From the IMG/VR virus record IMGVR_UViG_3300029448_000177, positions 1 to 34,492 of that record: DNA of 34,492 nucleotides. One strand, written 5' to 3'. The DNA is from a virus. The position numbers were made by a program, and so were the translations under genes. Below the pieces are notes generated by a model. The model worked only from the letters and a program-made list of their open reading frames with translations, was not told the origin of the DNA and ran no database searches. This document shows positions 1-34,492 of the stretch, piece by piece (within the stretch, counting starts at the first letter, position 1; the number at the start of each line of letters is the position of its first letter).

Positions 1-1
1 A

Positions 2-214
2 AACCGTGAGAATGTTCTCGCAAAGTCTCAATATGACGCTGCAAGTGAAATTTCTTCATTAAAGGAAGAATTTACTCAATTGCGAAAGTCTTTGACTGCT
101 GAGAAGGATTCAATCATTAAGGCTCAAGAAGAAGCAACTATACAACTCCCATCATTAGAAGACATTTCAGAAATGGAGTGGTCGGATATTCATAAGATGG
201 TGAACAACATTTGA
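2..214 (+). CDS. C-terminal fragment of a scaffold or prohead-protease-like protein (partial)
   Basis: An open frame enters from the left edge and ends at TGA 212-214, giving 70 residues. The visible part is highly charged with a likely coiled coil (many Glu, Lys, Gln over the first 45 residues) and a short acidic tail with EMEWSDIHKMV. Its place directly before the major capsid protein is where tailed viruses keep the scaffolding protein or a protease-scaffold fusion, so that role is inferred from context; no catalytic residue lies in the visible part. The stop codon is embedded in the Shine-Dalgarno motif of the capsid gene, so the two are probably translationally coupled. Confidence 0.6.
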   Translation, partial: NRENVLAKSQYDAASEISSLKEEFTQLRKSLTAEKDSIIKAQEEATIQLPSLEDISEMEWSDIHKMVNNI

Positions 215-225
215 GGTGATTTAAA

Positions 226-1563
226 ATGACAGGATATATTAACACAATTAGAGACTTAGAAGCGCAAACATACGGAATTAACAATCTACCAGCCGGTAAT
301 GCTTTATTGAAGCAAGCAGGTATGGTCGGAGGTATTCACACAGGACACGATGGTTCTCCATCTTTGTCCGGTAGTGGAGTTTCCGATGTTTCAGCATTAT
401 ACAACATCGTTTATGGACAAAAGGTTTGGTCTATGCTAAACCGAGAAGTCAATGCACTTTCGATGATTTCAAAAAGACCTTATTCTTCAAGTGGTTGGAG
501 AGTATTGAAAAGCCGACCTGCTGGCGGAAGTGGCAACTTATTCACTGTTGATGCAAGCGGAACAGAAAACCTTGCTGAATTAGGTTCGGATTCACCAAGA
601 GCAGATATGATTGGTGGTGTTCCTGAGAATGCGGCCCTTTCAACTGCTCAAGATGGATTAGGCCCAATTGCACCAACTTATGCTCAATTAAACATGAGTC
701 CAAAAGTTGTTGCACATCAATTCGATTTCAGCGAATTGGCTATGGAGATGGCTCAAATTGATGATGGTATTGGCGATATTAGAGCGCAAATGCGTGAAGA
801 TATGGGCAAGCACCACGCTGAAGTCCAAAACAAGATGCTAGTTATGCCATTACAACATTATGGTGAATCTTCCGCTATGCCTAACATTGGTAACAACTAT
901 TCATCATTGTTGAAGGTTATTACATCAAGAGCAGAATTACTCCTAATTGATGGTGGAGTTCTTGCTACTGATACTACTTCCGCTTCAAACGCATTAGGAA
1001 AGATTTACGGTAGTGAGCGATTTAGTGCCGCTTCTTTCTTAGATGCAGAAGTTGATTTCGGAACTGATTATACCGCAGGTAATGTTCGTTCTTTGACTTT
1101 AACTCTTCTAAACAACATGATTCGCAACTTGCGACTTGCTGGTGGTTCACCAAAGGTTATTCTAACTGGATATGACACCATTCAAGCCCTTGCTGACCTA
1201 TTACAAAGCCAAGAACGCTTTATGGATAGAAAAGAGATTGTTCCGACCGTTAATGGTGTAAGAGGAACAAAGGGTCAAGAAGTTGGATTTAGAGTAGCAA
1301 CATACTACGATATTCCTTTGATTCCTGTTAAGGATATGACCGCTACTGGTGCGGCTTCATCCAAACTAAGTGATATGCTTTTCCTTGATACAGACCATTT
1401 ATGGCTATCTGTTATGAAACCAACTCAATACTTTGAAGATGGTATCGCAAACGGAAATCCATTTGGTGTTGGAACACTGGGCAATAGAGCACTTTACCGA
1501 ACAATTGGTGAAGTTGGTTGTTCATTCTTCAAAGGACAAGGAAAAATAACAAACATACAATGA
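226..1563 (+). CDS. Major capsid protein, HK97-fold type
   Basis: This 445-residue protein most likely forms the icosahedral shell. It follows a scaffold-like tail and precedes small capsid proteins, and its length suits an HK97-fold subunit. Its N-terminal 60 residues are Gly/Ser-rich and poorly structured, then comes a helix-rich and mixed alpha/beta body (FDFSELAMEMAQIDDGIG around 170-190, ILTGYDTIQALADLL around 310) and a C-terminal part with GVGTLGNRALYRTIGEVGC, all of it compatible with the fold. Start choice: ATG lies 5 bases after GAGGTGAT (213-220). The gene uses more C-ending codons (AAC, TTC) than most neighbours, as expected for a highly expressed protein. The fold assignment rests on position, length and general pattern, not on an alignment. 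Confidence 0.8.
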   Translation: MTGYINTIRDLEAQTYGINNLPAGNALLKQAGMVGGIHTGHDGSPSLSGSGVSDVSALYNIVYGQKVWSMLNREVNALSMISKRPYSSSGWRVLKSRPAGGSGNLFTVDASGTENLAELGSDSPRADMIGGVPENAALSTAQDGLGPIAPTYAQLNMSPKVVAHQFDFSELAMEMAQIDDGIGDIRAQMREDMGKHHAEVQNKMLVMPLQHYGESSAMPNIGNNYSSLLKVITSRAELLLIDGGVLATDTTSASNALGKIYGSERFSAASFLDAEVDFGTDYTAGNVRSLTLTLLNNMIRNLRLAGGSPKVILTGYDTIQALADLLQSQERFMDRKEIVPTVNGVRGTKGQEVGFRVATYYDIPLIPVKDMTATGAASSKLSDMLFLDTDHLWLSVMKPTQYFEDGIANGNPFGVGTLGNRALYRTIGEVGCSFFKGQGKITNIQ

Positions 1564-1574
1564 GGTGATTAAGA

Positions 1575-1838
1575 ATGGCATTTGCAACAGTAATACATTT
1601 AGAAATGAATTTAGAAGGAAACAGAAAAATCGTAACAGGACAAACGACAACAGACGGAACCGATGGTAACATTGAAACAGGACTTTCTTTAGTAGAAAGT
1701 TTAGTTTTTACCCATAAAGGTGCGGCAGTAGAAGCAAATGCGGCTACTGTTAATGCTGATTTACCACTTGCTAGTGGTGATGTAGCAATTAAATGCACTA
1801 GCGGCGATGTTGTTTATTTCCAAGCAATCGGACAGTGA
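1575..1838 (+). CDS. Small capsid-associated protein (possible decoration protein)
   Basis: An 87-residue protein rich in Thr, Val, Ala and Gly with alternating hydrophobics, so probably all-beta. The central segment has SLVFTHKGAAVEANAATV and the end has GDVAIKCTSGDVVYFQAIG. I do not recognise a family. Directly after the major capsid gene, small beta proteins are commonly capsid decoration or cement proteins; that is a positional inference. It starts with ATG after GAGGTGATT (1562-1570) overlapping the capsid stop codon, so it should be translated together with the capsid protein. Confidence 0.65.
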   Translation: MAFATVIHLEMNLEGNRKIVTGQTTTDGTDGNIETGLSLVESLVFTHKGAAVEANAATVNADLPLASGDVAIKCTSGDVVYFQAIGQ

Positions 1839-1848
1839 GGTGTTTTAA

Positions 1849-2202
1849 TTGGCACTAGCATTTACAGTAACCTTATTGGGCGACCATAAAGGAATTACAC
1901 GGCCTAAAGTAGTTGGCGATGAATATGTGGTTGATGCTTTAGTTGATGTAAGTTCAATAGTAGCGGCAGGTTCAGTAATACCTGCTTCTTCTTTTGGTTT
2001 ATCAACAATTACAGCGGCAGTCATTACAGGGCATGATAACGCTAATGGACTACAAGCACAGATAGAATGTTCAGCAACAGGGGCTTATGAATCTAATAGT
2101 TCAATAGCACTGATGTTCACAAGTTTAGACGGAACAAACGATACTGCGGCAAACGACGCTAATGGTGGTTCAGTCCGAATGCGTGTTTATGGCAACCTTT
2201 GA
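1849..2202 (+). CDS. Small virion protein, unknown (beta-rich)
   Basis: A 117-residue protein that starts with TTG after the motif TGAGGTG, whose TGA (1836-1838) ends the previous gene. The sequence is Ala/Thr/Ser/Val-rich with short alternating strands and no charged helices (for example VVDALVDVSSIVAAGSVIP and SIALMFTSLDGTND), suggesting a compact beta fold. No known family is recognised. It sits between the putative decoration protein and a basic-tailed protein, so a capsid accessory or second decoration role is the likeliest guess. There is no in-frame ATG near the N-terminus that would compete with the TTG. Confidence 0.6.
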   Translation: MALAFTVTLLGDHKGITRPKVVGDEYVVDALVDVSSIVAAGSVIPASSFGLSTITAAVITGHDNANGLQAQIECSATGAYESNSSIALMFTSLDGTNDTAANDANGGSVRMRVYGNL

Positions 2203-2212
2203 GGTGAATTGA

Positions 2213-2560
2213 ATGGTAACAGTTCGATTGAGTGATAATTCATCAATTCGTCGGCTTTACATCAATCCAAAACAAGAAATTACAAGGGAAGACGCAGTAG
2301 CCGTTCCGCTAAAATGGGCGGCTACTCGTCTTTCTGACCCAAATTATTTCTTTGTTTTTGGTGAAGAAGATAAAGACGAATTGTTAGAATTAAACGAAAG
2401 GTTTTTACAGGTCTTTTCTACGGAAATAGGTAAAGAAATTTCATCAAGTAAGCAATTGCTTGAAGAGTTACTTCCTGCTCCTAAGAGAACAATTTTACCA
2501 AAACCTTCTCTTAAGAAACCAAAGGCTCAAACTAAGCCTAAGTCTTCTTTAAAGAAGTAA
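2213..2560 (+). CDS. Small head protein with basic tail, unknown
   Basis: 115 residues. The first 85 residues look globular (strand-rich start with VTVRLSDNSSIRRLYI, then an acidic helix EEDKDELLELNERFLQVF). From about residue 87 to the end the chain is Lys/Pro/Ser-rich with imperfect repeats of KPSLKKPK type, a likely disordered basic tail that could touch DNA or the acidic capsid interior. The family is not recognised. The ATG lies 5 bases after GAGGTGA, and the previous stop codon is inside that motif. The position in the capsid block suggests a head component, but this is inference. Confidence 0.6.
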   Translation: MVTVRLSDNSSIRRLYINPKQEITREDAVAVPLKWAATRLSDPNYFFVFGEEDKDELLELNERFLQVFSTEIGKEISSSKQLLEELLPAPKRTILPKPSLKKPKAQTKPKSSLKK

Positions 2561-2580
2561 TTAAACCGACACATTAAATA

Positions 2581-2613
2581 GGAGGGGGCGACTTCCTCCA
2601 AATAGCGAAGTGA
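2581..2613 (+). promoter_or_regulatory. Alternative RNA hairpins upstream of the 2619 start
   Basis: GGAGG (2581-2585) can pair with CCTCC (2595-2599). Alternatively ACTTC (2591-2595) can pair with GAAGT (2607-2611), which is part of the GAAGTGA ribosome binding site of the next gene. The two pairings share position 2595, so they are partly exclusive. This could be a translational switch, or simply chance in a 58-base leader that is longer than other junctions in this operon. Confidence 0.3.
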
Positions 2614-2618
2614 GATTT

Positions 2619-2894
2619 ATGGTAGCAGGTTGTAGAAGTAGCGGTGTTTTAACCGCAAGCACATTAGTAGTAACAGGTCAAGTAAAATTGGTTTCAATCC
2701 ATGCTTGTTCTGTTGGCGCACCAACGGTAATTAAAATATTTGATAATATTGCCGCAAGTGGAAAAGAAATAGCGAGATTAACTATGGCTCCTGATACATT
2801 AACCGAATTTGACATGCACGGTGTATTGTGCATGAATGGTCTTTATGTTCAAGAAGTCTCCGGTGCTATGGAAGTTTCTGTTGAATACTCTTGA
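2619..2894 (+). CDS. Small virion protein, unknown (beta-rich)
   Basis: About 91 residues from ATG 2619. An in-frame GTG at 2610 would add three residues, but GAAGTGA (2607-2613) sits 5 bases before the ATG, matching the spacing seen at other starts here, so ATG is preferred. The sequence alternates hydrophobic and polar residues (VKLVSIHACSVGAPTVIKIF, then LTEFDMHGVLCMNGLYVQE and a final MEVSVEY strand), which suggests a small beta sandwich. It has three cysteines and no recognised family. It is preceded by a 58-base leader with possible hairpins, unlike the tight junctions around it. Confidence 0.6.
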   Translation: MVAGCRSSGVLTASTLVVTGQVKLVSIHACSVGAPTVIKIFDNIAASGKEIARLTMAPDTLTEFDMHGVLCMNGLYVQEVSGAMEVSVEYS

Positions 2895-2903
2895 GGTGAT
2901 TTA

Positions 2904-3320
2904 ATGGCGGCATTAAATAATGATACTCGATTAGTTATGACAATTTTATTTGTCGGAACAGTCAGTGGCGCAAATGTTTATTTTTACTCGGCTTATGGCC
3001 TTAGTTTTCCTTATGGCCCACTAGCCCATTCAGTTCTATTTGGATTGATTACAGTTGGTGGAATTATGGTTATGAAAGCCTTGTTTGACTTGTCTCTTAA
3101 TGATAGAATTGAAATTAGATTGCTTGATAGACAAATTGAATCTCACTTTCAGCGTGTAGCAAGAGAACAACAAATTAAACAAAAACTTCGTGAAAGTATG
3201 AAACAATACGGAGTAAATAGAAGAGAAGCATGGAATAATACCTTCCCTTCCGAAACTCCAACCGCTTCATTTGAAGAGAGCCAAATACCAAACGAGTTTT
3301 TGGCTACTATTCAACAATGA
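2904..3320 (+). CDS. Two-helix membrane protein with charged tail
   Basis: 138 residues. Two hydrophobic segments, at about residues 10-30 (LVMTILFVGTVSGANVYFY) and 39-62 (LAHSVLFGLITVGGIMVM), form a probable membrane hairpin. They are followed by a charged helix (about 65-105, DRIEIRLLDRQIESHFQRVA) and a polar tail. It opens the membrane/GTPase group, followed by another membrane protein and a membrane-anchored GTPase. The family is not recognised. It could be a virion-associated membrane protein, a penetration protein or part of a membrane complex with the GTPase. The start ATG follows GAGGTGATT overlapping the upstream stop codon. Confidence 0.65.
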   Translation: MAALNNDTRLVMTILFVGTVSGANVYFYSAYGLSFPYGPLAHSVLFGLITVGGIMVMKALFDLSLNDRIEIRLLDRQIESHFQRVAREQQIKQKLRESMKQYGVNRREAWNNTFPSETPTASFEESQIPNEFLATIQQ

Positions 3321-3330
3321 GGTGATTTAA

Positions 3331-3552
3331 TTGGTTCTTGGAGATATAATGGGATTCTCCGACTCGGATTACGCATACAATCAATCAAGAGCGCATTCTG
3401 CTGATATTTTCTTTATGCGAATGAGAGCATGGTTTTGGGGCAGTTTTGCCACATTATCAGCATTACTTATAGGAAACATAATGGGTGTTTTTGATGTCAA
3501 TATTATGGGTTCTTTGATTTCTTTTGTTAAGTCTATGTTTGGAGGTCATTAA
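3331..3552 (+). CDS. Small membrane protein
   Basis: 73 residues, starting with TTG right after GAGGTGAT (3319-3326). An in-frame ATG at 3349 after GGAG is a possible alternative that would shorten it by six residues. A hydrophobic stretch covers about residues 30-70 (FWGSFATLSALLIGNIMG, then VNIMGSLISFV), enough for one or two membrane passes. The stop codon abuts the GTPase start: GGAGG lies in the last codons (3540-3544), so this gene supplies the GTPase ribosome binding site and the two are probably co-translated. No family is recognised. Confidence 0.6.
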   Translation: MVLGDIMGFSDSDYAYNQSRAHSADIFFMRMRAWFWGSFATLSALLIGNIMGVFDVNIMGSLISFVKSMFGGH

Positions 3553-4221
3553 ATGTCAGTAATGGCAGGATTTGCCATCTTGATTACAGAAGCAGTAGTA
3601 TCATTTTACAAAAGAATACATGCTATTAATTTTGGAGTTTATGGGGCAACAATGGTTGGAAAAACAACTTTAAGTCATCAGTTAAGAACAAGAGGCGAAG
3701 TGCAACAAATTAACAAAAGAACAGTTGGACTTGAAAGAGCAAGTAGAAAAGTAATTAAATTTGATGGAGACTCTCATACATTAAAAAGCGCAGATATTGG
3801 CGGAGAAGCGATGTATTGGAAAGAATGGGTAAAAGATATGAAAACTCGTAAAGTAAGATACATTATTTTTATGATAGACCATAGGCATTTAGATTCACCA
3901 TCAAACTTAGACCATCAATTAGCATGGAAATTTTTAGTAGATACGATTACAGCAAACATTTGGCCTAATGGTAAAAGAAAAAAAGAAGTAGATTATCCTA
4001 TGGCAGTAAGTATTTGGGCAAATAAATATGATATATGGGGAGAAAAATACCCACTAAGAGAAGGACAATCAATTGATAAGCATGATATTTACGAACCATT
4101 TAAGTATGGAATGAGACAATTAAATGATAAAGGAATACCGACATTTAAATATATCGTATCAGCAAAGTCCGACCCCGAAATGGTTTACAAAGGAATAACT
4201 ACACTAATAAAGGACTACTGA
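3553..4221 (+). CDS. Membrane-anchored Arf/SR-beta-like small GTPase
   Basis: 222 residues with all five small-GTPase motifs. G1 is GATMVGKT (31-38), the G2 threonine is T57 in RTVGLE, G3 is DIGGE (81-85), G4 is NKYD (157-160) and G5 is SAK (203-205). The double glycine in G3 and the TVGLE switch I resemble the Arf/Sar/SR-beta group more than Ras. Residues 1-20 form a hydrophobic helix, a plausible membrane anchor as in SR-beta. Two membrane proteins precede it with no gap. Small GTPases of this type are not standard parts of tailed-virus head operons, so its role is unknown; candidates are membrane remodelling, interference with host protein targeting, or a conflict-system GTPase (for example double-GTPase families). 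Fold and GTP binding are well supported by motifs; function is inference. Confidence 0.85.
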   Translation: MSVMAGFAILITEAVVSFYKRIHAINFGVYGATMVGKTTLSHQLRTRGEVQQINKRTVGLERASRKVIKFDGDSHTLKSADIGGEAMYWKEWVKDMKTRKVRYIIFMIDHRHLDSPSNLDHQLAWKFLVDTITANIWPNGKRKKEVDYPMAVSIWANKYDIWGEKYPLREGQSIDKHDIYEPFKYGMRQLNDKGIPTFKYIVSAKSDPEMVYKGITTLIKDY

Positions 4222-4225
4222 TATT

Positions 4226-4432
4226 ATGTGGCAAAATATACTAAAGCACGATGCAAGAGAAATAAATAAAAAAAATATATTAGAGTATATTAAAAAAGAT
4301 ACTAAAAAAGCAAAGGTTGTAGAAATGCTATATAATAAATGGAAGAAAGATAAGTTTAACACCAACTCAAAAAATTATGATTCACTTAGATTATTTATAA
4401 GAGGATTAGATGATTTAGAATGGGAATTGTAA
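4226..4432 (+). CDS. Small basic protein, unknown
   Basis: 68 residues, very Lys- and Asn-rich, with a mostly helical pattern (NILEYIKKDTKKAKVVEMLY, then SLRLFIRGLDDLEWEL at the end). Base composition is more AT-rich than the flanking genes. The ATG lies 4 bases after the GTPase stop codon, and the best ribosome binding site is AAGGA about 12 bases upstream, weaker than at most junctions here. No family is recognised. Its place between the GTPase and a zinc-finger protein suggests it belongs to the same accessory group. Confidence 0.5.
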   Translation: MWQNILKHDAREINKKNILEYIKKDTKKAKVVEMLYNKWKKDKFNTNSKNYDSLRLFIRGLDDLEWEL

Positions 4433-4451
4433 GAAAAAAAGAGGAATAACT

Positions 4452-5081
4452 ATGTATCAACAACCGAATTTAATAAGTAGCCCACAAGCAAAAAATTTAT
4501 TTTTACCAAAACTACAACAGTTTAGAGCCGCAGGTTCTATTGAAGAATATACATTTGATGCTCTTAAACCTAAGAAACAATTAAAAGAAATTAAAAAGGT
4601 TCTATTACCAGAAAAGAAAAAATTCATTTTTAAATATGGTTATAAATTTAATTTAAAAGACAGATGTGTTGTTTGTGGAATGCACCATATTTGGGAATCG
4701 GGAGATTATTTAAGGCCACCTATTCCTTTAGATAATGTTACTAAAGGAAGACCAATGAGAGGAACTTATTGCCCAAAACATGCAGGTGTTCATAAACAAA
4801 TGGAGATGCTACAACAGCAGATTTTAGCAGATGAACACGGCTTAGATTTTAAAGCATTTATTCCTCGACCTAAAGTTCCTCAAATGTTAAAGAGTGGGCC
4901 AATAACTACTTTATCTAAACAAGACATTCTTTCCTTGACATCAACCGGATGGGTTATAAGTCCACCCGTAGTCAAGGATAATGAGACAGAGATGGCCGAA
5001 GTAATAAGGCTAATTGCAGAAATAGAAGTTAATACAGTAAGACTTAATGCAATTGTAACAAACTCTAAAAAGGTGGAATAA
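4452..5081 (+). CDS. Zinc-finger protein, unknown
   Basis: 209 residues. A likely zinc site is formed by CVVC (C72, C75), with histidines at 78-79 and YCPKH (C107, H110) plus H114, resembling a treble-clef or HNH-like knuckle without the HNH catalytic pattern. The N-terminal 60 residues are Lys-rich. The C-terminal 50 residues form an acidic helix (EMAEVIRLIAEIEVNTVRL). The start is ATG after GAGGAATAACT (GAGG at 4441-4444). It could bind DNA, RNA or another virion protein. No family is recognised; the metal site is read directly from the residues and is moderately secure. Confidence 0.6.
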   Translation: MYQQPNLISSPQAKNLFLPKLQQFRAAGSIEEYTFDALKPKKQLKEIKKVLLPEKKKFIFKYGYKFNLKDRCVVCGMHHIWESGDYLRPPIPLDNVTKGRPMRGTYCPKHAGVHKQMEMLQQQILADEHGLDFKAFIPRPKVPQMLKSGPITTLSKQDILSLTSTGWVISPPVVKDNETEMAEVIRLIAEIEVNTVRLNAIVTNSKKVE

Positions 5082-5083
5082 TT

Positions 5084-5752
5084 ATGGTATGGGGAACAAG
5101 CAATAAAACAGTAATGAGTGCAGTAACAGCGCAAGGCGACCAACAATTCAAAACAGTTAATAACTTACTTTCTTTACAGGATAATCATGTAGAAGAGTTT
5201 TTTCAATATCATGGTGAACAATTTTTAACTACTTTTGAGAAGTTAATGGAAGATGTTACTGAAAGAGTAGTAAGTCAAATGTTAGGTAAATTATCTTTTA
5301 CAGTCAATGGTTCAAAAATGACAATTGACGCTGATGCCATGAGAGAGTATGAAAGAATCACTCAAGAGAACATTGATTTAGATATTCAAAGGATTCTTCA
5401 ATCAGCAATTAACACAGAAGTAGTAAATCAACGCAAACTTGCGAAGCAACAATATCTTGAATCTCAAGGTTTCAATGGCGGTCAAATGGGCGGTCAAATG
5501 GGGGCTACTGCACCATCAGCAGGTATGGCAATTGCCGGATTAACCGGAAACCAACAACAATTTATGCAAGGTCAAGCCGCTATGAATAACGGTTCGGGCT
5601 ATCCTATTCCTCCAAGTGGAAATGACGGATATGGTCGGCCTTATTGGATTGACCCACAAACGGGGCAAATGAGTTATGAAGCACCTTCAAGTGGATTACA
5701 TTTAGGTTCAGCAATTCAAAAAGGTGCGGCTTGGGCTAAATGGTTAATGTGA
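5084..5752 (+). CDS. Virion-associated protein with Gly/Gln-rich region, unknown
   Basis: 222 residues. The first 130 residues are helical and acidic-to-neutral (DDNHVEEFFQ-like helices, ITQENIDLDIQRILQSAINT). Residues about 130-180 are Gly/Gln/Met/Ala-rich with a perfect GGQM repeat, and the end has YGRPYWIDPQTGQMSYEAP, a WW-like aromatic stretch. It starts 3 bases after the zinc-finger gene, with AAAAGGTGG upstream. No family is recognised. A structural or scaffold-type role in the head is possible from its position. Confidence 0.5.
   Translation: MVWGTSNKTVMSAVTAQGDQQFKTVNNLLSLQDNHVEEFFQYHGEQFLTTFEKLMEDVTERVVSQMLGKLSFTVNGSKMTIDADAMREYERITQENIDLDIQRILQSAINTEVVNQRKLAKQQYLESQGFNGGQMGGQMGATAPSAGMAIAGLTGNQQQFMQGQAAMNNGSGYPIPPSGNDGYGRPYWIDPQTGQMSYEAPSSGLHLGSAIQKGAAWAKWLM
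5477..5500 (+). repeat. Two perfect 12-base tandem copies
   Basis: GGCGGTCAAATG occurs twice head-to-tail (5477-5488 and 5489-5500) inside the coding frame and encodes GGQMGGQM. It is a recent slippage or unequal-exchange duplication in the low-complexity part of the 222-residue protein. Confidence 0.8.
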
Positions 5753-5763
5753 GTTGATTAACC

Positions 5764-7698
5764 TTGAAGATTAAATACGCAAGAACAGGCCAAGAAATCT
5801 CTTTGGATATTAATACTATCCAAAAAGAAATGGTTTTGTTTTTGCTTAGAAATTATCTTACATCAAAAGACAAATCATATAGAAGCATTCCTAAAAAACT
5901 TTCTTTAGAAGAAATGGCGGAGGTTAATCCTCTTAATTGGGAAAGTAAAATAAAAACAGAGTATGTTACAACATACAATAAAGCGGTAGAACAATTAAAT
6001 ACTGCTAAAGTATCGGAAGTTTTAACAAAATATAAAATTGAATTAAGCCCTTCTGGAGAAAAAGCAATTGGATTATTAACTGCTCAGAATGGTAAAGACA
6101 TAACATTTGCAGATTTATCAAATCCTTCTTTAGTATCTAAGGTTGTTAAGAACCCTGACAGTGTTAAAGAAGCGAGAGAGAATAGAGAAGCAGGTCTTAC
6201 TGATGCTCAATTCGATAAGTATAAAACATTTGTTGGAAAAGAAGGCAGGAAAAGCACTAAGGTTAATGTTGTCACAAAAACATTAAATAAAAAGAAAGGG
6301 GAGAAAGTAATAATTGAATTGAGGTCAATTAAATTTAATGAAATAGATTTTAATGACCCAAAAAATCCAAAAGAAAATAGCAAAATTGCTGTTCTTGAAA
6401 AATTAGGATTTGCCCCGATTGCTTTAATGGACAGTAGGCAAACTAGAAAAGTTGGTAGAAGGAATATTAAAACTACCTCTAAAGACGACCGAGAATCATA
6501 TAGAGAAGCCGAAATTGCCGGAGGTAGTTTGCTTAGTTCTGGAACTAATCAAAGTAAATATTTTTATGAAGAGCAATTTTTAAATCAAAATTATGCTGGT
6601 GATTGGAAAGAGTTAAACATTCCGACTTTAGAAAAAACATTGACTAATGCGGAAGCAGAAGACTTAGTTCTTTCATTTAAAGGTGCTTATGAAAGAACTC
6701 TCGAAAGAATTAAAAACCAATTAGAAATTGGAAAAAGAGCAAAAAAAGGCCGTTATGAAACTAAGTTCACACCCAAAGAAATTAAGTTCAATAATAAGTT
6801 TTTTAGTCCTCTTTCAAAACACGCTTATAAAGATGAAGTTAAAGTTTCAAGAATAGTTAATGGTAAAAAACAAACTAAAACTCTCAAAAGAAAAAAAGGT
6901 GAAAAAGTTTTAGTAACAAAAAAAGGAGACTTTATTACTCCAGACTTTAATTATATCAATAATGTAGGAGAAGTGGATGGTAAAAAAATTACTCTTTTAA
7001 ATTCGTTTTCTAATGTAGATGATTTCAAACAAACATTAACTAGACTTGAAAATATGTTTAAAGAAATAGGTAAAACTAAAAGCAATACAACAAAATTACT
7101 TAACCTTTACAAAACTTATATTGGCGAACTTAAAAAACTTAAACAGTATGTCAATAAAGAAATTGAAGCAAAAAAAGAAGAACTATCAGGTTTTAAAGAA
7201 AGAATGGATAACTTCGTTGAAGAAAAATTAGAAGCATTAGAATCAAAAACAGGCGGAGGGGCTTCACCAAGAGTATTATCTAATAAAGGTGCAAAAGAAG
7301 CATATAAAATGCAATTACCTAGTTTTATTAAAACAACTTTTTCTTCTCTACTTAGAGACTTAAAAACTTTATATGAAATAGAATTAAAGGTAGAAAAAAC
7401 TACAACTAAATATGTAAAATATAAAACTGGAGAGAAGGACAAAAAGGGAAAAGACATATATGATAAACAGGATAAACCAACTAAAGTTACATATGATTTT
7501 AAATCTCCATCTTTAAGGAACGCTACTCATAAAATAGAAACAAAAGCAGCAAATATTGGATTAGATACTAAAGATATGTCAAGGGCTACATATGGTAAAA
7601 GTTATGACAGGACTGCTATTAAAAGCGCAAAGGCTTTTATTGATTCAACTAAAAGAGGTCTTACTACTCTACAAAACTCATTATTAGAAGGTGTTTAA
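5764..7698 (+). CDS. Large Lys-rich head protein, unknown
   Basis: 644 residues, strongly basic, with long helical charged segments. The clearest coiled coil is at about 420-480 (LKKLKQYVNKEIEAKKEE and following). A KKGEKV motif appears twice (near 178 and 377), each before a short strand. Start choice: TTG 5764 follows TGAGTTGATT (5750-5759), a one-base variant of the usual signal. No nuclease, protease or NTPase motif was found. The position between capsid and connector genes would suit a minor head, ejected or DNA-binding protein. The family is not recognised. Confidence 0.55.
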   Translation: MKIKYARTGQEISLDINTIQKEMVLFLLRNYLTSKDKSYRSIPKKLSLEEMAEVNPLNWESKIKTEYVTTYNKAVEQLNTAKVSEVLTKYKIELSPSGEKAIGLLTAQNGKDITFADLSNPSLVSKVVKNPDSVKEARENREAGLTDAQFDKYKTFVGKEGRKSTKVNVVTKTLNKKKGEKVIIELRSIKFNEIDFNDPKNPKENSKIAVLEKLGFAPIALMDSRQTRKVGRRNIKTTSKDDRESYREAEIAGGSLLSSGTNQSKYFYEEQFLNQNYAGDWKELNIPTLEKTLTNAEAEDLVLSFKGAYERTLERIKNQLEIGKRAKKGRYETKFTPKEIKFNNKFFSPLSKHAYKDEVKVSRIVNGKKQTKTLKRKKGEKVLVTKKGDFITPDFNYINNVGEVDGKKITLLNSFSNVDDFKQTLTRLENMFKEIGKTKSNTTKLLNLYKTYIGELKKLKQYVNKEIEAKKEELSGFKERMDNFVEEKLEALESKTGGGASPRVLSNKGAKEAYKMQLPSFIKTTFSSLLRDLKTLYEIELKVEKTTTKYVKYKTGEKDKKGKDIYDKQDKPTKVTYDFKSPSLRNATHKIETKAANIGLDTKDMSRATYGKSYDRTAIKSAKAFIDSTKRGLTTLQNSLLEGV

Positions 7699-7700
7699 AT

Positions 7701-8819
7701 ATGGCAATTGCATCCTCCCCAAGCGACTATACAGCAATAAATGTTGATTACTCAACAGGTAGTGGTTATTATACTGATAAAGGAGCAGTTGCAGATATGC
7801 TACAAATACCAGCATTTTCAAGTTCTACTTATCCAACTCAAGCACAAGTTGGTGCAATTATTAAAAACATAGAAGGAATGATTGATGATAAGGTAAAGCG
7901 TTCTTATAGGCCAATTATTTACAGAAATGAATTTCATAACTTTGAATTTATTCGACACCCTATGCAAGCATACTATGGTGGATATGTAGGCTTTGTTCAA
8001 TTAGATACTTTAAAACTAAAGAAAGTAATTTCACTACAAGTTTGGCAAGGAAACAGTTATCAAGAACTTGCTTCTGCTCAAGCGAGTTTAACTCTCGACC
8101 CAACAGGATATAAAAATTTAAGAAGCATTACATTACAATTACCTAATAGTGGTGATTCTTGGGTTTTATATCATCACGCTGAAGGTTCTTTAGCCGCACA
8201 TAATACTTTTCATAATGGCTTTGGTTCAAAAACAACTGCTCAAGAGATTTGTCATTTAATCAACGAAGAATACCCTTCAAAGACAGCACAGTTTACAGGC
8301 GCAACAAGAGATAAAATATTGGAGTCTTCGCCAAATAGCCTTAACATAGGAGATTTCTTTTATGCTTCTACTGACCCCGATAACGGCAACAAAGTGAACA
8401 TTTCTAGCCTTTTAGCAGGTGAAGATGGCTCAAATTGCACCATCACCATCACCGATAAAGCGGGTCAAACATCAAATACTTCGTCGGTTGCGTTCACCGA
8501 CATGCAAGATATGAAGAGACTTGGTTCATTCTGGGCAATAGGAGATGAAGGGCGTATTTTCTTTTTAAGAGACTATCCATACCATACTCAAAATTCAATC
8601 ATTTGCACCTATATTGCAGGTAGTAGTCGTGTTCCGTCTGCAATACATAAAGCCGCTACTATGTTAGTTGCGGCTGAATTACTTAGACATGACGACCAAA
8701 CAATTTTAATTGCTGAAACTGGTGGTAATATCTCAACGAAGGAAAAGTATGATATACTGAAAAAGGAAGCAGATGATATACTCAAGGGCAAGTCCGACTT
8801 GGTTTTCTTACTTGATTGA
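7701..8819 (+). CDS. Head-tail adaptor (connector) protein with inserted domain
   Basis: 372 residues. The N-terminal part (about 25-65: TDKGAVADMLQIP, then a long helix AIIKNIEGMIDDKVKRSYRP) and the C-terminal part (about 305-370: IHKAATMLVAAELLRHD, then EKYDILKKEADDILKG) match the helical pattern of gp6-type adaptors that sit under the portal. Adaptors are usually 100-200 residues; here about 100 residues of beta-rich sequence (roughly 165-275) are inserted. Part of that insert, near 8383-8512, uses C-ending codons unlike the flanks. The start is ATG with GAAGGTG (7687-7693) inside the previous gene. The adaptor call is a pattern judgement supported by position before the tail terminator. 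Confidence 0.6.
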   Translation: MAIASSPSDYTAINVDYSTGSGYYTDKGAVADMLQIPAFSSSTYPTQAQVGAIIKNIEGMIDDKVKRSYRPIIYRNEFHNFEFIRHPMQAYYGGYVGFVQLDTLKLKKVISLQVWQGNSYQELASAQASLTLDPTGYKNLRSITLQLPNSGDSWVLYHHAEGSLAAHNTFHNGFGSKTTAQEICHLINEEYPSKTAQFTGATRDKILESSPNSLNIGDFFYASTDPDNGNKVNISSLLAGEDGSNCTITITDKAGQTSNTSSVAFTDMQDMKRLGSFWAIGDEGRIFFLRDYPYHTQNSIICTYIAGSSRVPSAIHKAATMLVAAELLRHDDQTILIAETGGNISTKEKYDILKKEADDILKGKSDLVFLLD

Positions 8820-8829
8820 AGGTGATTTT

Positions 8830-9375
8830 ATGGAATGGTTTAATATAATACAAAAAAACATATTACCTGCGGGAGAATTAGAAAGACGAATGAAAGCGAG
8901 AAAAGAAAAAGAAATAGCAAATGTTCCTCCTGCTCCTACTTTACCTCCGGTTGAAGGAAAAAAAGAATTAACACCGGAACAAAGAGCAAGAAAAAAGAAA
9001 TTAGAGGCTCGTCAAGACTTAAATCAACAGAGGCAATTGCAACGAGAAGAGCGAGAAAATCAACAATCATCTAATGTCTCAACTAATAAAAGAACTCCTC
9101 TACCCGATAATATTAAATCAATTAAAGAAAATAAACCGAAACAAAAAATCCAATTACAAGGCGCAACACCAAAACAAAAGAAAAATCTTAGTGGTAGAGT
9201 TAAAGCCGCACTTCAAAGAAGGGGTGCTAAAAAAGCAGGATTTAGAAATGTTGAAGATTATGAATATTATAAACCTAAAAATGTAGAAAGAAGAAATCTT
9301 GAAGAAAGTATTAAAACGCAAAGAGAAAATCTTAAAAGGAAAAAACAACAAATGTCTTCTTCTGGTGGTCTTTGA
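8830..9375 (+). CDS. Highly charged helical protein, unknown
   Basis: 181 residues from ATG 8830, which lies 3 bases after GAAGGTGAT (8818-8826). A longer in-frame start at 8773 exists but would overlap the previous gene and lacks this signal. The protein is Lys/Arg/Gln/Glu-rich, with a likely coiled coil (QRARKKKLEARQDLNQQRQL) and a basic C-terminal helix (NLEESIKTQRENLKRKKQQ). No family is recognised. Its place between adaptor and tail terminator suggests a neck or minor head role. Confidence 0.55.
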   Translation: MEWFNIIQKNILPAGELERRMKARKEKEIANVPPAPTLPPVEGKKELTPEQRARKKKLEARQDLNQQRQLQREERENQQSSNVSTNKRTPLPDNIKSIKENKPKQKIQLQGATPKQKKNLSGRVKAALQRRGAKKAGFRNVEDYEYYKPKNVERRNLEESIKTQRENLKRKKQQMSSSGGL

Positions 9376-9599
9376 TGAAAACTACTTTAGCGTTGCTCCA
9401 AATTCGAGAATTTAAAAAGTTTTTAGCAATAGAAAAAGAAAGACAATTAGCAACTCAAGAACTATCTGAAGTTTTAGGAATTGATATATCTTTAAGTGAT
9501 GAAGAAGTAATGCAATATGCTCAAGAAAGTTTTATAAAACAATATAATGCTAATATGAAAGAAGAGGTGAATAAATGGATGAAGTCAGCCTTCTCATAG
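9375..9599 (+). CDS. Small helical neck-region protein, unknown
   Basis: 74 residues from ATG 9375, which overlaps the previous stop codon as TGATG; a TTG three bases earlier is possible. The protein is all-helical and charged (IREFKKFLAIEKERQLATQE, then SDEEVMQYAQESFIKQY). Its 3' end overlaps the start of the tail terminator gene by 25 bases and carries that gene's GAGGTGA, so expression of the two is tied. No family is recognised. Confidence 0.55.
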   Translation: MKTTLALLQIREFKKFLAIEKERQLATQELSEVLGIDISLSDEEVMQYAQESFIKQYNANMKEEVNKWMKSAFS

Positions 9600-10084
9600 A
9601 TTTAGTAAGTAGCAATTGGTCTTCTTCCGCTACTACTTTACAAAGTGCGGGAACGATTACAGCCGACCATGTGGCTATTCCTAACTTTGTTGATGTAAGA
9701 ACATTACAAAAGAATAAAGGTGTTCGTTACGATTTAACTGCAAAAGATGTCATTATCTTTTTTGAAGACTCTCAAAGCCTTGAATACCCCACTGTTCACT
9801 TTGATGTTAGGAATGAAACATACTCATTTACTATGCACATACGCACGATTCACGATGAAAGAGCCGGAACAGATGCCGATTTTGGTAAAGATAGGCTAAG
9901 GGCTTTATACTTGGTCGCTCGTCATGCACTTGAGCGTAGCCGAACCGGATATACTGCGAGTGATGGGTCTAAGTTTAATCAATTATTTGTTGGTTCAAGA
10001 AGTGAAAGTAATGACCGTAGTAAGCGTTTATTCGGCTATAAATTAACAATAGAAGCAAAAAGATTCGCATTAACACTCCCTTAG
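9575..10084 (+). CDS. Tail terminator / tail completion protein
   Basis: 169 residues. The mixed alpha/beta pattern is typical of tail terminators: an N-terminal helix (VSLLIDLVSSNW), a strand pair around VIIFFEDSQSLEYPTVHFDV, a strand SFTMHIRTIHDER, then a helix with DRLRALYLVARHALERSRTGY and a final strand pair (LFGYKLTIEAKRFAL). These proteins cap the tail tube and join it to the neck. The location directly before the tail tube gene fits. The start follows GAGGTGA (9564-9570) with 4 bases of spacing. There is no alignment to prove the family. Confidence 0.6.
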   Translation: MDEVSLLIDLVSSNWSSSATTLQSAGTITADHVAIPNFVDVRTLQKNKGVRYDLTAKDVIIFFEDSQSLEYPTVHFDVRNETYSFTMHIRTIHDERAGTDADFGKDRLRALYLVARHALERSRTGYTASDGSKFNQLFVGSRSESNDRSKRLFGYKLTIEAKRFALTLP

Positions 10085-10114
10085 TAAGTTTGTAAAGGAA
10101 AGGAGAGAGATAAC

Positions 10115-11737
10115 ATGTCAGCAGAAGATATATTTTTAGGAAGCCAAGCCAGTTTAACTATGATTCCCGAAGTGGATTTGTATATACCATTAGACCACTC
10201 AAATAGCACTACAACCACATTAAGAGCGCACGATGATTGGGAAGCACATTTTTTAATGGTTACTAATTTATACACAGGTTGTATAGTTGAATTATATGAC
10301 GCTGGCGGTGCAACAACTGTTATTTCTACTCATACTGTTACTTCAAATACTGAAAAGGATTTAATTATAAGTCCTGCTCATGGGCATACTTTGGCTGATG
10401 GTGACTTTATTCACATTAGAGGATATGGTGCGCCATGTGTCGGAGAAAAAAATTCAGCAGTTAAAAGATTAAATGCTGATAATTGGCTCGGTCTTCTCGA
10501 AACTTCTTCTTTCCCGAATGTAGAAGTAGAAATGAAACAAATGAATCTTTCTCTTGGTGGTTCAAGAAACTTTACTCATCAATACAAGGGCATTGAAACT
10601 GCTTCTGGTGGAAACTTAGCATTAGTAGCCAATCACGGTGCTTTCTTATATTATGCTTTAGGAAAATGCACACAAATTGTTGCTACTTTTGAAGCACAGC
10701 CCGCTACTGATTTATTAAATGCTCATGGTTCATTGAGTAATGCTGATGATAGGAGATATGTTTATCTTGATACTACCAATGGTGGTGCTGAAACAGGAAC
10801 AATTACTTCAAGTGAATTTTTAGAACAAGGCCCAATTTTCTATAAAACTGCAAGAGGTTCAAATACTTTAACTCCACCTTTACTTCAAGGATTTGATGTA
10901 GCATCAAATACAGAATTATTAAATAGAGCAACATCAACTGCCACAGCAATAACAAATCCAATTACTTATACTTTTGGTGAAGCAAATGGAGAAAAACTAC
11001 CTTCTTTTGCTTTGGAACAAACAATGGCTAAATCTACTACATTAACTACTAATACTGCAAGTGCTTCCGAAGACACTACTTTTGTTCGTATTGCTAGAGG
11101 AAACCGTGTTAATACTTTAACAATGACCGCTAATGAAAATGAAGAAGTTAAAATGACTTTGGATTTAAATACAAGAGCAGTTCACACATTAGACCAAGAT
11201 GAATCTTATGAAGCAAGAGGCGGTATTTCTGATAATCGCCAACTATTTAACTTTGAACATGCTAATGATACAAGCACAACAGACAGCGATGCAGAGTTTT
11301 TAGAACCTTTCTTCTTTTCAAGTGGGTTGTTTAGTATTTTTGGGCAACAGTTTTTGAAAGTTACAAACTTAACTCTTACAATTAACAATAATCTACAAGA
11401 CAAAAGATTCATTGGTGTAGGTAATAAGTCAATTAAAGACGGCATTCCTGCACAAAGAAACTATGAAGTTGCTTTTACCGCTATGGTAACTGATGACAAA
11501 TTATTTGAAGAGTTATTAAATCAAACAGAAGTTGATGATACTGCTTCAACTCTTCTTACTTTACAATTCGATAAAGCCAACGGTGAACAAATTTTAATTA
11601 AATTACAAGATTACTATTTAAGTGCTGCTAATTTTACTATACCTGATGATAAAGGCCCAATTACAGTAGAAGGAACTGTTATGCCGAGAACTTTAAACTC
11701 TTGCACAGTTAAAACACATTGGGTTTTACAGGGGTGA
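10115..11737 (+). CDS. Major tail tube protein
   Basis: 540 residues. The C-terminal 110 residues show the tube-protein pattern: NYEVAFTAMVTDDKLFEELL, then a strand GEQILIKLQDYYLSAANFTI and IPDDKGPITVEGTVMPRTL. The position directly before the frameshifted chaperone pair and the tape measure gene is diagnostic in long-tailed viruses. It is larger than typical tube proteins (150-300 residues), and residues about 50-110 contain an extra beta module (TGCIVELYDAGGATT to GDFIHIRG), probably surface-exposed on the tube. No separate sheath gene is present, so the tail is probably non-contractile. The start has a GGAAAGGAGAGA leader. Confidence 0.7.
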   Translation: MSAEDIFLGSQASLTMIPEVDLYIPLDHSNSTTTTLRAHDDWEAHFLMVTNLYTGCIVELYDAGGATTVISTHTVTSNTEKDLIISPAHGHTLADGDFIHIRGYGAPCVGEKNSAVKRLNADNWLGLLETSSFPNVEVEMKQMNLSLGGSRNFTHQYKGIETASGGNLALVANHGAFLYYALGKCTQIVATFEAQPATDLLNAHGSLSNADDRRYVYLDTTNGGAETGTITSSEFLEQGPIFYKTARGSNTLTPPLLQGFDVASNTELLNRATSTATAITNPITYTFGEANGEKLPSFALEQTMAKSTTLTTNTASASEDTTFVRIARGNRVNTLTMTANENEEVKMTLDLNTRAVHTLDQDESYEARGGISDNRQLFNFEHANDTSTTDSDAEFLEPFFFSSGLFSIFGQQFLKVTNLTLTINNNLQDKRFIGVGNKSIKDGIPAQRNYEVAFTAMVTDDKLFEELLNQTEVDDTASTLLTLQFDKANGEQILIKLQDYYLSAANFTIPDDKGPITVEGTVMPRTLNSCTVKTHWVLQG

Positions 11738-11741
11738 TTAA

Positions 11742-11864
11742 ATGGTTTCAAAAGCAGAAAAGAGAATTTTAATTCAAGAAAGATTAAAGGCGGCTTCTAA
11801 AAAGAAACCCGCTAAGAAAGATACTCAAAAGGAGACTCCAAAAAAGGATTCTAAATTAGAGTAA
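11742..11864 (+). CDS. Short Lys-rich protein, unknown
   Basis: 40 residues. ATG 11742 lies 4 bases after the tail-tube stop codon; that TGA is itself inside GGGGTGATT, the ribosome binding site. About a third of residues are Lys (for example AASKKKPAKKDTQKETPKK), so it is probably disordered. No function is recognised. The strong start signal argues that it is really translated. Confidence 0.55.
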   Translation: MVSKAEKRILIQERLKAASKKKPAKKDTQKETPKKDSKLE

Positions 11865-11871
11865 TCATATT

Positions 11872-11914
11872 CCACCAACACACCGTTTGTTTGTTTGTTG
11901 GTTTTTGAAGGTGG
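11872..11914 (+). promoter_or_regulatory. Nested hairpins over the chaperone ribosome binding site
   Basis: ACCAACA (11874-11880) pairs with TGTTGGT (11896-11902), followed by five T (11902-11906). CCACC (11872-11876) can instead pair with GGTGG (11910-11914), which is the Shine-Dalgarno of the chaperone gene (GAAGGTGG, 11907-11914). This could attenuate transcription after the tail tube or lower chaperone translation relative to the abundant tube protein. Structure is seen; function is inferred. Confidence 0.4.
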
Positions 11915-11919
11915 ATAAT

Positions 11920-12291
11920 ATGTTAAATAATAAGAAAATAGTAACAGATAAGAGTGCTTTATTTGCACTTACAGATGCGAAGGAACACTTTGTTAAGGTG
12001 TCTCCCGAATCCGATGAATATTTAAAAGTCTGGATTAAAGAACCGACTTGGCTTGAAGCCGAGAAAGCACTTAATTCAGTAATGAAAATAGACCAAAGAA
12101 CACAGTCTTTAGATATTGACTTACAAGCCATGTATAGATACATGATTGAAAACTTTATTGAAAAGACTGAACCCACACTCTCGACTCTCGATATGCTTAG
12201 AATAAACCCATATATCGGAAATCAATTAAAAGAAATACTTCCTAATCCTATGTCTATGATGCAGGAGGATGAAGAAAAAAACGAAGAATAA
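11920..12291 (+). CDS. Tail assembly chaperone, zero-frame product (gpG-like)
   Basis: 123 residues from ATG 11920 (GAAGGTGG 5 bases upstream; an in-frame TTG at 11887 lacks a signal). The protein is mostly helical and acidic, with WLEAEKALNSVMKIDQ and a Met/Glu-rich end QEDEEKNEE. It has the place, size and frameshift site of the gpG-type chaperone that coats the tape measure protein during tail assembly. Ribosomes that slip at 12276-12282 make a 197-residue fusion with the next frame. The role is inferred from gene order plus the frameshift signal; the sequence itself is not diagnostic. Confidence 0.75.
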   Translation: MLNNKKIVTDKSALFALTDAKEHFVKVSPESDEYLKVWIKEPTWLEAEKALNSVMKIDQRTQSLDIDLQAMYRYMIENFIEKTEPTLSTLDMLRINPYIGNQLKEILPNPMSMMQEDEEKNEE

Positions 12292-12323
12292 GAGATTGCA
12301 TTAGGGGCAAAGAATCTTCCCCT
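12263..12323 (+). promoter_or_regulatory. Programmed -1 ribosomal frameshift element
   Basis: The canonical slippery heptamer A_AAA_AAC lies at 12276-12282 in the correct zero-frame phase (GAA AAA AAC). A perfect internal Shine-Dalgarno AGGAGG (12263-12268) sits 7 bases upstream, as in known stimulators such as dnaX. A hairpin AGGGG (12303-12307) with CCCCT (12319-12323) lies about 20 bases downstream. The -1 frame is open from the slip site to 12512. Confidence 0.88.
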
Positions 12324-12512
12324 GATGTAATGTCTTTAGTAACCGTTTATTCTTTATCAAAGGCTTTAGCAATAAGCCCATTAGAAGTTTATAAAATGCC
12401 AATACATTTAGTAAAAGATTTATTATCAGTTCACATAACATTTGAAACCATAAAGGCGGAAGAAATGGAAAAGATGCAAAAAGATATGGAGAGGAAACAA
12501 CATGTCAGATGA
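12282..12512 (+). CDS. Tail assembly chaperone, -1 frame extension (gpT-like)
   Basis: 76 residues read in the -1 frame after the slip at 12276-12282, with no stop codon before 12510-12512. The fusion with the upstream frame gives about 197 residues (gpGT-like), which in known tailed phages recruits tube subunits to the tape measure. The segment has TVYSLSKALAISPLEVYKMP, a pattern common in chaperone T domains, and a charged C-terminal helix. An internal ATG at 12330 exists but has no convincing ribosome binding site, so frameshifting is the likely route. It overlaps the tape measure start by 11 bases. Confidence 0.8.
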   Translation, partial: RRIRDCIRGKESSPDVMSLVTVYSLSKALAISPLEVYKMPIHLVKDLLSVHITFETIKAEEMEKMQKDMERKQHVR

Positions 12513-14544
12513 TATGTCCACTGTTATAAATAGTTTAGATACTCTCCGAACTGGAACAATTAGAGCCGGTGTTGAGTTTAAAGGATTAACAAAAACTCTT
12601 ACTTCTGCGGCGGCAAGCACAGAAGGCGCAGGTAAGGCTTGGACTACATTTAGTCGTTTAGTTTCTGGAACGCCTTTATGGTCTACACAGAACAAAATAA
12701 GAGCATATCTATCTATTTTGGCTGGTTTTGAAACTCGCTCAAAAGCAAATGCAGAAGCCCATAGTAAAGAAGCACAGAAATTATTAGACAAAATTAAAGG
12801 TTATGAAGAGTTAAATAAAGTAATGAAAGATGTTAATGATAACCAAATGGCTTTGATTACATCAACTGGTAATTTAGATGATGATATGATAGAATCTTTA
12901 AAATATACAGAAGCATACCAAAGCGTATTTCAAGCAACAGGCGATACAGAAAAAGCGATGCTTAGAGCAATAAAGTTTATGAACAATAGAAACTCTTTGA
13001 TTAAAGAAGAGCAATTAGCCATCAAAAAAACAGCAAAAATAGCATATGCTTTTGATAATAATAGAGTTAAAGATGCAAAAAAATTAGCAAAAATGAAAGC
13101 AGAAGAAAAAGGTAAAGGTTTTTTTGGTAAAAGAATGGCTTCATTTGGTGCTGGCATAAAAGAAAGATATGCTCAAAAAAGCGACCAATTAGGTGCAGGT
13201 AGAGCAGTAAGAAGAGATGCCGCAAGAGCAAATGCAAAAGGAGTAACTGATAATTTAAAGAGTGCAAAAATGCTTTTAGCACCATTACTATTAGTTACTA
13301 AATCTACCAAATTAATTTATACTGCATTTAATCCATTTTCTAAAGGGGCAATTAAATTTAGAATGAAAATGAGACAATTTACTATGAAACTCCAACCTAT
13401 CATGTCTATGGCATTTAAGTATTTAATTATGTCAATGTTAGCCATAGCAGGATTCTTTGTTATATTAGTTTATTTAAAGAGATATTATGAAATATTAGAA
13501 GAGTTTGGAGTAATAGATGAAATTAAAGTATTAGGTTATATGGTATTTGATTGGCTTAAACTTGGGTGGAAATTAGTTTCATCCTTCATTAATGGAGATT
13601 ATGAAAAAGCATTAGACTATTTAGGGATGTTCGTAGATGATGGAATTGACATATTAATTAAACTTGGTAAAGTTTTATGGGATGCTGGTTTCCTTGCTTT
13701 AGTTGCTGGTTTTGATTTATTGATGGATGCAGTATATAAGTTTTATAAAGACCCCGCTTTCAGAAAAAAAGTAATGGATATATTAATGAAAGTAGCACTA
13801 GTTGTTGTTGCACTAATTGTAATACAATTTTTAATTGGATTAGCACTATCGCTTGCTGCGGCTGCTGCATTACCAATATTAATAGGAATTGCTGTTTTAG
13901 CGGCATTGTTTTCAGTTGCATATTGGTTGGATAAAAAATTCGGTGACTATTACCAAGATATAGAAGATAAAATTAATAATGCTTTAAATACGGTTGTGCA
14001 TTTCTTCGATACTCTCGTTAATGATATTACTAATTTCTTTATTAAAGCGAAAAATGATATAATCTATGGATTTACAGAATTTTTCAAAGTAATTCGAGGG
14101 TTCTTTGACTTTAGTAAAAAAACAGAAGCCGCAAAATCTTGGATGAGAGATGGTTTAGGTTCAATTTTAGAATTTATGAGAAAAATTTTCAGTGCTTTAG
14201 ATGCAGAGGGAAATGTTAGAAAGGGCTATAATGCACTAAAAGACGATATACAAAACAAAGGATTCTTTAAAGCCATTACAGGAAAGGCTATGGGAGGAAC
14301 TTCTCATGGAGGAATGACCCTTGTTGGAGAACAAGGGCCGGAATTAGTTAATTTACCTGCGGGGGCAAGCGTAAAAACAAATTATCAAACAAATAGAATG
14401 ATGGGTGGAACAACCGTCAATAACTATATTACTATCAATGCGAAAGATACTTCTAAAGCAGAAATGAGAAGAATAGCAAATGAATTAAGTAATATGATTA
14501 ATATGAAAGTTAATAGAAGCGGCTCTTCGAGAACAATGGGGTGA
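12502..14544 (+). CDS. Tape measure protein
   Basis: 680 residues. The N-terminal 300 residues are helical and Lys/Ala-rich. Hydrophobic segments lie around 300-330 (FKYLIMSMLAIAGFFVILVY) and 425-475 (VALVVVALIVIQFLIGLAL), as in tape measure proteins that can enter the host membrane. Near the C-terminus is the hallmark GGMTLVGEQGPELVNLPAGA, followed by VNNYITINAKDTSKAEMRR. It determines tail length; at about 1.5 Angstrom per residue the tail would be roughly 100 nm. ATG 12502 overlaps the chaperone frame and follows GAGAGGAAAC. No lysozyme or peptidase domain is seen. Confidence 0.88.
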   Translation: MSDDMSTVINSLDTLRTGTIRAGVEFKGLTKTLTSAAASTEGAGKAWTTFSRLVSGTPLWSTQNKIRAYLSILAGFETRSKANAEAHSKEAQKLLDKIKGYEELNKVMKDVNDNQMALITSTGNLDDDMIESLKYTEAYQSVFQATGDTEKAMLRAIKFMNNRNSLIKEEQLAIKKTAKIAYAFDNNRVKDAKKLAKMKAEEKGKGFFGKRMASFGAGIKERYAQKSDQLGAGRAVRRDAARANAKGVTDNLKSAKMLLAPLLLVTKSTKLIYTAFNPFSKGAIKFRMKMRQFTMKLQPIMSMAFKYLIMSMLAIAGFFVILVYLKRYYEILEEFGVIDEIKVLGYMVFDWLKLGWKLVSSFINGDYEKALDYLGMFVDDGIDILIKLGKVLWDAGFLALVAGFDLLMDAVYKFYKDPAFRKKVMDILMKVALVVVALIVIQFLIGLALSLAAAAALPILIGIAVLAALFSVAYWLDKKFGDYYQDIEDKINNALNTVVHFFDTLVNDITNFFIKAKNDIIYGFTEFFKVIRGFFDFSKKTEAAKSWMRDGLGSILEFMRKIFSALDAEGNVRKGYNALKDDIQNKGFFKAITGKAMGGTSHGGMTLVGEQGPELVNLPAGASVKTNYQTNRMMGGTTVNNYITINAKDTSKAEMRRIANELSNMINMKVNRSGSSRTMG

Positions 14545-14548
14545 TTAA

Positions 14549-15181
14549 ATGTCATATGTATATCTTAAAACTCAAGCATTCAATGGAAGTAATTTATCTA
14601 TAAATACCATTCCTTTAAAGGTTACTAGCGTTGCTATATCTGTAACTAAAACAATTCCGGCGTTTCCTGTTCCTTTATCTGGTGTGGCGGCAGGTGAATC
14701 AATTACTGCGGCATTAGATTTAGGAATGGCTAGTAAAAGTGTTTCATTAAGTGGTTTTATTAACGATACTGAAATTACAAAAACAATTGGTGGGGCAAAT
14801 ACAACATTAACTTTTACCGCACATGAAGTTGCTCAAATGATTGCGGCAGGTGTTGATTCAACAGGTTTTGCTAAAAACCAAGCCTTTTCAGAATTAGTAG
14901 TATTAATGCCTTCTTTTGTGAGTAGTAGTTATTCTGCAAGAGCAGGAATAAATACTAATGATAGAAGCACAGGAACTTTAATACCATTAACATTTGGTTC
15001 AAGAGGTGGGTCAAACTCTAAAGATAATAAAGGCGTTCCGAGTCCATTTTCAGTATTTCCTGATTCTTCTACTGATACGGGATTAACTGGATTTGTAAGA
15101 AGTTTTTCTACTAATTTTGAAGCCGAATCTCACGATTTATCTTTTAGTTTAGAATTTGAAGTAGCATCCGTTGTTCCTTGA
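14549..15181 (+). CDS. Distal tail protein-like, unknown family
   Basis: 210 residues, beta-rich and Ser/Thr/Gly-rich. The N-terminal half contains SVAISVTKTIPAFPVPLSGV and a strand-turn SVSLSGFINDTEI. The C-terminal half ends with a strand pair (GFVRSFSTNFEAESHDLSF). Placed directly after the tape measure, this is where distal tail proteins normally lie, which form the ring between tube and hub. The start signal is GGGGTGATTAAATG with the tape-measure TGA inside it. Assignment is by position and general pattern only. Confidence 0.5.
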   Translation: MSYVYLKTQAFNGSNLSINTIPLKVTSVAISVTKTIPAFPVPLSGVAAGESITAALDLGMASKSVSLSGFINDTEITKTIGGANTTLTFTAHEVAQMIAAGVDSTGFAKNQAFSELVVLMPSFVSSSYSARAGINTNDRSTGTLIPLTFGSRGGSNSKDNKGVPSPFSVFPDSSTDTGLTGFVRSFSTNFEAESHDLSFSLEFEVASVVP

Positions 15182-15190
15182 GGTGATTAA

Positions 15191-16315
15191 ATGTATGATA
15201 CTTTAATAGGAAAACAACGAGCGTTGGTTTTTCCTGTTATGTGTAATGGGCATGTTAAAATAGATTACTCGGATAATGTGCCGGATTCGGCTGATGATGT
15301 AGGATATGGCATTTGGTCGCATAGTGGAGATTTTACTTTTGAATCTATTGTTACACCTTATGATATAAATGGTGCTTTTAATACGACTTTGAGAGGAAGA
15401 ACACTTACTGCATCAACAAAGGTTATGCCCAATAGTGGACATGAATCTACTTTGTCTAATTACCAAAGCGAAAAATATTTAGGCGTAGCCGAAGCGATTA
15501 CACATGAAATGAGAATATTTTCTAGCACTAATTTCTATGTTTCATTAAAGAATGCTACTACAACAACTGCTAATCAACCTGCTGAATATAAAATATTAGT
15601 AGGAATCAAATTAAGTAGTGGGGCAGTTGAAGAGTTTTTAACTGATAGTGCTGTTATTTTACCCACTAGAAATAGAACATGGGTATATTCAAATGATAAT
15701 GATTTACATGGTGGTTTTAACGAAGAAGGAAGGATTGAATATGATTTTGCCGCAAAACTAAGTAGTGCTTTTTCTTCGGGTGGAACTTCACTTAGTTGTG
15801 ATTCAGTAGATGCCAATACGATTACAGCCGGAGAGCAATTATACATACAGAATGGCTTCACTTTCACCTCTATAGGAACGGTCAATTCGACGGACACATC
15901 AGCCAACACCATCACACTATCGAGCGCATACGGGGCTAATATCGCTGACGATAGCATCATTTTCCGTAAGACTTATGCCGACCCAACATATATCAACAAT
16001 TCATTTCATATTGCTTGCACATATGCTGAAACTCCTAAAGAATTAAGAATATACTTAAACGGCTTATTGGTTAAAACTGCAACTCATGGGCAATCTGGAA
16101 CATTTTCTTTTGAAGATGAAGATTTATTTATAGGTGCAACAGGTAGTGGTTCAACTGGTAGATTTACTGCAATTACTAATAAACAATTTATGGGAGAAAT
16201 GCACGAAATGTGTTTAACTTCTGTTATTCGTAGAAGGTTTCCATCTACTACTAATTTACTACCAAATTATAACGATACATTGTTTTACTTTAGATTTGAA
16301 GAGGTGGACTTATGA
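15191..16315 (+). CDS. LamG/concanavalin-like tail adhesin
   Basis: 374 residues. The pattern of a LamG-type jelly roll is visible: SGDFTFESIVTPYDI near residue 40, FHIACTYAETPKELRIYLNG with VKTATHG near 275-300, DEDLFIGATGSGSTG near 310, and MGEMHEMCLTSVIRR near 335. LamG domains bind sugars or proteins, so host-receptor binding at the tail tip is likely. A beta module of about 60 residues (roughly 198-260) is inserted before the FHIACTY strand. Its coding DNA (about 15785-15965) has C-ending and TCG/ACG codons unlike the flanks, suggesting acquisition. The start follows TGAGGTGATTAA, and the end overlaps the hub start by 4 bases. Confidence 0.65.
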   Translation: MYDTLIGKQRALVFPVMCNGHVKIDYSDNVPDSADDVGYGIWSHSGDFTFESIVTPYDINGAFNTTLRGRTLTASTKVMPNSGHESTLSNYQSEKYLGVAEAITHEMRIFSSTNFYVSLKNATTTTANQPAEYKILVGIKLSSGAVEEFLTDSAVILPTRNRTWVYSNDNDLHGGFNEEGRIEYDFAAKLSSAFSSGGTSLSCDSVDANTITAGEQLYIQNGFTFTSIGTVNSTDTSANTITLSSAYGANIADDSIIFRKTYADPTYINNSFHIACTYAETPKELRIYLNGLLVKTATHGQSGTFSFEDEDLFIGATGSGSTGRFTAITNKQFMGEMHEMCLTSVIRRRFPSTTNLLPNYNDTLFYFRFEEVDL

Positions 16316-19300
16316 CATTAGATGTTTTTGCCGCAGGTTCAACAACCGCATACAATTTTGATGTTCCGACTAATCCATTGATGACAACTCAAAGAAGTTC
16401 AACCTCTTACACCACAGGAGATGTTTTATTTTCGGCTATTTATACCGATGATAGCGAAGAAAGCGCATACAATGAAGTAATAAGTAGTGCAACTCTTCAA
16501 GCAGAATATGAAAATTTATCAGTGACTAAAGGATATAATATTCATTGTTTTGACACGGTATCATCTACGGGCGTAAGTTTAGCAACGATAGATGCCGCAA
16601 CGGGTTCACCTAATATTAATACTCACTATTACTTTGTTTTAATTCATTCCGACGACCACTTAAAACACCATTTTGCTAGAATTACAGAGATTAAAACAAG
16701 TGATGTATTAGGAGATTCTTTTGACTTTGAACCAAAATTAGGAAATGAAATTGCTCAAGGAACTAAATTTAAGTTATACAAAGGGCCAGCAATTACTTCA
16801 AAAGGTGTTGCTTTTTCAGCAGGTATTAAGCAAGACTTAAAGGCTTCATTACATGTAGCAAGACCCCACTTTTGGTTTGTTGATTCATTAGATAAAAAAG
16901 ATGAATTAGACCATAATACTAAATATTTTGCGAGAGTTCATGCAGAAGGAGATGGCTCAAGCGTTACTTTAAATTCAGCACAAGATAAAGTAACTTTTGT
17001 AACCGTTACTAATTATGGGCAAGTAGTGGTAGATTACAGTAAATATTCTTTAAACGCTAGCATTTCAGATAATTTAAGAACACAAGATGCAATAGCAACT
17101 TATACTTTTAATGAAAGTGGTGGCGGAACACCAGCATTAGGAACTCAAAATGATGCTGATTATGATACTTTTGCACCAAACGCAAGAAGAGATACTAATA
17201 ATTTAATTAACGATACTGCTGCTTATGAGTTTAAAGGCCCAACAAGATATTTACATTATGACTATTCTCCAACTAAAAATAATTCTACGGCTAATATAGT
17301 AGATTTAGAAATAGAAGAATCTATTGGTAAAAAGAGTGGGTTTGCAGAAGTAAAAATAGCAGATTCTTATAGAATACTTTCTAAAAAAATAAATACACAC
17401 GACCCTTTAAGAATCCGACACATGATTCATAGGGGTGATTTTAATGATTGGGTTTCATTAGGGGTAACAATAAGTGCATTTAAAGATGTAAATGGAGATA
17501 ACGAATCGAGATATGATATGAATACTCCTGTGGACTTAACAATTTACTTTAATGTTGGGGATGAAGTATTAGTAGGTTCAACTATTTACATTTTAGATAC
17601 TGTCGAATCTACAAGATTAAGATTTAAGTTACGCAATAGAGCAGAAAATGAATCATCTTGGGCTATTCTTAGTAGCAATAATTCTATCCCTGCTGATACA
17701 ATAGTATATAGAAGGGCTTGGAATACAACAGACGGAACTCTTTTAACTGGAATGAAAATGCTTGACAGTAGGCAAGACAATTTATATGTTTCTTTAATTA
17801 GTGATAAGTTTTCTCAATTAGAAGCGGAAGTAAGTTCATACATTGGAGAAACTGGTTTGCTTACATTATCTTTCGCTACACAAGCATATGACAGTGCTAC
17901 TGCATTAGACCAAATGACAGGACAATATATCATATATAATGAAAAGTTAAATGGTAGAATAACTCGATTAAGGCAAGAAAAAGAAGGTGGGCAAACAATC
18001 ATGCTCGCCAATGGTGCTGATAAACTAAGAGAACTACTTGACCCTATTATTGAAAAGAATACATTATTCTCAAAAGACATTGTTTATTCTACCAACAGCC
18101 CATATAATAAATTAACAGCACTTGGAGTAAATCTTACTACCACTTTTGATAGTGCTGTATTGACTGTAAGTGGGGATATTACATTAACAGCAGGAGAAAA
18201 AATATTTGCTAAAACCGCAAGTGGTAGTTTTGTTTATTTGGGAGATGTTAATGCAACAGGAGATTTTACTTCAAGTAGTGCGGCGGCTTTAACAATGGTA
18301 GCAAAAGGAGAAGTTACTACTAAAGCAGGATATAAAGCATCAACTAAATATACTGTTTTTAATAAAGCATTATCAACCAATTCTTTCGTAAGTTCCTCTA
18401 CAAGTTTATATGGAACAGCAAATAAAGGTCTTTTCTTTGAAAGTGGAACAAAAATAGTTGCTGGTGCTGAAACCGAAAATCTTACTGGTTCATCAATAAA
18501 TACAGCAAATCCAAATGCAAGAGGATATTATTTAAGTGAAGCAAAGAATATGAAATCAGATGAATTGTTTCAAGCAAGGCTAGATGATAATGCTTCTAGT
18601 AAATCTTACGCTACCTTTGATACAATTAATACTTTAATTGATTTTAATATATTATCTATTGAAGAATCAAACGGAAATCAGATAGTTGAGATTGCACCAC
18701 ATATCCCTTTGGCATTAGGCAGAGTAGAAGTTAATTGGGCTAATACTCAAGATGTTGGAACTACTACCTCATTAGGAAACACTACTGCCGCTATCAATGC
18801 AGGGGATAGGTATATAGTTTGTCAAACCTTTACGGTATTATCTAATACAACTGATAAAAGAAAATTTCATGGAAACCCTGTTTATTTAGCAGGAACTTTT
18901 GTTGGGTATATTATTCAAGCAAATTTCTTTGGAGGTAATAGTAATGTCCGAATATATGTAGATAGAGATTTACCTGCAACTGACTCTGGAACTGCCATTA
19001 CTACTTTAGCCGGTGATTCTACCTATAATGAAACAACTAAATTAACTCACGAACTTGCTTTATTAAATGGCGCACATTTACATGGAGGTAAAATAATCGG
19101 CCCATTACACCCAACAAGAAATGCAACTGCTTCTGTTGATGGTGCTTATTCTTTACTTGATATGCCTTTACATTATGGTGGAGGTTCTTTCTCAAAAACT
19201 TTAACTGATAGAAATGGAAGCCCGCATTATAGAATAATTAACTTAGAAAAAGGAATTATTCATAAACACAAACCAACATATAGTAGTTATGGAACAATTG

Positions 19301-22300
19301 CTAATTTAGGATATTATGAAGATAAGCCATCAAAAGTTCCGTATTATGCTTCTTCTTATAAGTTTAATCCGGGTTTTTATATAGATAGTGGATTAAAAGA
19401 AAATATAACAGGAGTAGGTAAAACTGATGATGTTAAGAGATTACAAACATTAATAGAAAGTAGAGGTTATTATCCACCAAGCGGCTCAATGTTTTTTGAT
19501 ACAAATGTTCATGGTGGAGGAACAAATAGCATTGATAGTGCCGAAATATATTTACTACCGCCCGACCCATATACTAATACCTCTAGTTTAAAAACACCAT
19601 ATGTCACAAAAGATATATTATGGCAACCCGATACTAAAATTTCAAGAATGTTTTTATTTGTCAATTCTGACTTAATTCCTTATTCATCTACTAGAAAAGA
19701 TAGTTTATTAAATACTACTACTAGAGATATTACTAAATATAATTTACTTGCTTTAACAGAAAACTCATTGGTAGAGTTTTCGGAGACAAAAGATAATGAA
19801 GCCACTGTAAGTAAAACAGTTAATTTTAAGGATGGTAACTATTCGTCTTCTTCAATACTTTCGAGTGAAAAAACTCTTTCTTCATTAACCAGATTTGGTT
19901 TAATGAGACTTACTGAACTTTGTTTCGATTGGGCATTTAATCAATTTGACCCTGAAAACCCACCGAGTAAAAATAGAACTCTACCAGTTTTTTACTATCC
20001 ACATTTAGAAATAACTAGTCTTGGAACTATTGCTTCAATCAGTGGAACTGATATAACCTATGATGCTAATATTAGTTCTTCTACTGCTGTTGGTAATCAT
20101 ATTCTTGATAGTGAAGGTCGTTTTATTGGAACTGTTGGTAGTATTGCTTTAGCCGGTGGAGTTACAGTAATAACTTGCTCTGCCGATGCAATTAAAACAA
20201 ATGGAAATGCTTATTATAATGGTGCCGGAAAACAAATAATTGTTGCTTCTAATGAACATAAAGCGTTAATTAGAGGACATGGTAGCACTGATTCTTTTAC
20301 TAATTTTGATGATGAAATACATATGCTTAGAAGTGCCGCAATCAATTTTGCTGGAACTGAAACTAGCAGTAGTGCTACTTCTTTAGGATATGGGGATAAT
20401 GGAACAAGATTTGCTGTAAAATATGGAAGAGTATTAGGTAATGGAAGCACAGTTCCCCATGATACTAAAAAACATAATACCTTTTCTCCGATTGATTTAG
20501 ACCCTGATGTGCCATTAGGTCAAACTGGTGCTTCTGTTTCAAATCATCCTTCAAAGATTTTAGAACTTTTTGATGGAATAGGAACTTTTGAAAGCACAGC
20601 CGCCGCAGCAAACGCTCAATTATTTAATAAAGCATGGCTACCAGTTTTCTTAGATAGATTTTCAATTGAAGATGGAACTTCTTTGGCTGATGCTGGAATG
20701 GTTGGTGCTTCAATTACAGGGGCAACAATGTATAGCGATACTGTTGGAACTGATTTATCAATTATAGGATATGCTTTAAGTGATAGATTCGCAGATAAAG
20801 AAACAAACGAATCAGTAAAGACAGTTTCGGGAGGAACATTAGATTACAATAAGTTTGCTGATGGAGTTATGTTAGCATTTAAACCAAGATTAAAAATAAA
20901 TGTGAGTTACTTAAACAGCACAGATGCCGCTACAGGTAATACTACTATCAAAAGATACTTTATTCCTGCTTCGGGAGAACATACATGGCTAAAGTTTGTT
21001 AATTTAACAGGAACTTATTTAGCATCTTCAATTGGTTCATATGTTGCTAATGATGGAACAGTTGGTAGTTTATCGGCTGATAATACAAAAAGCCTTTTTG
21101 AGTCTGTTCCGACAACACTTGCATATGTTATTTCACATGAAATAGATAGAAGTAATGGCACTGAAACTCACATTATAGTAACCGATAGAACATTAGCCAC
21201 AGACCATTACAGAATCTTACAACCAAATCATACTTGCACATATGAGTTCTCTCCAAAGAATATTTCACTAAATACTTTATCTTCGGAATACACTAAAAAA
21301 CCATATCAAGATTCTATGTATGAAGGAATAAACGCTTATCAATTACAAAATGCTATGGGTGATAGAGATTTACAAGGAAATAATGAAGGTATTCTTTCTA
21401 TGTATGTTGCAGTAGATATAGAAAATCTTTCATCGGCACAAGAAACTATTGTTAAAGTTGGTGCATTAGATACAATGTTATTAGATAAAGGTGGTAGGTA
21501 TTGTATGAGTGATGGGCAGACTACTTATGCTACCGATTTAAGTTACAATTCTAATTCTTCAATAGGAAAAGAATTAACTTTGGGTGAAATGAAAGAGACT
21601 CTTGGAGTAGTTTCTGTTTCTGAGATTACTTCATTAACTATTGGTGGAGAATCACCTATTGATACTGGTTCTAAAAGGGCTATGATTGGTTCTGTTGTAA
21701 GTATTTGTAATGAAACTGAAGACCTATTAGAAGAACTATTTGAAGAACAAAACACCTCTTTTGCTATTACAAGAGAGGACTACCCTCTATTTGTAGCACC
21801 TAATTTTGACGGTATTAGTTTATTCCAAGCAATAAACTTTTTACTACAAAAGAAAGATAAGACTCTAATACAAACAGAAGATACTTTTACAATTAAAAAT
21901 AAAGAGAGTTCTGACTTCTATACTAATTTGCTTATTAGCGATAATGGAGATATTCGTATTTATGAATATCAAGTATTAGATAGCACATTTGATGAATATA
22001 ATGAAATTATAGTTCATGGAAAATCTCATAAGTCTAAGAGACAAGATTTGAGAAGCGTGAAAAAAATAGGCAGAAAATCATTAAAGGTCTTTGAAAGGAA
22101 ACTATCTACCCAAGAAGAAGTAGATACAAGGGCGAAAGAATTACTTAGACTACATCAAGCAGATAATAAGAAACTTAAAATTAAAGTTGGACATGCTAAT
22201 ATTAGTCAAATTAAAGTCGGAGATATTGTAGATGTTGAAATAAAACAAGAAAACATTCCTAGAAACCAATATTTAGTTTTGGAGATAACTCATTCTATTA

Positions 22301-22605
22301 CAGGGCTAATGGAATTAGAATTAGGAAAATACACTACTAATATGGAAGATAGATTTTCCGAACTTTCTATTGATGTAGATACTGCCCAAACTCAACAAAA
22401 CAATACAAGTAATGAATTAAATATTGGTCTTGGCTTTTTAGAAACCATTAAAATTAAACCATTACGACTATTAGTTCGTAAAAGAACAACAACAGGTTCA
22501 ATGACGCTTGGTTTCACGACAGCGTTAAATACCGGAACCGCACCACTTGGATTTACAGGTGGGGCTTCAATCGTCTATACTGACTTAGTGGAGGAAGAAT
22601 TTTGA
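16312..22605 (+). CDS. Giant baseplate hub / tail tip protein
   Basis: 2097 residues, ATGA overlap with the adhesin gene, GAGGTGG upstream. Residues 1-250 are FN3-like beta domains. About 328-385 (VDLEIEESIGKKSGFAEVKI to DPLRIRHMIHRGD) and 490-600 (LEAEVSSYIGETGLLTLSF to YIIYNEKLNGRITRL) look like the first hub domains of gp27/Tal-type proteins. About 1800-2030 (FDGISLFQAINFLLQKKDKT, then VKVGDIVDVEIKQE-like strands) looks like the closing hub domains. The roughly 1200 residues between are beta-rich and probably form an exposed spike or receptor-binding part. The protein would close the tail and hold fibres. No peptidase or glycosidase motif was recognised. The domain reading is by eye. Confidence 0.7.
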   Translation: MTLDVFAAGSTTAYNFDVPTNPLMTTQRSSTSYTTGDVLFSAIYTDDSEESAYNEVISSATLQAEYENLSVTKGYNIHCFDTVSSTGVSLATIDAATGSPNINTHYYFVLIHSDDHLKHHFARITEIKTSDVLGDSFDFEPKLGNEIAQGTKFKLYKGPAITSKGVAFSAGIKQDLKASLHVARPHFWFVDSLDKKDELDHNTKYFARVHAEGDGSSVTLNSAQDKVTFVTVTNYGQVVVDYSKYSLNASISDNLRTQDAIATYTFNESGGGTPALGTQNDADYDTFAPNARRDTNNLINDTAAYEFKGPTRYLHYDYSPTKNNSTANIVDLEIEESIGKKSGFAEVKIADSYRILSKKINTHDPLRIRHMIHRGDFNDWVSLGVTISAFKDVNGDNESRYDMNTPVDLTIYFNVGDEVLVGSTIYILDTVESTRLRFKLRNRAENESSWAILSSNNSIPADTIVYRRAWNTTDGTLLTGMKMLDSRQDNLYVSLISDKFSQLEAEVSSYIGETGLLTLSFATQAYDSATALDQMTGQYIIYNEKLNGRITRLRQEKEGGQTIMLANGADKLRELLDPIIEKNTLFSKDIVYSTNSPYNKLTALGVNLTTTFDSAVLTVSGDITLTAGEKIFAKTASGSFVYLGDVNATGDFTSSSAAALTMVAKGEVTTKAGYKASTKYTVFNKALSTNSFVSSSTSLYGTANKGLFFESGTKIVAGAETENLTGSSINTANPNARGYYLSEAKNMKSDELFQARLDDNASSKSYATFDTINTLIDFNILSIEESNGNQIVEIAPHIPLALGRVEVNWANTQDVGTTTSLGNTTAAINAGDRYIVCQTFTVLSNTTDKRKFHGNPVYLAGTFVGYIIQANFFGGNSNVRIYVDRDLPATDSGTAITTLAGDSTYNETTKLTHELALLNGAHLHGGKIIGPLHPTRNATASVDGAYSLLDMPLHYGGGSFSKTLTDRNGSPHYRIINLEKGIIHKHKPTYSSYGTIANLGYYEDKPSKVPYYASSYKFNPGFYIDSGLKENITGVGKTDDVKRLQTLIESRGYYPPSGSMFFDTNVHGGGTNSIDSAEIYLLPPDPYTNTSSLKTPYVTKDILWQPDTKISRMFLFVNSDLIPYSSTRKDSLLNTTTRDITKYNLLALTENSLVEFSETKDNEATVSKTVNFKDGNYSSSSILSSEKTLSSLTRFGLMRLTELCFDWAFNQFDPENPPSKNRTLPVFYYPHLEITSLGTIASISGTDITYDANISSSTAVGNHILDSEGRFIGTVGSIALAGGVTVITCSADAIKTNGNAYYNGAGKQIIVASNEHKALIRGHGSTDSFTNFDDEIHMLRSAAINFAGTETSSSATSLGYGDNGTRFAVKYGRVLGNGSTVPHDTKKHNTFSPIDLDPDVPLGQTGASVSNHPSKILELFDGIGTFESTAAAANAQLFNKAWLPVFLDRFSIEDGTSLADAGMVGASITGATMYSDTVGTDLSIIGYALSDRFADKETNESVKTVSGGTLDYNKFADGVMLAFKPRLKINVSYLNSTDAATGNTTIKRYFIPASGEHTWLKFVNLTGTYLASSIGSYVANDGTVGSLSADNTKSLFESVPTTLAYVISHEIDRSNGTETHIIVTDRTLATDHYRILQPNHTCTYEFSPKNISLNTLSSEYTKKPYQDSMYEGINAYQLQNAMGDRDLQGNNEGILSMYVAVDIENLSSAQETIVKVGALDTMLLDKGGRYCMSDGQTTYATDLSYNSNSSIGKELTLGEMKETLGVVSVSEITSLTIGGESPIDTGSKRAMIGSVVSICNETEDLLEELFEEQNTSFAITREDYPLFVAPNFDGISLFQAINFLLQKKDKTLIQTEDTFTIKNKESSDFYTNLLISDNGDIRIYEYQVLDSTFDEYNEIIVHGKSHKSKRQDLRSVKKIGRKSLKVFERKLSTQEEVDTRAKELLRLHQADNKKLKIKVGHANISQIKVGDIVDVEIKQENIPRNQYLVLEITHSITGLMELELGKYTTNMEDRFSELSIDVDTAQTQQNNTSNELNIGLGFLETIKIKPLRLLVRKRTTTGSMTLGFTTALNTGTAPLGFTGGASIVYTDLVEEEF

Positions 22606-22982
22606 TAACTGACCTATTACGAAACAAACTTGCAGAATACATAGTAGCAATAGTAAATGATGCCGATGCCGAAGGAGATGTAGGATTAGGTGGTAATTCA
22701 ACAAGTCCTGCCGCAACTGCTTTAGATGTGCCATTAAGCATATCTACTTCTCAATATGTAGCGACTCGTTCCGATGATAATGTAATAGAAATTAAGTTAT
22801 CCGTAGAAGGTGCAAATATTACAGGAAAAGTTATTAGAGAAGCAAGTTTTGGGGCAAATGAGAATAATTTTTTAAGTGACGGAACTGATGATATTATGAT
22901 TTCAAGAGTTAATTTTGCAGGAGTTGGCCCATTTGCATCTAATGAACTATTAGAAATCTTTTTAGTGATAGAGGTGGAATAA
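22602..22982 (+). CDS. Tail fibre/baseplate accessory protein
   Basis: 126 residues, starting with TTG that overlaps the hub stop codon (TTGA), with GGAGGAAG 8 bases upstream. An N-terminal helix (LLRNKLAEYIVAIVNDADAE) is followed by a beta-rich part ending in VIEIKLSVEGANITGKVIRE and NELLEIFLVIEVE. Paired strands with an intervening I-x-E-A/G-x-F motif resemble small tail proteins that attach fibres to baseplates in other tailed viruses. The assignment is tentative and leans on position between hub and fibre. Confidence 0.55.
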   Translation: MITDLLRNKLAEYIVAIVNDADAEGDVGLGGNSTSPAATALDVPLSISTSQYVATRSDDNVIEIKLSVEGANITGKVIREASFGANENNFLSDGTDDIMISRVNFAGVGPFASNELLEIFLVIEVE

Positions 22983-22983
22983 G

Positions 22984-24825
22984 ATGACAGCAACAGAACA
23001 AAACCCGCATAAAATATCAACCGCAGGAACAGGAACTTCTTTAGCCGCAATTACAGACGCTTCGGATTTTCCCCATACAGGTTTAATTAAAGGTCTTTCT
23101 CAAATGGCAAGACAAAACATTGTTGTTAGAAATAACACAAATGATTTCGATATTACTCAATCTTCTGATGGAACAACTGTAACTGTGGGGGCTGGAAGTT
23201 ATTTGAGAGATGGTAAATTATATACTGCTCAATACAAAACAGGAACTACTGCCGCTTCTTTTACATACGGGGCAAGTGAATTAATTACAACATATGATAA
23301 AGGCTATCATATGATTGTAATTGACATAAATAACTTTATATTAGTAAGGAAGCCGGTAGCAGCGAATAAAGTTCCTGACTATACCGTAGGAGATACAATT
23401 ATTGCTATTTATGAATATTCCTCAACTACTTCTGGGCTAAATAGACTTGTTCAATACTTAACAACTGATAAAGTAGAAAACAGTTTAAGTATTGCGTATA
23501 ATGGCGGAGGAACAGTTTATACAGAAGCATTATCAATTGAATCTTCTGCTTCGGGAGATGTAACTATTGAGGGTAAAGTATCGGATAAAGATATTATTTT
23601 TAAAGCAAATGATGGTGGGGCTTCTACTGAAATTATGAGAATTGATTCTTCTGTAAGTAGAGTTGGTATTGGAACTAATACACCAACTGCTAAGTTACAT
23701 GTTACCGATAGCGGTTCCGGCGACCATTTACTTCTTGAAGGAACTTTAGGAAGTTCTACTACATCAGCACCTAATTTGGTTTTATTTAGAAATGGTGCTG
23801 ATGCGGCGGCTGATATTGATGATGCTGATTTAATAGGGCAAATTGTTTTTAGAGGTGAAAATGATAATAGCACACCTCAAGAAGTAAATTATGCTACAAT
23901 AGAAGCAGGTATGGATGATACAACCGATGGTAGCGAAGACGGGCATATAACTTTTAATTTAATAGAAGCGGGTGCTCTTACGGAGTTTATGAGATTAAGG
24001 TCGGCTACAAGAGATGTAGTAGTTAATGAACAAGCCGATGATATAGATTTTAGATGTGAAGGTAGTTCGGATGTTAATTTATTATTTGTTGATGCTTCTG
24101 CTGATAAAGTAGGAATTGGCCTCAATACACCTAAAACTAAATTAACAGTAGAAGGTGCAATTACTCTAAAAGAACAAGCAAGTGCTGATACTGATACTGC
24201 GGCTTACGGCCAATTATGGACTAAAACTGCTACTCCAAATGAACTGTATTTTACCAATGATGCAGGTAATGATATTCAATTGACAAACGGGGCAACAGGC
24301 CCACTATTAACAGGAAAACATACAATTTGGATTCCCGCTTCTTCTATGACTCCAACTACAACTGCCGGTTGTGCTAATTTGGTTTTAGTTGAAATGACCG
24401 CAGGTAGGCCGGAATTACAAGTATTAGATTTTGCGGCTGATGCTGACGACCACGCTCAATTTACTGTTGCTTTTCCTAAATCATGGAATGAAGGAGCAGT
24501 GAACTTTCAGCCATTTTGGACTGTTACTGGAACAAATACAGGAGATGTCGAATGGAATTTAACTGGCACAAGTATTGCCAATAGCGGAGTAATAAATACC
24601 GCCTATCCTTCTGCTAGTGTTTCGGCGGGAGTTGCTCATAGTGGAACAAGTAATGATTTGAATGTTGGTGCTGTATGCGGTGGTTTAACAATAGGAAACG
24701 CCGCAGTAGATACAGTTACTTATTTTAAATTATCAAATGATACTGGTTCATCTACTCAAACAGGAGTAGCAAGACTAGTTGGAATTAAACTATTTTACGA
24801 TATTGTTGCGGGGAATGACGAATGA
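22984..24825 (+). CDS. Tail fibre protein
   Basis: 613 residues. Residues 1-170 form an attachment domain like the N-terminus of many fibres (GLSQMARQNIVVRNNTNDF, then VTVGAGSYLRDGKLYTAQ). The shaft contains two copies of a fibre repeat: VGIGTNTPTAKLHVTD near 229-245 and VGIGLNTPKTKLTVEG near 378-395. The C-terminal 140 residues are a beta sandwich (HTIWIPASSMTPTTTAGC, then FQPFWTVTGTNTGDVEWNL) that likely forms the knob contacting the host. The start follows GAGGTGGAATAAG. Its 3' end overlaps the next gene as ATGA. Confidence 0.75.
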   Translation: MTATEQNPHKISTAGTGTSLAAITDASDFPHTGLIKGLSQMARQNIVVRNNTNDFDITQSSDGTTVTVGAGSYLRDGKLYTAQYKTGTTAASFTYGASELITTYDKGYHMIVIDINNFILVRKPVAANKVPDYTVGDTIIAIYEYSSTTSGLNRLVQYLTTDKVENSLSIAYNGGGTVYTEALSIESSASGDVTIEGKVSDKDIIFKANDGGASTEIMRIDSSVSRVGIGTNTPTAKLHVTDSGSGDHLLLEGTLGSSTTSAPNLVLFRNGADAAADIDDADLIGQIVFRGENDNSTPQEVNYATIEAGMDDTTDGSEDGHITFNLIEAGALTEFMRLRSATRDVVVNEQADDIDFRCEGSSDVNLLFVDASADKVGIGLNTPKTKLTVEGAITLKEQASADTDTAAYGQLWTKTATPNELYFTNDAGNDIQLTNGATGPLLTGKHTIWIPASSMTPTTTAGCANLVLVEMTAGRPELQVLDFAADADDHAQFTVAFPKSWNEGAVNFQPFWTVTGTNTGDVEWNLTGTSIANSGVINTAYPSASVSAGVAHSGTSNDLNVGAVCGGLTIGNAAVDTVTYFKLSNDTGSSTQTGVARLVGIKLFYDIVAGNDE

Positions 24826-25292
24826 GTTTTGGTTATTCTATTCTTGGTTTTGGTGCTTATCCAACGAGAGGTGAGCCGGATGTTTCAAATGTTTTAATTG
24901 AAGACGAAAACGGAAACGACAATTGTTACACTAAAGTAGAAAACTCAAGTGGTTCTAATGCTACTACACATAATCATGCTTTTACTGGTGGTGTTGAATT
25001 AGTTGGTGGAGTTTCGGGAGGATATACAATGACTTTAAAATTAAATTCTTCATTTACAGGTAATGCTGCGGCTTATGCTTGGTCTATTACAGAAGTAGAT
25101 GACCCGTTAAACATGGTTTCTATTTCAACTACTAGTTCTAGTTCTGCTGATTTTGATGCAGTATTTACTGTAGCGGCAGGTGCGGCTCAAGGGCTACCTC
25201 CTGCTAATTACACTTTTGCACTGGCTGTAACAGGAACAAATACAAACACCATTACCACAACATATACTAATGTTGTTATGCTAGTTCCGTGA
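24822..25292 (+). CDS. Possible fibre tip or fibre accessory protein
   Basis: 156 residues with an ATGA overlap with the fibre gene. The start is Gly/aromatic (FGYSILGFGAYP); most of the rest is a predicted Ig-like beta domain (YTMTLKLNSSFTGNAAAYAW to PPANYTFALAVTGTNTNTI). Ser/Thr/Asn content is very high, as in surface-exposed virion proteins. No family is recognised. The position at the end of the tail module suggests a host-range determinant or fibre cap. Confidence 0.55.
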   Translation: MSFGYSILGFGAYPTRGEPDVSNVLIEDENGNDNCYTKVENSSGSNATTHNHAFTGGVELVGGVSGGYTMTLKLNSSFTGNAAAYAWSITEVDDPLNMVSISTTSSSSADFDAVFTVAAGAAQGLPPANYTFALAVTGTNTNTITTTYTNVVMLVP

Positions 25293-25297
25293 TTACT

Positions 25298-25402
25298 ATG
25301 TCTAAAGAAGAACTAATTAGAAATATAGCACTTGGTATTATTGTAATAAGTTATCCTTTATCTATGTATTTTGGTCATATTATTTATTGCGAAATGTGTT
25401 GA
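25298..25402 (+). CDS. Micro membrane protein
   Basis: 34 residues, ATG 25298, with a short charged start MSKEELIRN and then one hydrophobic segment (IALGIIVISYPLSMYFGHII) and two cysteines in the last seven residues. No clear Shine-Dalgarno is seen. Position after the fibre genes and before the end of the operon is where lysis or egress genes may lie, but nothing proves this. It could be a chance frame. Confidence 0.35.
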   Translation: MSKEELIRNIALGIIVISYPLSMYFGHIIYCEMC

Positions 25403-25407
25403 TAGTT

Positions 25408-25494
25408 ATGATAGAATTATTATTTTCTTTTATTATTAGTTTTATGTTTGGATTTACAATGTTTTGGTTTTTATCAGAAGATATGTTTAATTGA
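25408..25494 (+). CDS. Micro membrane protein
   Basis: 28 residues, almost entirely one hydrophobic segment (LLFSFIISFMFGFTMFWFL) with an acidic end. It starts 5 bases after the previous micro-ORF and stops 1 base before the tRNA on the other strand. No good ribosome binding site is visible. It may be a small membrane protein paired with the previous one, or a chance frame. Confidence 0.3.
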   Translation: MIELLFSFIISFMFGFTMFWFLSEDMFN

Positions 25495-25495
25495 T

Positions 25496-25570
25496 TGGCG
25501 AGCGTGACAGGAATCGAACCCGTATCTTCGGCTTAGAAGGCCAAAATGCTATCCATTACACCACACGCTC
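25496..25570 (-). tRNA. tRNA-Arg (anticodon UCU)
   Basis: Read on the minus strand, the 75 bases fold into a full cloverleaf. Acceptor GAGCGTG pairs with CACGCTC, the D-arm is GTGT with loop AATGGATA, anticodon stem TTGGC pairs with GCCGA around loop CTTCTAA (anticodon TCT), the variable loop has 4 bases, T-arm ACGGG pairs with CCCGT around TTCGAAT, discriminator G and an encoded CCA. It decodes AGA, the dominant Arg codon in this virus. The AATGGATA D-loop resembles archaeal and eukaryotic tRNA-Arg. It lies at the point where the two gene arrays converge. Confidence 0.95.
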
Positions 25571-25617
25571 AATAAAAAATGAAGAAAACTATTAACTTGG
25601 TTTTGCGAAAAAAAATC

Positions 25618-25660
25618 CATAAAAAAAGGGGATAGGCTGACCCGAAGGCCAACCTACCCC
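25618..25660 (-). terminator. Hairpin terminator with UUCG loop
   Basis: On the minus strand, GGGGTAGG-TTGGCC pairs (one bulged T, some G-T pairs) with GGTCAG-CCTATCCCC around a TTCG loop closed by C-G, followed by seven T. This is a textbook intrinsic-type terminator, 10 bases after the zinc-ribbon stop codon, and would end the leftward replication operon. It may also slow rightward transcripts, since TTTAATTTTATT follows on the other side. Whether the tRNA beyond it has its own promoter is unclear. Confidence 0.8.
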
Positions 25661-25669
25661 AATTTAATT

Positions 25670-25813
25670 TTATTGTGTTTTTACGCTCCAAATAGCGAAA
25701 CACTCCCTACATTCCCATAATTTAACTTGGTCGCTAGAACCAACATAAAACCCTAATATACGCTTCGCAAGGGTTTCTTTACCGCAACGCTTACAAGTTT
25801 GTTTTAAACTCAT
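25670..25813 (-). CDS. Small zinc-ribbon protein
   Basis: 47 residues with two CxxC knuckles: C7/C10 (CKRC) and C35/C38 (CREC). They are separated by a short strand-rich part with FYVGSSDQVKLWE, a typical zinc ribbon. The start ATG overlaps the previous stop codon (ATGA). It is the last gene of the leftward operon before the terminator. Such mini-ribbons may bind nucleic acid or a polymerase subunit; the role is unknown. Confidence 0.65.
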   Translation of the reverse strand: MSLKQTCKRCGKETLAKRILGFYVGSSDQVKLWECRECFAIWSVKTQ

Positions 25814-25965
25814 TTTCGCTCGCCTTCTTTGTCATCCCCAAGCAATCGCTTAATGTAATCATCAACGCTTTGTTCGGTGATATTAGAACCACCGAATGCT
25901 GCGAAGAATAACAATGAAACGATTATTAAGAAAACAAATAGGCCAAACCATTCTGCTGTGGACAT
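25810..25965 (-). CDS. Small single-pass membrane protein
   Basis: 51 residues. A hydrophobic segment at about residues 5-25 (EWFGLFVFLIIVSLLFFAAF) is followed by a charged tail (SVDDYIKRLLGDDKEGERK). The ATG overlaps the exonuclease stop codon as TAATG, and GAGTTGATT lies 5 bases upstream, a variant of the usual signal. The family is not recognised. The topology of short N-terminus, one helix and cytosolic amphipathic tail is like small phage membrane regulators. Confidence 0.6.
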   Translation of the reverse strand: MSTAEWFGLFVFLIIVSLLFFAAFGGSNITEQSVDDYIKRLLGDDKEGERK

Positions 25966-26564
25966 TACCAATCAACTCCTAAATCTATAAATTCTTCCTT
26001 TTCAATAGAGAATGCTTTTACAATACCATTCTCTTTTCCATATCCCCACAAATCATATACTAATTGTGTGTCTTTCATACAATACTCTACTACTTCGTCA
26101 TACCTTCCCATTTTCCATAACTTAGGTGCATCTGCACTATCCATGAGTTTCGCATCATCCATAGTGCATTTAACTAAGTTCTTTAATTGAAATCTTTCAC
26201 CGTGTCCTTTGAGTAAATCTTTGCTAGTATCAATGTATTGTTCATCATTCAAATACTTATGAATACAATAAATATCCATTGAATCTCTAAGAATAGGCAA
26301 ATCAAACGCTACGATGTTATGACCGAGTAATTGGCCTCCCTTTTGAAAGTGGTCGTCTAAATCATATTTAAGTTCTTGTAGAGACTTAACTACATGACCG
26401 CTTTTTGCGAAGGTATCTACTGGTTCATCAACATAAACGGTTCCTGTATTTCCATCCCAAGTAGCAACAGTTGATACTTGAAACATATGAGTATTGGCAA
26501 AACCGCCAATCTCATGTGACATGTTTTTAGTCTCAATATCTAATGCTAATACCGACATAAACAT
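25965..26564 (-). CDS. DEDDy 3'-5' exonuclease
   Basis: 199 residues from ATG 26564, which overlaps the previous stop codon (TGATG); GTG 26567 and ATG 26558 are alternatives. The RNase H-like exonuclease motifs are clear: Exo I LALDIE (D9, E11), Exo II GHNIVAFDLP (N83, D88), Exo III YCMKD (Y161, D165). It removes nucleotides from 3' ends of DNA, like the proofreading domain of family B polymerases or DnaQ relatives. A stand-alone proofreading enzyme next to replication genes may complement the split polymerase, whose N-terminal part lies outside the window. The end overlaps the small membrane gene by one base. Confidence 0.85.
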   Translation of the reverse strand: MFMSVLALDIETKNMSHEIGGFANTHMFQVSTVATWDGNTGTVYVDEPVDTFAKSGHVVKSLQELKYDLDDHFQKGGQLLGHNIVAFDLPILRDSMDIYCIHKYLNDEQYIDTSKDLLKGHGERFQLKNLVKCTMDDAKLMDSADAPKLWKMGRYDEVVEYCMKDTQLVYDLWGYGKENGIVKAFSIEKEEFIDLGVDW

Positions 26565-26785
26565 CACGAACCGTTAGACCAAAGTTTTGAAATCTTTGCA
26601 CTTTCTTCATCAACGGGTTCTTCTCCGCCGATTCTTCGGCTCAAAAAGGCGACAATGTTTGTGTTTGCTACTGATAGCATACTTGTGCATTCCCAACCTT
26701 CATCACCGTAAGTATCTAAGGTTTCAATTATTACTTTAGGCCCTTTCGTTATGTCAAAGACGACATATGTATTTTCGTATTTCAT
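26564..26785 (-). CDS. DUF4177-like small protein
   Basis: 73 residues. The pattern ETLDTYGDEGWECTSMLSV, then a hydrophobic strand IVAFLSRR, matches the DUF4177 signature (leader strand, helix with GxEGWE, final strand). The function of that family is unknown. The ATG overlaps the helicase stop codon (ATGA), with AGGAAGTGA upstream. It is co-transcribed with helicase and exonuclease. Confidence 0.6.
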   Translation of the reverse strand: MKYENTYVVFDITKGPKVIIETLDTYGDEGWECTSMLSVANTNIVAFLSRRIGGEEPVDEESAKISKLWSNGS

Positions 26786-28356
26786 TTTTTCACTTCCTTT
26801 AGTTTAATGTAATTTGATTTACTTATCTTTGTATGTTCGAAATTTTGTTGGACTTTATCCTTAAAAATTAAGTTGGTTTGAGAGTTTGACTTCTTTATTA
26901 CTTTACACATTTGAGCAATATACAACTTTCGATTAACCCAACCATCTTCTGTCTTTTTCGCCATCTCTTCGTATTTCTCTTTAAATGGCTTTGTATTGAA
27001 AACTGGAGAAGTCATTCGCTTCTCCTTTAGGCTCCGTTCAAGCCATTCTACCAGTGACATATAACATTGTCGGGTGATAGCCCCTGCCTGTCTAACATTT
27101 TGCCCCGTAACTTCAAACCTCTTTGATTTATCTTTAATGTAAGGTGCTTGAGCAACTGCACACAATACTGCTAATTTAGAAGTAGTGATATACAATCTGT
27201 TAATAAACAAGTTTGCTACCTCTCTTACAAACAATCCACAATCGTTAATATAGCCAACCATGTTCTCATATTCTAAATCTAAATAGTTATTTGCTGACTC
27301 GGTATAAGTCATCATGTTACATTTAGTTTCAATCTCTGATTTACCATCTTTCTTTTTTTCTTCATATCTCTCTAATACCAAATCATACATTTTAATAAAC
27401 TCATCCGAAAACTTATCCATTGGGCCTTGTCTATCCTTAAACTTACCAAACTTACCAATCTTTTTCTTTCGTATATTATGTTGAACTGCTTCAGGAACTT
27501 CTCGAATATAACAAAGCATTCTTTGAAGTAGTCCTGTTTCTGTCATAATTCTGTTTAGTTCAGTTGGAGGATAAGTCATAGCCAATACAGAACGCTCTCC
27601 AAATGTCTCAACAATATCTCCTTCTTTCAATTGCTTCTTCATTACCCAAGAATCACCGTGTAGTGTATTTAACATAGTATTTAGAAATACAACCATATCT
27701 ACTTGATGAGAATTAGGGCTAAAAATACCAGACCTTTCAAACTCATCCCAATGGGCTAAACCACTTCCTTCTAAAGCACCATTCATTTTAACTGAAATCT
27801 TATGCCCAGTCATACGAGAGTTTCCGTTATCATCAGTTTCCATTTCATCTTGTATTGCATAATGCCCAACAAGTGCGGCTGATGTTGCTACTTGAACAGA
27901 AAATACATCAAACTTCTTTCTTGCATAGTGCAATATAGGATTACCGTCAGCGTCTTTTTCAATGTTACCATTTTCGTCTTTTACAGGAACTTCTACATTC
28001 ATATTGAAAGGATGCTTTTGTTTTGCATTTATCTTTTCAAATACACTTCTTGCGATAGGCTGAACAAAATTAGATAATGTAGTCTTACCAGTTCCAGATG
28101 TTTGAATATGTAGAAAATGTATTCTACTATCTTCATATTCCTCTTCATAAGGAATTGCTATGAAATCTTTACAGACTTGCCCAAGTATTGTAAAGAAACT
28201 AATTACAGCAGGAGTTTCATTATAGTGCGATATGTTCATCGCTGACTTTTGAAACTGCCGAACAACAGCCGGAAGGCTTTGTTGAAAAACAGCATTTGCT
28301 TGTTTGTAATCCTCAAAGATTTCATTTTCATATTCTTCATCATATTCATCATTCAT
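26782..28356 (-). CDS. P-loop ATPase, probable replicative helicase
   Basis: 524 residues. Walker A is SGTGKT (87-92, K91). A Walker B-like HWDEFE contains D204-E205 in GLAHWDEFERSGIF. A region around 255-285 (RSVLAMTYPPTELNRI, TGLLQRMLCYIRE) resembles sensor regions of DUF3987-type and other plasmid/phage helicases. The first 20 residues are acidic. Position between the primase/XPF genes and exonuclease supports a replicative helicase that unwinds DNA ahead of the polymerase. It is not a clear MCM or DnaB by eye. The start overlaps the nuclease gene by 4 bases (ATGA). Confidence 0.7.
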   Translation of the reverse strand: MNDEYDEEYENEIFEDYKQANAVFQQSLPAVVRQFQKSAMNISHYNETPAVISFFTILGQVCKDFIAIPYEEEYEDSRIHFLHIQTSGTGKTTLSNFVQPIARSVFEKINAKQKHPFNMNVEVPVKDENGNIEKDADGNPILHYARKKFDVFSVQVATSAALVGHYAIQDEMETDDNGNSRMTGHKISVKMNGALEGSGLAHWDEFERSGIFSPNSHQVDMVVFLNTMLNTLHGDSWVMKKQLKEGDIVETFGERSVLAMTYPPTELNRIMTETGLLQRMLCYIREVPEAVQHNIRKKKIGKFGKFKDRQGPMDKFSDEFIKMYDLVLERYEEKKKDGKSEIETKCNMMTYTESANNYLDLEYENMVGYINDCGLFVREVANLFINRLYITTSKLAVLCAVAQAPYIKDKSKRFEVTGQNVRQAGAITRQCYMSLVEWLERSLKEKRMTSPVFNTKPFKEKYEEMAKKTEDGWVNRKLYIAQMCKVIKKSNSQTNLIFKDKVQQNFEHTKISKSNYIKLKEVKK

Positions 28357-29048
28357 ATTTTCACCTTCTTTTCTGAGTTTAAAGTATTTAGAATGCGAGA
28401 GGCTAATACTAAGCCAATGCCTTCAAGGAACTGTAATTCCTCTTCTGTTTGTTCTCCTATTTCCATTACGGAACCATACTCTTTAATCAAGAGTTTGGCT
28501 TTCTTTATTGATACACCTTTAATACTTGTGAGAACATCAAGTCTTAAATCATCCGTAGTAACTCTTTTGAATACTTCGGGTCTTATTACATCTCTTTGTA
28601 TCGGTTTCATTTTACATATTGCTGTAATAATTAGAGATGCTTCTTCTTCGGTCGGAACCCAAAAAGCCTTTACATCAGTATCTAATGTAATTCTTCCTAT
28701 TGCACCCAAAAACTTGTTGTTTAACATAATACTTCTTGCGGGTTCTTGTATGTTGGCCTTTGAATACTTCTTGGTATTGAAGATGGCTTCTTCAATAGTG
28801 CCATAGATAATAACTACATTTGTTTTGTAGTGCCTATCCATGTTGTCTATTTGAGTCCAAAGCCTTTTACTTATTACTGAACCTAAGAAGTCAGTTGTTG
28901 ATTTTGCTTCAAAACAAACATCATCAAATACATAATCTCCTATTTCAAGCCACTTCTTTTCTGTTTGAATATTAAGGGCCTTCGCTTTACTCTCTACCAG
29001 TTTCACCAGTTTCGAGCCTTCTTTTTCTCTACTGTCTATAATTAACAT
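28353..29048 (-). CDS. XPF/ERCC4-family structure-specific endonuclease
   Basis: 231 residues. The ERCC4 nuclease core is visible: IIDSREKEGSKL (D5, R7, E8), GDY (37-39), CFEAKSTTDF (E47, K49, D53; the usual ERK is EAK). The C-terminal 60 residues form a tandem helix-hairpin-helix (LTSIKGVSIKKAKLLIKEYG and FLEGIGLVLASRIL), the DNA-binding part. This domain order, nuclease then HhH2 without a helicase, is that of short archaeal XPF. It cuts branched or flap DNA, so it likely processes replication or recombination intermediates. No PIP box is seen. The family is characteristic of archaea and eukaryotes. Confidence 0.88.
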   Translation of the reverse strand: MLIIDSREKEGSKLVKLVESKAKALNIQTEKKWLEIGDYVFDDVCFEAKSTTDFLGSVISKRLWTQIDNMDRHYKTNVVIIYGTIEEAIFNTKKYSKANIQEPARSIMLNNKFLGAIGRITLDTDVKAFWVPTEEEASLIITAICKMKPIQRDVIRPEVFKRVTTDDLRLDVLTSIKGVSIKKAKLLIKEYGSVMEIGEQTEEELQFLEGIGLVLASRILNTLNSEKKVKI

Positions 29049-29049
29049 A

Positions 29050-30102
29050 TTAGTCCTCCTTATCTAAAAAGGTCGGGTATCGCCAACACTTCCCCACGCA
29101 ATACCCATCGGGGATTAGCACAGTTTTACAATGTGGTGTTTTATAACTACCAAACACTGTAAATCGTGCATGTTTTCTTGTTTCATATTCATTCCAGTCT
29201 AGCCATATTCCTTCATTCTTTTCTACTAAGTCTTTTATTTCTGATACTATTACATCTAATACTTGTTGCTTTTGTTCTGTTGTTGTTAGTTTTCTTCTTT
29301 GTGTTAATAAATCTCTATACCAAGAAACAAGGTATGCTCTTGCCATATGAGAAGGATTCTCTACCATGATAGCATTATGCAAACAGGGCAGTATTGGTAA
29401 TTTTCCAGTATATTGAGGCACTGAAACCTCGCCTTCAACCTCTTCAATAGGGGGCGCATCGGGAAACTTGACCCTCTTTTTGCCACCCTTTCGGAAAGGA
29501 ATAAGGCGCATACTTGATGCTAAAGAAAGAATGTGGCTTATGTCTTTTGAAAGGTCTTCTTCGAGCAAAGGTATGCAATAGTAAGGATTACCGTTACTAT
29601 CAGCCGAAGCCATATTTACAGTATTTGGCACTCTTCTTAGCCGAGTCTTTTGTCCGACCCTATCATCAAGAGTGATGTCATTACCTACCTTTGAAATCAA
29701 ATATGATTTTATCTCTCTAAAGAAATACTGAATACTTCTCATTTCTTCTACTATTTCTCCAAAGATAAACATATGAAAACCACGACCTGAAAAAAATAAT
29801 GTATATTCAAATTCTTGTTCTAAAACCAATTCCATTATTACTTTAACATCTCTAAAGGCTTTTTCAATTCTTTCTCCGTGTGCATCAAAATCAAGAAATA
29901 TTCTATCTAATACTACTGATGAATCTATCTTTGCCGTTTCCGAAAAATGCTCAAAGTCATATACTGTTGTATATACATTAGTTCTATTATTTTGAACATT
30001 AACAAAGTCAGCATATTCATCTCTCGTCAAGACTACTCTTCTTTTCATTTGTGGTGCGTTCTTTATGTGGCTCCCCGCCCATACTTCTCTCGGATATTTC
30101 AT
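29050..30102 (-). CDS. Fused archaeo-eukaryotic primase (PriS-PriL-like)
   Basis: 350 residues. The catalytic part has IFLDFDAH (D71, D73), SGRGFH (105-110), LDDR (about 145-148) and RLRRVPNTVN (155-164), the AEP primase motifs. The C-terminal part has LPCLHNAI with C240, HMARAYLVSWY, and TPHCKTV, GYCVGKCW with C325, C335 and C339: four cysteines in the arrangement of the PriL 4Fe-4S domain. Both primase subunits are therefore in one chain. Start choice: ATG 30102 has AAGGGGA at suitable spacing; ATG 30108 lies almost on the motif. It makes primers for the viral polymerase. The coding region overlaps the preceding gene by 86 bases. Confidence 0.85.
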   Translation of the reverse strand: MKYPREVWAGSHIKNAPQMKRRVVLTRDEYADFVNVQNNRTNVYTTVYDFEHFSETAKIDSSVVLDRIFLDFDAHGERIEKAFRDVKVIMELVLEQEFEYTLFFSGRGFHMFIFGEIVEEMRSIQYFFREIKSYLISKVGNDITLDDRVGQKTRLRRVPNTVNMASADSNGNPYYCIPLLEEDLSKDISHILSLASSMRLIPFRKGGKKRVKFPDAPPIEEVEGEVSVPQYTGKLPILPCLHNAIMVENPSHMARAYLVSWYRDLLTQRRKLTTTEQKQQVLDVIVSEIKDLVEKNEGIWLDWNEYETRKHARFTVFGSYKTPHCKTVLIPDGYCVGKCWRYPTFLDKED

Positions 30103-30391
30103 TTTCATTCCCCTTAAAATCTACTGTTGCTGTATTTAACATACTTCTAATTACTCCGGCTATTTCACCAGAGAGTTTTATTTTAATTGCATCTCGCATG
30201 ACATCTTCAAAAGTATGTCCTACAAAACCTTCATTTATTTTTGTTTCTCTTATTAATTCAAACCTTTCACTTAGTTTAGACTCACTATAAATATCATTAC
30301 AAAGACTATCTATTGTCTTTTTAAGATTTGATATTTCAGTAAAAGTCCAAGCCTTTGCTAAAACTTTCAATTTAATTATTTCATCATTCAT
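30017..30391 (-). CDS. Replication-operon protein, unknown
   Basis: 124 residues. The N-terminal 90 residues are helical (IIKLKVLAKAWTFTEISNLK, then FEDVMRDAIKIKLSGEIAGV), and the last 35 are polar and probably disordered. The 3' end reads 86 bases into the primase gene in another frame, an unusually long overlap that constrains both. GAGGCGAT 8 bases before the ATG is a one-mismatch ribosome binding site. No family is recognised; linkage to the primase suggests an accessory replication role. Confidence 0.55.
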   Translation of the reverse strand: MNDEIIKLKVLAKAWTFTEISNLKKTIDSLCNDIYSESKLSERFELIRETKINEGFVGHTFEDVMRDAIKIKLSGEIAGVIRSMLNTATVDFKGNENEISERSMGGEPHKERTTNEKKSSLDER

Positions 30392-30512
30392 ATTTTATCG
30401 CCTCAAATCTATCCAGCAGGGCTTCTGCATATCCCTTAATATCATCATCATGTTTGCCAAGATGTAGTAAAATTGTTATTGCGTCTTGAGCAATTTTATG
30501 TATATTATCCAT
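30384..30512 (-). CDS. Short helical protein, unknown
   Basis: 42 residues, ATG 30512 after GTGTGATT, ending 8 bases inside the next gene. Two amphipathic helices are predicted (HKIAQDAITILLHLGKHDDD and YAEALLDRFEAIKYE). It lies between the Cas4-like nuclease and the 124-residue protein and shares its ribosome binding site region with the latter. No family is recognised. Confidence 0.5.
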   Translation of the reverse strand: MDNIHKIAQDAITILLHLGKHDDDIKGYAEALLDRFEAIKYE

Positions 30513-30516
30513 TTAA

Positions 30517-31422
30517 TCACACCCATGTATCTTCTTGTGCCGCATCACATATTCCAAAGAAACTACAAAAAGAACAAGTCTTGTAGAAAAACTTTGTCGG
30601 GAATTGCTTACGCTCATATGCCCAAATCAACTTTGCTATATTATTCATAACAGAAGTCATTGAACGAGTCTTTACAGGTTGAGCAAAGACATAGTTTGAA
30701 ACAGGATAATACCAACCCCAATGTGTAACAGGAACATTAGGTTGTAATCCATTCTTAATCAATACTTCATCTTCCGCATTTTCAATAAGCAACTGATAGA
30801 ATGCCATTTCTTTTCGCATCATTGTTCCTTTATAATCTTTCCACGGCCCTGTTTTAAACTCAAAAGGAACATATCCTCCATTTTCCATAAATATTCGGTC
30901 AATGATTCCTTGAATGTGAATCTTGTAATCTCTCTTTAAAGGGAATTTAGGATTAGTGTCTTTTGCTATTGTTATTTCAGCATCAAACTTTCCTTCATTA
31001 CATACAGGTAAGTATTCTTCTGTCTTATTTTCTGCCCTCGATTCTAAGTAGCGGTTTGTTTCAAACGATGCTATGTTCAAAGAAATATCATAGTATTCAT
31101 CAATGGGCGTCATTTCTGTAATGTATTCTCCGACTTCATCGGGAGTCATTGATTCTGCCTTCTTGATGTCAAAGTCATTAAAAAAGTCCTCTCTATGATT
31201 ATGTAGAACCGTTCCTTTACGCATAGCCTCCGTTTGGTCTTGAGGTAATCTTTGAATGTATGAAAAGTCATACTTTTTATTGCACCAATCAAAACTCCCA
31301 AGAGAAGACTTAGTTATTTTCAGTATTGGCATCGAAGGGTCATCATAATTCTCCGGTTTCCAGTCATAGGTATATTCGCTCATAGCAGAAATTACTGCAT
31401 TATATTTTTCATCTTCTTCCAT
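30517..31422 (-). CDS. Cas4/RecB-like PD-(D/E)XK nuclease with Fe-S cysteines
   Basis: 301 residues. The nuclease motifs are GTVLHNHRE (H74), IIDRIF (D175), FEFKTG (E188, K190) and FYQLL (Q210). Four cysteines, C47 in the first helix and C283, C286, C292 (CSFCSFFGIC), would hold a 4Fe-4S cluster as in Cas4 and AddB. Such enzymes act as 5'-3' exonucleases that prepare DNA ends. No CRISPR array or other cas genes are in the window, so a role in viral recombination or genome processing is more likely. It starts 1 base after the polymerase C-terminal gene, with GAGGA upstream. Confidence 0.85.
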   Translation of the reverse strand: MEEDEKYNAVISAMSEYTYDWKPENYDDPSMPILKITKSSLGSFDWCNKKYDFSYIQRLPQDQTEAMRKGTVLHNHREDFFNDFDIKKAESMTPDEVGEYITEMTPIDEYYDISLNIASFETNRYLESRAENKTEEYLPVCNEGKFDAEITIAKDTNPKFPLKRDYKIHIQGIIDRIFMENGGYVPFEFKTGPWKDYKGTMMRKEMAFYQLLIENAEDEVLIKNGLQPNVPVTHWGWYYPVSNYVFAQPVKTRSMTSVMNNIAKLIWAYERKQFPTKFFYKTCSFCSFFGICDAAQEDTWV

Positions 31423-31423
31423 T

Positions 31424-32308
31424 TTAAAACCAATCCTCTAATTTTGTTTGTAATTTTCCTGTTCTTATACTTGATAAATCCCAATTCATCGCTCGATAAA
31501 TCGGCTCGGCCTTTTTCAAGACCTGTTGTGCGTAGTGTTCCCAATCCGGCTCATAATTATCAAAGTCTTCATAGGTTGTGCCGGACATATATTCCACCAC
31601 CTTTTCTTCCTTAGTCAATGGGTTTATGAATGTATCGTTATGCTTAACTTTCATAAATAAATACGAATCATCAAACTCCATGTTATGTTTTTGTTTAGCG
31701 TAAAGAACACCGGCAATACCTGAACCTACGCTTGGTCTTTTATTTTGTAATGTAACAAATTGACTTGTATCTGTTCCACACTTCAAACACCATTTAATAT
31801 CTAAACATTCATGCAATCCATACTTAGAATTACATTCATTACACTTTACTGTAAATCTGTCACTCTTCAATCTACTTCTTTTGATTAGGGAAGATACGGG
31901 TATCTCTCCTTTCAATACAGAAGTATATAGGTTGAATAACCTAATGTTTATCTTTTCCAACGGCTCTTGATTCACCCATTGTTTAAGTGCGCTTGTTTGA
32001 ATCTCTTTAGCAAAAGGAGTTTCACTCACTCTTTTGGCTGTAAATCCAGTCATTGTGAACTTAGGTTCTTTTAACCATTCTCCATCATCCCAAGTAATCA
32101 TACCAGCATTTCTATTCTTTGTTGTTCCAACACCTAATGCGGAGTAATACTTTTCAAACTCTAATACAACAGGGTGCTGTTCAAGACCCATTACATTAGG
32201 AAAATGTTCTCTTACTGATGCTTCAATCTCTTTAATAGATTCTTGCGCTTCTTCAACAGAATCTATTTGAACATAGATTGAATCAGTATGTCCATATACT
32301 ACTTTCAT
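31424..32308 (-). CDS. Family B DNA polymerase, C-terminal part (motif C, thumb, PIP box)
   Basis: 294 residues from ATG 32308 (a TTG at 32323 is possible). It begins right at motif C, YGHTDS (5-10), where the usual first Asp of DTD is His; D9 is kept. It continues with VVLEFEKYY (48-55) and FTAKRVSETPFAKEIQ (89-104), the palm-to-thumb motif. A four-cysteine finger (C156, C159, C174, C177) is inserted in the thumb. The last eight residues, QTKLEDWF, fit the PIP box consensus for PCNA binding. It needs the upstream polymerase part (33915-34492) to be complete. The start overlaps the previous gene as ATGA. Confidence 0.9.
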   Translation of the reverse strand: MKVVYGHTDSIYVQIDSVEEAQESIKEIEASVREHFPNVMGLEQHPVVLEFEKYYSALGVGTTKNRNAGMITWDDGEWLKEPKFTMTGFTAKRVSETPFAKEIQTSALKQWVNQEPLEKINIRLFNLYTSVLKGEIPVSSLIKRSRLKSDRFTVKCNECNSKYGLHECLDIKWCLKCGTDTSQFVTLQNKRPSVGSGIAGVLYAKQKHNMEFDDSYLFMKVKHNDTFINPLTKEEKVVEYMSGTTYEDFDNYEPDWEHYAQQVLKKAEPIYRAMNWDLSSIRTGKLQTKLEDWF

Positions 32309-32493
32309 TTTACTTTCTCCCAAACATTTTCTTTTTTTGGTTTAGGCTTTGGGTTTTCCCCAACATCTAATTCCAGAATCATTTTTACTCCCTTGAAAAA
32401 ATCTCCCAAGTCTCTAATTACAATTCTATAAATAAAACCTAATAACATAGTAAAGGGATTATAAATCTTAAAATTCCAATCCTTTTCCTCCAT
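32305..32493 (-). CDS. Small protein in polymerase insertion, unknown
   Basis: 62 residues from ATG 32493, which has GGGGTGA 5 bases upstream; an earlier in-frame GTG at 32502 fits less well. It carries an amphipathic or membrane-associated segment (FTMLLGFIYRIVIRDLGDFF) and a basic Pro/Lys-rich end (NPKPKPKKENVWEKVK). The stop codon overlaps the polymerase C-part start. No family is recognised. It could help the two polymerase parts associate, but that is a guess from position. Confidence 0.5.
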   Translation of the reverse strand: MEEKDWNFKIYNPFTMLLGFIYRIVIRDLGDFFKGVKMILELDVGENPKPKPKKENVWEKVK

Positions 32494-32498
32494 TAGTT

Positions 32499-32666
32499 TC
32501 ACCCCAAATAATAAGTGAACTTAGCCGCAGGTGCGTCATGTAGTTCTTGTAATTCTTGAATTGCCGCATATATTTGACGGAGTTTTAGATTCTCCCTATA
32601 TAAGTCAGACAATTCATCTTCAAGCATCTTAATTTTCTTATTTATTTTTTCTAATTCTGTATTCAT
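32499..32666 (-). CDS. Small coiled-coil protein
   Basis: 55 residues, ATG overlapping the previous stop codon (ATATGA), with GGTGGT upstream. Residues 1-45 are a heptad-like charged helix (LEKINKKIKMLEDELSDLYR, LRQIYAAIQELQELHD), a likely short coiled coil. No family is recognised. Confidence 0.55.
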   Translation of the reverse strand: MNTELEKINKKIKMLEDELSDLYRENLKLRQIYAAIQELQELHDAPAAKFTYYLG

Positions 32667-32794
32667 ATTACCACCGTAATTATTGTTATAATGGTTGCTA
32701 TGTTCACGATATTTACCATCATCAATATCTTATTACTTCTTGCTATCATAGCCAGCAATTCTTCTAATAACTCATTTGTTCTGTCCATCATCAT
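32663..32794 (-). CDS. Small membrane protein
   Basis: 43 residues beginning with three consecutive ATG codons (32794, 32791, 32788), any of which could start it. A charged N-terminal helix (RTNELLEELLAMIARSNK) is followed by one hydrophobic segment (VNIVNIATIITIITVVI). The only Shine-Dalgarno-like sequence, GAGG, is about 14 bases upstream. It resembles small holin-like or membrane regulator peptides, without proof. Confidence 0.45.
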   Translation of the reverse strand: MMMDRTNELLEELLAMIARSNKILMMVNIVNIATIITIITVVI

Positions 32795-32802
32795 AATAAA
32801 CA

Positions 32803-32982
32803 CTAGTCCTCATATTCTAACATTTTACCGTTATCATTAATACCTTGTTCAATATCAACAATAATAGCATGACGCTTCAAGTTATTCATCATTTGAAATA
32901 TTTCCTTTACTTCTTGTAAAGTAATATCCCAAGTCTCTTCTGTATCATACGATACTTTAACTGTTACATATTTAATTTTCAT
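32803..32982 (-). CDS. Small protein, unknown
   Basis: 59 residues, ATG 32982 with GGAGGAAAGAAA upstream, overlapping the end of the preceding gene by 11 bases. A strand (KIKYVTVKVSYDTEETWDI), a helix (LQEVKEIFQMMNNLKR) and a second strand (AIIVDIEQGIN) suggest a small alpha/beta fold. No family is recognised. Confidence 0.5.
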   Translation of the reverse strand: MKIKYVTVKVSYDTEETWDITLQEVKEIFQMMNNLKRHAIIVDIEQGINDNGKMLEYED

Positions 32983-33199
32983 TTTCTTTCCTCCAATATA
33001 AATTTACTTTTCCTTTTCTTTCCTTTCTACATATTTGAGAAAGATACATACCAACAGAATAAATATTCGTAATATAATGACTGTTGTTTGTTCTTGCATC
33101 TAATACAGCATAGAATATATCTTTTGAAGTAAAAGGCTCAGGGTAATCTTCAATTGCTTCTCTAATCCATTTTTTCATAAAAGTATTTATTTTTGACAT
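32972..33199 (-). CDS. Small winged-helix-like protein, copy 2
   Basis: 75 residues. It shares a pattern with the gene before it: KWIREAIEDYPEPFTSKDI here against KWIVEAIEELSSPFTVDEV there, then a central SN/NS with I-x-S, and a basic-aromatic end (VNLYWRKENE against VNTSTYRRK). The pattern of helix, helix, recognition helix and basic wing suggests a DNA-binding winged helix. The two genes are tandem paralogues. GGAGG lies 7 bases before the ATG. Confidence 0.55.
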   Translation of the reverse strand: MSKINTFMKKWIREAIEDYPEPFTSKDIFYAVLDARTNNSHYITNIYSVGMYLSQICRKERKGKVNLYWRKENEN

Positions 33200-33200
33200 A

Positions 33201-33392
33201 TCATTTCCTCCGGTATGTTGAAGTATTCACCCAATAAGCATGTCTTTTACAATACGATGCTATTTGAGTATTACTCCCAATCATTTTACTTAGGCCTTTC
33301 TTAGAGACTATTTTATCTCTTACTTCATCCACAGTAAAAGGCGAAGAAAGTTCTTCAATTGCTTCTACTATCCATTTTTCTATTAGTTTCAT
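33201..33392 (-). CDS. Small winged-helix-like protein, copy 1
   Basis: 63 residues, ATGA overlap with the zinc-finger gene, AAGGAGATG upstream. The helix MKLIEKWIVEAIEELSSPFT is followed by a helix VDEVRDKIVSKKG, a third helix SNTQIASYCKRHAYW and a basic end STYRRK. It is similar to the next gene downstream and probably arose by duplication. A DNA-binding regulator of the operon is plausible; no direct evidence. Confidence 0.55.
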   Translation of the reverse strand: MKLIEKWIVEAIEELSSPFTVDEVRDKIVSKKGLSKMIGSNTQIASYCKRHAYWVNTSTYRRK

Positions 33393-33676
33393 TTATTCAT
33401 CTCCTTTTTATAAAAATCTTCAATCTCCTTCCAAGCCTCATATAGTGGTTCAAAAGGCCCCATTTTGATTTCTTCAAGTTTCTTCTTTTTCAGTTTGTGA
33501 GCATTTAACACATTCTTCTTGAAGGCTTCCTGTGCTTTTGGTGTCATTCTCGTCAAATGGTAGCCCTCACATAGTTCGCAATAATAGTAACTAAGTTTAA
33601 CACCATCTTTCTTTTCTTTTAGCATATATTGATGAGCAACCGTAGCATTAGGATATATTATCTTTCCACATCTCAT
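33389..33676 (-). CDS. Small zinc-knuckle protein
   Basis: 95 residues. Cys at position 3 and YYYCELCEGYHLTRM (C33, C36, H41) could hold zinc; an N-terminal C plus CxxC-x4-H is common in small phage zinc proteins. The second half is a long charged helix (KKNVLNAHKLKKKKLEEIK). It is not an HNH endonuclease: the catalytic His-Asn-His set is missing. ATGA overlaps at both ends. The role is unknown. Confidence 0.6.
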   Translation of the reverse strand: MRCGKIIYPNATVAHQYMLKEKKDGVKLSYYYCELCEGYHLTRMTPKAQEAFKKNVLNAHKLKKKKLEEIKMGPFEPLYEAWKEIEDFYKKEMNK

Positions 33677-33918
33677 ACTTTCATCTCCTTTCTTTTTATA
33701 GACCAGTTATCATATGATAGGCCTTGTAATGCTACTCCTGTAATAATACCTATTAAAGAATCCGTATCTAATCTTACATACATCATAATAACTAATATTG
33801 CCGTTGCCCATATCCAATGATGAATATGATACTTAGCAGTTAATAAACTGGGAGAATGGGGAGTTAATGCTTTAGCCACTACATAGCCTGTTACTAATCC
33901 TAAACTGTATTCAATCAT
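33673..33918 (-). CDS. Small membrane protein
   Basis: 81 residues with hydrophobic segments at about 5-18 (SLGLVTGYVVAKAL), 35-47 (WIWATAILVIMMYV) and 55-66 (LIGIITGVALQGL), so two or three membrane passes, and a basic end. It is the first gene after the polymerase motif A/B part; its ATG overlaps that stop codon (ATGA). The family is not recognised. A membrane protein inserted inside a split polymerase gene is odd. Confidence 0.6.
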   Translation of the reverse strand: MIEYSLGLVTGYVVAKALTPHSPSLLTAKYHIHHWIWATAILVIMMYVRLDTDSLIGIITGVALQGLSYDNWSIKRKEMKV

Positions 33919-34492
33919 ACTTCCAACTCCTTAGCCTTAAACGCCGCTAGTCTAATTGCTTCTCTAGCACTTGCAGTAATGCTTGCGGCTAAATTAACAT
34001 CAGCCCAACCAAACCCTTGAAATGCAACAATGCCATAAAAAGATGCCATTAATCGCTTTACAGCCATTTGATTGTTATTCCACTTAACTACTTCCGAATC
34101 GTTTCCGGCCTCTCTTGCATCTCGCATAAGACGCTTATATTCATTTCGCAACTCTTTCAATTCAAGAACTGCTCTTGGCAATAAGCCCAATTTATCTGTT
34201 TTGTAATACAACATATGCTTTCTTGTTACAGGGCTAAAGTCTCTTGGAGTTGCGATATTAACTGCAAACTCTGTCGGTTCTTCGCTTTTAGTTTCAAAAG
34301 AAATATTGCGAGCAATCATCATTGACGGATAAAGACCGGCAAAATCAAAGGCGGCTACATTCAAATGTAATCCGTTTGTTCCTTCACTAAGCGGGTCATA
34401 AATCATAGCACCGTCATAAGTTTCTCTTTTATCCACTTTACTTCCAGTCTTACAAATCCAATCAGCATTACGCATAAAGTAAATAGAACCCA
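33915..34492 (-). CDS. Family B DNA polymerase, motif A and B part (partial)
   Basis: The frame is open to the right edge, so the N-terminus is outside the window; about 191 residues are seen. Motif A is FDFAGLYPSMM with the catalytic Asp. Motif B is KRLMASFYG, with Ala in place of the usual Asn before Ser. The chain then runs through ASAREAIRLAAFKAKELEV and stops just before where motif C should follow. Motif C is found 1.6 kb downstream at 32308, preceded by eight small genes. The two parts are therefore split at a clean fold boundary and would have to assemble. The exonuclease domain cannot be judged. Confidence 0.9.
   Translation of the reverse strand, partial: GSIYFMRNADWICKTGSKVDKRETYDGAMIYDPLSEGTNGLHLNVAAFDFAGLYPSMMIARNISFETKSEEPTEFAVNIATPRDFSPVTRKHMLYYKTDKLGLLPRAVLELKELRNEYKRLMRDAREAGNDSEVVKWNNNQMAVKRLMASFYGIVAFQGFGWADVNLAASITASAREAIRLAAFKAKELEV

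Follow-up and report, generated by a model that had tools for sequence, protein, structure and literature searches.

The window analysed here is a virus record of 34,492 bases and represents part of the genome of an archaeal tailed virus that resembles magroviruses. Genes for the capsid and tail, among them those of an SU10-like major capsid protein and an adaptor-like protein, are grouped on its + strand, and replication genes occupy the other strand, with pieces of a family B DNA polymerase, a PD-(D/E)XK nuclease and an ERCC4 nuclease. The gene for the major capsid protein (MCP; 226..1563, + strand; PF17236, E 1.3e-6; phrog_24667, E 7.8e-23) provided the upstream context and the tree marker, and its nearest named relative is the capsid protein of the haloarchaeal Druskaviridae (HVTV-1; E about 1e-18). 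Relatives of the window are contigs of 90-100 kb, also with capsid/tail and replication modules on opposite strands. Poseidoniales archaea are the hosts of the tailed viruses known as magroviruses (PMC10768690, PMC12999244), and the window virus matched several Magrovirales traits when compared with the descriptions in these two papers, namely a Druskaviridae-related HK97-fold MCP, an opposite-strand replication set of archaeal type and genomes of 90-110 kb. Because the MCP kinship, the module layout and the sizes of the relatives fit the published description, we regard the virus as magrovirus-like. Its host, taken from the magrovirus literature, is presumably a Poseidoniales archaeon. The family B DNA polymerase is split in two ORFs (window 31424-34475, - strand) with about 1.6 kb and small ORFs between them, and the two parts cover Pfam DNA_pol_B profile positions 34-193 and 220-370; PolB-NTD/CTD is listed by ICTV for Aoguangviridae.

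Within the structural operon, five genes on the + strand form a cassette in the order TM1-TM2-GTPase-Zn protein-g5084 (2904-4221 plus 4452-5752). To its left lies the capsid-associated gene g2610 (2610..2894, +), which is also present in relatives that lack the cassette, and to its right a large fast-evolving protein (5764..7698, +), followed by the adaptor-like protein (7701..8819, +), which serves as the right-hand anchor with or without the cassette. The slot of 5764..7698 holds a large protein in cassette-less relatives too, with weak homology between the two clades. The first-pass annotation had placed ORFs at 2904-3320, 3331-3552, 3553-4221, 4226-4432 and 4452-5081, all of which proved real, and had treated them as one unit. 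Four of them stayed together, while the small gene at 4226-4432, recognisable in 1 of 80 relatives, had to be taken out and 5084-5752 added.

TM1 (2904..3320, +; 138 aa) has hydrophobic segments at about residues 10-28 and 43-61 and a charged C-terminal tail, with 33 invariant columns in its family alignment. TM2 (3331..3552, +; 73 aa, TTG start) has one hydrophobic segment preceded by an invariant RAHSAD. Both lie directly upstream of the GTPase gene (median gaps of 5-10 nt), as fixed partners, so the earlier description of two membrane proteins before the GTPase held. Each of the genes for TM1, TM2 and the GTPase has a Shine-Dalgarno-like stretch (GAGGT/GAGGTG) ahead of it. Downstream, the Zn protein (4452..5081, +; 209 aa), also recognised in the first reading, carries a predicted zinc-binding CxxC...CxxH; C72-x2-C75 and C107-x2-H110 are invariant in the family alignment, and searches of Pfam and NCBIfam gave no credible family. 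The last gene, g5084 (5084..5752, +), encodes a helical N-terminal half, a Gly/Gln-rich linker and a very conserved C-terminus with a WW-like PYWIDxxxGQ stretch followed by KGxAWAKWL. Its Pfam matches are weak and limited to WW and Phasin. Residues of about 172-201 of g5084 hold a conserved GYPIPPSGxDxYGRPYWIDxxxGQMSYExP that resembles the second half of a WW domain. Such domains are otherwise found mainly in eukaryotes, and Pfam WW matched 4/18 members here (best E 0.048).

We found that the five genes behave as an indivisible cassette of one magrovirus clade. MCP-found relatives were pooled with GTPase-found loci to give 94 complete MCP-to-adaptor intervals with distinct capsid proteins; 67 contained all five cassette genes, 27 contained none, and none was mixed. 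The same two gene-content classes were seen among relatives found through the MCP instead of the GTPase. When g5084 was used as an independent bait, the order TM1-TM2-GTPase-Zn-g5084 was fixed in 70/70 loci with enough upstream DNA, which bears out the synteny of 2904-5081 except that 4226-4432 is variable and 5084-5752 is included; with divergent GTPases as bait, every partner was present in 62/62 loci. Intergenic spacing in the cassette is tight (median 0-13 nt). On the MCP tree the cassette-bearing viruses form a single group (42 rows, support 96/84) with the others outside it, so that one gain or one loss of the cassette suffices. No copy of the cassette was found elsewhere in the large contigs of the cassette-less class (88, 92 and 64 kb). 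Distances among the GTPases follow those of g5084, TM1 and TM2 (rho 0.75, 0.70 and 0.67) more closely than those of the MCP (0.50).

The GTPase gene (3553..4221, +; 222 aa) encodes a hydrophobic N-terminal helix (residues 2-22) and complete G1-G5 motifs, as had been claimed from the first reading: GATMVGKT (31-38), T57, D81-I-G-G-E85, NKYD (157-160) and SAK (203-205). A single pattern set retrieved at least 402 relatives from IMG/VR. Across 170 unique sequences (169 relatives and the window), G31, G36, K37, T38, T57, D81, G83, G84, N157, K158, D160, S203, A204 and K205 are invariant, as are S2, G6, F7 and E13 of the N-terminal helix. Residue 85 in switch II is E in 134 sequences and Q in 36. 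W92, at +11 from D81, is likewise invariant, and this DxGG[E/Q]-x6-W spacing is one that we take to recall Arf/Sar/G-alpha. Conservation of the gene is far beyond chance, the nucleotide-binding site is intact and the N-terminal helix is hydrophobic and possibly amphipathic.

An AlphaFold (AF2) model built from 41 sequences (pLDDT 76, pTM 0.76), which replaced a poor model from 12 close sequences (pLDDT 53), showed the Ras-like order of strands and helices after an extra N-terminal helix formed by residues 2-22. With this model as the query, Foldseek matched PDB chains of Rab, Ras, Rho, G-alpha and Arl8 proteins at E-values from 4e-9 to 5e-8, the best being Rab8 at E 4e-9, with TM-scores normalised to the target of mostly 0.6-0.75. 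TIGR00231 (small_GTP) was matched by 41/41 members scanned (best E 1.8e-7), and PF01926 by 34 of them, Roc by 23, Arf and SRPRB by 7 each and Ras by 4. Single-family scores are modest, the window protein falling below the curated cut-off of TIGR00231 and below the gathering cut-off in every Pfam match, as might be expected if it were a different P-loop NTPase that merely resembles a small GTPase. However, we consider that scarcely credible: NKxD and SAK are invariant, the order of strands and helices is correct, and the Foldseek PDB matches listed are exclusively Ras-superfamily and G-alpha. These results confirm that 3553-4221 is a genuine small GTPase of the Ras superfamily (TRAFAC class), and the structure prediction gave no sign of another P-loop class.

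The assignment to a subfamily is less firm. Sequence searches of the PDB gave marginal matches, mostly to KRas and never better than E 0.06, which are too weak to decide between subfamilies. The Arf-like label given earlier is a reasonable description of the protein's features, resting on the N-terminal helix and the DxGG[E/Q]-x6-W pattern and not on a family-level score, and it does not demonstrate membership, since no subfamily is proven; against PF00025 (Arf) the window protein scored 15.7 bits for a cut-off of 22.3, with a best E in the family of 2.1e-4 and 7/41 members at E <= 0.01. As in Arf, Sar and Arl proteins, the helix stands directly before beta1 and switch II reads DxGG[E/Q] with Trp at +11, and Arl8b is among the PDB structure matches. 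Unlike in the Arf family, the catalytic position is more often Glu than Gln, and Rab and Ras score against the viral protein as well as Arf or better. The viral helix is presumably also longer and more hydrophobic than its Arf counterpart, and both an amphipathic and a transmembrane reading fit it. The SR-beta identity proposed in the first-pass annotation is not supported: SRPRB matched 7/41 members at E <= 0.01, the window protein reached 16.2 bits against a cut-off of 25, and the matches are no better than those to generic GTPase models.

Such a gene is unusual in the capsid module of a tailed virus, as the first reading had suspected: PHROGs searches gave no match to it, and none was found among 50,697 phage records. 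A scan of reference genome contigs yielded one locus (L085, NZMJ01000024.1). It lies on a magrovirus contig that had been assigned to the MAG of a bacterium, Maricaulis, probably through contamination. In a library of viral structures, the best 50 matches listed were all from giant viruses of eukaryotes, whose Ras/Rab GTPases (Klosneuvirus, Pithovirus and others) are likewise virus-encoded small GTPases. Klosneuvirus, Pithovirus and the others infect eukaryotes, unlike the carriers of the cassette, and we know of no fixed head-operon GTPase cassette with membrane partners in giant viruses. The head operon of Druskaviridae (HVTV-1) has a related MCP and a similar gene order but lacks the GTPase, the zinc protein and g5084. 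A small membrane protein (HVTV-1 gene 124, L082:14199-14531) follows the g2610-like gene there, in the slot where the magrovirus cassette starts, and is by eye unrelated in sequence to the cassette start.

The closest precedent tested in Archaea is ArvA, a Haloferax GTPase of Arf-like type that begins with an amphipathic helix, is required for vesicle formation and is encoded in an operon with a zinc-ribbon gene (PMC10927574). Judged by this published description of ArvA, the viral cassette shares with ArvABC a small GTPase with an N-terminal helix, membrane-acting genes in Archaea and a zinc protein one or two genes downstream of the GTPase; PF01926 is the commonest Pfam match of the viral GTPases, as it is for ArvA. 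This layout would suit a true viral homologue of the ArvABC vesiculation system captured from a host. We regard that origin as very unlikely, however. In seven virus records the OapB model (PF09846, ArvB) found nothing at an E limit of 10, while the Haloferax volcanii control was positive, and the OapC model (PF09845, ArvC) had no credible match in the cassette, the Zn protein within two genes of the viral GTPase included; one sub-threshold OapC match, in G012, fell outside the cassette. Because the OapB and OapC domains are absent, the cassette is not an ArvABC system, and it further differs in its two membrane proteins, in g5084 and in its location in a viral head operon.

We propose that the cassette encodes a viral GTP switch which is expressed late, acts at the cytoplasmic membrane of the host and organises or remodels this membrane for virion assembly or egress, a reading to which we give a probability of roughly 40%. 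Late expression would follow from the position in the operon. GTP loading may expose or insert the N-terminal helix and so bring the GTPase to TM1 and TM2 in the membrane, where the Zn protein and g5084 could act as a regulator (GAP- or effector-like) and as an adaptor to virions or their precursors. The membrane would then be organised or deformed through the GTP cycle for assembly or egress, in a manner like that of Arf in coat recruitment or of ArvA in archaeal vesiculation. At the sequence level, the residue-specific invariance of the N-terminal helix and the two membrane proteins immediately upstream point to such a membrane switch, although a long hydrophobic helix could also be a plain transmembrane anchor. 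The cassette cannot be needed for assembly or egress in general, since sister magroviruses without it must assemble and leave as well.

An alternative is that the proteins are directed at the host, hijacking protein targeting in the manner of SR-beta, controlling trafficking or excluding superinfection at the membrane. A GTPase with membrane partners is compatible with this, as is the SRPRB match, which is below cut-off. However, SRPRB scores no better than generic GTPase models, and the GTPase is strongly conserved. Among 67 genomes it was the most conserved of ten genes compared, with a mean pairwise identity of 0.80 against 0.71 for the MCP and a dN/dS of about 0.09, at near-saturated dS. 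In 15 genomes not chosen via the GTPase, both the GTPase and the MCP stood at 0.71 and the other cassette genes at 0.53-0.65, so the excess in the larger set is partly an effect of query selection. Purifying selection on the cassette is firm, which suits a gene set with a core role in the clade and not an arms-race gene. Genes for superinfection exclusion are usually variable and usually expressed early. The suggestion that the cassette blocks superinfection is a poor fit, because the GTPase is as conserved as the MCP and sits in the structural operon, and PADLOC returned nothing credible, so that a defence system is not supported either. Overall, we judge a host-directed role improbable.

The small basic gene (4226..4432, +; 68 aa) bears on a second alternative. 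As a cassette partner it was rejected as a variable insert that is not conserved. Nearly all inserts of more than 150 nt lie beside the GTPase (before it in 13/169 loci and after it in 23/169), and 26 of these 36 contain a gene starting with MWxxILK, as the window gene does (MWQNILK). An N-terminal tag of the form M-(x0-2)-W-x-[D/N]-I-[L/I]-K begins 138 unique proteins from about 69 otherwise unrelated families, with sites in the window at 4226-4432 and 8830-9375 and, for example, at L161:13937-16124, L212:1161-3563 and L213:10843-12623. The tagged proteins in related loci are all on the structural strand (0/7,933 ORFs on the opposite strand), and the W..[IL][ILM][KQ] core of the tag has a density at residues 1-3 that exceeds the density inside proteins about 240-fold. 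Three long contigs had 26 of 27 tagged genes on the structural strand, at 6-11 per genome. Viruses that have the GTPase cassette and viruses that lack it both show the tag, which was not seen in the HVTV-1 region. We hypothesize that the tag may direct variable cargo to the capsid or mark it for packaging, much as with the internal proteins of T4.

In this alternative, the GTPase and its partners would work within the prohead or at the portal vertex, as an assembly checkpoint or in the loading of internal proteins, and might themselves be packaged and injected. The cassette does sit between the capsid-associated g2610 and the adaptor, most genes inserted beside the GTPase bear the tag and resemble packaged cargo, and g5084 very weakly matches a virion structural family (E 0.011). 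However, the tag is missing from all five conserved cassette proteins, it is borne by sister viruses that lack the cassette, and two membrane proteins together with a hydrophobic N-terminal helix would be odd for a factor inside the capsid. A role in the capsid is, on this evidence, rather unlikely.

As far as can be told, a capsid-gene-associated GTPase cassette has not been reported before in tailed viruses; a full-text literature search found no paper with both 'magrovirus' and 'GTPase', although the gene may have been annotated in passing before. Small GTPases with a membrane role occur in eukaryotes, in some archaea and in giant viruses, and the way in which archaeal tailed viruses exit from their hosts is poorly characterised. 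If the membrane switch proposed above is correct, the cassette would tie GTP-driven shaping of membranes to the assembly or exit of abundant marine archaeal tailed viruses. A bolder reading, which we consider rather doubtful, is that one magrovirus clade carries its own membrane-remodelling GTPase machine, a counterpart of Arf and ArvA vesiculation, for virion release or the reshaping of membranes in a planktonic archaeal host. A natural comparison is available in the related clade without the cassette, and, given the ArvA parallel, the membrane-remodelling idea lends itself to testing in Haloferax.

One contig of 184,733 bases (IMGVR_UViG_3300021958_000021) carries two different copies of the cassette (L065 and L075) about 92 kb apart. 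It represents either two joined genomes, as a concatemer or a chimeric assembly, or an unusually large virus.
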